From NCBI RefSeq assembly GCF_001547995.1, contig NZ_AP014690.1:1919001-1983000 (forward strand): DNA of 64,000 nt, written 5' to 3'. The DNA is from Asaia bogorensis NBRC 16594 (GTDB taxonomy: Bacteria; Pseudomonadota; Alphaproteobacteria; Acetobacterales; Acetobacteraceae). Positions 1 through 64,000 of this stretch are shown here, piece after piece (within the stretch, counting starts at the first letter, position 1; the number at the start of each line of letters is the position of its first letter). The position numbers and the translations under genes were made by a program. The notes under the pieces are model-generated. The model did not search any database, was not told the DNA's origin, and saw nothing but the letters and a program-made list of their open reading frames with translations.

Positions 1-593
1 ATTACGATCTTGCTGGCTTCAGCGTTGGCGCAGCCGAGCGTTCCGCCCTGCTTCCCGCCGGCATCACCGAAGGCGACACATTGATCGCCCTCCCCTCCAC
101 CGGCGTTCATTCCAACGGCTATTCGCTGGTACGCAGCATCAAGGCCATGAGTGGTCTGCAATGGAACAGCGAAGCCCCCTTCGAGCCGGGCAGCACGCTC
201 GCCGAAGCGCTGCTGCGCCCCACCGCGCTTTATGTGCGAACGGTCATGGCCCTGCATCATGCCGGGTTGCTGCATGGCTGTGCGCACATCACCGGTGGTG
301 GCCTGCCCGGGAACCTGCCGCGCGTCCTGCCAGAGGGGCTGGGCGTACAGATCGAAGCCGATACCTGGCCCGTGCCCCCTGTCTTTCGCTGGCTGGCCAC
401 CACGGGCAATGTCGCGCATGACGAAATGCTCAAGGTATTCAATTGCGGCATCGGCATGGTTCTGATCACGCCCGAGCCCGAGAAGGTTCTGGCCATGCTC
501 GAAGCCCGAGGTGAAAAGGGCTATCGCATTGGTGACGTTACCGCCAATGGCCCACGCTATGCACTGGATGGCCAGGTTGATTTTGCCCTATGA
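1..593 (+). CDS. purM: Phosphoribosylformylglycinamidine cyclo-ligase (AIR synthetase), C-terminal part
   Basis: This catalyses the fifth step of de novo purine synthesis, ATP-dependent ring closure of FGAM to AIR, in the cytoplasm. The frame is open from the window edge (codons start at base 3), so the N-terminus with the ATP-binding part lies outside. Visible family signatures are the segment before residue GDTLIALPS, then STGVHSNGYSLVR, and a downstream HITGGGLPGNLPR stretch, all typical of the C-terminal AIRS domain. The stop overlaps the purN start by 4 nt (ATGA), indicating translational coupling in a purMN operon, as in many Proteobacteria. Confidence 0.96.
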   Translation, partial: YDLAGFSVGAAERSALLPAGITEGDTLIALPSTGVHSNGYSLVRSIKAMSGLQWNSEAPFEPGSTLAEALLRPTALYVRTVMALHHAGLLHGCAHITGGGLPGNLPRVLPEGLGVQIEADTWPVPPVFRWLATTGNVAHDEMLKVFNCGIGMVLITPEPEKVLAMLEARGEKGYRIGDVTANGPRYALDGQVDFAL

Positions 594-1186
594 GCGAGGC
601 AATGGCTGTCCATAAAACCCCTATTGCGGTTTTCATCTCGGGGCGCGGCAGCAACATGAATGCCCTGATCGAGGCCTGTGCGCGACCGGATTATCCGGCG
701 CGCATTGCCCTTGTGCTGAGCAATAACCCGGATGCAGCGGGGCTCGAGACGGCACGAAACGCAGGCCTTGAAGCTGTTGCGATCGATCACCGTCTTTTCC
801 CGAAAGACCGCGAAGGACACGAGAAGGCCATTGAGGCCTGTCTCGAAAAGGCAGGAATCGAAGTGATCTGCCTTGCGGGCTACATGCGCGTCCTGACCCC
901 TTATCTCGTTGGGCGATGGGCCGGCCGCATGCTCAACATCCATCCAAGCCTGCTGCCGGCCTATCCCGGTCTGGATACGCATGAGCGCGCCCTGGCGGCG
1001 GGGGATACCCGTCATGGCTGCACGGTCCATCTGGTTACCGATGGTGTGGATGAAGGCCCGGTGCTGGGCCAGGCCGAGGTGCCGGTCCTGCCGGGCGATA
1101 CACCCTCCGCGCTTGCGGCACGCGTTCTGGAGCAAGAGCATCGCCTCTACCCCGAAGCGCTCGCAGCGTTTCTGAAAGCCCGATAA
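590..1186 (+). CDS. purN: Phosphoribosylglycinamide formyltransferase (GART)
   Basis: It transfers the formyl group of 10-formyl-THF to GAR in purine synthesis. The product is 198 aa, close to the usual size. The N-terminal SGRGSNMNAL loop binds the GAR phosphate. By family alignment the catalytic trio is Asn116 and His118 (in NIHPSLLPAYPG) and Asp154 (in VTDGVDEGP), all present. An alternative start at the internal Met5 is possible, but the ATGA overlap with purM supports the first ATG. A strong terminator follows 16 nt after the stop, so purMN ends here. Confidence 0.97.
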   Translation: MSEAMAVHKTPIAVFISGRGSNMNALIEACARPDYPARIALVLSNNPDAAGLETARNAGLEAVAIDHRLFPKDREGHEKAIEACLEKAGIEVICLAGYMRVLTPYLVGRWAGRMLNIHPSLLPAYPGLDTHERALAAGDTRHGCTVHLVTDGVDEGPVLGQAEVPVLPGDTPSALAARVLEQEHRLYPEALAAFLKAR

Positions 1187-1202
1187 GGCACCTTCCTGCG
1201 AC

Positions 1203-1232
1203 AAAAAAGCCCTGTCAAGCCGGGCTTTTTTT
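1203..1232. terminator. Bidirectional rho-independent terminator after purN
   Basis: A GCCC/GGGC stem lies within runs of A (1203-1208) and T (1226-1232), so it can end transcripts from both sides: purN on the plus strand and the DUF2142 gene on the minus strand. Confidence 0.9.
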
Positions 1233-1268
1233 ATTGAGCACCTTAGGCCCGGGGAGCAGGACGCTCCC

Positions 1269-2708
1269 TTACCAGAAGCGTGCGGCCAGAACGCTTGTGA
1301 GCGTTACAAGGTCAAAGCACAGGAAAGCGGTCATACCTAGCATGGCCCAGCGCTGTGTGCTTTCCGACGGGGAAAGCTGGCCTGCTCTTGGCATGAGGGG
1401 AAACAATAGAGCCAGAAAGGGCGCAATCGGCAGGAAGTAACGACCCTGAACGCCATCGATGATGGGCGCACCTACCGGGGTCCAGATCACATAAAGCGAG
1501 AAGTAGACAGCGCCGACTGCAAGCAGCATCGCAAGCACCGTCACAAGAACCGTTCTGCCGTTTTGTGCCAAAGCCCGATTTCTGACCGCGGGATAGGCGC
1601 AAAAGCAGAGCGTAGCGAGAATCGTCACATAGACAAGGCGATAGAACCAGGCCGGAAACAGTGTATCCAGCCAACCAAGCACCCCGATGAACTCATGAAT
1701 GTTGTGACCGAGATTCACCTTGAGCGTCTTATAGGCGAGCATCGGCAGCGAGAGAGGATGGGTGAGTACCCAGTGCACCTGACCACTATCCGACGTGCCT
1801 GACCCATCGAGGAACTGCACTTTGGTCGGGGTCATGCCGAAATGTTGCCAGATCAGAAACGCCACAATGCTGGCCACGAAAGGGGCCACCGCCAGATATT
1901 TGCGGCGCCCCGCACCCAGCCATTCCCGCGCCGGGAACAGGCCAAGCGGGATAAGGCTGCATAGCAGCAGAGGGGGCTTGCTAACCGTCAGAACGGCGAA
2001 AAGACAGGCGATACCAATCCAGAAGCGCGTTGATCCCGGATTAAGCGCATTGATCCGAGTAAGCAGCGAAGCCGTAAGCAGGGCGAGCGCAAAGATCAGA
2101 CCATCCTGCGAGCATGACGCATCGAGCGCCATCACCATGGGCAGGCTCGCGAGCAGCATCAGATAGAGCACCCCGCGGCGGGCCAGCGCGATAGCGAGCG
2201 TGCACAGAGCAATGCTGATCACCGCGTTGATCACATGCACCATGATGCTGGTCTGGATGATCGTCGCCCGCGTATGGCGACCGATAAAGGTGACGACCGC
2301 GCCCGGCAGATAGGTGATAGGAGCGTAAATGACCGTATTGCCGAAAGAGGCCCAGTTCTGGCGATGATCCCATGGACGGGCGGCAAGCGCTGAAAGCTCG
2401 TTCATGTCCACCTTGGTTTCGGCATGGAAGCGCAGGCTGTTCAGCAATTCTGCCTCAGAGGGAAAATTGGCAGGCAGATAGCCCCCGGCCTGAGCCGCGT
2501 CGAGCTTGATGCCAACAAACCCGCCTTGGGCGATCTGAACGATTCGCGCGAAATGATTACGCTCATCCGGCATCTGCCCGGGTGGAATAAGCAGGATGCA
2601 GGCGAGCCCCATCATGGAGGCGAAGAACATGAATACGCGCACAGGCGAAAGCGCCAAGGCCGATCGCAGAGTGGAAAGCAAGACTTCATCCCCCCGGGGA
2701 AAACGCAA
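1269..2708 (-). CDS. DUF2142-family polytopic membrane protein
   Basis: A 479-aa integral membrane protein with many hydrophobic segments. After the first transmembrane helix comes PPGQMPDERNHFARI, the acidic/His motif (PDE-x-x-H) seen in DUF2142 proteins, which resemble GT-C type glycosyltransferases. DUF2142 genes often sit in cell-surface polysaccharide loci. Here it follows a GT2 glycosyltransferase on the same strand with a gap of about 50 bp, suggesting a two-gene operon for lipid-linked sugar transfer. The family assignment is from the motif; substrate and activity are unknown. Confidence 0.75.
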   Translation of the reverse strand: MRFPRGDEVLLSTLRSALALSPVRVFMFFASMMGLACILLIPPGQMPDERNHFARIVQIAQGGFVGIKLDAAQAGGYLPANFPSEAELLNSLRFHAETKVDMNELSALAARPWDHRQNWASFGNTVIYAPITYLPGAVVTFIGRHTRATIIQTSIMVHVINAVISIALCTLAIALARRGVLYLMLLASLPMVMALDASCSQDGLIFALALLTASLLTRINALNPGSTRFWIGIACLFAVLTVSKPPLLLCSLIPLGLFPAREWLGAGRRKYLAVAPFVASIVAFLIWQHFGMTPTKVQFLDGSGTSDSGQVHWVLTHPLSLPMLAYKTLKVNLGHNIHEFIGVLGWLDTLFPAWFYRLVYVTILATLCFCAYPAVRNRALAQNGRTVLVTVLAMLLAVGAVYFSLYVIWTPVGAPIIDGVQGRYFLPIAPFLALLFPLMPRAGQLSPSESTQRWAMLGMTAFLCFDLVTLTSVLAARFW

Positions 2709-2756
2709 TGATGGCCCGGAAGCGACCGGGCTGGTAACAGCCGCCAGCGCGCCCTG

Positions 2757-3785
2757 TCAGAAACCCACGCAGGGTGGAGCCTGAAGCGCCAGATAGGCCA
2801 GACGCTTGTTCTCCTGCCGACCCAGCGCGACACTGTTAAGAATGAGCCCGCAAACCAGCGATAGCGCTGCAAGAAGCTCGAACCCGGTGGCCAGTACGGC
2901 AGATGGCAGATGCGGCACCGTGTGAGTCTCGATGAAGTCGAGTACCGAGCGAAGCCCGATCAAGCCGCCAACCACAGCGAGGAACAGGCCGATCGCGCCG
3001 AAAAACAGAAACGGGCGTTCCTGCTTGAGCAGGTTGACGATCGTGCCAAGAATACGAAAGCCGTCGCGGTAGGTATTCAGCTTCGAAAACGACCCCTCCG
3101 GCCGCTCGATATAGCGCGTCGAGACTTCACCCATCGACATATTGAGTTGAAGGGTGTGCACCGTGAATTCGGTCTCGGTCTCAAAGCCCGACGAAAGCGC
3201 CGGGAAGGATTTGACGAAGCGGCGGCTGAAGACGCGATAGCCCGAAAGCATGTCAGACTGACCCCGACCAAACAGGCTCACGACCAGACCGGTCAGTACC
3301 TTGTTGCCCAGCACATGGCCAGGACGGTAGGCGGCAACCGCTTCATGAACACGCACGCCCATCACGGTATCATGTCCGTTTTCGAGCGCCATACGCACCA
3401 TCTGCGGGGCCGCAGCCGCCTCATAAGTGCCATCGCCGTCGATCAGCACATAAAAATCGGCTTCGATATCCGCAAACATGCGCCTTATGACATGGCCCTT
3501 GCCCTGCAAGCGCTCACGTCGAACGATGGCACCGGCTTCTCTCGCCAGTTCGACGGTTCGATCGCTGGAGTTATTGTCATAAACATAGATGGAGGCGTCT
3601 GGCAGGGCATCCCGCATGTCGCGCACAACGCCAGCTATGGTTACTTCCTCGTTGTAGCAGGGAATGAGGACGGCAACCCGGCAGGTGCCAAGCGGCAGTG
3701 CGGTTGCTGTGACGATACCTGCCTGATTGCGGTCTGCCTGCATTACTCTCTCTGCGGAACGATCCTGATAAGGCGCTCCTAGCAT
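2757..3785 (-). CDS. Family 2 glycosyltransferase with C-terminal membrane helices
   Basis: A GT-A fold glycosyltransferase, 342 aa from the first ATG; an internal Met (at MQADRNQ) is an alternative start. It shows the N-terminal VLIPCYNEE motif, DNNSSDRT, and the metal-binding DGDGTYE (DxD), followed by a domain ending in two hydrophobic helices (around residues 255-325). This layout matches DPM1/GtrB-like or polyprenyl-phosphate glycosyltransferases, which load a sugar onto undecaprenyl phosphate. The downstream DUF2142 protein is a plausible partner that would use the lipid-linked sugar; this is inference. Confidence 0.85.
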   Translation of the reverse strand: MLGAPYQDRSAERVMQADRNQAGIVTATALPLGTCRVAVLIPCYNEEVTIAGVVRDMRDALPDASIYVYDNNSSDRTVELAREAGAIVRRERLQGKGHVIRRMFADIEADFYVLIDGDGTYEAAAAPQMVRMALENGHDTVMGVRVHEAVAAYRPGHVLGNKVLTGLVVSLFGRGQSDMLSGYRVFSRRFVKSFPALSSGFETETEFTVHTLQLNMSMGEVSTRYIERPEGSFSKLNTYRDGFRILGTIVNLLKQERPFLFFGAIGLFLAVVGGLIGLRSVLDFIETHTVPHLPSAVLATGFELLAALSLVCGLILNSVALGRQENKRLAYLALQAPPCVGF

Positions 3786-3850
3786 CTCGGCTGCATCGAG
3801 GCCAGATCATGTCGGTGGCCCCATGGCCTGCGCAGCCGGCCTGCCCCGGC

Positions 3851-4678
3851 TTAACCAGTCGTCATATGATCACGCAGCACGCCTTGAAGGCGCGGCAGCA
3901 GAAAAGCCGGGTCGCACTCCCATAGCGCCGGGCTGATCAGTTCCACCGACCATGGCCCGACATAGCCGCTGCGCCTTACGGCGTCGCACCATCCCGGAAG
4001 GTCGATTTCCCCGTCCCCCGGCATGCAGTCACGCAGCACGGTCTCGTCCCAAGCCTCGCCGGGACACGGAAGGCGCCCATCGCAGAAATGCACACCGAAG
4101 ATCCTCGCAGGGTCGAGCGAATCGAGATCGGCAGGCACCGCCCCCGACCCGTGGAAATGCCAGAAATCGACAACCACCCCCACATTGGCGGCCCCCACAC
4201 GGGCGATAACCTCTTTGGCCTGGGTCAAGGTCCGGAAACGGGTGAAGGCCGGCAACTCGATCATGTATCGCACACCCCAATCGGCCCCGATCGCGGCAAT
4301 GGCAGCGATATTGTGCGTCATGATGTCCATGATCTCCGACTCTGACAGATGGTCGGCACCGTTGCGCGGAAGAACCATGACTGTTGGTGCGCCCAGATCA
4401 TGTGCCTCGCGCGTGATCTTTACCGCTTCCTCCATCAGAGCTGCGCGTCCGGTCGCATCGTGACGCTCGATGTGATCGAGCGCGCTCACATGGCTTATGC
4501 CCATCCCGGCATCGCGCACCATGCCTCGCACGGTATCGATAGTACCGCCGCAGGAAAGATAACGGGCAAGTTTCGGATAGAAAATTTCCATATCGTCAAA
4601 CCCCGCTTCATGCGCGAGACGGATATCAGTCAACAAGTTCGAGTGGAAACTCGTAATACCATGCAACGCGGTGCGCAT
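3851..4678 (-). CDS. Sugar phosphate isomerase/epimerase (xylose isomerase-like TIM barrel)
   Basis: A 275-aa AP-endonuclease-2 / xylose isomerase-like barrel of the IolE/IolI/hydroxypyruvate isomerase group. Likely metal ligands are in the MIELPAF strand, VVVDFWHFHGSG, GVHFCDGRL and the C-terminal WSVELISP. The ATG at 4678 is preferred over one 9 nt upstream because the AGGAGGAG ribosome site lies at proper spacing from it. The gene diverges from a sugar-porter gene, suggesting a shared carbohydrate or polyol pathway. Exact substrate is not deducible. Confidence 0.8.
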   Translation of the reverse strand: MRTALHGITSFHSNLLTDIRLAHEAGFDDMEIFYPKLARYLSCGGTIDTVRGMVRDAGMGISHVSALDHIERHDATGRAALMEEAVKITREAHDLGAPTVMVLPRNGADHLSESEIMDIMTHNIAAIAAIGADWGVRYMIELPAFTRFRTLTQAKEVIARVGAANVGVVVDFWHFHGSGAVPADLDSLDPARIFGVHFCDGRLPCPGEAWDETVLRDCMPGDGEIDLPGWCDAVRRSGYVGPWSVELISPALWECDPAFLLPRLQGVLRDHMTTG

Positions 4679-4978
4679 GATGCACATCTCCTCCTGACAG
4701 ATCAGTCATCCTCACCGGGTAGAAATTGCCCCGGTGATCCTGTGCCGATCCTGTCCCGGGCAGTGACAGGGTCACAGTCCGTCCTTGATGTGAAACCATC
4801 GGAATTCGCATTCGCTTCCGCAGACGCATGGCTAGGCTTCGGACGTTAACTTAATGTCATCTTGGGGTCGCCCTATGATCATTCCTTCGTTTCCCTCCCC
4901 TGCCTTGCATCGTCGCTCCTGCGAGACCCGTCGCGCGTCCGCAATCGAGACCGCTTTCTCGACAAACGGAGGACGCGC

Positions 4979-6457
4979 ATGAGACGGATCCAGTCACTCG
5001 TCGGCGTCACGTCCGAGCGCCATGATGTTTCCTATGTGCTTCGCATCTGCGCGGTAGCAGCGTTGGGCGGTATTCTCTTTGGTTACGATACCTCCGTCAT
5101 ATCGGGGGCCATCGGGCCGATACGGGCCCATTTCCATTTGAGTGACGCCGCAACCGGCTGGGCTGTCTCCAGCGTGATACTGGGCTGTATCATCGGGGCC
5201 TTCGGATCGGGGTGGCTCGCTCACACGCTCGGGCGCCGGATGGCCCTGTTCATCTGCGCCATCCTGTTTTCCGTGCAGTCGGTGGGTGCAGCCCTTGCGC
5301 CTGATTTCACCCAGTTTATCATCTACCGGATCCTGGGTGGGCTGGCTGTCGGCATCGCTTCTGCGGTGTCGCCCATGTACATGTCTGAGGTATCGCCAAA
5401 GGACATGCGCGGTCGGGCCTTGTCGATGGAGCAGTTTGCCATCGTTCTGGGCGCGCTGATCGTTTATGTCGTCAATTATCTGATCGCTGCCCGTGCGAGC
5501 ACTGCCTGGCTTGAGGAAATGGGCTGGCGCTGGATGCTTGGCTCGGAGATTGTTCCGTGCCTCGTTTTCTGCGCAACCATTTTCCTCATTCCGGAATCTC
5601 CACGCTGGCACATGATCCGTGGGCGCGAGTCCCATGCCCTCAAGACGCTGAGCCGGATATCAAACGAGGCCCATGCGCGCTCGCTCATCGCTGAGATACG
5701 GGAGTCCATGACGCGGCATACCCGCCAGGGACCTGCGCTCATGACGGTGCTGCGCGACCGCCGCGCCAGATGGATCGTCTTCGCGGGCGCCATGGTCGCA
5801 GGCCTGCAGCAATTCACCGGTATCAATATTGTTGTGTATTACGCACCGATGCTCCTGAGCACGACAAGCGGCAGCCTTCAAAATGCCCTGTTCCAGACCA
5901 TCTGGATCGGGGTGGCCAATCTCGTTGGGGGCATGATCGGTGCCTGGATTGTCGATCGCAAGGGAAGACGTCCGCTGATCCTGTGGGGGTCGCTCGGCAT
6001 GACCATTGGCCTTCTGGTGTCGTCCGTCGCCCTCTACAGACAGGATTCCGGACTTCTCGCCCTGTTCGGCCTTCTCTTTTACATGGCCATGTTTGGCCTT
6101 TCCTGGGGGCCTGTCGCATGGATTCTCGTTTCGGAAATCTTCCCGAACCGTATCCGCTCGATTGGCATGAGCCTCGCCGTCGCTTCAAACTGGGTGATGA
6201 ATTTCGTGGTGGCGCAAGGCTTTCCCATGCTGGCAGGCAACCATGCCCTGAACGAGGCTTTTCACGGTGCCTTTTCCATGTGGCTTTTTGCGACGCTCTG
6301 CCTCGGGTCGATGGTCTTCGTGTTGCGGTATATCCCCGAGACAAGAGGGGTCTCCCTTGAGAAGATTGAGGAAACCATGATGGCTGGCCCCGCCTACAGA
6401 GCGAGCCGCCCGGAGAACAATCCGCTATCCACCAGACGCCCTGTTGATCACACGTGA
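4979..6457 (+). CDS. MFS sugar porter
   Basis: A 492-aa, 12-helix major facilitator of the sugar porter family (XylE/GalP/IolT-like), probably proton symport of a sugar or polyol across the inner membrane. Family signatures: GYDTSVISGA in helix 1, GRR after helix 2, PESPRWH before the central loop, QQFTGIN in helix 7 (sugar-contacting region), GRR after helix 8, and PETRGVSLEKIE at the C-terminus. The frame is open further upstream, but the ATG at 4979 has a GGAGGA site 6 nt before it. It diverges from the sugar isomerase gene. Confidence 0.93.
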   Translation: MRRIQSLVGVTSERHDVSYVLRICAVAALGGILFGYDTSVISGAIGPIRAHFHLSDAATGWAVSSVILGCIIGAFGSGWLAHTLGRRMALFICAILFSVQSVGAALAPDFTQFIIYRILGGLAVGIASAVSPMYMSEVSPKDMRGRALSMEQFAIVLGALIVYVVNYLIAARASTAWLEEMGWRWMLGSEIVPCLVFCATIFLIPESPRWHMIRGRESHALKTLSRISNEAHARSLIAEIRESMTRHTRQGPALMTVLRDRRARWIVFAGAMVAGLQQFTGINIVVYYAPMLLSTTSGSLQNALFQTIWIGVANLVGGMIGAWIVDRKGRRPLILWGSLGMTIGLLVSSVALYRQDSGLLALFGLLFYMAMFGLSWGPVAWILVSEIFPNRIRSIGMSLAVASNWVMNFVVAQGFPMLAGNHALNEAFHGAFSMWLFATLCLGSMVFVLRYIPETRGVSLEKIEETMMAGPAYRASRPENNPLSTRRPVDHT

Positions 6458-6534
6458 ACCGGGCGTGGTGAAGCCTGATAGAAAAAACAAGCTGACATAG
6501 GCGGTGCCACTTCAGATGCCGTCATTACGCCTCC

Positions 6535-7062
6535 TCACAGTCCCGCGTGCCGGCAGAACTCATTGACGGCACGAGGTGTCGGGAGGAAGCATTTTGGCAG
6601 GCGCGACCGGGCGTAGATCGTTCGGTAGCGCCGCCTGTTCAATCTCGTCGGCCCGACGATATGGCTGAGCATCGCGACACTGATGGGCTCGCAGGTGTCG
6701 CGCGCAAACCCTCCTATACGCTGGCCGGGACGTGCACAGCGACGCAGGTACCGATACAGGCTGAGGCAGGTTGACGCGTCCAGCAGGATCAACCCGGTCG
6801 CTCGTGCCAGACGATCTTCCATGCAGGAGGAGTAATTCCCCTCGATCACCCAGCGGTCATCCGAAATTGCCCGTGTGTGATCGGTGTGAAAAGCGTCAAG
6901 CGGCCTTAATGTGCTGAAACTGCCATACTGATATCGCAGGAGGTCCAGATGAACCACGGGGAGATCAAACGCCGTGCCCAGGCGCAGTGCAAGCGTGGAT
7001 TTCCCGCTATTGGAAGGGCCGAGGATACAAATACGCGGCCCTAGTCTGCTTATTGGATCCAT
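6535..7062 (-). CDS. Small P-loop ATPase/kinase-like protein (FlaR / topology-modulation type)
   Basis: A 175-aa cytoplasmic protein with a Walker A motif GPSNSGKST near residue 14 and a following VVHLDLLRYQ segment. This resembles adenylate-kinase-like proteins annotated as topology modulation protein or FlaR. The WVIEGNYSS stretch is also characteristic. Role unknown; nucleotide binding is well supported, phosphotransfer only inferred. It is convergent with the sugar porter (gap about 80 bp, no clear terminator) and divergent from the EamA gene. Confidence 0.75.
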   Translation of the reverse strand: MDPISRLGPRICILGPSNSGKSTLALRLGTAFDLPVVHLDLLRYQYGSFSTLRPLDAFHTDHTRAISDDRWVIEGNYSSCMEDRLARATGLILLDASTCLSLYRYLRRCARPGQRIGGFARDTCEPISVAMLSHIVGPTRLNRRRYRTIYARSRLPKCFLPTPRAVNEFCRHAGL

Positions 7063-7131
7063 TGGTTACGCACCCCTGGTCTAAATAGGCCTCCCCATGA
7101 CGCCAGAGAAGACCGGGTCTCTGCCGCCATC

Positions 7132-7189
7132 GGCACTCGCGCGGAAGACATCCCTCTCATAGAGGGTGCGGCTGCCCCGCACCTGTGCC
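7132..7189 (+). promoter_or_regulatory. Structured leader (possible three-way junction) before the EamA transporter gene
   Basis: Predicted by eye: P1 GGCAC (7132-7136) with GTGCC (7185-7189) encloses two hairpins, CCCTCT/AGAGGG (7152-7157/7161-7166, loop CAT) and TGCGG/CCGCA (7167-7171/7177-7181). The element ends about 40 nt before the GTG start, a typical place for a cis-regulatory RNA. I do not recognise it as a named riboswitch. Confidence 0.4.
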
Positions 7190-7227
7190 AAAAGACAACT
7201 CAGACGACCTGGAGAGGGGGACGATCC

Positions 7228-8160
7228 GTGCAGAAGCAACACCAGAACCATATGGGGCCAAAGGAATGGTCGCTTCTGTTGATCCTTGCTCTCCTCTGGG
7301 GCGGCTCATTCTTCTTCTTCAAGATCCTCGTTTCTGCCGTACCGCCCTTCAGTGTCGTTCTGGGGCGGGTCGGGTTGGCGGCCTTGGCGCTCAATCTTCT
7401 TCTGGTCGTCCGCCGCACGACCCTGCCGCTGGATCGTACCCTCTGGTTACGGCTTTTCGTGCTCGGACTGCTTAATAACGTCATACCCTTTTCGGCCATC
7501 GCATTCGGCGAAACGCGCATCTCCAGCGGTCTGGCGGCAATTCTGAACGCCACAACGCCGGTTTTCACCATTATCGTCGCGCATTTTCTGACCCATGACG
7601 AAAAGATGCGTTTGGACAAAGTTGCCGGCATCGTTCTGGGCTTCTGCGGAGTTGGCACGCTGATCGCGCCTGCCTTGGCAGGAGGTGGATTGCAAAGCTC
7701 GCTTGCCGGAGAACTGGCCTGCCTTGGCGCCGCGCTGAGCTACGGGTTTGGAGGCGTATATGGACGAAAATTCCGCGGTTTACCGGCTTTACAGATCGCC
7801 ACCGGGCAGCTCACCGCCAGCACGATCCTGATCCTGCCCCTTTCCATGCTGGTCGATCACCCGTGGACGCTTCCTCCACTCTCAGCAACCGTATGGGGGG
7901 CCTTTGCAGGCATCGCATTGCTCAGTACGGCTGGCGCGTTTATCCTCTATTTCAAACTCCTTGCCACCTCCGGCGCCACAAATCTCTCGCTCGTCACGTT
8001 CCTGCTCCCCATCATGGCGCTGATGCTCGGGATACTCTTTCTGGGCGAGCACCCCGGCTGGTATGCTCTGGCCGGGCTCTGCCTGATTGGCGCAGGCCTG
8101 GCCGCTATCGATGGACGCCTGTTCCGCCTCGTCACAGATCGGGCAACGACATCTCGATGA
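7228..8160 (+). CDS. EamA/DMT-family transporter (RhaT-like)
   Basis: A 310-aa drug/metabolite transporter with ten predicted helices formed by two EamA repeats. The first opens with LALLWGGSFFFFKI and the second near ELACLGAALSYGFGGVYGR. Such proteins export amino acids or small metabolites; the substrate cannot be told. The GTG at 7228 is chosen because GGAGAGGGGG lies 7 nt upstream. An in-frame ATG at 7252 is the alternative. A structured leader precedes it. Confidence 0.9.
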   Translation: MQKQHQNHMGPKEWSLLLILALLWGGSFFFFKILVSAVPPFSVVLGRVGLAALALNLLLVVRRTTLPLDRTLWLRLFVLGLLNNVIPFSAIAFGETRISSGLAAILNATTPVFTIIVAHFLTHDEKMRLDKVAGIVLGFCGVGTLIAPALAGGGLQSSLAGELACLGAALSYGFGGVYGRKFRGLPALQIATGQLTASTILILPLSMLVDHPWTLPPLSATVWGAFAGIALLSTAGAFILYFKLLATSGATNLSLVTFLLPIMALMLGILFLGEHPGWYALAGLCLIGAGLAAIDGRLFRLVTDRATTSR

Positions 8161-8175
8161 CCCTGGCGCGCCGTC

Positions 8176-8721
8176 TCAGATCTCGCGCTGATCATCCTGC
8201 TCCTGCACATCTTCGACCGGATCACTTTTGGCTGACGGCTCTGATACGGTGAGCCGCAGGGAGATCATCGCCACATGATCCGGTGATTGCCGGGCGAGAA
8301 AGAGCGTATGACCAGGGTCGATCCAATGCATGACCTCTGTCGGCTTGGACGTCGACGCGGTATTCCCCGCATTGACCATATCAATTTCCGTTACCGCATC
8401 GCTCTCGGACAGGATAACACGCACTGGAATCGTCTCCGGCAGCACAACACCGTCCTCGGACGTCACGGAGTCTCTTTCCTCACGCTTGAGGCAAATCACC
8501 TGAACGCCTGGGGGAAGGATGTAGCAACACTCATCCGCCGCCAGCCCAAGCTTGTCCAGCTTTCGGCCATCCTGCGTGTAGATACAAATATCAGGATCGA
8601 CGATCTCTAGCGGCTTTGCTTCCAAAGGCGTCGATTTAGCTGGAAATTGAATGATGTTGTCGGAATATATCGAGATTTTGTCGGTAGATTCATCATCTTT
8701 ATTTATGCTTATCACTGCCAT
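8176..8721 (-). CDS. Hypothetical acidic protein, AT-rich gene
   Basis: A 181-aa soluble, acidic protein not recognised. It has no signal peptide or membrane helix. The middle part (about residues 45-85) contains a Cys-Cys pair and an LPPGVQVICL segment; the C-terminus is Glu/Asp/Gln-rich. The 5' half is visibly richer in A+T than neighbouring genes, as is its upstream region. It is convergent with the EamA gene (15 bp gap) and isolated in its orientation. It is either a lineage-specific gene or recently acquired. Confidence 0.6.
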   Translation of the reverse strand: MAVISINKDDESTDKISIYSDNIIQFPAKSTPLEAKPLEIVDPDICIYTQDGRKLDKLGLAADECCYILPPGVQVICLKREERDSVTSEDGVVLPETIPVRVILSESDAVTEIDMVNAGNTASTSKPTEVMHWIDPGHTLFLARQSPDHVAMISLRLTVSEPSAKSDPVEDVQEQDDQREI

Positions 8722-8737
8722 CGAATTCTCTACTTTG

Positions 8738-8767
8738 CGTAATTTCTATGTGATTACGTAACCTCAA
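8738..8767. promoter_or_regulatory. Symmetric motifs upstream of the orphan gene
   Basis: CGTAAT (8738-8743) and ATTACG (8753-8758) form a dyad 17 nt before the start of the 181-aa gene. TAACCTCAA (8759-8767) has a perfect inverted copy TTGAGGTTA at 8827-8835. Both lie in an A+T-rich stretch, so operator or promoter function is plausible but unproved. Confidence 0.3.
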
Positions 8768-8963
8768 GTTTCTTATCACTTTGCCATCTGCGTGATTTAT
8801 CAAATCGGGCGTAGTTTGTCAGATTATTGAGGTTATTGTTCTACAAAGCGTTAATAGCCGCCATCAGCGGCGTGAAGATCGTGGCCGGATAACATGAGCA
8901 TATTTTGCGGGGGAACGACGCAGTCATACCGCCTGACCACGCTTTCCAACCCAGCAGAAAGTC

Positions 8964-8991
8964 AAAAAAAAGGCGGCTAAAAAGCCGCCTT
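8964..8991 (-). terminator. Rho-independent terminator of ndk
   Basis: AGGCGGCT/AGCCGCCT stem (8971-8978/8983-8990) with a 4-nt loop, followed on the minus strand by seven U residues, 27 nt after the ndk stop. Confidence 0.92.
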
Positions 8992-9017
8992 CTCTACCTG
9001 CCTTGGTGCAGACTGCC

Positions 9018-9440
9018 TTACGGCAGGATTTCCGTCTCGGCAAAGAAGAACGAGATTTCGTTCTTTGCATTTTCGAGGCTGTCCGAACCATGCACCGAGT
9101 TGGCTTCGATGCTCTCGGCATAGAGCTTGCGCACGGTGCCTTCGGCAGCCTGGGCCGGGTTGGTTGCGCCCATGACTTCGCGATGATGTGCCACAGCGTT
9201 GTCGCCCTGCAGCACCTGCACGACGACCGGCTCGGAGAGCATGGAAGCAACGAGGCTGCCATAGAACGGACGCTCGGCGTGCACAGCGTAGAAGGCCTTG
9301 GCCTGGTCTTCGGTCAGCTTGATGCGCTTCTGGGCGACGATGCGCAGGCCAGCGCCTTCGAACACGGCATTGATCTTGCCGGTCAGGTTGCGGCGGGTTG
9401 CGTCGGGCTTGATGATCGAAAGGGTGCGTTCCAGGGCCAT
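9018..9440 (-). CDS. ndk: Nucleoside diphosphate kinase
   Basis: It exchanges the terminal phosphate between nucleoside tri- and diphosphates through a phosphohistidine. The 140-aa product has full family length. The start is [14 protein letters not shown], with Lys11 in the phosphate site, and the active-site motif is NSVHGSD with catalytic His117. Arg and Asn contacts in TRRNLTGKI and GATNPAQA are present. It is monocistronic, with its own terminator, and diverges from the ABC-F gene. Confidence 0.98.
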
Positions 9441-9557
9441 GAGGCATCTCCTGCATTAAAAAAGAAAAGCGGTGAACGCCCTTCCCCTAGAGCAAAACAA
9501 GACTTCCTGATAGTCCGCTTGGCATCAAAACGCCTCCATATTGCCCGGGAAGAAACT

Positions 9558-11450
9558 GTGAGCCTGCTGACCATCACCGACCTGACCCTGCGCATTGCCG
9601 GTCGCGTCCTGCTCGACAATGCCTCACTCAGTATCGACCCGGGGCGCAAGGTGGGGCTGGTCGGCCGGAATGGCGCCGGCAAATCGACGCTGCTTGCTGC
9701 CATTGCCGGTGATCTGCACCCCGATGGGGGCACGATACAGCTCTCCAACCGGGCCAGCATGGGGCGCGTCAAGCAGGAGACGCCTGAGGGGGATGCCTCC
9801 CTTATCGACACGGTTCTGGCTGGCGATCTTGAACGCGCGCGCCTGCTGCACGAGGCCGAAGCGGCCCATGATCCCTCTCGCCTTGCCGATATCCATGAGC
9901 GTCTGCTTGTCATCGATGCTCATACGGCCCCGGCCCGCGCAGCAAGCATCCTGTCAGGGCTTGGTTTCGATCATGCAGCCCAGCAACGCCCGGTCTCGTC
10001 ATTCTCGGGTGGCTGGCGCATGCGCGTGGCGCTGGCCACAGCCCTGTTCCTGAACCCCGATCTGCTGTTGCTGGACGAGCCCACGAACCATCTCGATATC
10101 GAGGCGACCATCTGGCTCGAAAACTGGCTCAAGACCTTCTCGGGCGCGGCGATCGTCGTGAGCCATGATCGCTCCCTGCTCGATAGCGTAGTCGATTCCA
10201 TCGCCCATCTGGACAAGGGCAAGCTGAGCCTCACCCCTGGCGGGTATAACGAGTTCATCCGCATACGCACCGAGCAGGCCCTGCAGCAGAACAGGGCAGC
10301 CGAACGCCTTGCGGCGCAACGTGCGCATATGCAGTCTTTCGTCGATCGCTTCCGGGCCAAAGCCACCAAGGCCCGACAGGCTCAGGCCCGCCTCAAGGCA
10401 TTGGCGCGTCTGCCCCAGATCGACTCTGTTGTGGAGGACAGTCCCACCCGCTTTTCCTTCCCGGAGCCCACGCCTCTTCCCCCGCCCATGCTGTCGCTGG
10501 AAAATGTCAGCGTTGGCTATGACGGGCGCGCTGTCTTGTCCAACCTCTCCTGCCGCCTCGATCTTGATGATCGCATCGCGCTTCTGGGCCAGAACGGCAA
10601 AGGCAAATCGACCTTTGCCAAATTGCTGGCAGGGCGTCTTGATCCCATCTCAGGCCGCGTCAACCATTCTCCAAGGCTTCGCATCGGCTATTTCGCCCAG
10701 CATCAGGGTGACGAGCTCGTGCTGGGCGATACACCCATCGACCATATGAGCCGCGCCATGCCTGACGCGACGCCCGTCGCCGTACGCGCGCAGCTCGACC
10801 GGTTCGGCCTCGATGCCGGCAAGGCCGAGTCCCGGGTGGGCGACCTGTCCGGCGGTGAGAAAGCGCGTCTCCTCCTTGCCCTCGCCACGCGCAACGCCCC
10901 TCACCTCCTGCTGTTGGACGAACCGACCAACCATCTGGATCTTGATGCCCGCGACGCACTAATTCGCGCCCTTTGCGATTTCGAAGGTGCTGTCGTGTTG
11001 ATCAGCCATGATTCTCATCTGGTGGAATCCGTCGCTGATCGTCTCTGGCTTGTCGATGAGGGAACAATCACGCCGTTCGATGACGATATGGACGGCTATC
11101 GCAGCTGGCTGATCGAACGGGCACGCAAGGCTGCCAGCGACAGCCGGGTGGAGAGCGAGCCGGACAGCGCCGGCAGGAAGGATCAGCGTCGCGACCGTGC
11201 GGAACAGCGAAAGGCTCTGGCGCCCCTGCGCAAGGAAGCGAAAGCCGCCGAGCATTTGCTGGAACAGCTTGGCAAGGAGCGTCAGAAAATCGAGACGCGT
11301 CTAGCCGACCCGGCACTCTATGCAAAAAGCGATACCGCTGAAATCACGAAGCTGAACACAAGGCTGGCCGCGTTGCGCCTTGAGGAGCAGGCGGCAGAGG
11401 AACGCTGGCTGGCCGCAGAAGCCGAAATCGACGAGGCGAACCGAAACTAG
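9558..11450 (+). CDS. ABC-F family ATP-binding protein (Uup/YheS type)
   Basis: A 630-aa soluble protein with two ABC domains and no membrane segments, as in ABC-F proteins that act on ribosomes. Domain 1: Walker A GRNGAGKST, signature FSGGWRMR, Walker B LLLLDEPTNHLD. Domain 2: GQNGKGKST, LSGGEKARL, LLLLDEPTNHLD. Between them is a charged linker (about residues 240-300), and a C-terminal coiled coil rich in Glu, Lys and Arg follows (about residues 540-630). The GTG at 9558 matches the family N-terminus (LLTITDLTLRIAG). An upstream open stretch antisense to ndk is not counted as coding. Confidence 0.93.
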   Translation: MSLLTITDLTLRIAGRVLLDNASLSIDPGRKVGLVGRNGAGKSTLLAAIAGDLHPDGGTIQLSNRASMGRVKQETPEGDASLIDTVLAGDLERARLLHEAEAAHDPSRLADIHERLLVIDAHTAPARAASILSGLGFDHAAQQRPVSSFSGGWRMRVALATALFLNPDLLLLDEPTNHLDIEATIWLENWLKTFSGAAIVVSHDRSLLDSVVDSIAHLDKGKLSLTPGGYNEFIRIRTEQALQQNRAAERLAAQRAHMQSFVDRFRAKATKARQAQARLKALARLPQIDSVVEDSPTRFSFPEPTPLPPPMLSLENVSVGYDGRAVLSNLSCRLDLDDRIALLGQNGKGKSTFAKLLAGRLDPISGRVNHSPRLRIGYFAQHQGDELVLGDTPIDHMSRAMPDATPVAVRAQLDRFGLDAGKAESRVGDLSGGEKARLLLALATRNAPHLLLLDEPTNHLDLDARDALIRALCDFEGAVVLISHDSHLVESVADRLWLVDEGTITPFDDDMDGYRSWLIERARKAASDSRVESEPDSAGRKDQRRDRAEQRKALAPLRKEAKAAEHLLEQLGKERQKIETRLADPALYAKSDTAEITKLNTRLAALRLEEQAAEERWLAAEAEIDEANRN

Positions 11451-11495
11451 GGCTCACCGTTAAAACGAGACAGATTTTTGAAAACAAGAGAGACG

Positions 11496-12626
11496 ATGTC
11501 CGAAACCCATCCTGACGACGCCCACGGCGCGGGGCGCGAACTGACACGGATCTTCCGGATCCTGCGTTTTACTCTCATCGTTACAGTTGCCGTGCTCGCC
11601 ATCTGGCTCATTGGCGACGTGCTGATGGTCGTTTTTGCCGCCACGTTGTTTGCTGTGATCCTGCACGGTCTGGCGCGTATTCTGCGTGACAAGGCCCGTA
11701 TGCCTTACCAGCTCGCCGTGGGTCTGGTGGCGCTGACGATCCTCCTCGCCATCGCCGCTCTCTTCTTCTTCAGCGGCCCGCAGATTGGTGACCAGTTCGT
11801 CAAGCTGAAGCAGGCTTTGATCACGCAGTATGGACAAATACGCGAGCAGATGGGCTCCAGCACGTGGGGCCAGTTTGCCCTTGATCACTTGCCCAAATCG
11901 CTTGGTGGGAACGAGGCTGGTAGCGGCCCGTCCCTCGGTGCCGGTCTGGCCAATTCGGTGACGGGTATTCTGAGCAGCGCGTTCGGACTGCTCGGCACGA
12001 TTGCTGTGATCCTGATCGCCGGACTCTACTTCGCCCTGTCCCCCGCCATCTATGTGGATGGTCTGCTACGCCTCGTGCCCGAGGGCCATCGCCCGGAGGC
12101 CCGCAAGCTTCTTCTGACGGCGGGCACGGCGCTGTGGTCTTGGACAATCGGACAGGCCTTTGACATGCTTGCCGTCGGTCTGGCCTCGGGTATCGGGCTG
12201 GGCTTTCTTGGCGTTCCCCTTGCGATGGCCCTCGGCGTTGTTGCCGGCCTCTGCAATTTCATCCCCTATATCGGCGCGATTCTCGGCGCGATACCGGCGG
12301 TTTTAATCGCCCTTTCCCAGGGCACACGCACTGGCCTTATGGTGGCGGGGCTCTATTGCGTCATCCAGTTCCTGGAGGGCAACGTGCTCGCCCCCCTGAT
12401 CCAGCGTCACGCCGTTCATATGCCGCCAGCGCTAGCAATTCTCTCACAGACCGTGTTCGGCACCATTCTGGGCGTGCCCGGTCTCATTCTTGCCTCTCCC
12501 CTCACCGCAGCCCTGCTTGCCATTGGTGACAAGGGCACGGCGCCGCTCGCCGATGATATGCGTACGGGCGAGGCCATGGGCGATGCGCCGCTTCCGAGCG
12601 AGAGCGGAAAACAACAGCACGCCTGA
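11496..12626 (+). CDS. AI-2E family transporter (PerM/YdiK-like permease)
   Basis: A 376-aa integral membrane protein with an N-terminal pair of helices (about residues 20-70), a soluble loop with an amphipathic region, then several C-terminal helices. PLAMALGVVAGLCNFIPYIGAILGAIPA is the hallmark region (shown here only as an overall position near residues 245-270). Family members are reported as autoinducer or ion/proton exporters; the substrate here is unknown. The ATG at 11496 has an AGAGAG site; a TTG 18 nt upstream is the alternative. It follows the ABC-F gene by 45 bp and may be co-transcribed. Confidence 0.88.
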   Translation: MSETHPDDAHGAGRELTRIFRILRFTLIVTVAVLAIWLIGDVLMVVFAATLFAVILHGLARILRDKARMPYQLAVGLVALTILLAIAALFFFSGPQIGDQFVKLKQALITQYGQIREQMGSSTWGQFALDHLPKSLGGNEAGSGPSLGAGLANSVTGILSSAFGLLGTIAVILIAGLYFALSPAIYVDGLLRLVPEGHRPEARKLLLTAGTALWSWTIGQAFDMLAVGLASGIGLGFLGVPLAMALGVVAGLCNFIPYIGAILGAIPAVLIALSQGTRTGLMVAGLYCVIQFLEGNVLAPLIQRHAVHMPPALAILSQTVFGTILGVPGLILASPLTAALLAIGDKGTAPLADDMRTGEAMGDAPLPSESGKQQHA

Positions 12627-12632
12627 CCCTTC

Positions 12633-12662
12633 ACTGACGGGGCGTATTATCACCCCGTCAGT
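12633..12662 (+). terminator. Strong hairpin after the AI-2E permease gene
   Basis: A perfect 10-bp stem ACTGACGGGG/CCCCGTCAGT with a 10-nt loop lies 6 nt after the stop codon. There is no T-run, so it may be an end-stabilising hairpin rather than a classic intrinsic terminator. Confidence 0.6.
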
Positions 12663-12807
12663 CCAGCCTGCCAGCCGGAGTGATGCCACGAGCTGCGCGC
12701 GGCTCTGCCTTCAAATACCAGTCGTCGGATATAGCGTATTTACCTCTTGCTCCTCACACTATGTCAGCATCGCATGGTGATGCCGGACGATAGAGAGGGG
12801 CATCGTG

Positions 12808-13605
12808 ATGCGTGATCGATCAATTGGCGAAATGGCTGCCCAAAGCGGGCTGTCGGTACGCAGCTTGCGCCACCTTGAGGAAAAAGGGTTGATCGCCCCA
12901 CGCCGAACCGAGGCAGGTCGTCGTGTCTACGGCGCGCGGGAAGTGAACCTGATCACCAAGATCCTCCTGCTTCGGCAGACAGGGTACCGGCTATCGGAAA
13001 TCTCCGCGGTCATGATTGCCCCCTCTCTGGACGCCCGGAGCCTGATCGAAACACAGATCCTGCATCTTGGCGCGAAGCAAAGAGAGATCGAGACCATGCT
13101 GCGCCGTCTGCGGCATATGTCCGATCTGCTCAGAACACGCGAAACACCTGATGCTGACCGGCTCTGTTCCCTTATCAAGGAGGCACAGACCATCATGACA
13201 CAACAGGATCTCAGAACCGTCGCAAAGCAGTATTTCACTGAGGAAGAATGGAATCGCTGGCAGGCGCTCGGGGCCAGACTTTTTCCGGGAGAGACGCGCA
13301 CCGCCTATGAGCAGAACTGGGCGGCGCTGATCACCCGTGTTGAAGACGCCATCAGACAGGGCGTTGCTCCGGGGTCGCCGCAAGCCTTGTCACTGCTTAA
13401 TGAGTGGATGACGCTGCAACAGCCGATGGTTGATGCGTTGGGCAAAGACCACTGGAACAAGGCGGCAAAGATGTATGCCGATATGGAAAGCTGGCAGACA
13501 GACACAGCCAAGGCACCGTTCAGTGCCGAGGTCTATCGTTTCATGACGGAGACCGGTCGGCTCTCACGCACGGGGGAGAAGCAGGTCTCGCAGGGCCAGC
13601 CCTGA
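12808..13605 (+). CDS. MerR-family transcriptional regulator with TipAS-like C-terminal domain
   Basis: A 265-aa regulator. Residues 1-70 form the winged MerR DNA-binding domain (IGEMAAQSGLSVRSLRHLEEKGLI; GRRVYG). A coiled-coil helix follows, then from about residue 130 an all-helical domain with YFTEEEWNRW, similar to the TipAS/ligand-binding fold of TipA, Mta and SkgA-type regulators, which respond to antibiotics or stress. A GTG codon directly precedes the ATG and could also be used; an AGAGAGGGG site is upstream. Target genes are unknown. Confidence 0.85.
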   Translation: MRDRSIGEMAAQSGLSVRSLRHLEEKGLIAPRRTEAGRRVYGAREVNLITKILLLRQTGYRLSEISAVMIAPSLDARSLIETQILHLGAKQREIETMLRRLRHMSDLLRTRETPDADRLCSLIKEAQTIMTQQDLRTVAKQYFTEEEWNRWQALGARLFPGETRTAYEQNWAALITRVEDAIRQGVAPGSPQALSLLNEWMTLQQPMVDALGKDHWNKAAKMYADMESWQTDTAKAPFSAEVYRFMTETGRLSRTGEKQVSQGQP

Positions 13606-13663
13606 ATACGCGCACTGTTGGTCCGGGATGGATGTTTTCATTCCGGGCCATGGATGTCGCAAT

Positions 13664-13707
13664 CGTGACGCCTGACACCATGCCTGCAACCGTCACGGGT
13701 GTCAGGC
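13664..13707. repeat. Interleaved inverted repeat (A-B-A'-B')
   Basis: Two perfect complementary pairs are interleaved. CGTGACG (13664-13670) matches CGTCACG (13691-13697), and CCTGACACC (13671-13679) matches GGTGTCAGG (13698-13706). It lies between convergent genes (MerR regulator and a small membrane protein). It could be alternative terminator hairpins, a pseudoknot-like RNA or a protein site. Confidence 0.6.
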
Positions 13708-13766
13708 TAGAGTGGCAAGCACCGGCCTGAACACCCTTGCAGGTGAACAGGCCACGAAGCTTTTCC

Positions 13767-14228
13767 TCAGGGAACGTCGGTTTTCTCGAAGCCTTGCCCC
13801 TCGATCAGGCGACGCAGAGGCGCCCAACCCTGATCGTCGAAGCTCTGCACCTTGAAACGTGCCTTAGGGTTCGCGCGCGTAATGGCTGTATCATTCCAGT
13901 CAGCACCGCTGATACCCGTCCAGAGCGCGAGCTCGAACGGCTCACCATCTGGCAGGTGGGCCTTGATTACCACATCGCCGGTTGAAGGGGCTGGCGAGGT
14001 GAGCGGGGCCCAGCCATGCGTATGGCTGTGGAGCCATTCGTTCAGCTGAGCCGTTTCCGCCGCGTCGAGCTTGCGCGTCTGGTTCGTCTGCTCGATCGTC
14101 AGTGTCACATCCGAGACGGTCTCGAACCGTACCGGACGCAGAGCCGGCCATGCGAAATACCAGATGAGCGCGACCGTCGAGAGAACAACCGCCAGAAATC
14201 CGAAGACGAGAAGGGTTTCTTTCCTCAC
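13767..14228 (-). CDS. Hypothetical membrane-anchored protein
   Basis: A 153-aa protein with one N-terminal hydrophobic helix (residues 6-28) and a soluble domain, probably periplasmic, ending in FDDQGWAPLRRLIEGQGF. No family recognised. The GTG start overlaps the stop of the DegT aminotransferase gene by 4 nt (GTGA), so it is translationally coupled and belongs to the polysaccharide operon. A role in surface-polymer assembly is inferred from position only. Confidence 0.65.
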   Translation of the reverse strand: MRKETLLVFGFLAVVLSTVALIWYFAWPALRPVRFETVSDVTLTIEQTNQTRKLDAAETAQLNEWLHSHTHGWAPLTSPAPSTGDVVIKAHLPDGEPFELALWTGISGADWNDTAITRANPKARFKVQSFDDQGWAPLRRLIEGQGFEKTDVP

Positions 14229-15424
14229 GCGCCGCGCTCCTGCCTAGCATCGGCTGAACCCGCTTCGCCGCCGGCTCCGGGCGCAGCAAAATAGGACGAG
14301 ACAGCGCCGATCACTCGGCTGACCTCTTCATCAGTCAGTTCAGGATGAAGCGGCAGGGCCAGAATACGAGAGCCTAGCGTTTCCGAAACTGGCAGCGATA
14401 CCGTCTCGTCATGATGCTCAGCATAAGCTGGCTGCTCATGCAGTGGGCGCGGATAGTACACAACGCTCGGGACCCCGTGGCGGCCAAGATGTGCCTGCAA
14501 GGCATCCCGCGTGGCGGCGTCCGGCAGCAGGATGGAGTAAATGGCCCAGGCGCTTGCACTGTTCTCCACCCGTGCAGGTGTCTGCACAATACCGGAAAGC
14601 GCCGCGTCATACGCCTGCGCAATGGCTTCGCGGCGGCCCAGTTCCTCTTCAAACCGGTCGAGCTTCGCCAGAAGAATAGCCGCCTGAAGCGTATCGAGAC
14701 GTCCATTGAGGCCGATACGCAGAACCTCGTAGCGCGTGCGCCCCTCGCCGTGGGTGCGCAGCGAACGGTACAGCGCCGCACGCTCGGCATCGTCAGTGAG
14801 GATGGCACCCCCATCGCCGTAGGCCCCCAGCGGCTTGGACGGGAAGAAGGACAGGGTTGTCGCCATCGCCTCGCGGCCCAGCTTGTGACCGTTCAAAGAG
14901 GCGCCAAAGGCCTGGGCGCAGTCAGCGACAAGCAACAGATCCTCCTGCGCGGCAACATCGCGCAGGTTTGCCCAGGGCGCAGGCTGACCGAACAGATCAA
15001 CGCCAATGATTACGCGAGGCTCAAGCTCTTCCTGCGCGCGTATCGACGCTATGCGGGCGCGCAGATTATCGCAGTCGATCTGGAAACTTGCCGGATCCAC
15101 ATCCACGAAAACCGGGGTGGCGCCAAGCAGCAGCACTACTTCTGCGGTAGCGGTATAAGTGAAGGCCGGCAGGAACACGGCGTCGCCTGGACCAATCTCC
15201 TCGGCCATGAGCACCATAAGTAGTGCATCGGTACCGGACGAGACGCTCACCGCATGCGTCGCACCGCTATAGGCGCAGAGCCGTTTTTCGAGCTCCTCAA
15301 CCTCAGGCCCCATCACGAATTTGCAGTGCTCGAGAACTGTGTCGATCCGCTGCTTCAGCGGCGCGCCGAGGCGCGCCTGTTGTCTGGGCAGGTCAAGAAA
15401 GGAGATGGGGGCTTTGTCGCTCAT
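14225..15424 (-). CDS. DegT/DnrJ/EryC1/StrS sugar aminotransferase
   Basis: A 399-aa PLP enzyme that would aminate a keto-sugar nucleotide. By family comparison the PLP lysine is Lys197 in SFFPSKPLGAYGDGGAI; Asp168 and Gln171 in VADCAQAFGA contact PLP; SSGTDAL binds the phosphate. The ATG at 15424 has an AAGGTG site and matches the family N-terminus (ISFLDLPRQ). Together with the upstream CapD-like dehydratase it likely converts UDP-4-keto-6-deoxy-GlcNAc to a 4-amino sugar (PglE/WbpE-like); the exact position of the amino group is not provable here. Confidence 0.9.
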   Translation of the reverse strand: MSDKAPISFLDLPRQQARLGAPLKQRIDTVLEHCKFVMGPEVEELEKRLCAYSGATHAVSVSSGTDALLMVLMAEEIGPGDAVFLPAFTYTATAEVVLLLGATPVFVDVDPASFQIDCDNLRARIASIRAQEELEPRVIIGVDLFGQPAPWANLRDVAAQEDLLLVADCAQAFGASLNGHKLGREAMATTLSFFPSKPLGAYGDGGAILTDDAERAALYRSLRTHGEGRTRYEVLRIGLNGRLDTLQAAILLAKLDRFEEELGRREAIAQAYDAALSGIVQTPARVENSASAWAIYSILLPDAATRDALQAHLGRHGVPSVVYYPRPLHEQPAYAEHHDETVSLPVSETLGSRILALPLHPELTDEEVSRVIGAVSSYFAAPGAGGEAGSADARQERGA

Positions 15425-15561
15425 GGCACCTTTTTTTCCATTAACGGCCGCATGAGGCCGGTCCCGTATCGCTAGAGGTTCCGTCAATCGCGGCATAGCC
15501 CGAAAGACAGTTTCCGTTGGCCGGGCGCATAGGGAGGCGCGCCCGTACGATCATGCCGGGA

Positions 15562-17574
15562 CTATGACACAGGGTTCGTGTTTTCCGAAGCCTCCGGGCT
15601 TTCAGCTTTCTGGATAAACGGGGTGGAATACCGCACCTCACCCAGCGGGTTATGGGCAAATTCGGGCACGAGTTCCTGCATGATCACCAGAGATTGCCCG
15701 ATATCATCGGCATGGCTGGCCGCCTCGAGCTGCTGAAGCAATGTGCGGGCAGCGTCGAGATCAATCATCCGCGGCGTTGCCATTTTCAGACCCGGCGCAT
15801 CGGTCGGAACCGGCGCTTCGCGGCCGTGAAACAGCTCCTCATAGAGCTTCTCGCCCGGGCGCAGTCCGGTAAACCGTATGGCGATGTCCTCATCAGGCCT
15901 CAGCCCCGCCAGACGCACCATCTGACGCGCCAGATCAAGAATGCGAACCGGCTCGCCCATATCGAGAACAAAGATTCCGCCGCGTTGCAGACGTTGGTCC
16001 GTCTCGTCGGCCTCACGCCGCGATGCTGTGCCACGCACACTGGCCTGGAGCACGAGACCCACCGCCTCAGGTACGGTCATGAAATAGCGTGTCATGTCAG
16101 GATGCGTGACGGTGAGCGGTCCACCCTGCTCCAGCTGGCGTCGGAAGAGCGGCACGACCGACCCCGTGGAACCAAGGACATTGCCAAAACGCACGGTCAC
16201 ACAGCGGAAATGCGAGCCCTTTGCCTCAGCCTCGCCCATCAGCGCCTGACAGTAGATCTCCGCACAGCGTTTCGTTGCCCCCATGATGCTCGACGGATTG
16301 ACGGCCTTGTCGCTGGAAATAAGGACCATCGCCCGCGCTCCGTGGCGAATAGCGGCATCGGCCACGATCCGCGTCCCGATCACGTTTGTCAGCACGCCCT
16401 CGCAAGGGTTGGCCTCGACAATCGGTACATGCTTGAGCGCCGCAGCATGAAACACGAGCGCCGGACGATAGCGGGCGAACACCTCGTCGATACGCTGGGC
16501 ATCGCGGATATTGGCCACGATGACCTGACGCTGCACATGGGGGAACAGTTCTGACAATTCCAAATCGATCTGCCAGAGCGCATATTCGCCATGATCCAGC
16601 AGGAGCAACGTGGCCGGGCCGAACTGGGCAACCTGACGGGCCAGCTCTGAACCGATTGTCCCACCCGCACCGGTGACCATGACCACCTGCCCCTGGATCA
16701 ATCGCGCCATGCCTTCACGATCCAGCGGGACTTCCGGCCGGTTCAGCAGGTCCTCCAGTGCAATGGGACGCATCTGGATTTCCTCCGCCGGGGTCAGCCG
16801 TGTGAGCGAAGGGGCACGTTGTACCGCAATGCCGTAGCTCTGCCCGGCATCGAGCACGACGGAGAGCTGCGACCCGCGCCATTCGGGATCGGTCACGATC
16901 ACGCTGTCAGGAAGGGTGTCGTTTTCCTCCATTTCCGCCAGCACGGAGGAAAGATCCTCGGTCACACCGAGAATCGGTACGCCGTGCAGCCGCCGCCCTT
17001 GCTGCCCTGGCGACCGGGTAACCAGACCCAGCACCAGATAATGCGCGTCGGATACGCGCTCCAGCGCGCGAAGAAACAGGTCGGCGCTCAGATCCGAGCC
17101 CGCAAGCAGAACACGGCGCTTCTGCCCCTGCGCCTGCTGTCGCACCGTCCCGTAAAGGCGCGTCGCAACACGACCGCCTCCAAGACCAACAAGGAGAACG
17201 AGCGCGTAGATCAGGGGAAAGGTCGGCGATGGCAGGGGAAAGCCAGAGACCCAAAGCATAAGCGAGAAAAGGGCGGCGCCAGCGATCGAGGCAGCCGCTA
17301 TACCGCGCAGATCCGCTACGCCTGAAAAACGCCAGTACTGCTGCGGGATACGAAAAGGCAGGCCACTGACGAGCAATGTGATGGCACCGCCCATGATGAA
17401 CCAGAGTGGATGCAGCAATCCGTCATGAGGGGCGGCCAGAAAACGGGCTACAGGAGCAGCGAGTCCTGATATCAGACCGTCAGCCAGTACATTGACGGCA
17501 ATGCGCCCTCGCGATCGATGACGCCGCGTCAAGGATGAGGGGACAGGGCTATGAGATTGTTGCTTCGCGTTCAC
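15562..17574 (-). CDS. Membrane-bound nucleotide-sugar 4,6-dehydratase (CapD/WbpM/PglF type)
   Basis: A 670-aa protein. Four N-terminal transmembrane helices (about residues 25-140) are followed by a first nucleotide-binding-like domain, then a catalytic SDR domain from about residue 290 with VTGAGGTIGSE (NAD binding). The family active site SSDKAVNPSSIMGATKR follows, with Met (about 430) replacing the usual Tyr and Lys about 434. This architecture is that of UDP-GlcNAc C6 dehydratases that start bacillosamine, QuiNAc or FucNAc synthesis. It is first in a minus-strand operon with the aminotransferase and diverges from a WecA-like gene. Confidence 0.92.
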   Translation of the reverse strand: MNAKQQSHSPVPSSLTRRHRSRGRIAVNVLADGLISGLAAPVARFLAAPHDGLLHPLWFIMGGAITLLVSGLPFRIPQQYWRFSGVADLRGIAAASIAGAALFSLMLWVSGFPLPSPTFPLIYALVLLVGLGGGRVATRLYGTVRQQAQGQKRRVLLAGSDLSADLFLRALERVSDAHYLVLGLVTRSPGQQGRRLHGVPILGVTEDLSSVLAEMEENDTLPDSVIVTDPEWRGSQLSVVLDAGQSYGIAVQRAPSLTRLTPAEEIQMRPIALEDLLNRPEVPLDREGMARLIQGQVVMVTGAGGTIGSELARQVAQFGPATLLLLDHGEYALWQIDLELSELFPHVQRQVIVANIRDAQRIDEVFARYRPALVFHAAALKHVPIVEANPCEGVLTNVIGTRIVADAAIRHGARAMVLISSDKAVNPSSIMGATKRCAEIYCQALMGEAEAKGSHFRCVTVRFGNVLGSTGSVVPLFRRQLEQGGPLTVTHPDMTRYFMTVPEAVGLVLQASVRGTASRREADETDQRLQRGGIFVLDMGEPVRILDLARQMVRLAGLRPDEDIAIRFTGLRPGEKLYEELFHGREAPVPTDAPGLKMATPRMIDLDAARTLLQQLEAASHADDIGQSLVIMQELVPEFAHNPLGEVRYSTPFIQKAESPEASENTNPVS

Positions 17575-17659
17575 ACGACACTTATAGCCGCAAAAAAACT
17601 TTTGTCGCGATGGGCAGTCGTCACGTCAGGCCCTGCCCGCTGAAAAACTTCCGGATCCG

Positions 17660-18733
17660 ATGATGATACCCCTGATCCTCTGTTGTGCTGCCACGGCCTG
17701 TATCAGTGCTGCCCTTGTTGTTTACATGATCCGTGTCGGGGTCATGGATATGCCGGGCCATCGCAGTTCACATACGCGCCCTACCCCCAAAGGGGGTGGC
17801 ATTGGCATCATCACGGGGTTCCTGCTCGTCTTTCCCCTGTCGCAACTCTGGACGCAGGGCGATCTGCCGGGCCCGGCGCTTCTTCTGCCTCTTCTCGCCG
17901 TGGCCTTGCTCGCTTTCTTTTCCTGGCTTGACGATATCCACTCCTATCGCGCCTCGCTCAAGCTGGGCGTTCAGGGCATCGCCGCCCTGATGACGCTGGC
18001 GGGCGTGGCGCTCACCTCACTCCCGGGTTCCGGCTCTAGTGTAATCGGCGACGTAATCTCGGGCAGAAGTGCTCTCCCTTACATTCCGGACTATCTCGCG
18101 CCAGGCTGGGTCATCGTGGCTCTTGCTATCGGCATCGGCTTCCTTTGGCTCGTTTTCACGACCAATGCCCTGAACTTCATTGATGGCCTGAATGGCCTTG
18201 CCTCCGGCGTAATGGCCATTACGGCTTTGGCGCTTACGCTCCTGTTCAGCCACGCGGGGAGACCCGGCTTTACCCATGCAGCGCTTCTTCTGGCTGTTGC
18301 ACTCCTGGTGTTCCTGCCCTTCAATTTCCCCAAGGCGCGTATCTTCATGGGTGATGTCGGCAGTCAGGGTGCAGGACTGACTTTGGCATGGCTCGGTATC
18401 GAGGCCGCCTGCACAACACCCTGCCCCCTTATCGTACCCTTCATGCTGGGTGGGGTGCTCTATGACGTTGCCTTTACGCTGATCCGTCGTGCGATTGCAG
18501 GTGACCCGCTGGCACAGGCCCATCGAAGCCATCTTTACCAGCTCGCAGCGCGCAGCGGCGTTTCACCAACGCTTGTAAGCCTCTTGCACTGGGCCTTCGC
18601 CCTATGGGGCGCAGCTGTCGCCGTGACCCCCTTGCCTATTGCCGCTCAGTTGATCCTCGTCCTGGCCCCGCAACTGATCTGGACAGGCTTCACCCTGCAT
18701 CGGGCACGGGCGCATGATCTGGGCAAATGGTGA
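17660..18733 (+). CDS. Polyprenyl-phosphate sugar-1-phosphate transferase (WecA/WbpL-like, GT4/MraY superfamily)
   Basis: A 357-aa polytopic membrane enzyme that transfers a GlcNAc-type sugar 1-phosphate to undecaprenyl phosphate, starting lipid-linked polysaccharide synthesis. Motifs: HTRPTPKGGG near the N-terminus, DDIHSY, the catalytic NALNFIDGLNGLA, and GDVGSQ (equivalent to GDAGS), ending with the HRSHLYQ loop. In context the preferred sugar is probably the aminated 6-deoxy sugar made by the divergent dehydratase and aminotransferase, as for WbpL; this is inference. Its 3' end overlaps a convergent GNAT gene by 44 bp. Confidence 0.9.
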   Translation: MMIPLILCCAATACISAALVVYMIRVGVMDMPGHRSSHTRPTPKGGGIGIITGFLLVFPLSQLWTQGDLPGPALLLPLLAVALLAFFSWLDDIHSYRASLKLGVQGIAALMTLAGVALTSLPGSGSSVIGDVISGRSALPYIPDYLAPGWVIVALAIGIGFLWLVFTTNALNFIDGLNGLASGVMAITALALTLLFSHAGRPGFTHAALLLAVALLVFLPFNFPKARIFMGDVGSQGAGLTLAWLGIEAACTTPCPLIVPFMLGGVLYDVAFTLIRRAIAGDPLAQAHRSHLYQLAARSGVSPTLVSLLHWAFALWGAAVAVTPLPIAAQLILVLAPQLIWTGFTLHRARAHDLGKW

Positions 18734-19256
18734 CGCCGCCACGCTGACGTTCGAGGACGTCGATGACAGAGCCCAGATAATGGGTTCGGGCCAGCGGCCT
18801 GAAGCCATGCCGCCTGGCCAGCTTCATGGAGGCCAGATTATCCGGATCGATGATGCAGCGAGCGACCCGGTGATCGGTCTGGGTATCGAGCCAGTCCAGA
18901 GCGGCGGCCACACCCTCACCCCCATACCCGCTGCCATGACACCATGAGGCGAGCACCCAGCCAGCCTCGGGATAGCCATCGAGTGACGGCTCGATTCCCC
19001 GCCTTGCCTCGCCGAACCCGATCGTACCGACAAAATGCCCGGTAAGGCGTTCCCTCACGCACCAATAGCCGTAACCGAGTATTCCCCAGTACCCACGATA
19101 CCGTATCAGCCGGTCCCAGGACTCATTGCGCGACGCAGGCTGACCGCCTGTATAGCGTGTCACGACCGGGTCGGCGCGCATGTCCGCAAGCGCCTCGAAA
19201 TCCTGCCGGGCAGGAAGCCGAAAACACAGATTAGTCGTGTCGAACTCGCGCGTCAT
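18690..19256 (-). CDS. GNAT acetyltransferase (RimJ/RimL-like)
   Basis: A 188-aa acetyl-CoA-dependent N-acetyltransferase. The N-terminus LCFRLPARQDFEALADM and the central FVGTIGFGEA...PEAGWVLASWCHGSGYGGEG segments match the fold; the latter contains a Q/R-x-x-G-x-G/A-like pyrophosphate loop. NLASMKLARRHGFRP is the usual C-terminal motif. The substrate may be a ribosomal protein, amino acid or toxin and is not assignable. The gene end overlaps the WecA-like gene on the other strand. Confidence 0.83.
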   Translation of the reverse strand: MTREFDTTNLCFRLPARQDFEALADMRADPVVTRYTGGQPASRNESWDRLIRYRGYWGILGYGYWCVRERLTGHFVGTIGFGEARRGIEPSLDGYPEAGWVLASWCHGSGYGGEGVAAALDWLDTQTDHRVARCIIDPDNLASMKLARRHGFRPLARTHYLGSVIDVLERQRGGVTICPDHAPVPDAG

Positions 19257-19348
19257 GGCTTTCCCCCTTTATGGATACGTCGGATGCCACGGTCGTGGGA
19301 GACACCGGCCAAAACTATCCGAGAACCTCAGATCGCTGGCACCCAAAC

Positions 19349-19381
19349 AAAAAAAACCGCCCCCTTTTCAGGAGGCGGCTT
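19349..19381 (-). terminator. Rho-independent terminator of the MarR-type gene
   Basis: On the minus strand AGCCGCC pairs with GGCGGTT and is followed by a run of eight U, about 45 nt after the stop. Confidence 0.85.
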
Positions 19382-19426
19382 TTAAAACCAACGTCAGGCA
19401 TGCGCCTGCTGAACAACCTGAATTGT

Positions 19427-19831
19427 TCAGCCAGCAATGCGACGCACGGTCATACGCTCAACCGTGCCGCGACCGGTCTTGGCAGCCGGCTTGACCGTGC
19501 CCGAAGCCTCGCTCATGAGCGAGCGCATTTCACGAAGGAAAGCCGAGCCCTTGAGTGTGCGCTGCACGAGAACCGAGCGGCGATCGAGCGGATCGACCTT
19601 GCGACGCGCCAGATCGAGCTCACCCAGACGATCAAGAGCACGGGTGATGGCAGGCTTGGAGACATTGAGTTCCTGTGCCAGACCGCGAACCGTGTGGGCG
19701 CCATCCTGCAGGTAGCAGGTTAGAAAAACGCCGAGCTGGCGCGCGGAGAGATCAGGACCGTCCTTGCGCACGAGCGAAACGATCGTGTCACGAAGAAGGT
19801 TGAGCATCTGGTCATTCTGTGCCTGGGCCAT
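19427..19831 (-). CDS. MarR-like winged-helix transcriptional regulator
   Basis: A 134-aa regulator. The winged helix-turn-helix spans roughly residues 28-95: LSARQLGVFLTCYL, then the HTH TVRGLAQELNVSKPAITRALDRL, then the wing DPLDRRSVLVQRT. The C-terminal tail (about residues 108-134) is basic and Thr/Arg-rich. The dimerisation helices are short compared with typical MarR proteins (about 145 aa). It is monocistronic with its own terminator, and a long (260 bp) upstream region contains an inverted repeat and a motif also found before cyoA. Confidence 0.88.
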   Translation of the reverse strand: MAQAQNDQMLNLLRDTIVSLVRKDGPDLSARQLGVFLTCYLQDGAHTVRGLAQELNVSKPAITRALDRLGELDLARRKVDPLDRRSVLVQRTLKGSAFLREMRSLMSEASGTVKPAAKTGRGTVERMTVRRIAG

Positions 19832-19900
19832 CGAAAAAACTCCTCAATGCATCGCGCATCTGGCGCGGCTAATGGTCTTACCCGTCGCCCAAGTAAGCCA

Positions 19901-19930
19901 CCCTGAAAACACCTTGCGGATATTTCAGGG
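19901..19930. promoter_or_regulatory. Inverted repeat upstream of the MarR-type gene
   Basis: A perfect 8-bp dyad CCCTGAAA (19901-19908) / TTTCAGGG (19923-19930) lies 70-100 nt before the MarR start. It may be an autoregulatory operator or a leader hairpin. A further element GAACGATACGCATC lies at 20024-20037. Confidence 0.35.
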
Positions 19931-20091
19931 ATGCCACGCCTTGGGTGCGTGTCCTGAAGGCGCTTGCTTTAGGAACGAAGCGGGTTACATCCCGATTAGC
20001 GTTGCATTCCTACAACATGCGTCGAACGATACGCATCCATATAGGTTCGTTTTTGTAATCGGTTTAGTATCTTTTTGTTGAAAGTCAGTGA

Positions 20092-21513
20092 CTAAGCTGA
20101 GCCCGACCCTACTCTTTCATTAATCATTCGTAATGTTGCGATTGTCAGAGCACGCAGGGCGAGTGTCTCTCCCCCCTCTGGACGCCCGGTTCTTGCGCCG
20201 TCATTCCAGGCATAAGTGTCTATATGTGCCCATTTTACAGTGGGTTCGACGAAATGCTGAAGGAACAGGGCGGCCGTAATCGCCCCCGCCATCGGTTTGT
20301 CCGTCACATTGCCAAGATGGGCATTTTTGCGGCGGAGCCATGCGTCGTAGCCATGCCAGAGTGGCAATTGCCACATGGCATCGCCGGTCTCATGACCTGA
20401 TTCGAGCAAAATCTGCGACCATTCCGGATCGTTACAGAACAGCGCAGGCAAGTCAGGGCCCAGCGCGACACGGGCCGCACCCGTCAGAGTCGCCGCATCC
20501 AGCAGCCAGTCAGGTCGGGACTCGCAAGCCTCGGTCAGCAAGTCGCTAAGCACCAGGCGCCCCTCAGCATCGGTATTACCCACCTCAACCGTCAGGCCTG
20601 CGCGCGTCGTCAGAATATCGCCCGGCCTCATGGCATGGCCGGAGATGCTGTTTTCGACGCAGCCAAGACGCAATTCCAGACGCAATGGAAGGTCTTGCGC
20701 CATGATCACATGCGCCAGAGACAGCATCAGGGCAGCGCCACCCATATCCTTTTTCATGCGCAGCATGCCGCTCGCGGGCTTGATGTCATATCCGCCAGTG
20801 TCGAAGCAGACGCCCTTGCCAACCAGAGAGAGCAGCGGCGCATCGGCTCCGGCAGCGCTGCCCTGCCATGTCATCCTGAACACTTGCGCCGGGCGATCTG
20901 ACCCCGAGCCTACAGCCGCAAGGCAGGGATAGGCCCGCTCAAGAGCCTCGGCGCTTATGATCTCGCTCGAAGCGTTGTGAAGTCGGGCCACAGCCTCAGC
21001 CCTTTGCGCCAACTCCACCGGCCCTAGCAGATTGGCAGGCATATTCACCAGATCGCGGCCGAGCCATGTCGCCTGAGCAAGCGCGACGGCGCGACCTGTA
21101 TCGCACTCTGGAGGCAGAACCAGGCGCACCGTATTCTCGCTCGCCGGGCCTATCGCGTAGTGATACGCCCCCATGCAAAAGCCCAGCATCACATCCTGCA
21201 TAATCCCCGGGCGCAACCCGGTATAATCGGGTGCGACAGAAGGAACCCAGTCACCGGGGGGCAAGCCCGTGGCCAGCACACCGAACCGCGCGGCATCGCA
21301 TGATTGCGGATCATCCAGATAGATTGCGTGACTGACGCCCGCCGCGCCGGGGACGAGATAAAGACGTCCTGCCAGAGGCTCCCCGGCCATTTCGCGCAGG
21401 GCGGCGCCGTGTCCATGAAGCAATGCCTCGAGATCCTGCCCGACAGGCACGATATGGAGGAGTCTCGCCGCGTCGGCGCTCGTCGTCAGGCAAAGCTCTT
21501 CGGGGTTGCGCAT
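20092..21513 (-). CDS. M17-family leucyl aminopeptidase
   Basis: A 473-aa cytoplasmic metallopeptidase that removes N-terminal residues from peptides. Motifs: LVGKGVCFDTGGYDIKP (metal Lys and Asp), MKKDMGGAA, and the signature NTDAEGRLVLSDLL with metal Asp and Glu and catalytic Arg. The N-terminal domain is diverged and short, as in the PepA-like proteins of many alphaproteobacteria. The ATG at 21513 has an AAAGG site; the frame is open further upstream but that stretch is antisense to the helicase gene. The gene diverges from the helicase. Confidence 0.93.
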   Translation of the reverse strand: MRNPEELCLTTSADAARLLHIVPVGQDLEALLHGHGAALREMAGEPLAGRLYLVPGAAGVSHAIYLDDPQSCDAARFGVLATGLPPGDWVPSVAPDYTGLRPGIMQDVMLGFCMGAYHYAIGPASENTVRLVLPPECDTGRAVALAQATWLGRDLVNMPANLLGPVELAQRAEAVARLHNASSEIISAEALERAYPCLAAVGSGSDRPAQVFRMTWQGSAAGADAPLLSLVGKGVCFDTGGYDIKPASGMLRMKKDMGGAALMLSLAHVIMAQDLPLRLELRLGCVENSISGHAMRPGDILTTRAGLTVEVGNTDAEGRLVLSDLLTEACESRPDWLLDAATLTGAARVALGPDLPALFCNDPEWSQILLESGHETGDAMWQLPLWHGYDAWLRRKNAHLGNVTDKPMAGAITAALFLQHFVEPTVKWAHIDTYAWNDGARTGRPEGGETLALRALTIATLRMINERVGSGSA

Positions 21514-21603
21514 GGTTTTCTGCCTTTCTGCTGATCTTCCGATGGAGGATCGGATCCGCACAAGCTGTGCCAGTGGCGGTGGCGTCTTGCAATTCGGTCG
21601 CTC

Positions 21604-24156
21604 ATGCACAAGCATCGTATCATGAAGTCCCAGCTCCATCTCATGCCCCGCCGAATTCGTGCCGTGCTGGGACCGACCAATACCGGCAAGACCCATTATG
21701 CGCTCGAGCGCATGCTGGCGCATGAATCTGGCATTATCGGCTTCCCCCTGCGTCTGCTGGCGCGCGAAAATTACGAGCGCATGGTGCGCCTCAAGGGCGC
21801 GCGCCATGTGGCGCTCATCACGGGTGAGGAAAAAATCGTTCCCCCCGATGCAAAGTGGTTTTCCTGCACGACTGAGGCCATGCCCCTCACGCGCAAGGTC
21901 GAGTTCGTGGCCGTGGACGAGATCCAGCTCAGCAGCGACCCCGATCGTGGGCACGTCTTCACTGACCGGCTGCTGAATGCGCGTGGCAATGTGGAGACCC
22001 TGTTCCTCGGTGCGGAAACCATGCGCCCTCTTCTGCAACGCCTTGTGCCCGGCATCGAGATCGACACGCGCCCTCGCCTATCGAGTCTGGTCCATACGGG
22101 TCATACCAAACTCTCGCGGCTCCCTGCCCGCTCGGCCATCGTCGCGTTCTCGGCTGCCGAGGTCTACGCCATTGCGGAGATCATACGACGTCGACGGGGC
22201 GGATGCGCGATCATCATGGGGCAGCTCTCGCCGCGCACCCGCAATGCACAGGTCGAGCTCTATCAGAACAAGGATGTTGATTATCTCGTTGCGACCGATG
22301 CCATAGGCATGGGGCTGAACATGGACGTGAACCATGTTGCGCTGGCATCGCTCACAAAGTTCGACGGCGCCTCGCTTCGGCCACTGACAGCCCAGGAATG
22401 TGCCCAGATTGCCGGTCGCGCCGGGCGCGGCATGAAGGATGGCACATTCGGCACGACTGCCGAGGCACGTCCGATGTCAGAGTCGCTCGTCGATGCGATT
22501 GAAGCGCACCGCTTTGACCCGGTCGAGCGTGTGAGCTGGCGCAATGCGGCTCTCGATTTTACCTCCCCCGACGCCCTTTATGCGAGCCTCAACGCATCAC
22601 CACCCAAACGCGGTCTGGTGGCGGGCCGCCCTGCTTCCGATGTGCTGACGCTCGAGAGCCTTTCGGGTGAGCGCGATATCCGCGAGGCAGCGCGAGGCAG
22701 GAAGGCCACAGCCCTGCTATGGGAAGTGTGCCAGATTCCCGATTTTCGTAAACTGGGTGACGATTCCCATGTGCGGTTGTGCCATCGTCTCTTCATGCAT
22801 CTCCTGCAGGATGGAGGCATCCCTGGCGCGTGGTTCGACGCCCATATTTCCGGGTTTTCGCGCCTCGATGGCGATATCGACACGCTGATGCATCGCCTTA
22901 CCGGCATCAGGATCTGTGCCTATGTGGCGGCGCGCAGTGACTGGAGCGATCGGGCAACCCATTGGCAGGAACGCACCCGAGAAGTCGAGGATCTGCTGTC
23001 AGACGCGCTGCATGAACGCCTGACAGCCCGGTTTGTCGATCGGCGCGCCACATCCCTCCTGCGTCGTCTCGATAGTGACGGCACACGGGACCTGCTTTCT
23101 GCCGTGACCCGTGAGGGGCAGGTGATTGTCGAGGGCCACGCCGTCGGCACCATAGAGGGTTTCACCCTGAAGCCCGATCGCGAAGAGGCCCTTCCCGAAC
23201 GCAAGCTTATGCTGCGTGCAGGACGGCGTGCGCTGCTGCACGAAATTCCGCGACGCGTGCAGGCCCTTGTCTCCGCCTCCGACGACACCCTCTCGCTGGA
23301 TGCGACCAATGGCCATATTGCCTGGGACGGCGTGGTTATCGCGCGCCTCGCCCGTGGCACAGCTCTCCTCGCGCCTTCCGTACAAATTCTGGGTGGGGAA
23401 TTTGCTGACACGAAGCAGCGCGATCTCGTTCAGGAGAGGCTCACGGCGTTCGCAGCTACCCATATCCGCACGACGCTGGCCCCTCTATACGCGCTGGCTG
23501 CGCAGCCCCGCCCTACGCCTGCCCTGCGCGGCCTCACCCATCGCCTGATGGAATACGGTGGTGTTGCCCCCCTGATGCCTGGCGAACCCGCCAGCCACGG
23601 AACGCAGGTGCTTGGCCACCTGCGACGTCTGGGGATCCTGTTCGTCCCGCAGGGCGTCTTCATGCCTGTCTTGCTCAAGCCTGCCGCCATGACCCTGCGC
23701 TCGTTGTTGCTCGGTCTGTGGCATCGCCACGCCAGTCAGAACCCTGACGCCCGGCAGATAACGATTGCCCTCCCGGGCACAGCGCCAATTGCCTCTGCGG
23801 GCTGGGCCTGGGCTGGCGGAAACTGGATGCGGCTGGATCGTGTGGAAAAGCTGCTGGGCGAGGTGCATCGCCTGACACGACAAGGCCCCTGCCCCGTGCC
23901 GAACGATCTCGCGCAGCGCTACGGGCTGAACAAGACACAGCTACCGGAGATTTTGTCCGGACTGGGCATACGCCTGCGCGTGGCTGCACCTTTGTCGTCA
24001 GGGCAATTCGGGCCGCCCGCGCCCCTCATGCTTTCGGCGGTGAAACCATTGGCAAAACACCGCCGTCATTCGGGCAAGCGAGCGCCCGCAAGGCCCGCTC
24101 CCCCCTCTGACAGCCCCTTCGCCGCGCTGGCCCGGCTGGGTCTGGGCGGGAGATGA
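21604..24156 (+). CDS. Suv3-like DEAD/DExH-box helicase of alphaproteobacteria
   Basis: An 850-aa superfamily 2 helicase, similar to the mitochondrial RNA helicase Suv3. Motif I GPTNTGKTHYA lies near residue 23, motif II DEIQL near residue 103, motif III-like FLGAETM, motif V ATDAIGMGLNMDV and motif VI QIAGRAGRG. A long C-terminal region (about residues 330-850) is less conserved and ends in a basic Pro/Arg/Lys-rich tail. ATG codons at 21604 and 21622 are both possible; the later one precedes the conserved part. It forms a series with the S4 and fdxA genes, a common order in this class. Confidence 0.9.
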   Translation: MHKHRIMKSQLHLMPRRIRAVLGPTNTGKTHYALERMLAHESGIIGFPLRLLARENYERMVRLKGARHVALITGEEKIVPPDAKWFSCTTEAMPLTRKVEFVAVDEIQLSSDPDRGHVFTDRLLNARGNVETLFLGAETMRPLLQRLVPGIEIDTRPRLSSLVHTGHTKLSRLPARSAIVAFSAAEVYAIAEIIRRRRGGCAIIMGQLSPRTRNAQVELYQNKDVDYLVATDAIGMGLNMDVNHVALASLTKFDGASLRPLTAQECAQIAGRAGRGMKDGTFGTTAEARPMSESLVDAIEAHRFDPVERVSWRNAALDFTSPDALYASLNASPPKRGLVAGRPASDVLTLESLSGERDIREAARGRKATALLWEVCQIPDFRKLGDDSHVRLCHRLFMHLLQDGGIPGAWFDAHISGFSRLDGDIDTLMHRLTGIRICAYVAARSDWSDRATHWQERTREVEDLLSDALHERLTARFVDRRATSLLRRLDSDGTRDLLSAVTREGQVIVEGHAVGTIEGFTLKPDREEALPERKLMLRAGRRALLHEIPRRVQALVSASDDTLSLDATNGHIAWDGVVIARLARGTALLAPSVQILGGEFADTKQRDLVQERLTAFAATHIRTTLAPLYALAAQPRPTPALRGLTHRLMEYGGVAPLMPGEPASHGTQVLGHLRRLGILFVPQGVFMPVLLKPAAMTLRSLLLGLWHRHASQNPDARQITIALPGTAPIASAGWAWAGGNWMRLDRVEKLLGEVHRLTRQGPCPVPNDLAQRYGLNKTQLPEILSGLGIRLRVAAPLSSGQFGPPAPLMLSAVKPLAKHRRHSGKRAPARPAPPSDSPFAALARLGLGGR

Positions 24157-24159
24157 TCC

Positions 24160-24444
24160 ATGTCTGATGCGGAGCGTGATTATCAGCGGCTCGATCTGTG
24201 GCTGTGGCATGCCCGGGTGTGCCGCCAGCGGCAGGATTGCGCCGCGCTGGTGGAAAAAGGACGCATCAGGATCAATCGTCAGGTAACGACAAAGCCCCAT
24301 AGCAAGATACGTGTGGGCGATGTGTTGGGACTCCCCGGTCATCCGCGCCCCGAGGTCCGTATCTGGCGTGTTCTCGCCCTCGCCGAACGCCGGGGTTCTG
24401 CCACCGAGGCCGCCCTGCTTTACGAGGTTATTGGCGAGGACTGA
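24160..24444 (+). CDS. S4-domain RNA-binding protein (HslR-like)
   Basis: A 94-aa protein made almost wholly of an S4 RNA-binding fold: [33 protein letters not shown]. Hsp15/HslR of E. coli, the nearest characterised relative, recycles stalled 50S subunits carrying peptidyl-tRNA. It starts 3 nt after the helicase stop, so it is co-transcribed and probably acts with it on RNA or ribosomes. Confidence 0.88.
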
Positions 24445-24611
24445 GCCCACAAGGCAAATTTGCCGTGGCTTGCCGTAAACATATGCTTGCCAGAGACCGA
24501 AACTTCCGCCTATCTGCGGCATCCCTTATTGGAAAATCCCAGACGGCGTCTCTCTATTGCCTCCCGGGATCCTCTCGGGCCTTTGGCCCCAGCTTAAGAT
24601 CGGAGACACCT

Positions 24612-24944
24612 ATGGCCTATGTGGTCACCGAAAACTGCATACGCTGCAAATACACGGATTGCGTTGAAGTCTGTCCGGTTGACTGCTTCTATGCAGGCGA
24701 GAACTTCCTCGTAATCAACCCCGATGAGTGCATCGATTGTGGCGTTTGCGAACCCGAATGCCCTGCTGAGGCCATTGTGCCCGACAGCGACGACCGTGCG
24801 ACGCCGTGGCTCGAGGTTAACAGCAAATATGCTGCCGTGTGGCCCAACATCACACGCAAGATCGACGCCATGCCGGATGCCGATGAGTGGAAAGATAAAC
24901 CCGGCAAGGATGCCATGCTCTCGCCGGAGCCGCACAAGGACTGA
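24612..24944 (+). CDS. fdxA: Seven-iron ferredoxin FdxA
   Basis: A 110-aa electron carrier. The cysteine pattern [17 protein letters not shown] carries the ligands for the 3Fe-4S centre and [12 protein letters not shown] those for the 4Fe-4S centre, as in Azotobacter FdI-type ferredoxins. The ATG at 24612 begins MAYVVTENC, the family N-terminus. A terminator follows 24 nt after the stop. It is third in the helicase-S4-fdxA series, although a 167-bp gap suggests it may have its own promoter. Confidence 0.96.
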
Positions 24945-24968
24945 GAGACGCAACGCGTTTCTGAGAGG

Positions 24969-24995
24969 GGCCCGATCAATGATTGGGCCTTTTTT
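24969..24995 (+). terminator. Rho-independent terminator of fdxA
   Basis: GGCCCGAT/ATTGGGCC stem (24969-24976/24982-24989, one G-T pair) with a 5-nt loop and a run of six T. Confidence 0.92.
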
Positions 24996-25113
24996 GTATC
25001 TGTCATCCGTGTCGCCTGCGCGGCAGCCCGTTGCAGTTCCCCCGACCACTGGCAGACGAGACCGTAGCTCTGTCACGGCAGGCAAAGCCGCCGCAGGGCA
25101 ACGCTGCCAAAAG

Positions 25114-25147
25114 AAAAGGCCCGGAGGATTTCTCCCCCGGGCCTTTT
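25114..25147. terminator. Bidirectional terminator at the end of the cyo operon
   Basis: An 11-bp perfect stem AAAAGGCCCGG/CCGGGCCTTTT with a 12-nt loop. It lies 67 nt beyond the cyoD stop on the minus strand and also faces the fdxA side. Confidence 0.9.
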
Positions 25148-25213
25148 CCGTTTCACCGGCATGATCAACTTCCGGCGTATCCCTGAGAGGAAGACGCTGG
25201 AAGACAGATCGCG

Positions 25214-25549
25214 TCAGCGCGACATCATGTTCATGCTGACATCGTGGATGATGAAGATCGTTCCACCGATGATGATCAGCACGCAGATGACCGCGAAGGC
25301 AAATGCCGTGTTGTTCCAGGATTGGCTCGAGCTGCTGTTCATGTGCAGGAAGTAGATCAGATGCACAAAGATCTGAACCACGGCCAGCGCGGCGATGACA
25401 CCGAAGGTCACGCCGGGGGTCATGAGGTGCATCTCGACGATAGCGAAAGCCGCCACCGTCAGGATGGCCGCAATCACGAAGCCGATGATGTACGAGGCGA
25501 AGCTGCCGTGAGACTCGCCTTCGTGTTGATGGGTCGATGCTTGGCTCAT
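25214..25549 (-). CDS. cyoD: Cytochrome o ubiquinol oxidase subunit IV
   Basis: A 111-aa subunit with three transmembrane helices after a His-rich N-terminus. FVHLIYFLHMN is the conserved motif of CyoD. It is not catalytic but is needed for assembly of the binuclear centre in the CyoB partner. The ATG (25549) overlaps the cyoC stop by 1 nt (TGATG). It is the last gene of cyoABCD. Confidence 0.96.
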   Translation of the reverse strand: MSQASTHQHEGESHGSFASYIIGFVIAAILTVAAFAIVEMHLMTPGVTFGVIAALAVVQIFVHLIYFLHMNSSSSQSWNNTAFAFAVICVLIIIGGTIFIIHDVSMNMMSR

Positions 25550-26166
25550 CAGATCACACTCAACAGATAAACGAAGGTGAACACGCAGATCCAGACGATA
25601 TCCAGGAAGTGCCAGAAGAGGCTCAGGCACTGGAGCTTGTCCATATAGCGTGTGCTGAAAACCTGCGCGCTGAAGCTCTGGACCATGATAACAGCGATCC
25701 AGACCAGACCACAGGTCACGTGAAGACCATGCGTCGCCACCAGCGTGAAGAAAGCGGAAAGGAACGCAGAGCGATCCGGTCCGGCGCCTTCATGGATAAG
25801 GTGAGCGAATTCGCGGATTTCGAGAACAAGGAAGCCGAGGCCGAGCACGAAGGTGATGGCGAGCCATGCAAGCATGGCGCCCTGCTTGCGGGCATAAGCC
25901 GAAAGCATACCGAAACCGAAGGTGATCGAGCTGAGCAGGAGGAGGGCTGTTTCCAGCCCTACCCCGTTCAGATCAAACAGCTCCTTGCCCGTCGGGCCAC
26001 CAGCGAACTGGGTGCGCATGACAGCGAAGGTGGCGAACAGCGTCCCGAAAAGGAGGCAGTCCGTCATCAGGTAGATCCAGAAACCAAACACGTTGTTCGT
26101 GTTGTGGTGTTCGTGATCATCGATGCCGTGTGCGGTGCCGTGCGGCGTTGCTGAGATATTTGCCAT
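25549..26166 (-). CDS. cyoC: Cytochrome o ubiquinol oxidase subunit III
   Basis: A 205-aa inner membrane protein with five helices, homologous to cytochrome oxidase subunit III. Motifs GFWIYLMTDCLLFGTLFATFAV (start of helix 1, spanning residues 29-50) and THGLHVTCGLVWI are typical; the Glu conserved in aa3-type subunit III is Asp here (LMTDC), as in CyoC. The N-terminal region is His-rich and cytoplasmic. A 2-nt gap separates it from cyoB. Confidence 0.97.
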   Translation of the reverse strand: MANISATPHGTAHGIDDHEHHNTNNVFGFWIYLMTDCLLFGTLFATFAVMRTQFAGGPTGKELFDLNGVGLETALLLLSSITFGFGMLSAYARKQGAMLAWLAITFVLGLGFLVLEIREFAHLIHEGAGPDRSAFLSAFFTLVATHGLHVTCGLVWIAVIMVQSFSAQVFSTRYMDKLQCLSLFWHFLDIVWICVFTFVYLLSVI

Positions 26167-26168
26167 TG

Positions 26169-28157
26169 TTATTCTGCCGCCTGTGCTGTCAGCGAGCGGA
26201 CATAATTTTCCTGGTCGCGTTCGATTTCGCTAACCGGGACATAGTAGTCCACATCATTGTTGAAGCTGCGCAGGATGACCGTCGCGAACACGCCGATAAG
26301 GGCGAGTGCGGCAAGCCACCAGATGTACCAGATCGCTGCGAAACCAAGCACGAAGCTGAAGGCACCGACAAAGAAGCCGGCAGCCGTGTTCTTCGGCATA
26401 TGGATCGGTGCGAGCACCTTACCCTCATAGCTGCGACGGCCCATCTGCTTCTCGGTATGGAACGTATCGATACCGTGAACGTCAGGAAGGACGGCGAAGT
26501 TATAGGCGGGCGGGGGCGAGGACATCGACCATTCGAGCGTACGTGCGTTCCACGGATCACCCGTGAAGTCACGGTTCTCGGCCAGGTTACGATCGCGGAT
26601 CGAGACGTAGATCTGCATCAGCTGGCAGACAACACCCACTGCAATGACGGCAGCGCCGGCAGCAGCGATGAGCATCTGAACATGCCAGTCAGCATTGTCG
26701 TAATGGTTCATACGACGGGTCATACCTTCGAAGCCGGCAATATAGAGCGGCACGAACGCAAGGTAGAAACCGACGAACCAGCACCAGAAGGCGCGCTTGC
26801 CCCAGGACTCGTTCATCTTGAAGCCGAGAACCTTCGGCCACCAGAAGTTCAGACCTGCGACATAACCGAAATACACACCGCCGATGATGACGTTGTGGAA
26901 GTGAGCGATCAGGAACAGCGAGTTATGCAGCACGAAGTCGGCTGCCGGCATCGCCATCATGACGCCCGTCATGCCACCGATGGAGAAGGTGACCATGAAG
27001 CCGATGACCCAGTACATGATGCCGTTGAACTGAATACGGCCCTTGTACATGGTGAACAGCCAGTTGAAGATCTTCACGCCCGTCGGGACGGCGATGATCA
27101 TCGTGGCAACACCGAAGAAGGCATTGACGTTCGGGCCTGCGCCCATGGTGAAGAAGTGGTGAGCCCAGACGATGAAGGACAGAACGCCGATCGCAAGCGT
27201 GGCGTAAACCATCACGCGGTAGCCAAACAGGGGCTTGCGCGAGAATGTCTGGGTGATCTCCGAGAACACACCGAAGGCCGGCAGAACCAGGATGTAAACT
27301 TCCGGGTGACCCCACGTCCAGATGAGCGAGAGATACAGCTGAACGCTGCCGCCGCCATCATTGGTGAAGAAGTGCATACCCAGATAACGGTCAAGCGCGA
27401 GCTCGGCCAGGGTGACCGTCAGAACCGGGAAGACTGCCATGATCAGAACGACCGTGACGAAAGCCGTCCAGGTGAACACGGGGAGCTGCATCCAGCCCAT
27501 GCCCGGAGCGCGCATCTTCACGATGGTGACGAAGAAGTTTACTCCAGTCAGCAACGTACCGACACCGGCAAGCTGCACGGCCCAGATGTAGTAATCCACA
27601 CCAACGCCAGGGCTGAACTGCTGCTCGGACAGCGGCGGATAGACCAGCCAGCCGCACTGAGCGAATTCACCGATGAAGAGCGATACGTTGATCAGAACAG
27701 CGCTGATCGTGGTCATCCAGAAGCTCAGCGAGTTCAGGAACGGGAACGCCACGTCGCGTGCGCCGATCTGCAGCGGCACGATGACATTGAGCAGACCCGT
27801 CATGAACGCCATGGCCATGAAGAAGATCATGATGGTGCCATGGGCGGAGAAGATCTGGTCGTAATGGTGAGGGGGCAGATAGCCCGGGTTGCCATTATAG
27901 GCCAGAGCGAGCTGGCTGCGCATCATGATGGCGTCGGCAAAGCCGCGGAACAGCATGACGAGGGCCAGTACGATGTACATGATACCCAGACGCTTGTGGT
28001 CGACCGAGGTCAGCCATTCACGCCACAGATAGCCCCATTTGCCGAAATAGGTGATGGCACCCAGAACGGCGAGCGCGACGATAACTACACCTGAGAACGT
28101 GCCGACGAGAATGGGCACGTCCAGCGGTATCGCCGAAAGTGTTAACTTACCTAGCAT
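26169..28157 (-). CDS. cyoB: Cytochrome o ubiquinol oxidase subunit I (haem-copper)
   Basis: The catalytic subunit of the proton-pumping bo3 quinol oxidase, 662 aa and about 15 helices. Visible residues: the haem-ligand helix near [11 protein letters not shown], the CuB site [17 protein letters not shown] (cross-linked His-Tyr pair HPEVY), the His-His pair WAHHFFTMG, and the haem-ligand pair in [14 protein letters not shown]-channel residues are present in the [16 protein letters not shown] region. It ends in a cytoplasmic acidic tail. Confidence 0.98.
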
Positions 28158-28163
28158 GTGTCC

Positions 28164-29093
28164 CTATTCCTTCATCTGCATGTCGGACATGGCGGACTGC
28201 ATGTGCATGACCTGACCCGTCGACTTGTCGATGACCATACCGTTGTTATACTTGGCCACGATGCTGTCGAAGAGGTTCGGCTGAACATGCGCGAAATACT
28301 TGACCGGTGCTGCTTCCTGCGGAGCGGCAACCTGCGGATAGTCGGCTGAGTCGAGCGAGTCAGACGCGCCCTTCACCTTTTCCACCCACTGGTTGAAATC
28401 CTCATCCGTCATGGCGAGCGTGCGGAACTTCATGTCAGAGAAGCCGCGACCCGTGTAGTGCGCTGCTTCGCCCAGGTAATCGCCCGGCGCACTGGCCAGA
28501 AGATGGAGCTGCGTCTGCATGCCAGCCATGGCATACACCTGCGAGCCCAGACGCGGGATGAAGAACGACGTCATGACCGAGTCAGAGGTGATGCGGAAGT
28601 TGATCGGCGTATTGACCGGCACCGCAAGCTGGTTGACCGTTGCAACACCCTGGTCGGGGTAGATGAACAGCCATTTCCAGTCGAGTGCGACAACTTCGAC
28701 ATTCAGAGGCTTGCGCCCTGCCGCCTCAGCCGAATGCAGCGGGCGATAGGGGTCGAGCGTATAGCTCGTGATGATCGCGATCGCGCCGAGGATGACGATC
28801 ACAACAGCCGGGACGCCCCAGACGAAGAATTCGATCTTCGTCGAGTGATCCCAGTTCGGCAGATACTCAGCCGATGTGTTGCTCTCGCGATACTTCCAGG
28901 CGAAGTACAGTGTCATGATGATGACAGGGATGACGATGCAGAGCATCACACCCAGTTCGATCAGGATGACGTTACGGTTCTGAAGCCCAACCGGGCCACG
29001 CGGATCGAGAAGATCGAGCGTACAACCGGAGAGGAAAAACGCCGGCGCCAGCGGCAGTAGCCGCCGCAACTTCGGCAAGAGTCTATTGTTCAT
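28164..29093 (-). CDS. cyoA: Cytochrome o ubiquinol oxidase subunit II
   Basis: A 309-aa lipoprotein subunit. The lipobox LSGC places the lipidated Cys at residue 24; two helices (about residues 42-62 and 85-110) precede a periplasmic cupredoxin domain with WKWLFIYPDQGVATVN. The CuA-binding cysteines of cytochrome c oxidases are absent, as expected for a quinol oxidase. It is first in the cyoABCD operon. Its upstream region of about 590 bp holds several symmetric motifs described separately. Confidence 0.97.
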   Translation of the reverse strand: MNNRLLPKLRRLLPLAPAFFLSGCTLDLLDPRGPVGLQNRNVILIELGVMLCIVIPVIIMTLYFAWKYRESNTSAEYLPNWDHSTKIEFFVWGVPAVVIVILGAIAIITSYTLDPYRPLHSAEAAGRKPLNVEVVALDWKWLFIYPDQGVATVNQLAVPVNTPINFRITSDSVMTSFFIPRLGSQVYAMAGMQTQLHLLASAPGDYLGEAAHYTGRGFSDMKFRTLAMTDEDFNQWVEKVKGASDSLDSADYPQVAAPQEAAPVKYFAHVQPNLFDSIVAKYNNGMVIDKSTGQVMHMQSAMSDMQMKE

Positions 29094-29227
29094 TGTCTGC
29101 CCCGCTCGTTGAACCGACCGTCAAGCTTTTTGGCTGCGCTACGCTGCCGCTGAACCCGACCACGGCTTGGTCGAACATGGCGACAACACCTTCAGGGGAT
29201 GTCATCCATCTCTCCTATTCCAGTGAA

Positions 29228-29297
29228 CGATACGTATCGCGCCGCAACGTGACATCATCATACGACCGGGATCGTATGAAGACGTAACGTTACGTCT
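29228..29297. promoter_or_regulatory. Cluster of three palindromes in the cyo leader
   Basis: CGATACGTATCG (29228-29239) is a perfect 12-bp palindrome. TCATACGA/TCGTATGA (29258-29265/29272-29279) is an 8-bp dyad with a 6-bp spacer. AGACGTAACGTTACGTCT (29280-29297) is a perfect 18-bp palindrome. The dyad extends as an imperfect inverted repeat (17 of 20 positions) from 29246-29265 to 29272-29291. It could be an operator array or an mRNA hairpin 135-205 nt before cyoA. Confidence 0.5.
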
Positions 29298-29480
29298 GCC
29301 GGTGGCTCTGAACGCTCCGACCACGACACGTCTCATCCTTGCCTCGCCTTGCTTCGGCAAGGCGATCGACCGGTTGATCAACCGCCTGCCTGCACGCTGG
29401 GCATCAGCGCCCAGCTCTGTTCTGTTGTTTCCGCCCGATTGGTCTGCAAAGCAAGCACTGATCAAGACTTTTCATGGGGC

Positions 29481-29507
29481 TGTTCACAATTTGAACACAA
29501 GTGTTCA
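29481..29507. promoter_or_regulatory. Three TGTTCA-type half-sites upstream of cyo
   Basis: TGTTCA (29481-29486), TGAACA (29492-29497) and TGTTCA (29502-29507) are arranged as overlapping inverted pairs. The second pair reads TGAACAC-AA-GTGTTCA, a 7-bp dyad with a 2-bp centre. They lie in the A+T-rich putative promoter area. Confidence 0.45.
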
Positions 29508-29581
29508 TCTTTAGAATCAGGGCTTTAGCGTACATTATCGCTTTTCTGCCGCAATTCATTGCGGATTTTTTAGATTCAGTT

Positions 29582-29622
29582 CAGACAGAAATAACAAGTT
29601 ATCCAGACCGAAATAGTCTGAA
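29582..29622. promoter_or_regulatory. Direct repeat with 22-bp period upstream of cyo
   Basis: CAGACAGAAATA (29582-29593) and CAGACCGAAATA (29604-29615) match at 11 of 12 positions, spaced by 22 bp (two helical turns). Between them ATAAC-AA-GTTAT is a 5-bp dyad, and TTCAGAC (29580-29586) is inverted as GTCTGAA (29616-29622). Confidence 0.45.
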
Positions 29623-29626
29623 TAAA

Positions 29627-29657
29627 CAAAAAGGGGCGTGCCTGTGACACGCCCCCT
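29627..29657 (-). terminator. Rho-independent terminator of the BI-1 family gene
   Basis: GGGGCGTG/CACGCCCC stem with a 7-nt loop and a minus-strand U-tract, about 30 nt after the stop of the gene ending at 29686. Confidence 0.9.
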
Positions 29658-29685
29658 CAAATAAACGATTGATCTAGATCAGTAG

Positions 29686-30468
29686 TCAGCTGTTGTTATT
29701 ATTACGAACGCCCATGAACTGGAGCAAAAAGGTGAAGAGGTTGATAAAGTTCAGATAAAGCGAAAGCGCATCGTAAACACTGCGCTTGCCCATTTCCTCC
29801 GGCCCCACATAGGACAGGTAGTATTGATAGGTTGCGCGGATACGCTGCGTGTCAAACGCTGTCAGCACCGTGAACAGCACCACACCGATCAGGCTCACCA
29901 TGAATGACATGGCGGGGCTGTGGAGGAACATGTTGACCAGACTGGCTATAACCAGACCGATAAGCCCCATGAACAGGAACGAGCCAAGCGAACTGAGGTC
30001 ACGGCGGGTCGTGTAGCCCCACAGAGACATCGCCGCAAACGTTGCTGCTGTAACGAAGAACGTGCTCGCCACGGAGGTATGGGTATAGACAATCAGAATA
30101 TTCGACAGGCTGGCGCCCATCACGGCGCAGAAAGCCCAGAACAAACCCTGCGCAGTCTGACGCGACAGGCGGTTCACACCGAATGACATGACCATGACAA
30201 AGGCCAGCGGGGCGAAGATCGTGAGCATTCCCAGCCCCGTCGGGCGGGTCAGAATGCCACCCGGCGTCAGAACCTGCTGGAAGAAGAGGTCACGCAACGA
30301 GGTTTCGGCTACGGCATATGCCACGAAACCGGTCACCACCAGCCCCGCTGTCATCCAGTTATAAACGCTGAGCATGTAGGCGCGCAAACCGGCATCGACC
30401 GTATCGACCCTGGCGGCTCCGGTGTTACCCGAGGTATTACCAGATCGAGAATTTGGAACGAAAGCCAT
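29686..30468 (-). CDS. Bax inhibitor-1 / YccA family membrane protein
   Basis: A 260-aa protein with seven predicted transmembrane helices after a Ser/Asn-rich, cytoplasmic N-terminus of about 30 residues. ALSLYLNFINLFTFLLQFMG at the C-terminus, FDTQRI in the last loop, and ATFAAMSLWGYTTRRDLSSLGSFLFMGLIGL (around residues 145-175) are typical of this family. Bacterial members (YbhL, YccA) act as calcium-leak channels or FtsH modulators; the role here is unknown. It has its own terminator and an AGGAAAGG ribosome site. Confidence 0.92.
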   Translation of the reverse strand: MAFVPNSRSGNTSGNTGAARVDTVDAGLRAYMLSVYNWMTAGLVVTGFVAYAVAETSLRDLFFQQVLTPGGILTRPTGLGMLTIFAPLAFVMVMSFGVNRLSRQTAQGLFWAFCAVMGASLSNILIVYTHTSVASTFFVTAATFAAMSLWGYTTRRDLSSLGSFLFMGLIGLVIASLVNMFLHSPAMSFMVSLIGVVLFTVLTAFDTQRIRATYQYYLSYVGPEEMGKRSVYDALSLYLNFINLFTFLLQFMGVRNNNNS

Positions 30469-30797
30469 GACACCCTTTCCTGAGATTTGGCCGGACTGGC
30501 CTTTTGTTTCTTCAATGTGGCGCTTTTAGCATAGTGGTCAAGTCGGCCGCGAGGAACGACATTCTAAGATACATTCACCGCGCTTGCCGAAACCGCTGCG
30601 ATGCGGTGCGTTATAGGCTGTGACGTTACGACAGAACGGATCTCAAACGCTATCGAATTGACTCCCACCCTCATTCCGCGCCCCACGCCGCATCCTGCAT
30701 GTCGGCTCTGCTCCTGCCCTCTCTGATCCGGTCCCTGCGGGGATATCCTTCCGCCAAAGGGCCACTCTTGGCTCATCCCGCCTGACAGGAAGTGTTC
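30469..30797. other. Intergenic region between BI-1 gene and thpR
   Basis: About 330 bp between divergent genes. It must hold both promoters. I see no repeat, RNA gene or convincing ORF; one open frame on the minus strand overlaps thpR and is non-coding in character. Confidence 0.5.
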
Positions 30798-31367
30798 ATG
30801 CGTCTGTTCACTGCTCTCGACCTTGCCAGCGAGCACAAGCGTCTTCTGTCGTCCCTGCGCCGTCCCATCGCCGGTGTGACATGGCACCCACCGGAGACCT
30901 ATCACCTCACCCTGCGCTTCATCGGCGATATCCGCTCTCGGCCGATGATGGAGGAGCTTGACCATACGCTGGCCGCCATCACCACCACGCCCGTCCAGAT
31001 CGAGCCGAGTGGGGTAGGTATTGCGACACAGGGCACCCGGTCACGTCTTTGGGCAGGCGTGGCGCCGTCCAGCAGCCTGATGACCCTGCAGGGCAAGATC
31101 GATACCGCCCTGAGGCGGTGCGGTCTTGCTCTCGAGAAGAAGCGGTTTATGCCTCACATCACCTTGGGCGTTTTTGACGGCGATCCGGGCGCCGAGGTCA
31201 TTCGCTGGATTCAGGGGAATAATCTGATGCGCGGCAAGCCGGTCATGACGGAGCACTTTGTGCTGTTCCGTTCCCACAGGGGGGGTGATACGCCTCATTA
31301 CGAAACCTGCGCCGAGTACGCACTGACACTCAGCGCCTTGCCGCCACTCGAAGCGTGGTCTTTCTGA
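30798..31367 (+). CDS. thpR: RNA 2',3'-cyclic phosphodiesterase (2H family)
   Basis: A 189-aa 2H phosphoesterase that opens 2',3'-cyclic phosphate ends to 2'-phosphates. Both active-site motifs are present: HLTLRFIG (about residue 39) and HITLGVF (about residue 120). The ATG at 30798 is 7 nt after an AGGA site; a GTG 6 nt earlier is possible. It is followed directly by a uracil-DNA glycosylase family gene (1-nt gap), so they are co-transcribed. Confidence 0.93.
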   Translation: MRLFTALDLASEHKRLLSSLRRPIAGVTWHPPETYHLTLRFIGDIRSRPMMEELDHTLAAITTTPVQIEPSGVGIATQGTRSRLWAGVAPSSSLMTLQGKIDTALRRCGLALEKKRFMPHITLGVFDGDPGAEVIRWIQGNNLMRGKPVMTEHFVLFRSHRGGDTPHYETCAEYALTLSALPPLEAWSF

Positions 31368-31368
31368 G

Positions 31369-31962
31369 TTGCCAACCCCAAAACCTCAGGAGAGCCTCGC
31401 AGATCTGGTAACGCGCGTCAGAGCGTGCCGTATCTGTGAAGCCTCGTTGCCCCTCGACCCCAAACCGCTCATCCATGTCTCGCCAACGTCGCGTGTCCTC
31501 ATCGCGAGCCAGGCGCCCGGCACCATTGCCCATGAGAGCGGCAAATCGTTCTACGATCCCTCGGGGCGACGTCTGCGAGAATGGATGGCTCTCTCCGAGG
31601 AGGATTTTTACGACACGGCCAAAGTCGCCATTCTGCCCATGGGGCTGTGCTATCCCGGTCGCCTGCCGAATGGCGGTGACAAGCCACCCCGTCCTGAATG
31701 CGCACCTGCATGGCGCGACCAGCTTCTTGGGCATCTCAAGGAGCTGCGGCTGATCCTGCTGGTTGGCTCCTACAGCCAGCATTACACGCTGGGGCGTAGA
31801 TCCGTAACGGATCGTGTTCGTCACTTTCGGGATTATCTGCCCCGTTACTTTCCGCTGCCACATCCATCATGGCGAACGGGTGTGTGGGAAAAGCGAGCGC
31901 CCTGGTTCCGCGAGGAGGTCATCCCTGCCCTGCGCCATGAGATACGCAACGCCTTGGCCTGA
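31369..31962 (+). CDS. Uracil-DNA glycosylase superfamily protein
   Basis: A 197-aa member of the UDG superfamily. Motif 1 appears as IASQAPGTIAHESGKSFYDPSG and motif 2 as PHPSWR near the C-terminus. The paired N-terminal cysteines (CRICEAS) resemble family 4 enzymes, but the full four-Cys Fe-S pattern is not obvious: only one further Cys pair at CYPG and PECAP is seen. It may excise deaminated bases, or be a UDG-like protein of unknown activity. The TTG start at 31369 is tentative. It is coupled to thpR. Confidence 0.8.
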   Translation: MPTPKPQESLADLVTRVRACRICEASLPLDPKPLIHVSPTSRVLIASQAPGTIAHESGKSFYDPSGRRLREWMALSEEDFYDTAKVAILPMGLCYPGRLPNGGDKPPRPECAPAWRDQLLGHLKELRLILLVGSYSQHYTLGRRSVTDRVRHFRDYLPRYFPLPHPSWRTGVWEKRAPWFREEVIPALRHEIRNALA

Positions 31963-31982
31963 AAAGCCCTGCCCGCTTGCCC

Positions 31983-31998
31983 AGCTCAGCTCAGCTCA
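31983..31998. repeat. Short tandem pentamer (AGCTC) x3
   Basis: AGCTC is repeated three times in a row just after the UDG-family stop, between convergent genes. No function is apparent. Confidence 0.6.
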
Positions 31999-32000
31999 GT

Positions 32001-32732
32001 TTAATCCAGCAAATTGAGTTGGCGCATATGCTTGAGTGTCGAGACAACGAACCCCTCCAGCCCCGCGAACAGGATCTGGATACCGATACAAAGCAGAATG
32101 AGGGCAGCAAGACGGCTAACGATGCGCGCCCCGGTCCGTCCAAGCGAGCTGACGATGCGCTCGGCATAGGTGTAGAAAATGACCACGGTCAGGGAGACGG
32201 CAAGTACCGCTAGGGACAAGCCGATGATGTAGCTGGCAGCCGAGGCCCCAAGCGTACGACCCGAACTCAGGGCAATGGCCACGGCAATACTGCCAGGCCC
32301 CACGGTAAACGGCATGGCCAGAGGGAAAAACGCTCTGTCTCCCAGGTCGTTATCTGCGTTGGCAGTATCATGGTCGAAAACCTGCCGCTCCTTGCGCGCC
32401 TCGCTCTCCTCTGGCGCCAACAGAAGCGCCCATGCGCGCGAAGCGACGACAAGACCACCAGACACGCGCAATGCATCAATGGTGATCCGAAAGAAACTGA
32501 GGATCCACCCACCCAGCCACACCGACACCATCAGAATGATGAAGGAATAGAACCCGACGGTCCGGGCCAGACGGACCACCTGTGCTCGTGGGCGACCAAG
32601 GGTCGTTTGCGCAAAGATAAGCGAGGCGCCCAGAGGGTTGACGATCGAGAACAGGGCCGAATAAGCCATCAGCCAGATGGCCGTTACGTCGCTGATCCTG
32701 ACCTGTTGCGTCAACACATGGGGCAGGTGCAT
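32001..32732 (-). CDS. MarC-family inner membrane protein
   Basis: A 243-aa protein with six predicted helices. FSIVNPLGASLIFAQTT in helix 1 and PLAMPFTVGPGSIAVAIAL in the middle are hallmarks of MarC/YchE/YhgN. The family was named for antibiotic resistance but the function is unproved. The ATG (32732) overlaps the mprF stop (TGATG), so it is the third gene of lysS-mprF-marC. A GTG 3 nt upstream is an alternative start. Confidence 0.9.
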   Translation of the reverse strand: MHLPHVLTQQVRISDVTAIWLMAYSALFSIVNPLGASLIFAQTTLGRPRAQVVRLARTVGFYSFIILMVSVWLGGWILSFFRITIDALRVSGGLVVASRAWALLLAPEESEARKERQVFDHDTANADNDLGDRAFFPLAMPFTVGPGSIAVAIALSSGRTLGASAASYIIGLSLAVLAVSLTVVIFYTYAERIVSSLGRTGARIVSRLAALILLCIGIQILFAGLEGFVVSTLKHMRQLNLLD

Positions 32733-34828
32733 CACCCGGCGGCCCGATCGGCACGGGCCTTGACCGACAGGAAACGTCTCGTGTGCAGAAGGCGTTTGAG
32801 CCGCCTGTGCTCACTGCCCAGCACCGCCTTGACCGCCTGCAGATCCTGCGCGAGGCAGCACAGCGCCCCGGTTTCACCCGGACCGTTGGGGCAGACCGTC
32901 ATGCCGATGTCATGATAGACCCCAAGAAGCGCTTGTCCCACCTTGATGAACACGGGATGACGCCCCTCCTCAAGGGCGAGATCGCGCAGCCGCCAGATCG
33001 CAGCAATACACTCGGTCTCCGCGCCGGCAGGGTCTCCAACGCCGATGATGAACTGACCCGTGCGCAGAAACGGGATACCGGCACGGCCATTGTCATTGAG
33101 GATCAGACCACTCGGGCGACGGGGGCCAAGCTCCTCGAGGGCGTGAGCCAGGTTGCGGTAGAGCGTCTCGCTCTCCTTGTCCCAGGGACGCACCAGAACG
33201 TGGCTTCGACGCAGCATCTGGATGACGGCGACAATGCCGAGCAGAGCCGAAATGCCAAGCGCCCAGCGAACGACCGAGGTATGCGCATCATAGATGAGCG
33301 ACCGCCACCAAGCATGGCCGAGATGATGGCGCAGGGCAAACAGCCCCACGCTGCCGAGGCTGATGATCCAGAGCGTGACCGGCGCCATAAGTGTCGGGCT
33401 GAGGGGTTCGGCAAAGAGCCGCGCTTTGCGATAATAGCACGACCGAAACGGCGCGATGAGGAACATCACCATCATCAGGCAAAGCGGAATCGCTAGAGGC
33501 CCCTGCCGCAGGATGACCAATGGAATGGCAACGCCCAATAGCGTAAGCGCCGCCCGCCATGCCGCAGTCACGCGCTGCGCCAGCCCTGCGGCGACCCCCA
33601 CAAGCATCACCCCGGTCAGGCACAAAAGGAATTCTGCCAGCTGCAACATGAGATGGGTGAATGGCGTGCCAAGGAGGGGCGCAGGAACGGCCACTGCGTA
33701 AAACACAAGCAATATGCCGGTCCCGGCCACCACACCTGTCGCGACCGTCACCGAAAAATCGGCCTCGGACTCACGCACCACCTGGCTTGGACGCCGTGCA
33801 AAAGCACCCGCTGCCGCCCCGCCGCGGCGCCGTGCCCAAGCCGCATCACCACGCAGAAAGAGCTCATGAACGGCAAACATGCCACCGGCCAGAAAGAGTG
33901 GAATGATGTAATAAAACAGGCGGAAGGTCAGAATAACGCCAAGGATCTGCGGGGTGGGCAGATAGGGCCCAAGCGCCAGAAGCATTGCGCCGTCGAACAC
34001 GCCCAGTCCACCCGGCACACTCGCGACCAGACCGGCAGTGTAGGAGGCAATGTAGATGGCGAGAAATGCCGGAAAGCCGATTGCCGCTTCGGGAGGCAAC
34101 AAGACATAGGCAATCATCGCTGTCATCGCCATGTCGGCGGCGCTGACAATGACCTGTGCCACAGCCACGCGAAAACCCGGCACGTCAAGCGTGTAACGCC
34201 AGATGCGCATCTGGCGATATCGCAGCGACACGCCGAGATAAGCGAGCACGCAGAGCCAGGCCGCTGCACCACCCAGTTGCAGGACCAGATGGGGCAGATG
34301 AGCCACAAGCGGGATATGGCCGGGCTCGAACAGGAACACGCCGCCTATGAGCGCCATCGCACCAAGCAGATAGGTGGTGGAACAAAAGGCAATGATCTGG
34401 GCGATACCGCCGGGCGACACCCCCCAATTTCGATAAAGCCGAAAGCGCACGGCAGCGCCGGAAATGGCCGAGCAGCCCAGGTTATGCGAGAGCACATATG
34501 AACAGAATGCTGCAAAGGCTGTGCGCAGGAACGACTGCTTTGACCCGATATGATAACAGGCCAGCCGGTCGTAGAATGACAGGATGAAGTAGGACAGGAA
34601 GGTGCAGCCCACGCCAGCCAGCAATGCCTGTGCCGGTATGGCCTGAAGAGCGCCCCTAATCTGGGCAAGAGAGAGCGATTTGAGCTCTTTCTGGATAACG
34701 TAGATTGCCGCCACCAGAAGAACGAGCCCCAGCAGCGCTGGAAGACGACAGGCCACGCGTCGCCAAGGGCTCGCAGGTTTGGCCTCGCCTTCCTCACAGC
34801 AGGGTGTTGTCTGTTCCTGAACGGTCAT
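32732..34828 (-). CDS. mprF: MprF-like lipid flippase / aminoacyl-phosphatidylglycerol synthase, short C-terminus
   Basis: A 698-aa protein. The N-terminal part (about residues 25-330) is the LPG flippase domain with eight helices (LSYFILSFYDRLACYHIG; SHNLGCSAISGAAVRFRLY; SVPGGLGVFDGAM). A second helical block follows (about residues 360-560), then a soluble DUF2156/GNAT region starting LILNDNGRAGIPFLRTGQFIIGVGDPAG. Typical MprF proteins are about 840-870 aa and contain two GNAT subdomains; here the protein ends about 130 residues into this region, so the second subdomain is missing. In full-length MprF it makes lysyl-PG from Lys-tRNA. The gene lies 38 bp after lysS. Confidence 0.85.
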   Translation of the reverse strand: MTVQEQTTPCCEEGEAKPASPWRRVACRLPALLGLVLLVAAIYVIQKELKSLSLAQIRGALQAIPAQALLAGVGCTFLSYFILSFYDRLACYHIGSKQSFLRTAFAAFCSYVLSHNLGCSAISGAAVRFRLYRNWGVSPGGIAQIIAFCSTTYLLGAMALIGGVFLFEPGHIPLVAHLPHLVLQLGGAAAWLCVLAYLGVSLRYRQMRIWRYTLDVPGFRVAVAQVIVSAADMAMTAMIAYVLLPPEAAIGFPAFLAIYIASYTAGLVASVPGGLGVFDGAMLLALGPYLPTPQILGVILTFRLFYYIIPLFLAGGMFAVHELFLRGDAAWARRRGGAAAGAFARRPSQVVRESEADFSVTVATGVVAGTGILLVFYAVAVPAPLLGTPFTHLMLQLAEFLLCLTGVMLVGVAAGLAQRVTAAWRAALTLLGVAIPLVILRQGPLAIPLCLMMVMFLIAPFRSCYYRKARLFAEPLSPTLMAPVTLWIISLGSVGLFALRHHLGHAWWRSLIYDAHTSVVRWALGISALLGIVAVIQMLRRSHVLVRPWDKESETLYRNLAHALEELGPRRPSGLILNDNGRAGIPFLRTGQFIIGVGDPAGAETECIAAIWRLRDLALEEGRHPVFIKVGQALLGVYHDIGMTVCPNGPGETGALCCLAQDLQAVKAVLGSEHRRLKRLLHTRRFLSVKARADRAAG

Positions 34829-34866
34829 GAACCCTCAATCAAGGCTGCTGATCGTCTCTTCACCTG

Positions 34867-36492
34867 TCAGTTATTGGCATCAGCCACGGCAACATCGCGG
34901 GCAAGAGCATTTTCGATCAGCGCCACTGTTTCCGGCAGGCCGAAAAGCGAAGCGAAGATGCCAAAGCGCGGTCCCTCGGTCTGCCCGAGCAACACCTCGT
35001 AGAGACACCCGAACCACGCCCTTAGCGGCTGGATCTGATGTTTCTTGCCAATTTCAAAGACGATATCCTGAACCTGAACAGGAGATAGTCCGGGGTCTGC
35101 CAGTTTCAAGGCGTCTGCCAGATCCTGCAGGGCAACGCGCTCAAGATCGGTCGGGGCACGGAACGTCTTGGCCGGGCGGACGAACTCCTTGAAATACACC
35201 AGAGCATGGCCGACCAGACGGTCGACATAGGGGTGCGTTTCCGGCGAGAGGCTCGGGTCGTAACGGCGCAGGAATTTCCAGAGGGTATCGCTGGTCTCGG
35301 CATTGGCGACCGAGGCCAGATTCAGCAGGGCCGTGAACGAGACCGGGCTTGAAAGCCCCTTGTCGAGCGTGCCGCCATGGATGAACCAGGCCGGGTTAGC
35401 GCGCAGCGTGGTCTCGTCTTCCGTCTCGACAGCCTTGTCCAGATTGGCCAGATACTCGTCCATGGCACGGGGGATGACATCGAAAAACAGGCGCTTGGCG
35501 CGTGTTGGCTGATTGAACATGTACTGCGCCAGACTCTCGGGCGGCGCGTAATGCAGCCACTCCTCGATCGACAGACCATTTCCCTTGGACTTGCTGATCT
35601 TCTGGGCGTTCTGGTCCAGAAACAGCTCGTAGGTCAGGCCCGCGGGCGGGGCCTTGCCAAGAATACGGCAGATCTTGCTGGACAGCTTGACGCTATCGAT
35701 CAGGTCCTTGCCCGACATTTCGTAATCGACGCCCAGTGCGTACCAGCGCATGGCCCAGTCGGCCTTCCACTGCATCTTGGCAAGACCACCCAGCACGGAG
35801 GTCTCGAAATTCTCACCCGTCTCGGGGTCCTGCCACTGCACGGTGGCGGCAATCGGATCGACCTTGGTCACGGGCACCTGCATGACCTGACCGGTGCGCG
35901 GATGAATGGGCAGCACAGGCGAGTAGGTTGCGCGACGTTCGGCACCCAGCGTAGGCGCAATGGTCGCCACGACCTCGTCATGCACCTCAAGCATACGGCG
36001 CAACGCCGCATCGAACCGGCCCGATGTGTAATAATCGGTTGCGGAGGCAAACTCGTACTCGAAGCCGAAACGGTCGAGGAATTCGCACAACATCGCGTTG
36101 TTATGTGCCGAGAAACTCTCGAATCTGCCGAACGGATCAGGGATGCGGCTCAGCGGCAGGCCGAGATGCTGCGCCAGCATCTCCTGATTGGGGACATTGC
36201 CCGGAACCTTGCGCAGCGCATCCATGTCATCGCTGAAAGCCAGCAGACGTGTCTTGCGTCCCGTCAGGCGTTCATAGGCCAGACGCACCCAGGTCGTGCG
36301 CGCGACTTCACCGAAAGTGCCAATATGGGGCAGGCCGGACGGGCCATAACCGGTCTCGAGCAGGGCCGGAGCATCGCCGCCTCGTGCCTCGACATGGGCC
36401 ACGATTTTTCGCGCCTCCTCGAACGGCCATGCTTTTGGCAGGTCGAGGGCGTCTGGAGTGAGGGAGGCGTTGTTTTTTGCAATGCTGGACAT
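34867..36492 (-). CDS. lysS: Lysyl-tRNA synthetase, class I
   Basis: A 541-aa class I LysRS (archaeal/alphaproteobacterial type, unlike the class II enzyme of E. coli). It has the HIGH-like motif PSGLPHIGTFGE (HIGT at residues 56-59) and the KMSKS-like motif KISKSKG at about residue 299, followed by the helical anticodon-binding domain. The ATG at 36492 starts MSSIAKNN; the frame is open upstream, but that part overlaps the divergent helicase region. It is first in an operon with mprF and marC; its product Lys-tRNA is the known MprF substrate. Confidence 0.95.
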   Translation of the reverse strand: MSSIAKNNASLTPDALDLPKAWPFEEARKIVAHVEARGGDAPALLETGYGPSGLPHIGTFGEVARTTWVRLAYERLTGRKTRLLAFSDDMDALRKVPGNVPNQEMLAQHLGLPLSRIPDPFGRFESFSAHNNAMLCEFLDRFGFEYEFASATDYYTSGRFDAALRRMLEVHDEVVATIAPTLGAERRATYSPVLPIHPRTGQVMQVPVTKVDPIAATVQWQDPETGENFETSVLGGLAKMQWKADWAMRWYALGVDYEMSGKDLIDSVKLSSKICRILGKAPPAGLTYELFLDQNAQKISKSKGNGLSIEEWLHYAPPESLAQYMFNQPTRAKRLFFDVIPRAMDEYLANLDKAVETEDETTLRANPAWFIHGGTLDKGLSSPVSFTALLNLASVANAETSDTLWKFLRRYDPSLSPETHPYVDRLVGHALVYFKEFVRPAKTFRAPTDLERVALQDLADALKLADPGLSPVQVQDIVFEIGKKHQIQPLRAWFGCLYEVLLGQTEGPRFGIFASLFGLPETVALIENALARDVAVADANN

Positions 36493-36647
36493 GATTGGTC
36501 GAAAACTAGAAATAGTTCCGCCCCGGGTCAAGCAAGTTGGCGTTAACCCCTCTTCTTCACAGGCTGCCCAACGCGCCCATTCCACCCCGCTCCAGGTCGC
36601 ATATGGCAAAGGAAACGCTCTGCTGGCGGGCGAGCGCGAGTGCGTCT

Positions 36648-39554
36648 ATGGTCAGTGTGATGCCCACACCCTCCCGCGCCTTACCTTATGATGCCCCTGC
36701 CCTTGTAACGACCAGAGCGCGGGCGTCGGTTCTGACACCGGATGGCGAGCTTCTCTCCCTCGACGCGAATGAGGCGGCGCAGCTGCTGGCGACGCTCCCC
36801 CCACCGCTGCTGATTCACGGTCCGGCCACAATCAGGAGACTGGGTCTCACGCCACCGGGTCAGGTCGTGCCGTGGTTCGATCTGCTCGAACTGTTCCTGT
36901 TTCTCTTTCCCACACGCCCTGTCGTGCCGACCCCTCGGGGTATGGCTCTGGCATTGGGGATGATGGCCCCTGACCCGTGCGAGGCCGATTTTCTGCATCA
37001 GCTTCTCGAAACGCTGCGCCAGAGTCTCACCCGTCTGGCAGAGACGGGCGAGGCGGACACCATGCGGGCCCTGCTTCCGCTTCTGTCTCGTGCAGGCTGG
37101 GCCTGGGCGGCGTTTGTCGAGACGGAACTGGCCGCAACTCCCTCAAGACAGCGCCATCCTTACGAGGCGTTGCGCGTCTGGCGGCGACTGCCGCGCTGGG
37201 AGGAGCTGGCGCAAAGACCACCGCCGGGAAGCCGCCCCGTCAGCCCGGTCGAGGCGCGTACCCGCCTCTCGGCCATTCTGGGTAACAAGGCCGAGACGCG
37301 CCCGGGTCAGGCCGATTATGCCTCGGCCGTCACCCACGCCCTCGCCCCACGTGAGGGATTCGGGATACCGGAAATCGTGCTGGCGGAGGCCGGGACTGGG
37401 ACAGGCAAGACACTTGGCTATATCGCCCCGGCCAGTGTCTGGGCCGAACAGAATGATGGACCGGTCTGGATCTCCACCTATACGCGGCATCTGCAACGTC
37501 AGATCGAGCAGGAGCTGCATCGCCTCTATCCCGATGATGCCGAACGCCGAAATACAGTCGTTCTGCGCAAGGGACGGGAGAACTATCTCTGCCTTCTGAA
37601 CATGGAAGACGCAGTCAACACGCTGGCGTCGAGGCCAAACCCCTCACCTGCTGCCCTTGTCGGCTTGTCCATGCTGGCCCGCTGGGCTGAAGCAACCGAA
37701 GATGGCGATCTGATGGGGGGCGACCTGCCAGGCTGGTTTGGCGATATCTTCGGTACCAGCACGATCTATGGCATGGCTGACAGACGGGGCGAATGTATCC
37801 ACGGCGCTTGCCCGCATTATCAGACCTGCTTTGTCGAACATTCCATTCGTCGGGCACGCGGCGCCAATCTCGTGATCGCCAATCATGCTCTTGTGCTGTC
37901 GCAGGCAAGCTGGGCCAGCCTTGCACGTGATGATGTGCCTGATGAGGACCAGCTTCCAACGCGCTATTTCTTCGATGAGGGGCATCACCTGCCCGAGGCG
38001 GCAGATAGCGCGTTCTCGCTCGCCCTTTCGGGACTGGAGGCGGCGGAGCTGCGACGCTGGCTGCTCGGCGCCGAGGGCAGCCGCTCGCGGGCGCGCGGAT
38101 TACGCCGGCGGCTGGAGGACCTCGTTGCCACCTCCCCGGCGCTGGAATCGCCGCTGGATGCCATTCTCTCCGCAGCCCATGCCCTGCCCGCACCGGGCTG
38201 GCTCGGTCGCCTCAATGGGGAGGATGACGCGACGGAGCCGGAGGTGCCGGAGCTGATTACCAACAGCGCCGAACAGTTTTTCCGGGCGCTCAGAGCGCAG
38301 CTCGAAGCGCGCCGCATTGGCGCGGCGGGACAGGACACGTCCGAATGTGAGCTCCACCCGGCTGGCGAGACGCTCAGGGGGGCAGTAGAGCCTTTCGATA
38401 CGGCGCTGCGACGCCTGCTCACGCCGCTCGAAACCCTCGTCGAGCGACTCAAGGCCCTGTTGAGCGAGCCGGATGACGCGCTGGAAGCGGCGCAGAGGCT
38501 GCGTATCGAGGCCATGATACGCTCTATCCGCCGGCGGGCCATTTCGCGTGTAGAGGGCTGGATCGCCATGCTCGACACCGTGCTGGGCGACACCCCTGAA
38601 TCGGGAAGTGCGTTCATCGATCTCATCCGGATCGAATATGTCCCCGGCCGTCCGGGGGAGCGCGATATCGGTCTGCACCGTCACTGGCGCGACCCGACCA
38701 TTCCCTTTGCCTCAGTCATGCAGGGGCCGGCGCATGGCATCCTGATCACCTCGGCCACATTGCGTGACCAGACACCCCCGCAGGGTGAGAGCGGCCCTGA
38801 CCCCCGTCTGGTCGAACAGGGATGGCAGGCGGCCGAGACGCGACTGGGTACGCCGCATTTCATCAAGCCGCCCATGCGGGCCTCGCTGCTCAGCCCATTC
38901 GACTACGCCAGCCAGACACGCGCGCTGATCGTCACGGATGTTCCACCGAACGATCTCGATGCGCTGGCAAGCGCCTACAGGCTGCTTTTCATGGCGTCGG
39001 AAGGCGGTGCGCTGGGGCTGTTTACCGCCATCTCCCGTCTGCGCGCCGTGCATCAGCGGATTGCGGCACCGCTGGAGGAAGCAGGCCTGCCGCTTTACGC
39101 GCAGCATGTCGATACGATGGATAATGCCACCCTGGTCGATATCTTTCGCACCGAACTCCATTCCTGCCTGCTCGGCACAGATGCGATGCGCGACGGCGTG
39201 GATGTGCCGGGTCAGGCGCTGCGTCTGGTCGTTTTCGAGCGTACACCGTGGCCGCGCCCCGATATCCTGCATCGCGAGCGGCGCAAGGCGCTCTCCCCCG
39301 ACGACCCGCGCGATTACGACGACCGTCTCACGCGTATGAAACTGCGTCAGGCTTTTGGCCGGCTGATACGCAAGGGCGATGACCGCGGGGTATTCGTCAT
39401 TCTCGATCGACGCATGCCCTCACGCCTCCTTTCCGCTTTCCCTGAAGGCGTCGATGTCGAGCGTGTGAGCCTTGCGCAGGCGGTGCGGCAAATCGGGGAG
39501 TTCCTCCCTCATGAGCCTCACGCCGTAACGGAAAGTGATCCGCACGATGTCTGA
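36648..39554 (+). CDS. DinG/XPD-type ATP-dependent Fe-S helicase
   Basis: A superfamily 2 DNA helicase, 968 aa from the ATG at 36648; several in-frame starts (36603, 36660) make the N-terminus uncertain. Walker A is EAGTGTGKTLGY (about residue 248) and the DEAH box reads DEGHH. Four cysteines for a 4Fe-4S cluster lie between them (NYLC, then CIHGACPHYQTC), as in DinG and XPD. The C-terminal helicase motifs GTDAMRDGVDVPG and QAFGRLIRKGDDRG are intact. It likely unwinds damaged or structured DNA. An N-terminal region of about 220 residues is not assigned. Confidence 0.88.
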   Translation: MVSVMPTPSRALPYDAPALVTTRARASVLTPDGELLSLDANEAAQLLATLPPPLLIHGPATIRRLGLTPPGQVVPWFDLLELFLFLFPTRPVVPTPRGMALALGMMAPDPCEADFLHQLLETLRQSLTRLAETGEADTMRALLPLLSRAGWAWAAFVETELAATPSRQRHPYEALRVWRRLPRWEELAQRPPPGSRPVSPVEARTRLSAILGNKAETRPGQADYASAVTHALAPREGFGIPEIVLAEAGTGTGKTLGYIAPASVWAEQNDGPVWISTYTRHLQRQIEQELHRLYPDDAERRNTVVLRKGRENYLCLLNMEDAVNTLASRPNPSPAALVGLSMLARWAEATEDGDLMGGDLPGWFGDIFGTSTIYGMADRRGECIHGACPHYQTCFVEHSIRRARGANLVIANHALVLSQASWASLARDDVPDEDQLPTRYFFDEGHHLPEAADSAFSLALSGLEAAELRRWLLGAEGSRSRARGLRRRLEDLVATSPALESPLDAILSAAHALPAPGWLGRLNGEDDATEPEVPELITNSAEQFFRALRAQLEARRIGAAGQDTSECELHPAGETLRGAVEPFDTALRRLLTPLETLVERLKALLSEPDDALEAAQRLRIEAMIRSIRRRAISRVEGWIAMLDTVLGDTPESGSAFIDLIRIEYVPGRPGERDIGLHRHWRDPTIPFASVMQGPAHGILITSATLRDQTPPQGESGPDPRLVEQGWQAAETRLGTPHFIKPPMRASLLSPFDYASQTRALIVTDVPPNDLDALASAYRLLFMASEGGALGLFTAISRLRAVHQRIAAPLEEAGLPLYAQHVDTMDNATLVDIFRTELHSCLLGTDAMRDGVDVPGQALRLVVFERTPWPRPDILHRERRKALSPDDPRDYDDRLTRMKLRQAFGRLIRKGDDRGVFVILDRRMPSRLLSAFPEGVDVERVSLAQAVRQIGEFLPHEPHAVTESDPHDV

Positions 39555-40692
39555 CACAGCCCTCGTGACCATGTTCGGGGATGTCCTCATCCCCAACGGG
39601 AGAGAGACTCCCGAAATGGGGGCCGCAGGGCAAGAAACGCCCGGAATGGGGACAAACGGGACAACTGATAGCCTCACGCCGAATACAGACAGTCCCATTC
39701 GCGGCACGGTTCTGGAGGGCACTGGGCAAACCCTGCTCGGCATCGATACGCAACGCCGCCTGTTGCTCAATGCACCTGCCGGGTGGAACCTGCATCAGAC
39801 AGCGCCCGCCGTGTATCAGCTTCGCGATGCCTCCGGCGCCATCTGGTCGCACGCCCCTGACGGCTCACGCGATCTGGTCATGGAACGCGCCAGCTGGAGC
39901 GAACTCGTTTGCCTCAGCCTGCGCCGCTTCCCGGTCATCGCGCCAGCACAGATATCATCCGAGCCCGTGCCGCGTCTGTTGCATTACATCTGCAATGATG
40001 TGGCGACACTGGACCCCGCCATTGCAGCCAATATCGAGCGCACGGCCCAGATGAATTCGGGATGGTCGCTCAGGCTGTGGGACGAGGCTGCACGTTTCGA
40101 TTTCATATCCGAGCATTATGGCTGGGATGTGCTGAAAATATACCTGATGATTGGCGGGGAATACGGCGCCGCCAAGGCGGATTTCTTCCGTTATCTGCTG
40201 ATCTACAAGCTGGGTGGGGTTTATCTCGACCTCAAATCGACGACGTCACGTCCGCTGGATGAGATGATACGCGCGGATGATACGTATCTGATCTCGCAAT
40301 GGAACATGTCAGGCTCCGGGCTGCACAAGGGATGGGGCATTGGTGCCTCGATCGCCTATGTTCAGGGTGGAGAATACCAGCAATGGTTTCTCATCGCCCG
40401 GCCCGGTCATCCCTATCTGAGGCGGGTGATCCAGCTCGTGATGACCAAGATCCTGACCTATCGTCCCGAGGTGCATGGCGCGGGCGCGGTCACGACATTC
40501 AATATCACGGGCCCGCACGCCTATACCAAGGCAATCTATCCAATCAGAAATGCTCACCCTCACAGGGTATTCGATGCTGAAAGCGAGGGGCTGGTCTATT
40601 CGATGATCGAGGATCATCGTTCACGCAGCGGCAGCAACTACCGCGAAGCCCGGTCGCCCATCGTGACCGGTAACGATTCCTATCGCCTGTAA
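39547..40692 (+). CDS. Glycosyltransferase with DXD-type sugar-binding region (GT32/capsular-polysaccharide-like)
   Basis: A 381-aa predicted cytoplasmic glycosyltransferase. The central part matches the OCH1/GT32 group: PRLLHYICND, GWSLRLWDEAARF, then AAKADFFRYLLIYKLGGVYLD. The residues after this are LKS, so the expected D-x-D reads D-L-K. HPYLRRVIQLV and GPHAYTKAIYPI follow. The N-terminus (about residues 15-40) contains two imperfect copies of G-x-E-T-P-x-M-G-x-x-G. The start overlaps the helicase stop by 8 nt; a GTG at 39535 is an alternative. Confidence 0.75.
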   Translation: MSDTALVTMFGDVLIPNGRETPEMGAAGQETPGMGTNGTTDSLTPNTDSPIRGTVLEGTGQTLLGIDTQRRLLLNAPAGWNLHQTAPAVYQLRDASGAIWSHAPDGSRDLVMERASWSELVCLSLRRFPVIAPAQISSEPVPRLLHYICNDVATLDPAIAANIERTAQMNSGWSLRLWDEAARFDFISEHYGWDVLKIYLMIGGEYGAAKADFFRYLLIYKLGGVYLDLKSTTSRPLDEMIRADDTYLISQWNMSGSGLHKGWGIGASIAYVQGGEYQQWFLIARPGHPYLRRVIQLVMTKILTYRPEVHGAGAVTTFNITGPHAYTKAIYPIRNAHPHRVFDAESEGLVYSMIEDHRSRSGSNYREARSPIVTGNDSYRL

Positions 40693-40739
40693 GTCCGCAG
40701 CCTTCGCGCAGCCGGACATGCAACATCCTAAACGAGATA

Positions 40740-40768
40740 AGGCCGTCGAACGCAGGGTCCGACGGCCT
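40740..40768. terminator. Hairpin between convergent genes
   Basis: A 9-bp perfect stem AGGCCGTCG/CGACGGCCT with an 11-nt loop, between the glycosyltransferase and the TonB receptor gene. T-tracts are weak, but the position suits a shared terminator. Confidence 0.65.
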
Positions 40769-40823
40769 CTCACACAGGGCGTTCGCGCCCCGTTACACGA
40801 GGCGCGTCACCCTTGGGGCAGGA

Positions 40824-43796
40824 TCAGAAATTGACCCCGGCCTGAAGGAAGACATAGCGGCCATAATAAAGGTCGCCATAAAGACCGGCGGCGCTGTTGG
40901 TCGAGGCATCGGCCACGAAGGGCGGCTGCTTGTCGAACAGGTTGTTCACACCGGCCTGGAACGTCCACTTGTTCAGACGATAATCAATCGTCAGATCATG
41001 CGAGAACACGCCGGGGGTCTTGTAGCGTCCATAACCAAGGGCCGTACTGAGATCCTGCGATCCGTTGTTCCACACCATGCCACCCGTATATTTCATCATA
41101 TAGGTGACACCCCAGTTGCCATGCTGCCAGTTGACCGTGGCGTAATCGCGCACGCGCGGCTGGCCTGTGCCCGACTGGTACATTAGACGACCGGCATAGT
41201 TGTACCACTGTCCGCCCGGCTCGTTCTGCTGCAGGTAGCTGATGAGCTGCTGGAAGTTGTTGCCCAGCGTCACCACATCTTTGGGTGTTACACGGATACG
41301 ATAATCAAGGTCGAAATCGATACCGCTCGTGCGCAGACCGCCGATATTGGCATAGTAGTCCGTCACAGAGTTCAGCTGGCTGGTGCTCGAGACGCGCGTG
41401 ATGTTGTTGCAGTAATTGGTGCTGGCACCTGTGTAGCACTGGTCAAGAATATACTGTGAGCTCAGATACGAGATCATGTTCTTGATCGTGTAATGCCAGT
41501 ATTCCACCGAGGCGGAAAGACCCGGCACCCAGCGCGGTGTGATCACCGTACCGATTGTATAGGTGCGACCGGTTTCCGGCTTCAGCGATGCGTTACCACC
41601 ATAAAGTGTCGGCACCTGACCCGAATTTGCCGCAACGAAGGTTGAGGTGTTGATGCCCTGCTTGGCGCAGTTGGCCACGACATTGGCCGAGAGCGATCCA
41701 TAGGAGCTGGCCTGGGCGCAGGGATCGGTTGCCGAGGCGTAACCAAGGCTGCCCCCTGAATAGAGCTCATACACATTCGGCTGGCGATAGGAGCTGCCGA
41801 TGGTCGCGCGGAAACGGATATCGCGGATCGGCGCCCAGTTGATCGAGGCCTTCCAGTTCTTGGTGCCACCAAAGGTGCTGTAGGATGAATAGCGCCCCTG
41901 CGCATCGATGGTCAGATCCTTGGCGAGGAAGACGTCGCGCAGAAGCGTCGCCTTGCCTTCGAGATACCCTTCCGTGACGTTGAACCCACCGCCGGTATAG
42001 GAGGCCGAGTTGGTGAGCGTGTCGCCTGACGCCACAACAGCATCAGGATGATAGGCAAGCTGCTCGCCACGATGTTCCATGCCCAGCGCAAAGCCCAGAT
42101 CGCCGCCGCCCTTCCAGGGCATGGTGGCAACATGGTTGTTGTGCATGCGCAGGTTCAGGTCGCGCAGCTGGTAATAGTAATGATCATGGCTCGTGTAGTT
42201 CGAATAAGCCGCAGCCGCCGAGGAAAGGGGCTTGAACGGATCGGACAGTACACAACCGGCAGAGGCCTGACAGACCGACGGGTTATAAACGAGCGCAGAA
42301 CTTGAATCGGTCGGATCGACCTGCTGCAGACCGTATTCCTGCAGAAGCTTGGCATAGTTGCCCACACCCGACATCTGCGATGTCACCTGGTTCCAGCCAT
42401 AGGTGTAGGACAGATCGTACATCCAGCCATGGGTGATCTCGCCCTTGGCGCCTGCAATGGCAGTGTAGGTATCGGTCGCTGTCTCGGTACGACGGTTACC
42501 CCATTCGCCGTAACGCTTGTACATCAGCACGTCTTCGCCAAACGTGTTGTATGGCGCATCGGCCGGGATCACGAGGCTGGACGGCAGGTTGGACGGGTAG
42601 ATGCTGCCCGTCATCGGCTCCGGCGCCAAGGTGGTGCTGGAGGTACGGTGGCTGTACTGGAAATTGGCATAGGGCGTGAAATGGCTGTTCACGTCATAAT
42701 GCGCGTCGAAAGACAGCGTGGAGTTCTGCAGCGAGTTGGTCAGGGATTGCTGCGAGCCGTAATTATAGCGATCTGCAGAAGTGGCCGTGTGGTAGCCGGT
42801 CCCACTGGCATTGGGAATATAAGTCCCTGAATCGGTGAAATACTTGCCCGTTGTCGGGATTGATGAACCATAGAGCAGGTCGGACGCATCAGTCGGATCG
42901 TTGATCTGCACATTGCGTGACCAGGCGCGGTTGCGCTGCATGATCCCGCTCTTGGTCATATACGACCCGAACAGTGTCACGTTGCCCTTGCCATGATCGA
43001 AGTTCCAGCCCTTGTAGCCGGAAATCTGACCCGTCTGGCCATCACCGACATCGGTGATCCCGCCGCGAACGGTAATGTTCGCGTCATTCAGGTCATGGCG
43101 CATCTTGATATTGATCACGCCTGCAACGGCGTCAGCACCGTAGAGTTCGGAGCCGCCATCCTTGAGGATTTCGATGCTCTGAACCTGATAGACGTTGATC
43201 GTGTTCAGATCGACGCAGCTGTTATTGCCGTTGAGCGTGGTGCGCTTGCCATCGATCAGCACCAGCGTGCGGTTCTGGCCAAGGTTGCGCAGATCCACGC
43301 AGGACGACCCGCCCGTACCATTCGTTTGCGAATTATAGGTGCCCGACGAACCGACAGAAGGCAGGCGCTGCAGATAATCGCCTACCGTGGTGGCGCCTGT
43401 CTGCAGGATCTGCTTGGACGTCACGATCTGGACCGGGTTGGCATTGGCGTTGTTCGAGGTGCTGAGCGCCGAACCGGTCACCACAATGTTTTCACTGCCA
43501 CCCCGCGCCCCACGACCGGAAACCGGCGCGAATGTGTCGTTGCTGGCCGAGATCGAGCGGACGCCAGCGCCCTGCGCAGCCGGACGAACGAGCGGTGCGG
43601 CAGAGGCTGCAGGAGCGGTAGTGGCCTGGTTGCGCGCAGCGACAGGGGTTGTCTTTCTGGCTGTGCGCTTGTGGGTCTTATGTGAGGGTGCCGTTGCAGA
43701 CTGGGCGGCGTGGGCCAGCTGCGCCTGACCAAGAACCAGACCTGCACCAACTGTGGAGACAAGAAGCAATCGCCGCTTGTTTCTGATGATCTTCAT
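40824..43796 (-). CDS. TonB-dependent outer membrane receptor
   Basis: A 990-aa receptor. A signal peptide of about 28 residues ends at AQLAHA. A basic, Ala/Thr-rich linker (about residues 30-90) precedes a possible TonB box (ENIVVTGS). The plug domain follows (about residues 95-225: LVLIDGKRT; SIEILKDGGSELYGADAVAGVINIK). A long beta-barrel comes next, ending in the typical aromatic C-terminus QAGVNF. Cysteine pairs occur in plug and loops. The ligand (iron chelate, vitamin or carbohydrate) cannot be assigned. The ATG at 43796 has GGAGG 10 nt before it. Confidence 0.93.
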   Translation of the reverse strand: MKIIRNKRRLLLVSTVGAGLVLGQAQLAHAAQSATAPSHKTHKRTARKTTPVAARNQATTAPAASAAPLVRPAAQGAGVRSISASNDTFAPVSGRGARGGSENIVVTGSALSTSNNANANPVQIVTSKQILQTGATTVGDYLQRLPSVGSSGTYNSQTNGTGGSSCVDLRNLGQNRTLVLIDGKRTTLNGNNSCVDLNTINVYQVQSIEILKDGGSELYGADAVAGVINIKMRHDLNDANITVRGGITDVGDGQTGQISGYKGWNFDHGKGNVTLFGSYMTKSGIMQRNRAWSRNVQINDPTDASDLLYGSSIPTTGKYFTDSGTYIPNASGTGYHTATSADRYNYGSQQSLTNSLQNSTLSFDAHYDVNSHFTPYANFQYSHRTSSTTLAPEPMTGSIYPSNLPSSLVIPADAPYNTFGEDVLMYKRYGEWGNRRTETATDTYTAIAGAKGEITHGWMYDLSYTYGWNQVTSQMSGVGNYAKLLQEYGLQQVDPTDSSSALVYNPSVCQASAGCVLSDPFKPLSSAAAAYSNYTSHDHYYYQLRDLNLRMHNNHVATMPWKGGGDLGFALGMEHRGEQLAYHPDAVVASGDTLTNSASYTGGGFNVTEGYLEGKATLLRDVFLAKDLTIDAQGRYSSYSTFGGTKNWKASINWAPIRDIRFRATIGSSYRQPNVYELYSGGSLGYASATDPCAQASSYGSLSANVVANCAKQGINTSTFVAANSGQVPTLYGGNASLKPETGRTYTIGTVITPRWVPGLSASVEYWHYTIKNMISYLSSQYILDQCYTGASTNYCNNITRVSSTSQLNSVTDYYANIGGLRTSGIDFDLDYRIRVTPKDVVTLGNNFQQLISYLQQNEPGGQWYNYAGRLMYQSGTGQPRVRDYATVNWQHGNWGVTYMMKYTGGMVWNNGSQDLSTALGYGRYKTPGVFSHDLTIDYRLNKWTFQAGVNNLFDKQPPFVADASTNSAAGLYGDLYYGRYVFLQAGVNF

Positions 43797-44148
43797 AGTG
43801 TTTTCGACCTCCAAAAGGCGTTCTGGGAGCGAAAAGATTTCACAAACGAAATCACGTCTAGAGGCTTATTGCACATCAAATCGCGCAGACACTGATCATT
43901 GTATTTTTATCACAGAGTTACTTACGGTTGTTGTAAACTGAACTCATATCTTACCTTTGGTTATTCGAATTACACTTCTGAAATAATCAGAATCATTCGG
44001 AAACGTCGCGCGATATGGCAGTGTCGGGGGCAAAAGACGACCAGCAGGCAAGCGACTGATCTGCGCGCAAGCCAATCGCCGTGAAGCACGGCACCGTCGG
44101 GTGTGCTGTATCCCGCCTTCAGGCCACCTTCTCCCTGTGATGGAACGC
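43797..44148. other. Upstream region of the TonB receptor gene
   Basis: About 350 bp. The half near the receptor start is A+T-rich and holds the promoter. GATTTC (43836-43841) and GAAATC (43848-43853) form a perfect 6-bp dyad 40 nt before the start; GCCGTG/CACGGC (44078-44083/44087-44092) forms another, and may end the LysR transcript. No gene is seen. Confidence 0.5.
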
Positions 44149-45048
44149 TTACGCGCTTGGGATGCGGAAAAACGCCGTGAAGGCTCTCAGTGCAGCCGGG
44201 ACGTGCCTTCGGGAGGGATAATAGGCATGAAAGCCCTCCCCCAACGACGCCCACTCAGGCAGAACCAGTTCAAGCTGGCCATTATCGAGAGCGGGCCGGG
44301 CTCTCGCTTCGAGACAATAGAACAACCCGCCCCCGGCGCTGGCGCAAGCCAGCGACAACTCGCTATCGCCAAGAATGACCTGCCCCGGCACTTCGAGCAC
44401 GCATTGCCTCGACCCCTCACCCAGTTCCCATGGATAAAGGCGACCCGTGCCGGTGCGGATACGAATACAGCGATGCTGCATGAGATCCTCAGGCTGCTGC
44501 GGACGACCCATTGCGTCGAGATAAGCCGGCGCGCCGACGACAACCCAGTTCAGATCTGAGGTCAGGCGCGTCGCAATCATGCCTTCGGGAACAGTGCCTC
44601 CGTAGCGTATTCCTGCGTCAAATCCTTCCGAAACGATATCCACCACACGATCATCAACCACGATATCCAACTCGATCGCCGGATACTGCGCCATGAATTC
44701 GGCCAGTCGGGGTGCCAGCAGCAGATTGGCCGCATCCCGCAGCGTCGTGATCCGCAACCGACCGGAAGGCGACGCGCGAAACGCATCAAGTGCCGCCAGA
44801 GTGGCATCAATCCGCGCGAATTGCGGGGCGATTTCCGCCAGGAGCATCTCGCCAGCGCCTGTCAGCCTCACCTGACGCGTCGTACGGTGGAAGAGCCGCA
44901 CTGCAAGCTTACGCTCAAGCTGCGTCATGGCGTGACTCAAGGCCGATCCTGTCACACCGCGCAGCGAGGCAGCCCGTGCGAAACTACCCGCCTGAGCAAT
45001 CGCAATGAAGCACTCAAGACTGTCCTTACTCACACCACCCGCGGTCAT
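44149..45048 (-). CDS. LysR-type transcriptional regulator
   Basis: A 299-aa regulator. The HTH is at about residues 5-65 (LECFIAIAQAGSFARAASLRGVTGSALSHAMTQLERKLAVRLFHRTTRQ), followed by the effector domain. FDAGIRYGGTVPEGMIATRL is characteristic of the CrgA-like subgroup. It diverges from an SDR gene (113 bp gap), which it very probably controls. Confidence 0.94.
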   Translation of the reverse strand: MTAGGVSKDSLECFIAIAQAGSFARAASLRGVTGSALSHAMTQLERKLAVRLFHRTTRQVRLTGAGEMLLAEIAPQFARIDATLAALDAFRASPSGRLRITTLRDAANLLLAPRLAEFMAQYPAIELDIVVDDRVVDIVSEGFDAGIRYGGTVPEGMIATRLTSDLNWVVVGAPAYLDAMGRPQQPEDLMQHRCIRIRTGTGRLYPWELGEGSRQCVLEVPGQVILGDSELSLACASAGGGLFYCLEARARPALDNGQLELVLPEWASLGEGFHAYYPSRRHVPAALRAFTAFFRIPSA

Positions 45049-45161
45049 TTATGAATCTTCCTCATCGGTGCATCAAGTTCGAGTCAGTAAACCACCGGGG
45101 TGCACACCTGTTCCATATCCCCGTGATCAATCGGGTTACTTTCAAGGACAGGATTTTCATC

Positions 45162-45944
45162 ATGACCCATCGCCCACTCGCCTTCGTTACCGGTGCTTCC
45201 TCGGGTATTGGCCTCGAACTCGCTCTCGAATTTGCGCGGAACGGGTATGACGTTGCCATTTCCGGCTCAAGCGACCAGATCTTCGAGGCAGCCACAAGCA
45301 TTGAGGCCCTGGGCGCCTCTGCGTATCCCCACCGCGCGGATGCAGCGTTGGCTGAGGGCGTGGATAGTTTCTGGCAGTTCATCGTCGCCCTAGGGCGGCC
45401 TGTCGACGCCGCGGCCCTCAATGTCGGGATTGGTCTGGGGGGTGCTTTCATCGACACCGCCCTGCAAGACGATCTGCGAGTGATCGCCATCAACATCAGC
45501 GGCACCGTGCGCATGGCAAAGCATGTGGCACGCCATATGGCTACGCAGGGCCGTGGCCGCATCCTGATCACCTCGTCGGTTTCAGCGACCCTGCCCACGC
45601 CTTTCGAGACCGTCTACGGGCCCTCGAAAGCTTTTGGCTTCATGTTCGCAGAATCCCTGCGTGAGGAACTGAAGGAAAAGGGCGTGAGCGTGACGGCCCT
45701 GCTGCCCGGCGCCACCGATAGTCGTTTTCACAAGAATGCCGGTATGGCCAGCAGCGCCATTGATCAGGGTCACAAGAATGACAAGACCCTAGTAGCCCGG
45801 CAGGGTTATGAGGCTCTCATGAATGGCCTGGACCATGTGGTAGGCGGCGATGAAGAGACAAAGCGGGCGGTAGAGGAAAACCGCGTGACCCCAGAGCCCG
45901 TCAAGGCAGCGCGCCACGCCCGACTGACGCGCCTGCATTCCTGA
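45162..45944 (+). CDS. Short-chain dehydrogenase/reductase (SDR)
   Basis: A 260-aa classical-type SDR. The cofactor loop TGASSGIGLELA, the catalytic Ser in TSSVSAT and the YxxxK motif in VYGPSKAF are present. The segment NVGIG replaces the usual NNAG, which is less common. The ATG at 45162 has an AAGGACAGGA site. It diverges from a LysR gene and is convergent with another SDR gene. Substrate unknown. Confidence 0.9.
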   Translation: MTHRPLAFVTGASSGIGLELALEFARNGYDVAISGSSDQIFEAATSIEALGASAYPHRADAALAEGVDSFWQFIVALGRPVDAAALNVGIGLGGAFIDTALQDDLRVIAINISGTVRMAKHVARHMATQGRGRILITSSVSATLPTPFETVYGPSKAFGFMFAESLREELKEKGVSVTALLPGATDSRFHKNAGMASSAIDQGHKNDKTLVARQGYEALMNGLDHVVGGDEETKRAVEENRVTPEPVKAARHARLTRLHS

Positions 45945-46011
45945 GCACCCAGGAGGGCTCATGCGCCTCCCCCGAGATCATAAACCCCGGTGGAGGCTGA
46001 GCCATGACTTC

Positions 46012-46773
46012 TTAGAGCGACTGGCCGCCTGACACCTCGATGCGCTGCGCGTTGACCCAGCGGTTATCGTCCGAGAGAAGCGAGGCGATCATCGGGCCGA
46101 TATCATCAGGTTGGCCGACACGCCCCAGCGCTGTGTTCTGTGCGATATGACGGGCAATCTCGGGATTGTCGCGCACGGCGCCACCGGAGAAATCGGTCTG
46201 TATGGCGCCGGGTGCCACGACATTGACCGTAATGCCTCGCGGGCCGAGTTCCTTCGCCATATAGCGCGTCATGGTCTCGACCGCGCTCTTCATCGAGGCA
46301 TAGACGATCCGACCCGGAAAGGTGAAACGTGTCAGGCCGCTGCTGATATTCAGAATACGTCCGCCATCCGCGAGCAAAGGCAAGAGCGCCTGCGTCAGGA
46401 AGAATGGGCCCTTGAGATGTTCGCCATACATGCGATCGAACTCGGCCTGGGTGGTATCTGCCAGGCCGCCATTATGGGCACTGCCGGCGTTATTGATCAG
46501 ATAGTTGAAATGGGACAGGCCCCATTGGCCCAGAATGTCCTTCACCTGCCCGGCGAAGACGCTGAAACTGTCGCTGCTGCCCATATCGAGTTTGAGCGTG
46601 GCAGCCTTTACACCGGATTGCTCTGCCAGAGCGACAACGGCCTCCGCCGCCTCCCGATTACCCTGATAGGTCAGGATGACGCCAATGCCTCTCTGGGCAA
46701 GAGCCTCGACGGTGGCTCGGCCCAGGCCACGGCTACCGCCCGTTACAAGCGCGATGCGATGAATGGAAGTCAT
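46012..46773 (-). CDS. Short-chain dehydrogenase/reductase (SDR, FabG-like)
   Basis: A 253-aa classical SDR. TGGSRGLGRATVEALA binds NAD(P), LINNAG supports the core, and ISSG with YASMKSA supplies Ser, Tyr and Lys. The C-terminal GAIQTDFSGG is typical of the 3-oxoacyl-ACP reductase-like subgroup. The ATG at 46773 has a GAGAGGA site. It diverges from a LysR gene. Confidence 0.92.
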   Translation of the reverse strand: MTSIHRIALVTGGSRGLGRATVEALAQRGIGVILTYQGNREAAEAVVALAEQSGVKAATLKLDMGSSDSFSVFAGQVKDILGQWGLSHFNYLINNAGSAHNGGLADTTQAEFDRMYGEHLKGPFFLTQALLPLLADGGRILNISSGLTRFTFPGRIVYASMKSAVETMTRYMAKELGPRGITVNVVAPGAIQTDFSGGAVRDNPEIARHIAQNTALGRVGQPDDIGPMIASLLSDDNRWVNAQRIEVSGGQSL

Positions 46774-46849
46774 GGTGATATCCTCTCGTTTCGATACGCA
46801 GAGGAGACCATGCGCGCTGGCTTGCGATAAGCCGCGCATTCCTGTCATC

Positions 46850-46872
46850 ATTATTCACCAGAACAGAACAAT
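46850..46872. promoter_or_regulatory. LysR-type dyad between SDR and LysR genes
   Basis: ATTATTC (46850-46856) and GAACAAT (46866-46872) are inverted at 6 of 7 positions with a 9-bp spacer and contain T-N11-A. The site is 16 nt before the LysR start, as expected for an autoregulatory site. Confidence 0.45.
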
Positions 46873-46887
46873 TGGCAGGATGGGCTT

Positions 46888-47802
46888 ATGGACAGACTGG
46901 CCAGTATCGAGCTTTTCCTGCGCGTCATCGAGCGCGGCAGCTTCAGCGCAGCGGCCTCTTCCTGCGGTGTATCACGACCCGCTGCGAGTGCTGCCATCCA
47001 GGCGCTGGAACGGCGTCTTGGCACAAGGCTGTTGCATCGCTCCACACGCCACGTACAGCCCACGGAGGAAGGCAAACTCTACTATGCCCATTGCCGCTCG
47101 ATCGTCGCTTCACTCGAGGAAGCCGACCGGTCCATCGGCTCAGCGCTGAGCGGCGTGATCCGTCTCGATACGGTCGGGCATCTTGCACGCACCATTATCC
47201 TGCCCGCTTTGCCCGATTTCCTGTCCCGTCATCCGGGACTTACCGTGCATCTGGGCGAAGGCGAGAGGCTCGTCGATCTTTTGCGTGAAGGCGTGGATTG
47301 TGTGGTACGCGGCGGCCCCCTGCCCGATAGCGACATGATGGCCCGCCCGCTGTGCCTGCTTCCGGAAATCACGGTGGCCAGCCCGGAATATCTTGCCCGT
47401 CATGGCACGCCCCGTGACCCGGACGATCTGGACGGGCATTGCATGATCGGCTTTGCCTCGTCCCGCACAAAGCAGATCCTGCCGCTGGAATTCAGCCTAG
47501 GCGGCCAGCTTGTCGAACGTATACTGCCGGCACGGCTTCTCGTTTCCGGCGCGGAATCCTCAGCGACAGCAGCGTGCCTTGGACTTGGTCTGGCTCAGGC
47601 GCCGCGTTATCGCTTCGAGGCTGAATTGGCACGTGGCGCGCTGGTCGAGGTGCTTTCTGCATTTCCTCCGGCCCCGACGCCCCTGACGCTTCTCTACCCC
47701 AGCAACAGGCAGCTCCCACCGCGCGTACGCGTTTTCATGGACTGGCTGATCGACATCTTTTCTATGTTCGACAGAAACAATCGCAAACAGGCAGGAAAAT
47801 GA
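46888..47802 (+). CDS. LysR-type transcriptional regulator
   Basis: A 304-aa regulator. The HTH is near residues 3-62 (IELFLRVIERGSFSAAASSCGVSRPAASAAIQALERRLGTRLLHRSTRH), with the effector domain following (LREGVDCVVRGGPLPDSDMMARPL). It belongs to the same broad CrgA/DmlR-like subgroup as the LysR at 44.1-45.0 kb. It probably controls the divergent SDR gene. Confidence 0.94.
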   Translation: MDRLASIELFLRVIERGSFSAAASSCGVSRPAASAAIQALERRLGTRLLHRSTRHVQPTEEGKLYYAHCRSIVASLEEADRSIGSALSGVIRLDTVGHLARTIILPALPDFLSRHPGLTVHLGEGERLVDLLREGVDCVVRGGPLPDSDMMARPLCLLPEITVASPEYLARHGTPRDPDDLDGHCMIGFASSRTKQILPLEFSLGGQLVERILPARLLVSGAESSATAACLGLGLAQAPRYRFEAELARGALVEVLSAFPPAPTPLTLLYPSNRQLPPRVRVFMDWLIDIFSMFDRNNRKQAGK

Positions 47803-47853
47803 AACGCCCGTTTTCCGGCCTCACGTTTTGAACGGAGGGGTTAGGGTCATCTC

Positions 47854-48918
47854 ATGCTGTTCGATCTTCCCTCCCATGACACGCTCTATCAGGCGCTTCT
47901 TGCGCGCGATGCCCGATATGACGGACGGGTTTTCGTGTGTGTTGGAACGACGGGAATATTCTGCCGTCTGACATGCCCGGCTCGCAAACCCCTTGCCACC
48001 AACTGCACCTTTCGCGACAGCGTGCGCAGCTGCATCGAGGCCGGGTTCCGCCCCTGCAAGCGCTGTCATCCGCTCCAAGGCGGCGCCGCTCATGACCCCC
48101 TCATTGCCGGGCTGCTCGACAGGCTCGATGCCAATCCGGGACGGCGCTGGAACGAGCAGGATCTCATGGCCCTCGGGCTGGACCCCTCAACTGTCAGGCG
48201 CAGCTTCAAGCGGCACTTTGACATGACCTTTCTGGATATGGCCCGGCAACGTCGCCTGCGCGACGGCTTCCTGACCCTCTCACAGGGAGAGCCAGTCATA
48301 GCGGCTCAGCTCGATTCAGGATTTGAGTCGGCTAGTGCTTTTCGCGACGCCTTTTCCAGACTGATCGGTTGTGCGCCCGGCACGCTGCAACAGGGCGGCC
48401 TGCTACAGGCGAGCTGGATCGCAACGCCGCTGGGCGACATGCTGGCGGTATGCTCGACGCGTCACCTGCACCTTCTCGAATTCATTGATCGCAAGGCCCT
48501 CCCGCGCGAGCTCAAAGCCCTGCAAGCGGCGCTCAAATCACCTCTCGGCCTCGGCAGAACCCAGGTGACAGAGCAGGCACACGCGGAACTCGACGCCTAT
48601 TTCGCGGGCGTATCAGCCCGTTTCAAGACACCCCTCGCCCCCCAGGGATCGGAGTTCACGCGGCTCGTTCATCGCGCCCTTCAGGACATCCCACCTAGCG
48701 AAACACGAAGCTATAGTGCCCTTGCCCGTACCATCGGCCACCCAGGCGCAGTCCGAGCCGTGGCACGCGCGAATGGCGCCAATTGCATCGCGCTCATGAT
48801 CCCGTGCCATCGGGTGATCGGCGCAGATGGCACCCTGACAGGCTATGGCGGCGGATTATGGCGCAAGCAGCGCCTGATCGAGATCGAGCGCTCATTCGGC
48901 GGCCAGATCACGGCATAG
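47854..48918 (+). CDS. ada: Ada: bifunctional regulator / methylated-DNA cysteine methyltransferase
   Basis: At 354 aa it equals the length of E. coli Ada. The N-terminal domain has the zinc Cys set Cys37, Cys41, Cys68, Cys71 (GIFCRLTC; FRPCKRC), which repairs methylphosphotriesters. The middle AraC-type HTH lies at about residues 90-175. The C-terminal MGMT domain has the active-site motif IPCHRVIG with Cys318, which accepts alkyl groups from O6-alkylguanine. No alkB or alkA is next to it in this window, so it may act on distant genes. Confidence 0.96.
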   Translation: MLFDLPSHDTLYQALLARDARYDGRVFVCVGTTGIFCRLTCPARKPLATNCTFRDSVRSCIEAGFRPCKRCHPLQGGAAHDPLIAGLLDRLDANPGRRWNEQDLMALGLDPSTVRRSFKRHFDMTFLDMARQRRLRDGFLTLSQGEPVIAAQLDSGFESASAFRDAFSRLIGCAPGTLQQGGLLQASWIATPLGDMLAVCSTRHLHLLEFIDRKALPRELKALQAALKSPLGLGRTQVTEQAHAELDAYFAGVSARFKTPLAPQGSEFTRLVHRALQDIPPSETRSYSALARTIGHPGAVRAVARANGANCIALMIPCHRVIGADGTLTGYGGGLWRKQRLIEIERSFGGQITA

Positions 48919-49293
48919 GTTCCGACATCTCATTTTCCTGCCGGTGAAGTCTGCTGCCCCAGCCGAAATACCGGCATCATGGCAGTGCGGCGAACACAAG
49001 AAATCCATGACAGGCGTGTTATCTCCGCGCTCGACTGACCCGATCAGCAGCGAGGCTGACAAGATGAGGCTGGCGCGGCTTTCAAGAAAAGACCTGCACA
49101 CAAAGCACACCGGGGTCACATAAGCGTAGCCGACTGGCAACCGCGATACAGTGACGGGCGATGTGCACTGGACGTGCCCCGCCGCTCCGACCTTTCGTTA
49201 CGATAGTGTTACTTGATGCGACACAGCGTGGCTGTAACAGTAACGTCGCTCTCGCAATGACGGGACGAATACTGCACAGGGATCCGCAGCAAT
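48919..49293. other. Intergenic region between ada and the SPFH gene
   Basis: About 375 bp. The main structure is at 49196-49245, where CGTTAC and GTTAC (49196-49201, 49208-49212) are inverted as GTAAC and GTAACG (49234-49238, 49240-49245). No gene is supported. Confidence 0.5.
49196..49245. promoter_or_regulatory. Paired GTTAC / GTAAC inverted elements
   Basis: Two GTTAC elements face two GTAAC elements across a 21-bp centre, about 50-100 nt before the SPFH gene. It could be an operator or a leader hairpin. Confidence 0.35.
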
Positions 49294-50196
49294 ATGTCTT
49301 TTCCTCAGCCGCCATCCAGACTGCCCGTTCAGCTGCCTTCAGGAATGATCAAGCTTGGCGTCGTCGCACTGGGGGCGGTCGCGATTATTGCTGTCCTCAA
49401 CCCATTCTACCAGATCGCCTCAGGCTATTGCGGCATCCTGACCAATTTCGGTTCAGTCCAGCCCAACGCTCTCGAGCCCGGGCTGCATATCGCCATACCG
49501 GTCTATCAGAAGATCATCTCAGTCTCGACCCAGCCGCAGACCATTACCTCGCATGAGCAGGCTGCCACGCACGACCTTCAGGACGTGCGCACATCTGTCT
49601 CGGTAACGTTCCACATCGCACAGGCTGATGCCCCGGGTTTTTATCGTGATTTCCGCACGCTGGACATGCTCGCGCGCCGTATCATCGAACCCACGGTTTC
49701 GAACGATGTGAAGGCCATTACGGCCAATTACAACGCCGAGGAACTCATCACGAAGCGTGATCTGGTTGACGGGCAGATCAAGGATCTGATCATCCGGTCG
49801 CTTCAGCCCTACCACCTGACCATTCATTCGGTGAACACAGCGAATTTTGCGTTCTCAACAGCCTATGCACAGGCCATCGAGGCCAAGCAGGTGGCCCAGC
49901 AACAGGCGCTTCAGGCCCAGTACACGTTGCAACAAACACAGATTTCGGCGCAGGCGCAGGTCGTACAGGCCAAGGCGCAAGCCGACGCCGCCATCGCCAC
50001 AGCGCAGGGACAGGCGCAGGCACTATTGGTGACCTCGCAGGCGCAGGCAAAAGCCAATAGCTTGGTCTCGCAATCCCTGACGCCGGCGCTGTTGCAGCAG
50101 AAGGCGCTTGATCGCTGGTCGGGCACCATGCCGACCTATCTGAGCGCAGGCGCTCCCCTGCCGTTTATCGGCACCATGGATGCGGTTCAGAAGTAA
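49294..50196 (+). CDS. SPFH/band 7 (prohibitin/HflC-like) membrane protein
   Basis: A 300-aa protein. A single N-terminal transmembrane helix (about residues 20-38) is followed by the SPFH domain (GILTNFGSVQPNALEPGLHIAIPVYQKI; HDLQDVRTSVSVTFHI) and a long Gln/Ala-rich coiled coil (about residues 185-260). The layout is that of prohibitin-like proteins which form ring scaffolds that modulate FtsH-type proteases. No partner gene (hflK, NfeD) is adjacent. Confidence 0.88.
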   Translation: MSFPQPPSRLPVQLPSGMIKLGVVALGAVAIIAVLNPFYQIASGYCGILTNFGSVQPNALEPGLHIAIPVYQKIISVSTQPQTITSHEQAATHDLQDVRTSVSVTFHIAQADAPGFYRDFRTLDMLARRIIEPTVSNDVKAITANYNAEELITKRDLVDGQIKDLIIRSLQPYHLTIHSVNTANFAFSTAYAQAIEAKQVAQQQALQAQYTLQQTQISAQAQVVQAKAQADAAIATAQGQAQALLVTSQAQAKANSLVSQSLTPALLQQKALDRWSGTMPTYLSAGAPLPFIGTMDAVQK

Positions 50197-50546
50197 GGAG
50201 ACGACACCTCGTTGACGACGGGTCTTTCTTTCGGAAAAGGCCCTTCATCACGCCGGCGCACATTTAGCCTGCCCTCCCAGCTGGAATACAGATCGGATAG
50301 GCCATCGATCGAGGATCACTTCCTTTCTGCCTGACTTGATGCGATCTCTGCCTCTGCGACCATCGAGGGGACCAACACTACAAATCTGACTGGTCATGTC
50401 CAAAGCTGCGATCCCGACCCGTTTACCTGTCCCCCTAAGGTGACGAAGCCTACAGGCAGTGATCTCACCAATACGCCGCCCATGAAAAAACCGCCCTGTC
50501 TTACGACAGGGCGGTTCTTTCGTAACCTCGATGGAAAGGCGCTGGA
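50197..50546. other. Intergenic region between SPFH gene and groEL
   Basis: About 350 bp between convergent genes. It holds the groEL terminator (50485-50516); the rest has no convincing ORF or repeat. Confidence 0.6.
50485..50516 (-). terminator. Rho-independent terminator of groESL
   Basis: A 12-bp perfect stem AACCGCCCTGTC/GACAGGGCGGTT with a 4-nt loop; the minus strand continues into U residues about 30 nt after the groEL stop. Confidence 0.93.
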
Positions 50547-52211
<1,665 letters not shown>

Positions 52212-52240
52212 TCAGTGTGCGAAAATGGGGAGGCTGGAAA

Positions 52241-52531
52241 TCAGCCGATCACACCCATGATGTCGCTTTCCTTCATGATCAGCAGCTCTTCGCCGTTGAT
52301 CTTCACCTCGGTGCCGGACCACTTGCCGAACAGCACGCGATCGCCAGCCTTGACGTCCAGTGCTACCAGCTGACCCTGCTCATTGCGGGCACCCGGACCA
52401 ACGGAGACGATTTCGCCTTCCATGGGCTTTTCCTTGGCGGTGTCCGGAATGATGATGCCACCGGCCGTCTTCTGCTCGCCCTCAAGGCGGCGAACGACGA
52501 CACGGTCATGCAAAGGCCGAAAATTTGTCAT
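52241..52531 (-). CDS. groES: Co-chaperonin GroES (Hsp10)
   Basis: A 96-aa lid protein for GroEL. It starts [14 protein letters not shown]; the mobile loop with [13 protein letters not shown] is conserved and the C-terminal half contains [21 protein letters not shown]. It is the first gene of groESL. Confidence 0.98.
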
Positions 52532-52617
52532 AATGGATCGCTCCACTCTATCTCTAAGGCGGCGCCCTTGCTCAAAAGCAACGCCGCCGGTTTGCGCGCC
52601 CGCTAAGCCGCAGCGCG

Positions 52618-52644
52618 TTAGCACTCCCGTAGCGAGAGTGCCAA
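52618..52644. promoter_or_regulatory. CIRCE element (HrcA operator) upstream of groES
   Basis: TTAGCACTC-N9-GAGTGCCAA matches the CIRCE consensus TTAGCACTC-N9-GAGTGCTAA at 17 of 18 positions. It lies 87-113 nt before the groES start, in the start region of the mRNA. It indicates heat-shock control by HrcA. Confidence 0.95.
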
Positions 52645-52645
52645 A

Positions 52646-52674
52646 CAGGTAAGAGAGCCCCCGCCCAGCGTCAA
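52646..52674 (-). promoter_or_regulatory. Probable groESL promoter
   Basis: On the minus strand TTGACG (52674-52669) and TACCTG (52651-52646) are separated by 17 bp, just upstream of CIRCE. The -10 match is modest. Confidence 0.5.
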
Positions 52675-52758
52675 GACCCCCGCCATATCTGCCATCCGAA
52701 TTTCATCAAAAAATCAATAAGCCGGCGCCCGCTCATTTCCCGGCCGGGAGACGTTCGA

Positions 52759-52962
52759 TCAGTTGCCCTCATCAGGTAAATGCGGCGTCTCCTCAATCCG
52801 GGCACCATCGACCTCGCGCTTCAGACGGTTCTTTTCCTGCGTTGTTCTGGCGCGCTCGCCCTTGCTCTGCCCGAAGAGATGCCGGTTTTCATCAGCCTGC
52901 CGAGCATCCTTCTCACGCGCCAGACGTTTGCGTACCCGACGCAGGTTGACGATCTCTGCCAT
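52759..52962 (-). CDS. DUF4169 family protein
   Basis: A 67-aa highly charged, helical protein. MAEIVNLRRVRKRLAREKDARQADENR-type N-terminus (residues 1-27), then GQSKGERARTTQEKNR, match DUF4169, a small alphaproteobacterial family. The ATG at 52962 has an AGGAG site and matches the family start. Function unknown. It diverges from the hydrolase gene (50 bp). Confidence 0.75.
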   Translation of the reverse strand: MAEIVNLRRVRKRLAREKDARQADENRHLFGQSKGERARTTQEKNRLKREVDGARIEETPHLPDEGN

Positions 52963-53012
52963 GTTATCGTTGCTCCTGATTAAGATGAACAAGCAAGAAG
53001 GAGGGCCGTTCC

Positions 53013-53687
53013 ATGGGACGCCTGATATCCCTGACCGCCTCGGACACGCATCATTTTTCTGCCTATGAAGCAGGCGACGCCAAGGCGCGTCGCGCTCTCG
53101 TGGTGGTTCAGGAAATCTTCGGCCTTACCGATCACATCCGTGCCGTGTGCGATGAACTCGCAGAACGTCATGGCTATCACGTGATCGCCCCTGCCCTGTT
53201 TGATCGTGCCGAGCGCGATGTGGTTCTCCCCTACGATTCCGAAGGCATGACCGAGGGCCTCGCCTTGCGCGAGAAAATCAGCCCTGATGCATTGCAGGCC
53301 GATATCACCGCAGCTTGCCATGCCCTGAATCATCACGGTCACTCGAAGGTCGGCATACTGGGCTTCTGCTGGGGCGGTCTCGTAGCATGGGAGGCCGCGA
53401 CCCGTACGCGCAACTTTGCCGCTGCCTGCGCCTGGTATGGCGGCGGAATTGCAGCGCTCAGCCATGAGAAGCCCCATTGCCCGGTGCAACTGCATTTCGG
53501 CGGTGAGGACGACCACATTCCCCACACCGATATCAACACCATTCGCGAAAACAGGCCCGAGGTCGAGATCTTCGTCTATGACGACGCTGGCCACGGCTTT
53601 GGCTGCAATGATCGTCCGAGCTTCAACAAGCCGGCCCGGGACCTCGCTCATGAGCGCAGCATGGCGTTCTTCGAAGCCCATCTCTGA
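53013..53687 (+). CDS. Dienelactone hydrolase family protein
   Basis: A 224-aa alpha/beta-hydrolase. The nucleophile is the Cys in GFCWGG (about residue 118), with Asp in FGGEDDHIP and His in DAGHGFG, as in carboxymethylenebutenolidase. VVVQEIFGL (oxyanion-side Glu) and the C-terminal NKPARDLAHERSMAFFEAHL region agree. The natural substrate is probably a lactone or ester, but no aromatic pathway is nearby. Confidence 0.92.
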   Translation: MGRLISLTASDTHHFSAYEAGDAKARRALVVVQEIFGLTDHIRAVCDELAERHGYHVIAPALFDRAERDVVLPYDSEGMTEGLALREKISPDALQADITAACHALNHHGHSKVGILGFCWGGLVAWEAATRTRNFAAACAWYGGGIAALSHEKPHCPVQLHFGGEDDHIPHTDINTIRENRPEVEIFVYDDAGHGFGCNDRPSFNKPARDLAHERSMAFFEAHL

Positions 53688-53717
53688 TACCTTACACTCT
53701 CAGTCAGGAAATCCATC

Positions 53718-54038
53718 ATGCCCGCAGACAGCACCAATCCGCTCGTTGACAGTCCCGAGCGCGATGCCCGCATTGCCGCCAAGGCAAAGGAACTCTGGGA
53801 AGCCGATGGCAAGCCCGGATGTGGGCCTGAAGCCTACCATGAGAATGCCTCCGAAATTATCGGCATGGAGGAGCACCCGCATGCGGGAGAGATTCCCGTA
53901 AAGGATCTGCCTGACCCGCAATTTGCTGATGTTCAGGTCGAGAACGCTGAGATCCAGCAAAATCTGGGAGAGTTTCCCGAGCGTCAGACCGACCAAGGGG
54001 ACCGTGAGCATTTCCCGGAGAAGCAGGATCAGGCCTGA
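53718..54038 (+). CDS. Small acidic protein with a DUF2934-like segment
   Basis: A 106-aa acidic, hydrophilic protein. Residues 15-45 (RDARIAAKAKELWEADGKPGCGPEAYH) resemble the DUF2934 motif (a helix, then W-x-x-x-G-x-P). The rest is Glu/Asp/Pro-rich. It follows the hydrolase by 30 bp and ends at a terminator, so it may be in one operon. Function unknown. Confidence 0.7.
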   Translation: MPADSTNPLVDSPERDARIAAKAKELWEADGKPGCGPEAYHENASEIIGMEEHPHAGEIPVKDLPDPQFADVQVENAEIQQNLGEFPERQTDQGDREHFPEKQDQA

Positions 54039-54110
54039 TCACTCTGGCCTCTATGGGAATTGGGCAGATGCTTCCGGCGGTAAGACACGGAAAGTGCTTT
54101 GCACCAGAGG

Positions 54111-54141
54111 AAAAGGCTGGCCCTCACGGGTCAGCCTTTTT
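54111..54141. terminator. Bidirectional terminator
   Basis: AAAAGGCTG/CAGCCTTTT stem with a 12-nt loop and T-run, between the DUF2934-like gene and mtnP. Confidence 0.88.
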
Positions 54142-54170
54142 CGTTCCAGCCCATCGAGACAGGTCCGTTT

Positions 54171-55058
54171 TCAGCGCAGGACGCGGCCTGCAACGGCATC
54201 GAGCTTTGCCAGCATGGCAGGGTCACGTGATGCCGGAGCTGTGATGATCGCATGATCCAGCGCCCGCTCCGCACCTGAAGGACACAGGCCGCGCTTCTTG
54301 CCGAGTTCGGGAATGATAGCCTTGACCAGCGCCTTCGCCTTGGCAGCGTTCTGCGTCATGACGGCCACAACCGCATCGACCGTCACGGAGTCATGGTCGT
54401 CGTGCCAGCAATCGTAATCTGTCACCATGGCAATGCTGGCATAGCACATCTCGGCTTCACGGGCGAGTTTGGCCTCTGGCATGTTGGTCATACCAATGAC
54501 CGAGCAACCCCACTGACGGTACAGCTCGCTTTCTGCGCGGGTCGAAAATTGCGGCCCTTCCATCACGAGATAGGTTCCACCACGCACCATCGGCACGCCG
54601 ATCTTTTCGGCCTGTTCGGCAATCACATCGCCCATACGGGCCGAAACCGGATCGGCCATGCCGACATGGGCCACGCAGCCACGACCGAAAAAGGTCTTTT
54701 CACGCGCAAATGAGCGGTCGATGAACTGGTCAACCAGAACGAACTGTCCCGGAGGCAGATCCTCACGCAGCGAGCCGACAGCGGAAAGAGAGACAATATC
54801 GGTCACGCCGACGCGCTTGAGCGCATCGATATTGGCGCGGAAATTGAGTTCTGACGGCGGAATAGGATGCCCACGGCCATGGCGCGGCAGGAACACGCAG
54901 CGCACGCCATCCAGTCGGCCGAACAGCAATTCGTCGGAGGGCTCACCCCAGGGGGTTTCGACCCGACGCCATTCCTTATCTTCCAGACCGTCGATGTCAT
55001 ACAGCCCGGACCCGCCAATAAGGCCGATCACGGGTTCGATGGTCACGTTTTCAGTCAT
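54171..55058 (-). CDS. mtnP: S-methyl-5'-thioadenosine phosphorylase
   Basis: A 295-aa phosphorylase that splits methylthioadenosine to adenine and methylthioribose 1-phosphate in methionine salvage. Phosphate- and nucleoside-site motifs are IGGSGLYD, PRHGRGHPIPPSE, FLDRSF-like DQFIDRSFAREKTF and TNMPEAKLAREAEMCY, as in eukaryote-like MTAP. The ATG at 55058 gives the family N-terminus. No other mtn gene lies in the window. Confidence 0.95.
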   Translation of the reverse strand: MTENVTIEPVIGLIGGSGLYDIDGLEDKEWRRVETPWGEPSDELLFGRLDGVRCVFLPRHGRGHPIPPSELNFRANIDALKRVGVTDIVSLSAVGSLREDLPPGQFVLVDQFIDRSFAREKTFFGRGCVAHVGMADPVSARMGDVIAEQAEKIGVPMVRGGTYLVMEGPQFSTRAESELYRQWGCSVIGMTNMPEAKLAREAEMCYASIAMVTDYDCWHDDHDSVTVDAVVAVMTQNAAKAKALVKAIIPELGKKRGLCPSGAERALDHAIITAPASRDPAMLAKLDAVAGRVLR

Positions 55059-55236
55059 GCCGAACTGCCTTTGCTCTGTGTCGGTAAATGTCGCGTTCAG
55101 GAACACCAGAATGGCTGGCTTCGCAACCTGTCAGTGTTTTCATTCTGCCCTGCATGGCCCTGTTCTGACGATTCTGATATGGCTCTAGGCTCTCAGGCTG
55201 GCGCAAGACCGGCTGGAACAGAATGTGGAGCTTGCC

Positions 55237-56178
55237 ATGAGCGAGACCTTGGACCCCAAGACATTTGGCACCCTCATCCGGGACGACGTGCCTCATGACT
55301 CTTTCAAGGAAAAGGCGCGGCACTGGTTCGAGACCCTGCGCGACAAGATCTGCGCTTCGTATGAAGCCATCGAGGACGAGGCCGTCGCCAACAACTCGCC
55401 TGTCCTGCGCGACAAAACCGAGGCAGGACGTTTCGTGCGCACGGCGTGGAACCGCAGCGAGGCCCCCGATAGCGCCCTTCAGGGCAGCGGCGTCATGTCT
55501 GTCATGCGTGGCCGTGTCTTCGAGAAGGTCGGTGTCAATGTCTCGACGGTCTGGGGCGAATTCTCACCCGAGTTCCGCAAGAACATGCCAGGTGCCGATG
55601 TCGACCCCCGTTTCTTCGCAACGGGCATCTCGCTTGTGGCCCATCCATGCAACCCGCATGTGAGTGCAGCCCATTTCAACACCCGCATGATCATTACCAG
55701 CAATGGCTGGTTTGGCGGCGGCGGCGATATTACCCCCATGTTTCCTGACAGCGCTGAAGCGCAGGAAGATGCTGCTGCCTTCCATGAGACGTTTCGTAAG
55801 GCCTGTGAGCCCCACGACCCGACCTATTACGAGAAGTTCAAGGCCTGGTGCGACGAGTATTTCTTCCTGCATCACCGCGGTGAACCACGCGGGCTTGGCG
55901 GCATCTTCTACGATCATTTCAACAGCGGCGACGCTGAGAAGGATTTCGCTTTCACGAAGGATGTCGGTCTGGCTTTTTATGAGGCGTATCCACGTGCCGT
56001 TCGTGCGCGCATGATGCAGCCCTGGACCGAGGCTGATCGTGAGGCACAGCTCATAAGACGTGGTCGCTATGTCGAGTTCAATCTGATACATGATCGCGGC
56101 ACCGTGTTTGGCCTCAAGACTGGCGGCAACACGGAAGCGATCCTCATGAGCATGCCACCCGAGGTCAAATGGCCCTGA
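55237..56178 (+). CDS. hemF: Oxygen-dependent coproporphyrinogen III oxidase
   Basis: A 313-aa enzyme that oxidatively decarboxylates coproporphyrinogen III to protoporphyrinogen IX using O2. Motifs [39 protein letters not shown] (family signature) and [19 protein letters not shown] are intact and identify it clearly (each covers about residues 147-170, 213-227 and 290-310). The ATG at 55237 has a GGAG site. It fits an aerobic lifestyle with haem-rich oxidases. Confidence 0.97.
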
Positions 56179-56284
56179 TGGAGGGCACTCTGGGGCAAAC
56201 GCCCCGGGGCGTGGCGACACGATTTAGCCGCAATCATCTGGCTTACCAGCGCGTGCTGGCCAGACCGGCGGTGAAAGGGAAGAA

Positions 56285-57412
56285 GTGCGCTACAGGTTGA
56301 CGTCTCACGTGACGGGTAAAAAGACGACCCGACGCAGCGTTCTCTCCGCTGTTGTCGCGACGAATCTGGCCAGCATCCTTCCGGCCTATGCCTGGGAGGA
56401 TGACGAACGGAGTGTCTCGACCTCGTCACTCATCGACTCACCCCGCCTGATTGTGGGTGGCGGTCCGGACTCCCTCCCCGGACAGGTTGCCCCGATGGTG
56501 GCAACTGCACTTGCAACCGGCCTCAATACGCCTCCCCCCATTGCTGTTCACTATGACATGGGACGCGACGGCGTCACGGCCGCCAATCTCTTCGATAATG
56601 TCAGCCCCGAAGCGGATGGCGGGACCGCCATACTGGCACCCGGTGCTGCGCTGATCGCCTCGCTCTCCGGCGATGCGCGCGTGCATTTCGATTTCTCGCG
56701 CTGGGCTGCCCTGATTGTGGCACGCCGCCCGGCAGTGACATTGGCCCGCGCCGAACTGCATCGCACCATACGCTCGCGCCTGAGCGGGCTGTTTCATGAT
56801 CGGCCAGTCAGGCTCGCCGTATCCCATCCCACCGGTGTGGAACTTTCCAGCCTTCTGGGGCTCTCCCTTCTCGGGCTTCATCCCCTGCCTGTCGCTGGCT
56901 ATGCCAGCAAGGCTGAAGCGATGGAGGCCCTCAAATCCGGCCAGGTCGATGCCGTACAGCTCACACCCGGACCCGGGGATGATCTGGCCGCCGACATCGC
57001 GACAGCGCCGGAGGGGATCAAGCCGATTTTCTGCTCTGGCCCTACCGTAGCCAATATACCGGGCTTCGAAGCGACATATCTCATGGCCCGGGGTCACGCC
57101 CCGGCAGGTGCCCTGTTCGAAGCGTGGCGCGCCGTCTCTAGTGCCGCCGCCTCAGCCCTTGTCCTGGCATTACCCATGCTCACACCGCCCCTGGCCATCG
57201 CGCGCTGGCGTCACGCGTCGCAGGAAGCGATCCTGGACAGCGCCTTACGAAGCTGGAACGACACACAGCATCTCACGGTGGTAGCCGGTGCCGACGCCGC
57301 TCCCCTGTTGAACCAGTGCATGCCGGAGCTCACCTCGCTTCTGGCACTGCGGCGCTGGATCAACAACAATCAGCCGCGCTGGCGTCAGGGGCAGGAAACA
57401 CGTCCCACCTGA
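56285..57412 (+). CDS. Tat-exported TctC-like (solute-binding type) protein
   Basis: A 375-aa exported protein. The N-terminus has a twin-arginine motif (TTRRSVLS) and a hydrophobic stretch ending at LPAYA, a likely signal peptidase site near residue 36. The mature part resembles tripartite tricarboxylate (Bug/TctC) receptors: an N-terminal RLIVGGGPDS stretch, GTAILAPGAALIAS, and YASKAEAMEALKSGQVDAVQLT. The C-terminal third is not typical. No TctAB membrane subunits are nearby. The GTG start has an AGGGAAG site. Moderate confidence. Confidence 0.6.
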   Translation: MRYRLTSHVTGKKTTRRSVLSAVVATNLASILPAYAWEDDERSVSTSSLIDSPRLIVGGGPDSLPGQVAPMVATALATGLNTPPPIAVHYDMGRDGVTAANLFDNVSPEADGGTAILAPGAALIASLSGDARVHFDFSRWAALIVARRPAVTLARAELHRTIRSRLSGLFHDRPVRLAVSHPTGVELSSLLGLSLLGLHPLPVAGYASKAEAMEALKSGQVDAVQLTPGPGDDLAADIATAPEGIKPIFCSGPTVANIPGFEATYLMARGHAPAGALFEAWRAVSSAAASALVLALPMLTPPLAIARWRHASQEAILDSALRSWNDTQHLTVVAGADAAPLLNQCMPELTSLLALRRWINNNQPRWRQGQETRPT

Positions 57413-57477
57413 CGGCGCGTCAGATTATCTCGCGGGGAAAGATACAGCCGCGGATAACCGGCCCGAACTATGTCGCC

Positions 57478-58104
57478 TCAGAGACGATGACGCGCCCTGA
57501 GCAGGATCCTCACCGCGCCCTTGTTGCGTTTGTGCGTGTGAACCACTGCAAGGATAAGGGGGCGCAGATCACCCCGCTCCAGCCAGTGGGGTAATTCCTG
57601 ACGGATCACGCCCCCCTCCTGACCGCTGCCGAGCCCGGTAATCACCTCCACACAGCGAATACCCTGCTTGCTCGCGGCGTGCAGAAAATGATGGAGCTTG
57701 TAAAAGGCATCTTGGGCAAAATGCCCGTGCAGGTCGAGCCGCTTCTGCGGCTTCATCTTGCCGGTCGCCAGCGCGTTCCATGACGTTGTATCAAGACCCG
57801 GCTGCCGCCCGTTGATTTCGAGGCGGCCATGGGTAATGGCGGGTTTCGGGACAGGCGTTGCCACACGCATGACCTCACGCACTACATAGCGCGACGCTGG
57901 CGAAGTCTTGCTGGTCTCAACGTCTACAGCGCCAGCGGCATCACGCTGGGTGCTGCGCCCCGACGCAACGGGACGCATGTTTTTGACCCTCGACGCAGCA
58001 CCGGAGCGTCGTCCGGCGCGCCCGGCAGCACGAAGGGGCATGATCGTGCGCGTGAAGGCCTGCCACAACGTTTCATCTTCAGAACTCAGATCACGTCGCG
58101 ACAC
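57478..58104 (-). CDS. Smr domain protein (MutS2-like endonuclease domain)
   Basis: A 208-aa protein. The N-terminal half is basic and variable; the C-terminal half is an Smr domain with KRLDLHGHFAQDAFYKLHHFL (residues 120-140), GIRCVEVITGLGSGQEGGVIRQELPHWL and a basic end. The LDLHGH and TGxG motifs are typical of nicking-endonuclease Smr domains. In many alphaproteobacteria it follows mltA; here the peroxidase and a DNA methyltransferase lie between. Confidence 0.85.
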   Translation of the reverse strand: MSRRDLSSEDETLWQAFTRTIMPLRAAGRAGRRSGAASRVKNMRPVASGRSTQRDAAGAVDVETSKTSPASRYVVREVMRVATPVPKPAITHGRLEINGRQPGLDTTSWNALATGKMKPQKRLDLHGHFAQDAFYKLHHFLHAASKQGIRCVEVITGLGSGQEGGVIRQELPHWLERGDLRPLILAVVHTHKRNKGAVRILLRARHRL

Positions 58105-58160
58105 GGCTGTTCCTTGGTGACGCGCACGAACACGCGTTCAGTTCTCAGGGCATTGCGCCC

Positions 58161-59648
58161 TTATGGCGCATCCTGTTGTGTTTCCGGCGCCTTCAGAGGC
58201 GGCTCCGCAATAACCTGCTGCAATGGCACGCCCTGATACTTGCCTGTCAGGGTTTTGAGGAAAGCAACGATATCGTCAACATCCTGCTTCGACAACGTCG
58301 CGTAGGGCGTTTGGTACCGGGCCATCTGACGCACGGCATCCGCCAGAGTTGCGGCACTGCCATCATGAAAATAGGGAGCCGTCAGCGCAACATTGCGCAA
58401 ATTGGGCACCTTGAATTTCTGGTGGTCATCAAGGGCATGGGTGAAACCTTCACGCCCTGAGTCTACATCGGTCAGCCCTACCTTGCGATCCGTGAAATAC
58501 GGACCTTCCAGCCCCATGACCTCATAGGCATCGCCGCCCACGGCCACGCCGCTGTGGCAGCCCGAGCAGCCAATCGCCTTGAAGCGCTCATAGCCGCGCT
58601 TTTCCTGCGCCGTAATCGCATTGTTATCCCCCTTGAGATAAAGGTCGAACGGGCTGTCAGGGGTGATCAGGGTTTTTTCGTACTCGGCAATGGCATTGGT
58701 GACCGTGCGCTGATTGACAGCGTTGGGGCCATAGAGAGCCTCAAATGCCGTATGATATTCAGGCACAGCGGCGATGATGGCAGCCACGGCGGGCCAGTCA
58801 TGCGACCCCATCTCCACCGGGTTGGTGACGGGTCCCGCCGCCTGGGCTGCGAGGTCGACAGCGCGCCCATTCCAGAACTGGGCCATGTTGAACACGGCGT
58901 TATAGACGCTGGGCACATTGATCGGGCCTTTCTGGCCGTTGATTCCCGTTGCCGTGACGAGATTATCCACGCCTCCCTTGTCGAGCCCGTGGCAGCTTGC
59001 ACAGTTCAGCTTGCCATCACCCGAAAGACGACGATCAAAGAAAAGCTGCCGACCCAGTTCAGCCTTTGTCCAGTCCACCGGCAAGCTCTCGGGAATAGGC
59101 TGAATGACCTCTCCCGCAAATTGCGGCGCAACCCCGGGCGTTGCGTAATAGCGGCGACGCTGATCCGCCACCCAGGCCAGCACATCGCCACGGGCCTTTT
59201 CGGTCATGTAGGCATGCGGATGCATGAGCAGATAGGCCGCCGGCGGCATGCGGTTCTGGCTGATCACCTCCTCGATACGCGACAATTGCTCAACCGAGGG
59301 CGGCTTGCCTGCCATGAACGCGGCAAGGATAGGCTCGAAACGGAAATGCCTCTGTCCCGCTACCAGATCGCGCTCCATGATCTGGTTGGCGAAAGGCAGC
59401 TTGAAATAGAACGGAAGATCCGCATTGCGCGTATGGCAGTAATCGCAGCGCGTTTCCTGAAATGCCTGAAACGCGGCCAATGCCTTGGGGTCATGCCATG
59501 TCGCGCTGCTCGTCGGCAGGCGCGGCGCACCCTGATGATCGAAATGAGTCAGATAAGCAATTGTGGCGCCGTAGGCCGCAACCCCCGCGACCGCCAGTCC
59601 GGCAATGGTTCTTTTTAAGAGTCTTTTCTTCCCGGCGGCGTCCGACAA
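58161..59648 (-). CDS. Tri-haem membrane-anchored peroxidase (YhjA/quinol peroxidase type)
   Basis: A 495-aa protein with three CxxCH haem motifs: CDYCH (residues 68-72), CASCH (about 215) and CSGCH (about 359). The last two belong to the bacterial di-haem peroxidase (CcpA/MauG) fold. The first belongs to an extra N-terminal domain found in E. coli YhjA, a quinol peroxidase. Residues 12-34 form a transmembrane anchor. It would reduce H2O2 in the periplasm using quinol electrons. The TTG start at 59648 is chosen for the GGGAGAA site; another TTG lies 15 nt upstream. An OxyR-like site is upstream. Confidence 0.9.
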   Translation of the reverse strand: MSDAAGKKRLLKRTIAGLAVAGVAAYGATIAYLTHFDHQGAPRLPTSSATWHDPKALAAFQAFQETRCDYCHTRNADLPFYFKLPFANQIMERDLVAGQRHFRFEPILAAFMAGKPPSVEQLSRIEEVISQNRMPPAAYLLMHPHAYMTEKARGDVLAWVADQRRRYYATPGVAPQFAGEVIQPIPESLPVDWTKAELGRQLFFDRRLSGDGKLNCASCHGLDKGGVDNLVTATGINGQKGPINVPSVYNAVFNMAQFWNGRAVDLAAQAAGPVTNPVEMGSHDWPAVAAIIAAVPEYHTAFEALYGPNAVNQRTVTNAIAEYEKTLITPDSPFDLYLKGDNNAITAQEKRGYERFKAIGCSGCHSGVAVGGDAYEVMGLEGPYFTDRKVGLTDVDSGREGFTHALDDHQKFKVPNLRNVALTAPYFHDGSAATLADAVRQMARYQTPYATLSKQDVDDIVAFLKTLTGKYQGVPLQQVIAEPPLKAPETQQDAP

Positions 59649-59888
59649 CCGACATTCTCCCAATTTGTGCAGATCGGGGCACCATGTCCAAACAGGTTGC
59701 GCCTGTCAAAGTATTGTTACCGATGACCTTAATAGGCATCGCCGATAGTGTTAATCTATTTTAACGATATGTCATCTCTGCATGGGCAGTACGTGCCTGA
59801 TACATCGGCTCCGCCTTGAGGGACTACGGCACACTGTCAAGGTCGTTCTGCCGTGCGATCGGGATGTGAGGCGTTACAGGATTACCCC
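59649..59888. other. Region between the peroxidase gene and the methyltransferase gene
   Basis: About 240 bp. It must contain the peroxidase promoter; ACAGG/CCTGT (59691-59705) forms a short dyad near the ribosome site, and the OxyR-like site lies at 59745-59781. No gene or terminator is clear. Confidence 0.5.
59745..59781. promoter_or_regulatory. OxyR-pattern site upstream of the peroxidase gene
   Basis: ATAG (59745-59748), CTAT (59756-59759), ATAT (59767-59770) and CTGC (59778-59781) are each spaced by 7 nt, matching the OxyR consensus ATAG-N7-CTAT-N7-ATAG-N7-CTAT at 13 of 16 defined positions. The site is about 100-135 nt before the start. Confidence 0.55.
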
Positions 59889-60725
59889 TCAGGAAGCTTC
59901 GTCATCCGTTTCACCGAGAGCCTCGCGCAATCGACGCCGTGCGACGGAAACGTAGCGGGTGTCGATATCAATCCCGATCCCGCTGGCTCCAAGCTCATGC
60001 GCGGCCACCAGACTCGTTCCTGTCCCCATAAAAGGATCGAGCAGAACCGTGCGCTCGTCATAGCCATGCAGGGTCATGCACGCTGTTGGCAGCGCCACAG
60101 GGAAAGTTGCGGGATGGAGGAATTTCTCCTTGCGGTGGCGCACGGTCTCATACGGGATGAACCAGGTATTGCCCCGACACCGCCGGTCGACCGCATGGCG
60201 CCTGCGATTGATGTTCGACTTGTCAGTGAAGGGAACACCGGCAGCAAGACGCTGAAGCGGCACATCCCCCTGATGCGTCAGGTGAAAGACATGCTCGTGA
60301 TTATGGTTGATAAAGCGTGTGGAATTGACCGGCTTGAAATGACCATAGGTCTTTTCCTCAATCGAAACAGACTTGATCCAGACGATATGGTTCTGCAGCA
60401 CGAAAATATCGCGCAGCTGCGTGATCAGCTCGAATGGGAGCCAGGGCTGCGCCGATGAGCCGGCAATATTCAGAAAGAACGAGCCGCCCGGTTTAAGCAC
60501 GCGGGCAATCTGGGCGCAGATGATCTGCATCCAGCCGATATAATCCTGCTCCTCCAGACGATCGTTATAGGTGCGGTAGGCAAGACCGATATTATAGGGT
60601 GGCGAGGTCACGACAATATCGACCGATGCCTCTGGCATACGGCGCATGACATTGAGCGCATCGCCACGTATCAGGGCGTGGGGGCCAATCGCCTCCCGAC
60701 GCGCCCTGACCTTGTCATGCTTCAT
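59889..60725 (-). CDS. DNA methyltransferase, beta-type (N6-adenine or N4-cytosine)
   Basis: A 278-aa site-specific DNA methyltransferase. Motif IV TSPPYN (residues 40-45) comes before motif I DPFMGTGTS (about residue 230), an order that defines the beta class. The target base and site cannot be told: TSPPY is usual in N4-cytosine enzymes but also found in N6-adenine ones. No restriction gene is adjacent, so it is probably solitary. The ATG overlaps the mltA stop (TGATG), implying translational coupling. Confidence 0.87.
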   Translation of the reverse strand: MKHDKVRARREAIGPHALIRGDALNVMRRMPEASVDIVVTSPPYNIGLAYRTYNDRLEEQDYIGWMQIICAQIARVLKPGGSFFLNIAGSSAQPWLPFELITQLRDIFVLQNHIVWIKSVSIEEKTYGHFKPVNSTRFINHNHEHVFHLTHQGDVPLQRLAAGVPFTDKSNINRRRHAVDRRCRGNTWFIPYETVRHRKEKFLHPATFPVALPTACMTLHGYDERTVLLDPFMGTGTSLVAAHELGASGIGIDIDTRYVSVARRRLREALGETDDEAS

Positions 60726-61882
60726 CAGGCGGGAGGATGCGGGAGCAGCACGACCATCCGGCCATGACTGCGCAGTTTTCCAGCCAGTGCCTCCGCCTCG
60801 GCACCCCAGCCAGTGAACAAATCCGCTCGTCCAACGCCCTTGATGTCGCTGCCGACATCCTGCGCAAAAACAAGATGCATCCAGTGCCCCTCTGCCCCGT
60901 TTGCCTGCGGCAGATGCGTGTCGATCCAGAGCGGCACCCCCAGCGGCAACACATTGCGATCGACTGCAACGGAACGACCCGGCGTGAGAGGTATCCCCAT
61001 CGAGCCGGGGGCACCACGATCGAGCGGTACCGTATCGATACGCCGGAAGAACACGTAGTTGGGGTTTTGCTCCATGACGCTCTGGGCGCGATCGGGATGC
61101 GCAGCAAGCCAGGCCCGCAGCGTCGTCAGCGACACATCCTGCGCCGCCATCTCACCCTGGCTCACCAGCACACGGCCAATTGGCACATAAGGCTCGCCAT
61201 TCTTGGCTGCAAAGCCGACGCGACGCACGGAGCCATCGGTCATCACCAGACGCCCTGCCCCCTGGATCTGCAGGAAAAACAAGTCCTCGGGTGAGCGCAG
61301 CCAGGCAATTTCCAGACCGCGCCCCTCAAGCGCGCCGCGGTCGATTTCGGCACGACTGTAATAGGGAACGAACTTGTCGTTCTCCCAGCGCCCTGTCACC
61401 CAGTCACCCGCCGTGTCTTTGGTGCGCACGAGGTCGGCAGGCTGCCCGTAAAGCGGTGTCTGGAATTCACCGCCCTTCTGGGCGGAAGCGTAGATCTGCG
61501 GTTCGTAATAGCCGGTGATCAGACCATCGCTCGCGACCAGATAGGGCGCGAACCACGTCTCGAAATAGCGCCGTGCTTCGCCTGGCTCACTTCCGACCGA
61601 TTGAAGCGCGGTGCAGGCGCCGCTCCAGTCTCCGGCGAGGCTGCCATTGGGGATCGTGCCCTGCGCACCGCCGAGGTGAGTTTCCGGTGGCAACCTGGTG
61701 ATGCGCTGGCACTCGGTGCGCAACTCCGGCAGAAGCGACTCAGGTGTTTCCGCTGACCAGCCATCGAGCATGGCATAGGTGACCGGGGTCAGTTCGAGGC
61801 GGGTTTCTTCCCGCTCCGGCGTGGCGCAGGAGGCCAGGAGGGCAAGGCTGAGCCCGAATGAGAGGCGGGTAATTGTCTTCAT
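60725..61882 (-). CDS. mltA: Membrane-bound lytic murein transglycosylase A
   Basis: A 385-aa outer-membrane lipoprotein that cleaves peptidoglycan to anhydro-muropeptides. The lipobox LLASC places the lipidated Cys at residue 19. The MltA domain has GYYEPQ, PYYSRAEID, the catalytic region DPFFLQI-like FFLQIQGAGRLVM, and the 3D domain VDRNVLPLGVPLWIDTHL...FAQDVGSDIKG with its catalytic Asp. In several alphaproteobacteria mltA lies between a Tim44 gene and smr, as here on the same strand. Confidence 0.95.
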   Translation of the reverse strand: MKTITRLSFGLSLALLASCATPEREETRLELTPVTYAMLDGWSAETPESLLPELRTECQRITRLPPETHLGGAQGTIPNGSLAGDWSGACTALQSVGSEPGEARRYFETWFAPYLVASDGLITGYYEPQIYASAQKGGEFQTPLYGQPADLVRTKDTAGDWVTGRWENDKFVPYYSRAEIDRGALEGRGLEIAWLRSPEDLFFLQIQGAGRLVMTDGSVRRVGFAAKNGEPYVPIGRVLVSQGEMAAQDVSLTTLRAWLAAHPDRAQSVMEQNPNYVFFRRIDTVPLDRGAPGSMGIPLTPGRSVAVDRNVLPLGVPLWIDTHLPQANGAEGHWMHLVFAQDVGSDIKGVGRADLFTGWGAEAEALAGKLRSHGRMVVLLPHPPA

Positions 61883-62025
61883 GGCAAACCGATTTCGTTA
61901 TACGCCCTGCGGGACCCTTGGCCCGATGAGAACATCAACCGGGCGATGCGGGTCTGCAAAGTGCACATTCATGGGCCAGCCGGAAGCATAATACGCGTTC
62001 CGACAACGGAGAGGCTCAGCAGATA

Positions 62026-62709
62026 TCAGGCTGCGCGGGCGGCCGCCAGATGCCAGGATGCGACTGGCTGGTTTGGGCCTGTTTCACTCTCGAATTCCCA
62101 CAGATCGGAAAACTCGGTAACAGATTCCGTCCCGATCAGCGGCTGCCCACCAACATCGTTGAGAATACTGATCTGGCGTGAAACGATCTGCACGTCGATA
62201 CGCGCCTTATCGCCGCCTTCAAAGCGCGTCAGCACGGCATCGACAATGGCAAGCGAGTTGATCCCGACAATCTCGGTGCGCTGTTGCTGCTGCGCCTCCT
62301 CGCGGGCCGTGATGGCTGCATCAAACCCGGCAAAAGCTTCAGGCGTCAGATAAAGACGCAGTTTTTCGCGATCACCCGTCGCAAAGGCCGTTACGACATC
62401 GCGGAAAGCCTTCTGCGCATTTTGCAGGAAGATTTCCGGTTTGAACCCGGGCTGTGCTGCCGCAATCTCGGCCAGAACCTGTCCGACCCGCGTGGCGGGC
62501 TGGGGAATATCGAACTTTGCACTGGGTTCTTCCACAGGCGCCGGTGCGGCCGCCGCAGGCTGCGGGCGAGCAGGCACAGGCGCGGCTGTCACGGATGATC
62601 CGCCAACATCGACGCGACGACCGAGCACAGCACGCAGCCGCCAGACCAGAAGGGCCGTCAGCAAGGCAAAAATGACGATGTCGTAGGGGATATGCGAAAG
62701 GACGGACAT
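62026..62709 (-). CDS. Tim44/TimA-like domain protein
   Basis: A 227-aa membrane-associated protein. One N-terminal helix (about residues 8-26) and a Pro/Ala-rich linker (about 38-70) precede a Tim44-like domain: FLQNAQKAFRDVVTAFATGDREKLRLYLTPEAF and the C-terminal WEFESETG. It is related to alphaproteobacterial TimA. It diverges from secB, a common arrangement. Function unknown; a link to protein export is guessed from context and Tim44 homology. Confidence 0.88.
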   Translation of the reverse strand: MSVLSHIPYDIVIFALLTALLVWRLRAVLGRRVDVGGSSVTAAPVPARPQPAAAAPAPVEEPSAKFDIPQPATRVGQVLAEIAAAQPGFKPEIFLQNAQKAFRDVVTAFATGDREKLRLYLTPEAFAGFDAAITAREEAQQQQRTEIVGINSLAIVDAVLTRFEGGDKARIDVQIVSRQISILNDVGGQPLIGTESVTEFSDLWEFESETGPNQPVASWHLAAARAA

Positions 62710-62943
62710 CAAGACTTCAGCTTCCCGCTATTTTTTTCTCGAAGGGCATGTTGCCTAGGTAGAGCGGGTCGTGCGGTGGCACAACTCCCTGCCAATGCCT
62801 CACAACCCGAAATATGGTCACATTTGCGCCGGAATCATAGGCTGTTGGCGTGAGTCATCGATCATGCTACCGCCTAGAGGTACGCAATGCAGCTCTCATG
62901 GGCTGCATGTTCACAACCGCCCATGCGAGCAATGCGAGGCTTT

Positions 62944-63462
62944 ATGTCCGATACCGTCCAGAACCCGGCCAACGACCAGGGCAATCCGCCCGCCCTGCCC
63001 CTGTCGGTCAATCTGCAATACACGAAGGACCTTTCCTTCGAGGTCCCGGCCGGTGCAGCGATTTTCGCAACGCTGCGCTCTGCACCCCAGATCTCGGTCA
63101 ATATCGACGTGCAGGCCAATCGCCTTGAAGAAGCCCAGCCAGTTTTCGAGGTTGCACTCGCCATCCGCGCCGAAGCGACCGAATCGCCGGAAACCGAAGG
63201 CGGTGCAGCGGGCCGCACGGTGTTCATCGCCGAGCTGACCTATGCTGCCATCGTCACGCTGACCGACGCACCCGCCGAGCTGATCGAGCCGATCCTGCTG
63301 GTTGAAGTGCCGCGTCTGATTTTCCCTTATGTTCGCAGCATCATCAGCGACGTAACGCGCGATGGCGGCTTCCCGCCGATCGTTCTGCAGCCAATCGATT
63401 TCGTGGCACTGTGGCAGGCCAAGCGTGCCCAGCAGTTCCCCGAGACCGCAGGTAACGCCTGA
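62944..63462 (+). CDS. secB: Protein-export chaperone SecB
   Basis: A 172-aa tetrameric chaperone that holds pre-proteins for SecA. Family features are YTKDLSFEVP, a central beta-sheet with the TVFIAELTYAAIVTL stretch, and LVEVPRLIFPYVRSIISDVTRDGGFPPIVLQPIDF (residues 122-156). The ATG at 62944 has a GCGAGG site and gives the usual short acidic N-terminus. A 9-bp hairpin follows. Confidence 0.97.
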   Translation: MSDTVQNPANDQGNPPALPLSVNLQYTKDLSFEVPAGAAIFATLRSAPQISVNIDVQANRLEEAQPVFEVALAIRAEATESPETEGGAAGRTVFIAELTYAAIVTLTDAPAELIEPILLVEVPRLIFPYVRSIISDVTRDGGFPPIVLQPIDFVALWQAKRAQQFPETAGNA

Positions 63463-63470
63463 TCATGAGC

Positions 63471-63495
63471 ACCGGGAGGGCCCACCCCTCCCGGT
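63471..63495 (+). terminator. Hairpin after secB
   Basis: ACCGGGAGG/CCTCCCGGT, a 9-bp stem with a 7-nt loop, 8 nt after the stop; no T-run. Possibly an end-stabilising hairpin. Confidence 0.6.
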
Positions 63496-63714
63496 ACGCA
63501 CGCGCATCACGCGCCTGCAACGGCTGACGCGCCGAAAAGAATAACTGATATCATGGGTATTGCCGTGGGTGCCTGAACCGGCCAGCGTCGAGCCGATCAG
63601 CGATTGTTACTTCTGGCTTAGCCGATAACGGGATGGCCCCTGCAGATGCGCTACGGTGCGCGGTGATCTGCTGCGGGACAGACTGGAATCATAACCGGGA
63701 ATTTTCGGAAGAAA

Positions 63715-63804
<90 letters not shown>

Positions 63805-64000
63805 TGCGCTCATCAGGGTTTGACCCCTGCGGCAAGAGCCGCTTCTTTGCCCGGTTTCATAACAGGATGCAAGAGGGGGAATACCACGAAAAAAGGGCCG
63901 CCACCCGGCGCGCGCTGTGCAGGCCTCATGCGGGCACCTCTGTTCTTCTCGCAACGAACTTAGAAGGTTAAGTCCGGCTCCACTGGCTCGCTCACTCAGA
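63805..64000. other. Right edge without recognised gene
   Basis: About 195 bp upstream of tRNA-Ser (minus strand). It should hold the tRNA promoter. No gene is recognised; open frames that run through the tRNA are not credible. Confidence 0.5.

Follow-up and report, generated by a model that had tools for sequence, protein, structure and literature searches.

A conserved, structured mRNA leader before the cyo operon of Asaia bogorensis and its likely role in translational coupling

The cyo locus and its symmetric elements

Acetic acid bacteria use cytochrome bo3 oxidase as a main terminal oxidase. In Asaia bogorensis NBRC 16594, the cyoA gene lies on the minus strand of the 64,000 nt stretch of DNA analysed here, referred to as the window, and the nearest named relatives of this organism are Asaia siamensis and A. 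lannensis. A second cyoA copy, at 642963-643691, is only 40% identical to the window cyoA and, since the latter is close to that of other acetic acid bacteria, we take the window operon to be the one designated cyoABCD-1 in an earlier report (PMC4596401). According to that report, the two cyo operons of Asaia shifted in opposite directions between culture conditions, and a mutated cyoABCD-1 is reported for A. astilbis (PMC4596401). We observed that cyoA is split into two overlapping matches (L014 / L025) in one draft genome (G007:C19:14314-15239). The control of cyo in Asaia is unexplained, and a structured leader would provide a testable post-transcriptional step ahead of the operon.

The first-pass annotation of the region had described three symmetric elements, including an 18-bp perfect palindrome and a 46-bp inverted repeat, and all are present where it placed them. 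The features concerned are as follows (helices are numbered as in the next section).

28164-29093, minus strand: cyoA, quinol oxidase subunit II, 309 aa
29228-29239: 12-bp perfect palindrome, within the 3' strand of helix 4
29243-29265 and 29272-29294: inverted repeat with 23-nt arms, 83% complementary, 6-nt loop
29280-29297, minus strand: 18-bp perfect palindrome that shares bases with the 5' arm of helix 6; perfect in 2/10 relatives

Taken alone, the 18-bp palindrome is unremarkable and does not exceed chance, because 0.5 perfect palindromes of at least 18 bp are expected per 64 kb (Markov-1, 40 simulations) and two were seen; the longest in the window is a 20-bp perfect palindrome at 34197-34216. 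The 46-bp inverted repeat does exceed chance, one as good occurring once in the window and in 1/60 simulated windows. The RNA of the minus-strand stretch 29310-29094 folds with a z of -3.16 (1/200 shuffles as good). The symmetric elements are in fact parts of a larger structure that extends from about 29415 to 29094, past the limits first assigned to them, and the 'palindrome array' is the wrong unit, one palindrome lying in helix 4 and the other overlapping an arm of helix 6.

A covarying RNA structure on the cyoA strand

Alignment of the 330 nt before cyoA from nine Asaia genomes and G016 (ten relatives) revealed patchy conservation, with islands near 100% identity between stretches near 50%; the third codon positions of cyoA, by comparison, are 68.5% identical. 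The RNAalifold consensus for these relatives contains 103 pairs, 27 of them marked as two-sided changes. A separate count of the pairs gave 96.2% of pair cells paired and 28 pairs changed on both sides, where column shuffles that preserve conservation and gaps average 12.9 (0/500 as high) and a control in which the partner was slid by 1-3 columns yields 6-11. The consensus fold energy has a z of -13.75 (RNAalifold, 0/100 shuffles); for eight less redundant sequences the sense z is -14.4 (0/60) and the antisense z -3.2. The consensus pairs hold 193 G-U cells and 12 A-C cells, and the structure is therefore in the RNA of the cyoA strand. Within Asaia, the signal is strongest in the middle (z -10.9) and in the inverted repeat (z -8.7, each 0/300) and smaller in the first hairpin (z -2.9, 3/300) and next to cyoA (only z -2.7, 2/300), and columns 203-245 gave a z of -1.2 (38/300 shuffles as good). 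What is conserved in the leader is the pairing, and the alignments make the existence of a structured mRNA leader close to certain. The promoter-like motif and the elements of the leader, listed from upstream to downstream, are the following.

29427-29455, minus strand: promoter-like CTTGCT-N17-GGAAAC, predicted start near 29420
29094-29420, minus strand: structured 5' leader of the cyo mRNA, of predicted extent; structure supported by RNAalifold z and pair counts
29396-29415, minus strand: helix 1, the first hairpin; 7 pairs, 2 two-sided, 100% of cells paired
29356-29390, minus strand: helix 2, a fast-evolving hairpin; 10/14 pairs two-sided, 92.9% of cells paired
29339-29348, minus strand: the invariant GGCGAGGCAA, 5' strand of helix 3, which closes the core
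29323-29337, minus strand: helix 4, 5' strand; 8/13 pairs two-sided, 91.5% of cells paired
29298-29321, minus strand: helix 5, a hairpin; 5 pairs, 3 two-sided
29243-29294, minus strand: helix 6, the 46-bp inverted repeat as a 20-pair hairpin; 4/20 pairs two-sided, 96.5% of cells paired
29226-29240, minus strand: helix 4, 3' strand, which holds the 12-bp palindrome
29179-29189, minus strand: GUGUUGUCGCC, a contested strand with possible partners at 29339-29348, 29143-29150 and 29094-29101

The partner bases of the helix 4 strand that holds the 12-bp palindrome lie 83-111 nt upstream in the RNA. The stretch GGCGAGGCAA is conserved between unconserved flanks; its partner would be 29182-29189, or 29179-29186 in another register, and its pairing probability in the single-sequence fold is 0.00. 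One pair of helix 2 likewise reaches a probability of only 0.07 in the A. bogorensis single-sequence fold, and helices 3 and 7 (the latter described below) are without variation among the ten close relatives.

The promoter-like motif occupies a similar place (-361 to -380) in 12/12 Asaia-like sequences and suggests a transcript start near 29420, just before helix 1. A promoter-like CTTGCY-N17/18-GGATAA is also found before cyoA in several of the family's genera, and in 30/30 sequences of lineages g67 and g85+98 it takes the form CTTGCY-N18-GGATAA at -373 to -406. Overall, 53/72 sequences contain the CTTG/GGATAA motif, where shuffles average 10.9; this count is post hoc for a motif picked by eye, and because it was picked from the same sequences the evidence for the promoter is suggestive only. 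The motif is absent from L228-L230, several matches in g79 and the one match in g55 are scattered in position and probably false, and a scan with the sigma-70 consensus found no promoter.

Two further elements lie upstream. A TGTGnTCAAATTGTGAAC-like stretch at 29482-29499, which has dyad symmetry and is conserved in most of the aligned Asaia, is located upstream of the likely promoter and is possibly an activator site. A second hairpin, AGACTATTTCGGTCT at 29599-29625, comes after the neighbouring gene's terminator and has largely been conserved in Asaia. The only minus-strand terminator-like sites in 29000-29700 are 29658-29630, 29625-29599 and 29056-29040; a transcription attenuator was rejected, there being no intrinsic terminator between the leader and cyoA.

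For the core we built a covariance model, R1, whose score is 198 bits in the window, 72.6 in L011 (g23, outside the model) and 21 in L012. Under the stricter filters of both large genome searches, which lose weak matches, R1 has 11 clear members in 397 genomes of the family (nine in Asaia, the others in G016 and G030), each located before cyoA, and in 289 genomes of the class only A. bogorensis matches at E 0.01 or lower; six further R1 matches (E 0.08-0.84) were taken as chance. With the filters off, nothing credible was found for the core in L209, L210 and L228-L230 (g62, g104, g71, g73), and the match in g26 is weak. A leader search of plasmids gave no match, and at the loci of two 27-nt matches, in G332 and G406, R1 gave no score at E up to 5. 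In Rfam, nothing exceeded the gathering score for window positions 28900-29800 and 12 relatives; one match to SprD, outside the leader, and one to Chlorobi-1, in L010, were far below the cut-off and were rejected.

Leader reading frames and the two Shine-Dalgarno regions

The 3' part of the leader carries two successive ribosome-binding sites. The reading frames of the leader, with the helices and sites near them, are the following.

29202-29336, minus strand: candidate uORF1, 44 codons, crossing helix 6; uncertain
29083-29205, minus strand: leader ORF (uORF2), 40 codons, extending 11 nt into cyoA
29194-29216, minus strand: helix 7, a hairpin in which the AGGAGAG Shine-Dalgarno of the leader ORF and the ORF's start region are paired
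29143-29187, minus strand: helix P8* with an inner helix, both within the leader ORF; 7/14 pairs two-sided across genera
29099-29126, minus strand: helix P9*, a predicted hairpin that pairs the cyoA Shine-Dalgarno
29100-29107, minus strand: GAGCGGGG, the probable cyoA Shine-Dalgarno, from position and conservation

The start, open frame and overlap with cyoA of the leader ORF are conserved. In 16/16 genomes from seven genera, a start codon, either ATG or GTG, is found at -109 to -113 together with a Shine-Dalgarno-like sequence (AGAG being accepted as such). The frame it opens has 37-40 codons, passes the start codon of cyoA and stops at +4, +8 or +11; such an overlapping ORF arises in 14-25% of shuffled leaders. 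The frame ends at +8 or +11, just past the start codon, in 13/16 genomes including Asaia, and in the other three (g62 and both g71) its stop lies directly on the cyoA start codon. The deletion inside the leader ORF of g26, g62 and g104 is of exactly 3 nt, and only 5/1000 column shuffles of the ORF are free of stops; the alignment itself, once an inserted column had been removed, contains a single stop, in the final codon of L209. Conservation of the leader peptide is not beyond chance (52/300 and 121/500 in two tests), which fits translation for the purpose of coupling but also RNA constraint alone. The candidate uORF1 has an ATG at the same place in 12/12 sequences and the same end in only 7/12; its coding test gave 5/300 in 6/10 sequences, gaps or a displaced start having excluded L004, L007, L009 and L010.

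For the 3' part, the 140 nt before cyoA were aligned for 13 sequences of g1, g9, g23, g26, g62 and g104, leaving out L003 (near-identical to L002), L228 and L229. The fold has a z of -7.2 for the six lineages and -5.4 for all 13 sequences (0/200 each). In the consensus, 96.5% of cells are paired and seven pairs are two-sided against 1.4 in shuffles (0/500), all seven being located in P8* and its inner helix. This consensus replaced a first fold (helices 8-11), in which 87.0% of cells were paired, four pairs were two-sided and 49/500 shuffles were as high.

Pairing is conserved over both Shine-Dalgarno regions. Helix 7, which joins the AGGAGAG-like Shine-Dalgarno to a pyrimidine run just after the start of the leader ORF, has 97.1% of cells paired (13 sequences, six genera), and P9* has 96.6% (13 sequences); both show one-sided variation only. 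As an isolated 40 nt, the helix 7 region is not stabler than shuffles in 7/7 lineages and leaves the Asaia Shine-Dalgarno open. In single-sequence folds of nine Asaia at 30 C, the unpaired probability is 0.16-0.29 for the leader-ORF site and 0.24-0.26 for the cyoA site; special closure was absent, the leader-ORF site lying near the median of 5-nt windows in 8/9 Asaia and the cyoA site in 9/9. The case for closure of the Shine-Dalgarno sequences hence rests on conserved pairing and not on unusual stability, because the sites lie near the leader median. The free ensemble is dominated in 9/10 relatives by the pairing of GUGUUGUCGCC with the cyoA Shine-Dalgarno region; the core-closed state comes at a predicted cost of 2.7-10.2 kcal/mol, and the state with P8* and P9* is less favourable than the free ensemble by 3.6-9.3 kcal/mol in 10/10.

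A model of the 3' part (R2) matches directly before cyoA in 14/397 family genomes with E values of at most 1.8e-24, and two g71 genomes outside the model also match weakly before cyoA (E 0.001 and 0.005); in all 16 members at most 3 nt separate the match from that of cyoA. Matches elsewhere have E 3.3e-4 or weaker, although the best of them, in G311 (E 3.3e-4), outscores both g71 members; four of the loci (L245, L248-L250) have no CyoA match, and these matches were taken as chance.

Among the other lineages, g79 (L171-L183) has an overlapping ORF of 26-42 aa at the cyoA start in 13/13 sequences (shuffle rate 0.06), possibly a coupled leader ORF that arose independently; 8/13 of these ORFs begin MAAFG. 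In g55 (L184-L195), 11/12 sequences have an ORF of eight codons (MSEPRGVR or MSESRDVR) whose end falls on the cyoA start (shuffle rate 0.09). The single g73 genome has an overlapping ORF at -142 (shuffle rate 0.17), and an overlapping leader ORF was found in 0/30 sequences of g67 and g85+98 (shuffle rates 0.31 and 0.10). The ORFs overlapping the cyoA start in g79 and g55 suggest that the family has more than one case of translational coupling at cyoA. Fold tests of the leaders of these lineages (40 shuffles each, near-duplicates removed) gave z values of -3.7 for g79 (12/13 sequences; antisense -2.5), -2.7 for g85+98 (12/17 sequences; antisense -2.7), and -0.7 for both g55 (12/12 sequences) and g67 (11/13).

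Possible functions and relation to known systems

Our working model, which we hold with moderate confidence, is that the palindromes are parts of a structured cyo 5' leader of about 325 nt that controls the translation of cyoA by coupling. A multibranched core (helices 3-6) would stand upstream of two ribosome-binding sites, each of which can pair in a hairpin; the first would serve the leader ORF, which spans the next two hairpins, and the second would serve cyoA. Ribosomes that initiate at the leader ORF would open the hairpin covering the cyoA Shine-Dalgarno and terminate shortly after the start codon of cyoA, such that cyoA would be translated mainly by coupling. The core, through competition for GUGUUGUCGCC, would determine the frequency of initiation on the leader ORF. 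The leader would thus be off by default and be opened by ribosomes entering the leader ORF. Translational control by coupling is the most likely function, and control of the oxidase level by the leader is probable; we infer the coupling from the layout, and the transcript start, the translation of the ORF, the switching and any signal are proposals of the model. It speaks against the coupling model that the core was not found in g62, g104, g71 and g73 and only weakly in g26, and that g67 and g85+98 are without an overlapping leader ORF. The chance-level conservation of the peptide, the ordinary accessibility of both Shine-Dalgarno sites, the one-sided variation of helices 7 and P9*, the low stability of the isolated helix 7 region, the weak Asaia signal next to cyoA and the energy costs of the core-closed and P8*/P9* states also count against it.

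One alternative is that the leader is a riboswitch proper, in which the core would bind a small molecule and thereby free or hide the ribosome-binding sites. The multibranched, covarying core with its invariant stretches, and an invariant strand with mutually exclusive partners, are what such an RNA might show, but there is no Rfam match over the gathering score and no known ligand, and the core occurs in only 11/397 family genomes, before one gene; we regard this as unlikely. An RNA switch of a new class would combine both ideas: GUGUUGUCGCC would choose between closing the core, the leader-ORF hairpin and the cyoA ribosome-binding site, and the core would read a respiratory signal (quinone, haem, oxygen or metal) and set cyo translation via the coupled leader ORF. 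We consider this extension of the model speculative, and no likelier than the riboswitch.

It is also conceivable that the leader ORF encodes an arrest peptide or a small protein with a function of its own, the RNA structure being secondary. The start codon, frame and overlap kept in 16/16 genomes, the 3-nt deletion in g26, g62 and g104 and the scarcity of stop-free shuffles would agree with this, but there is no excess of conservative or synonymous change in the frame, and the residues after the start coincide with an arm of helix 7, and we think it improbable. We are equally doubtful that the structure mainly shields the mRNA from decay: stable hairpins do lie at the likely 5' end, but neither the near-invariant sequence just before cyoA nor the conserved pairing of both Shine-Dalgarno regions would be needed for protection. 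Processing of the leader into a trans-acting small RNA would suit a long, stable and conserved RNA with its own likely promoter, but the structure extends into the cyoA start, no minus-strand terminator-like site lies between 29599 and cyoA, and all 16 members of the 3' part adjoin cyoA, so that little weight can be given to it.

Weakest of all is the multi-site DNA operator, at which a transcription factor would bind the palindromes and regulate the cyo promoter: the 12-bp and 18-bp perfect palindromes do lie close together, but both are intact in only 2/10 relatives (L002 and L003), the arms of the inverted repeat vary while pairing is kept, with G-U pairs that a DNA site does not need, no other site in the genome lies within one mismatch of the 14-bp palindrome core (two further sites at two mismatches, against eight for a reversed control pattern), and the likely promoter is about 130 nt upstream of them. 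The first-pass annotation had suggested either such an operator or a regulatory mRNA structure, and it is the latter that is borne out, by the compensatory changes, the excess of G-U over A-C cells and a z of about -14; comparison with relatives upstream of cyoA likewise found the perfect palindromes mostly lost and the base pairing conserved.

A conserved structured leader thus spans two successive ribosome-binding sites before the cyo operon. No description of a structured cyo leader was found among the best-ranked literature matches, the main text of a paper on transcript starts in Gluconobacter oxydans (PMC5756330) contains neither 'cyo' nor 'ubiquinol', and 'cyo' is absent from PMC6191907; the leader has apparently not been described before. 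Like the riboswitches and orphan RNA motifs of Rfam, it is a conserved, covarying 5' leader RNA near ribosome-binding sites, but it differs from them in being narrow in range, confined to a single gene and without an Rfam match. RNA thermometers of the ROSE and FourU types place an imperfect hairpin over the Shine-Dalgarno, and the cyo leader has such a hairpin by prediction as well. A thermometer was nevertheless rejected, the predicted unpaired probability of the A. bogorensis leader-ORF site changing only from 0.22 at 20 C to 0.23 at 42 C; among 16 sequences, predicted accessibility rises clearly only in L229 (0.32 to 0.67) and L012 (0.29 to 0.45).

The nearest described arrangement appears to be the leader of Escherichia coli iraD, which has a translationally coupled leader ORF controlled by CsrA (PMC5574718). 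CsrA control was rejected for the cyo leader, the A. bogorensis genome having no match to csrA (PF02599), which 3/14 control genomes match. The iraD leader ORF differs in that its stop overlaps the start codon of the main gene, a layout found here in only 3/16 genomes, and a large conserved core like that of the cyo leader is not mentioned for iraD in the abstract of PMC5574718. In both systems, a short leader ORF overlaps the start of the main gene and the main Shine-Dalgarno lies in RNA structure, for cyo by prediction, and by extension the start of the leader ORF may be the point of control in cyo as in iraD.
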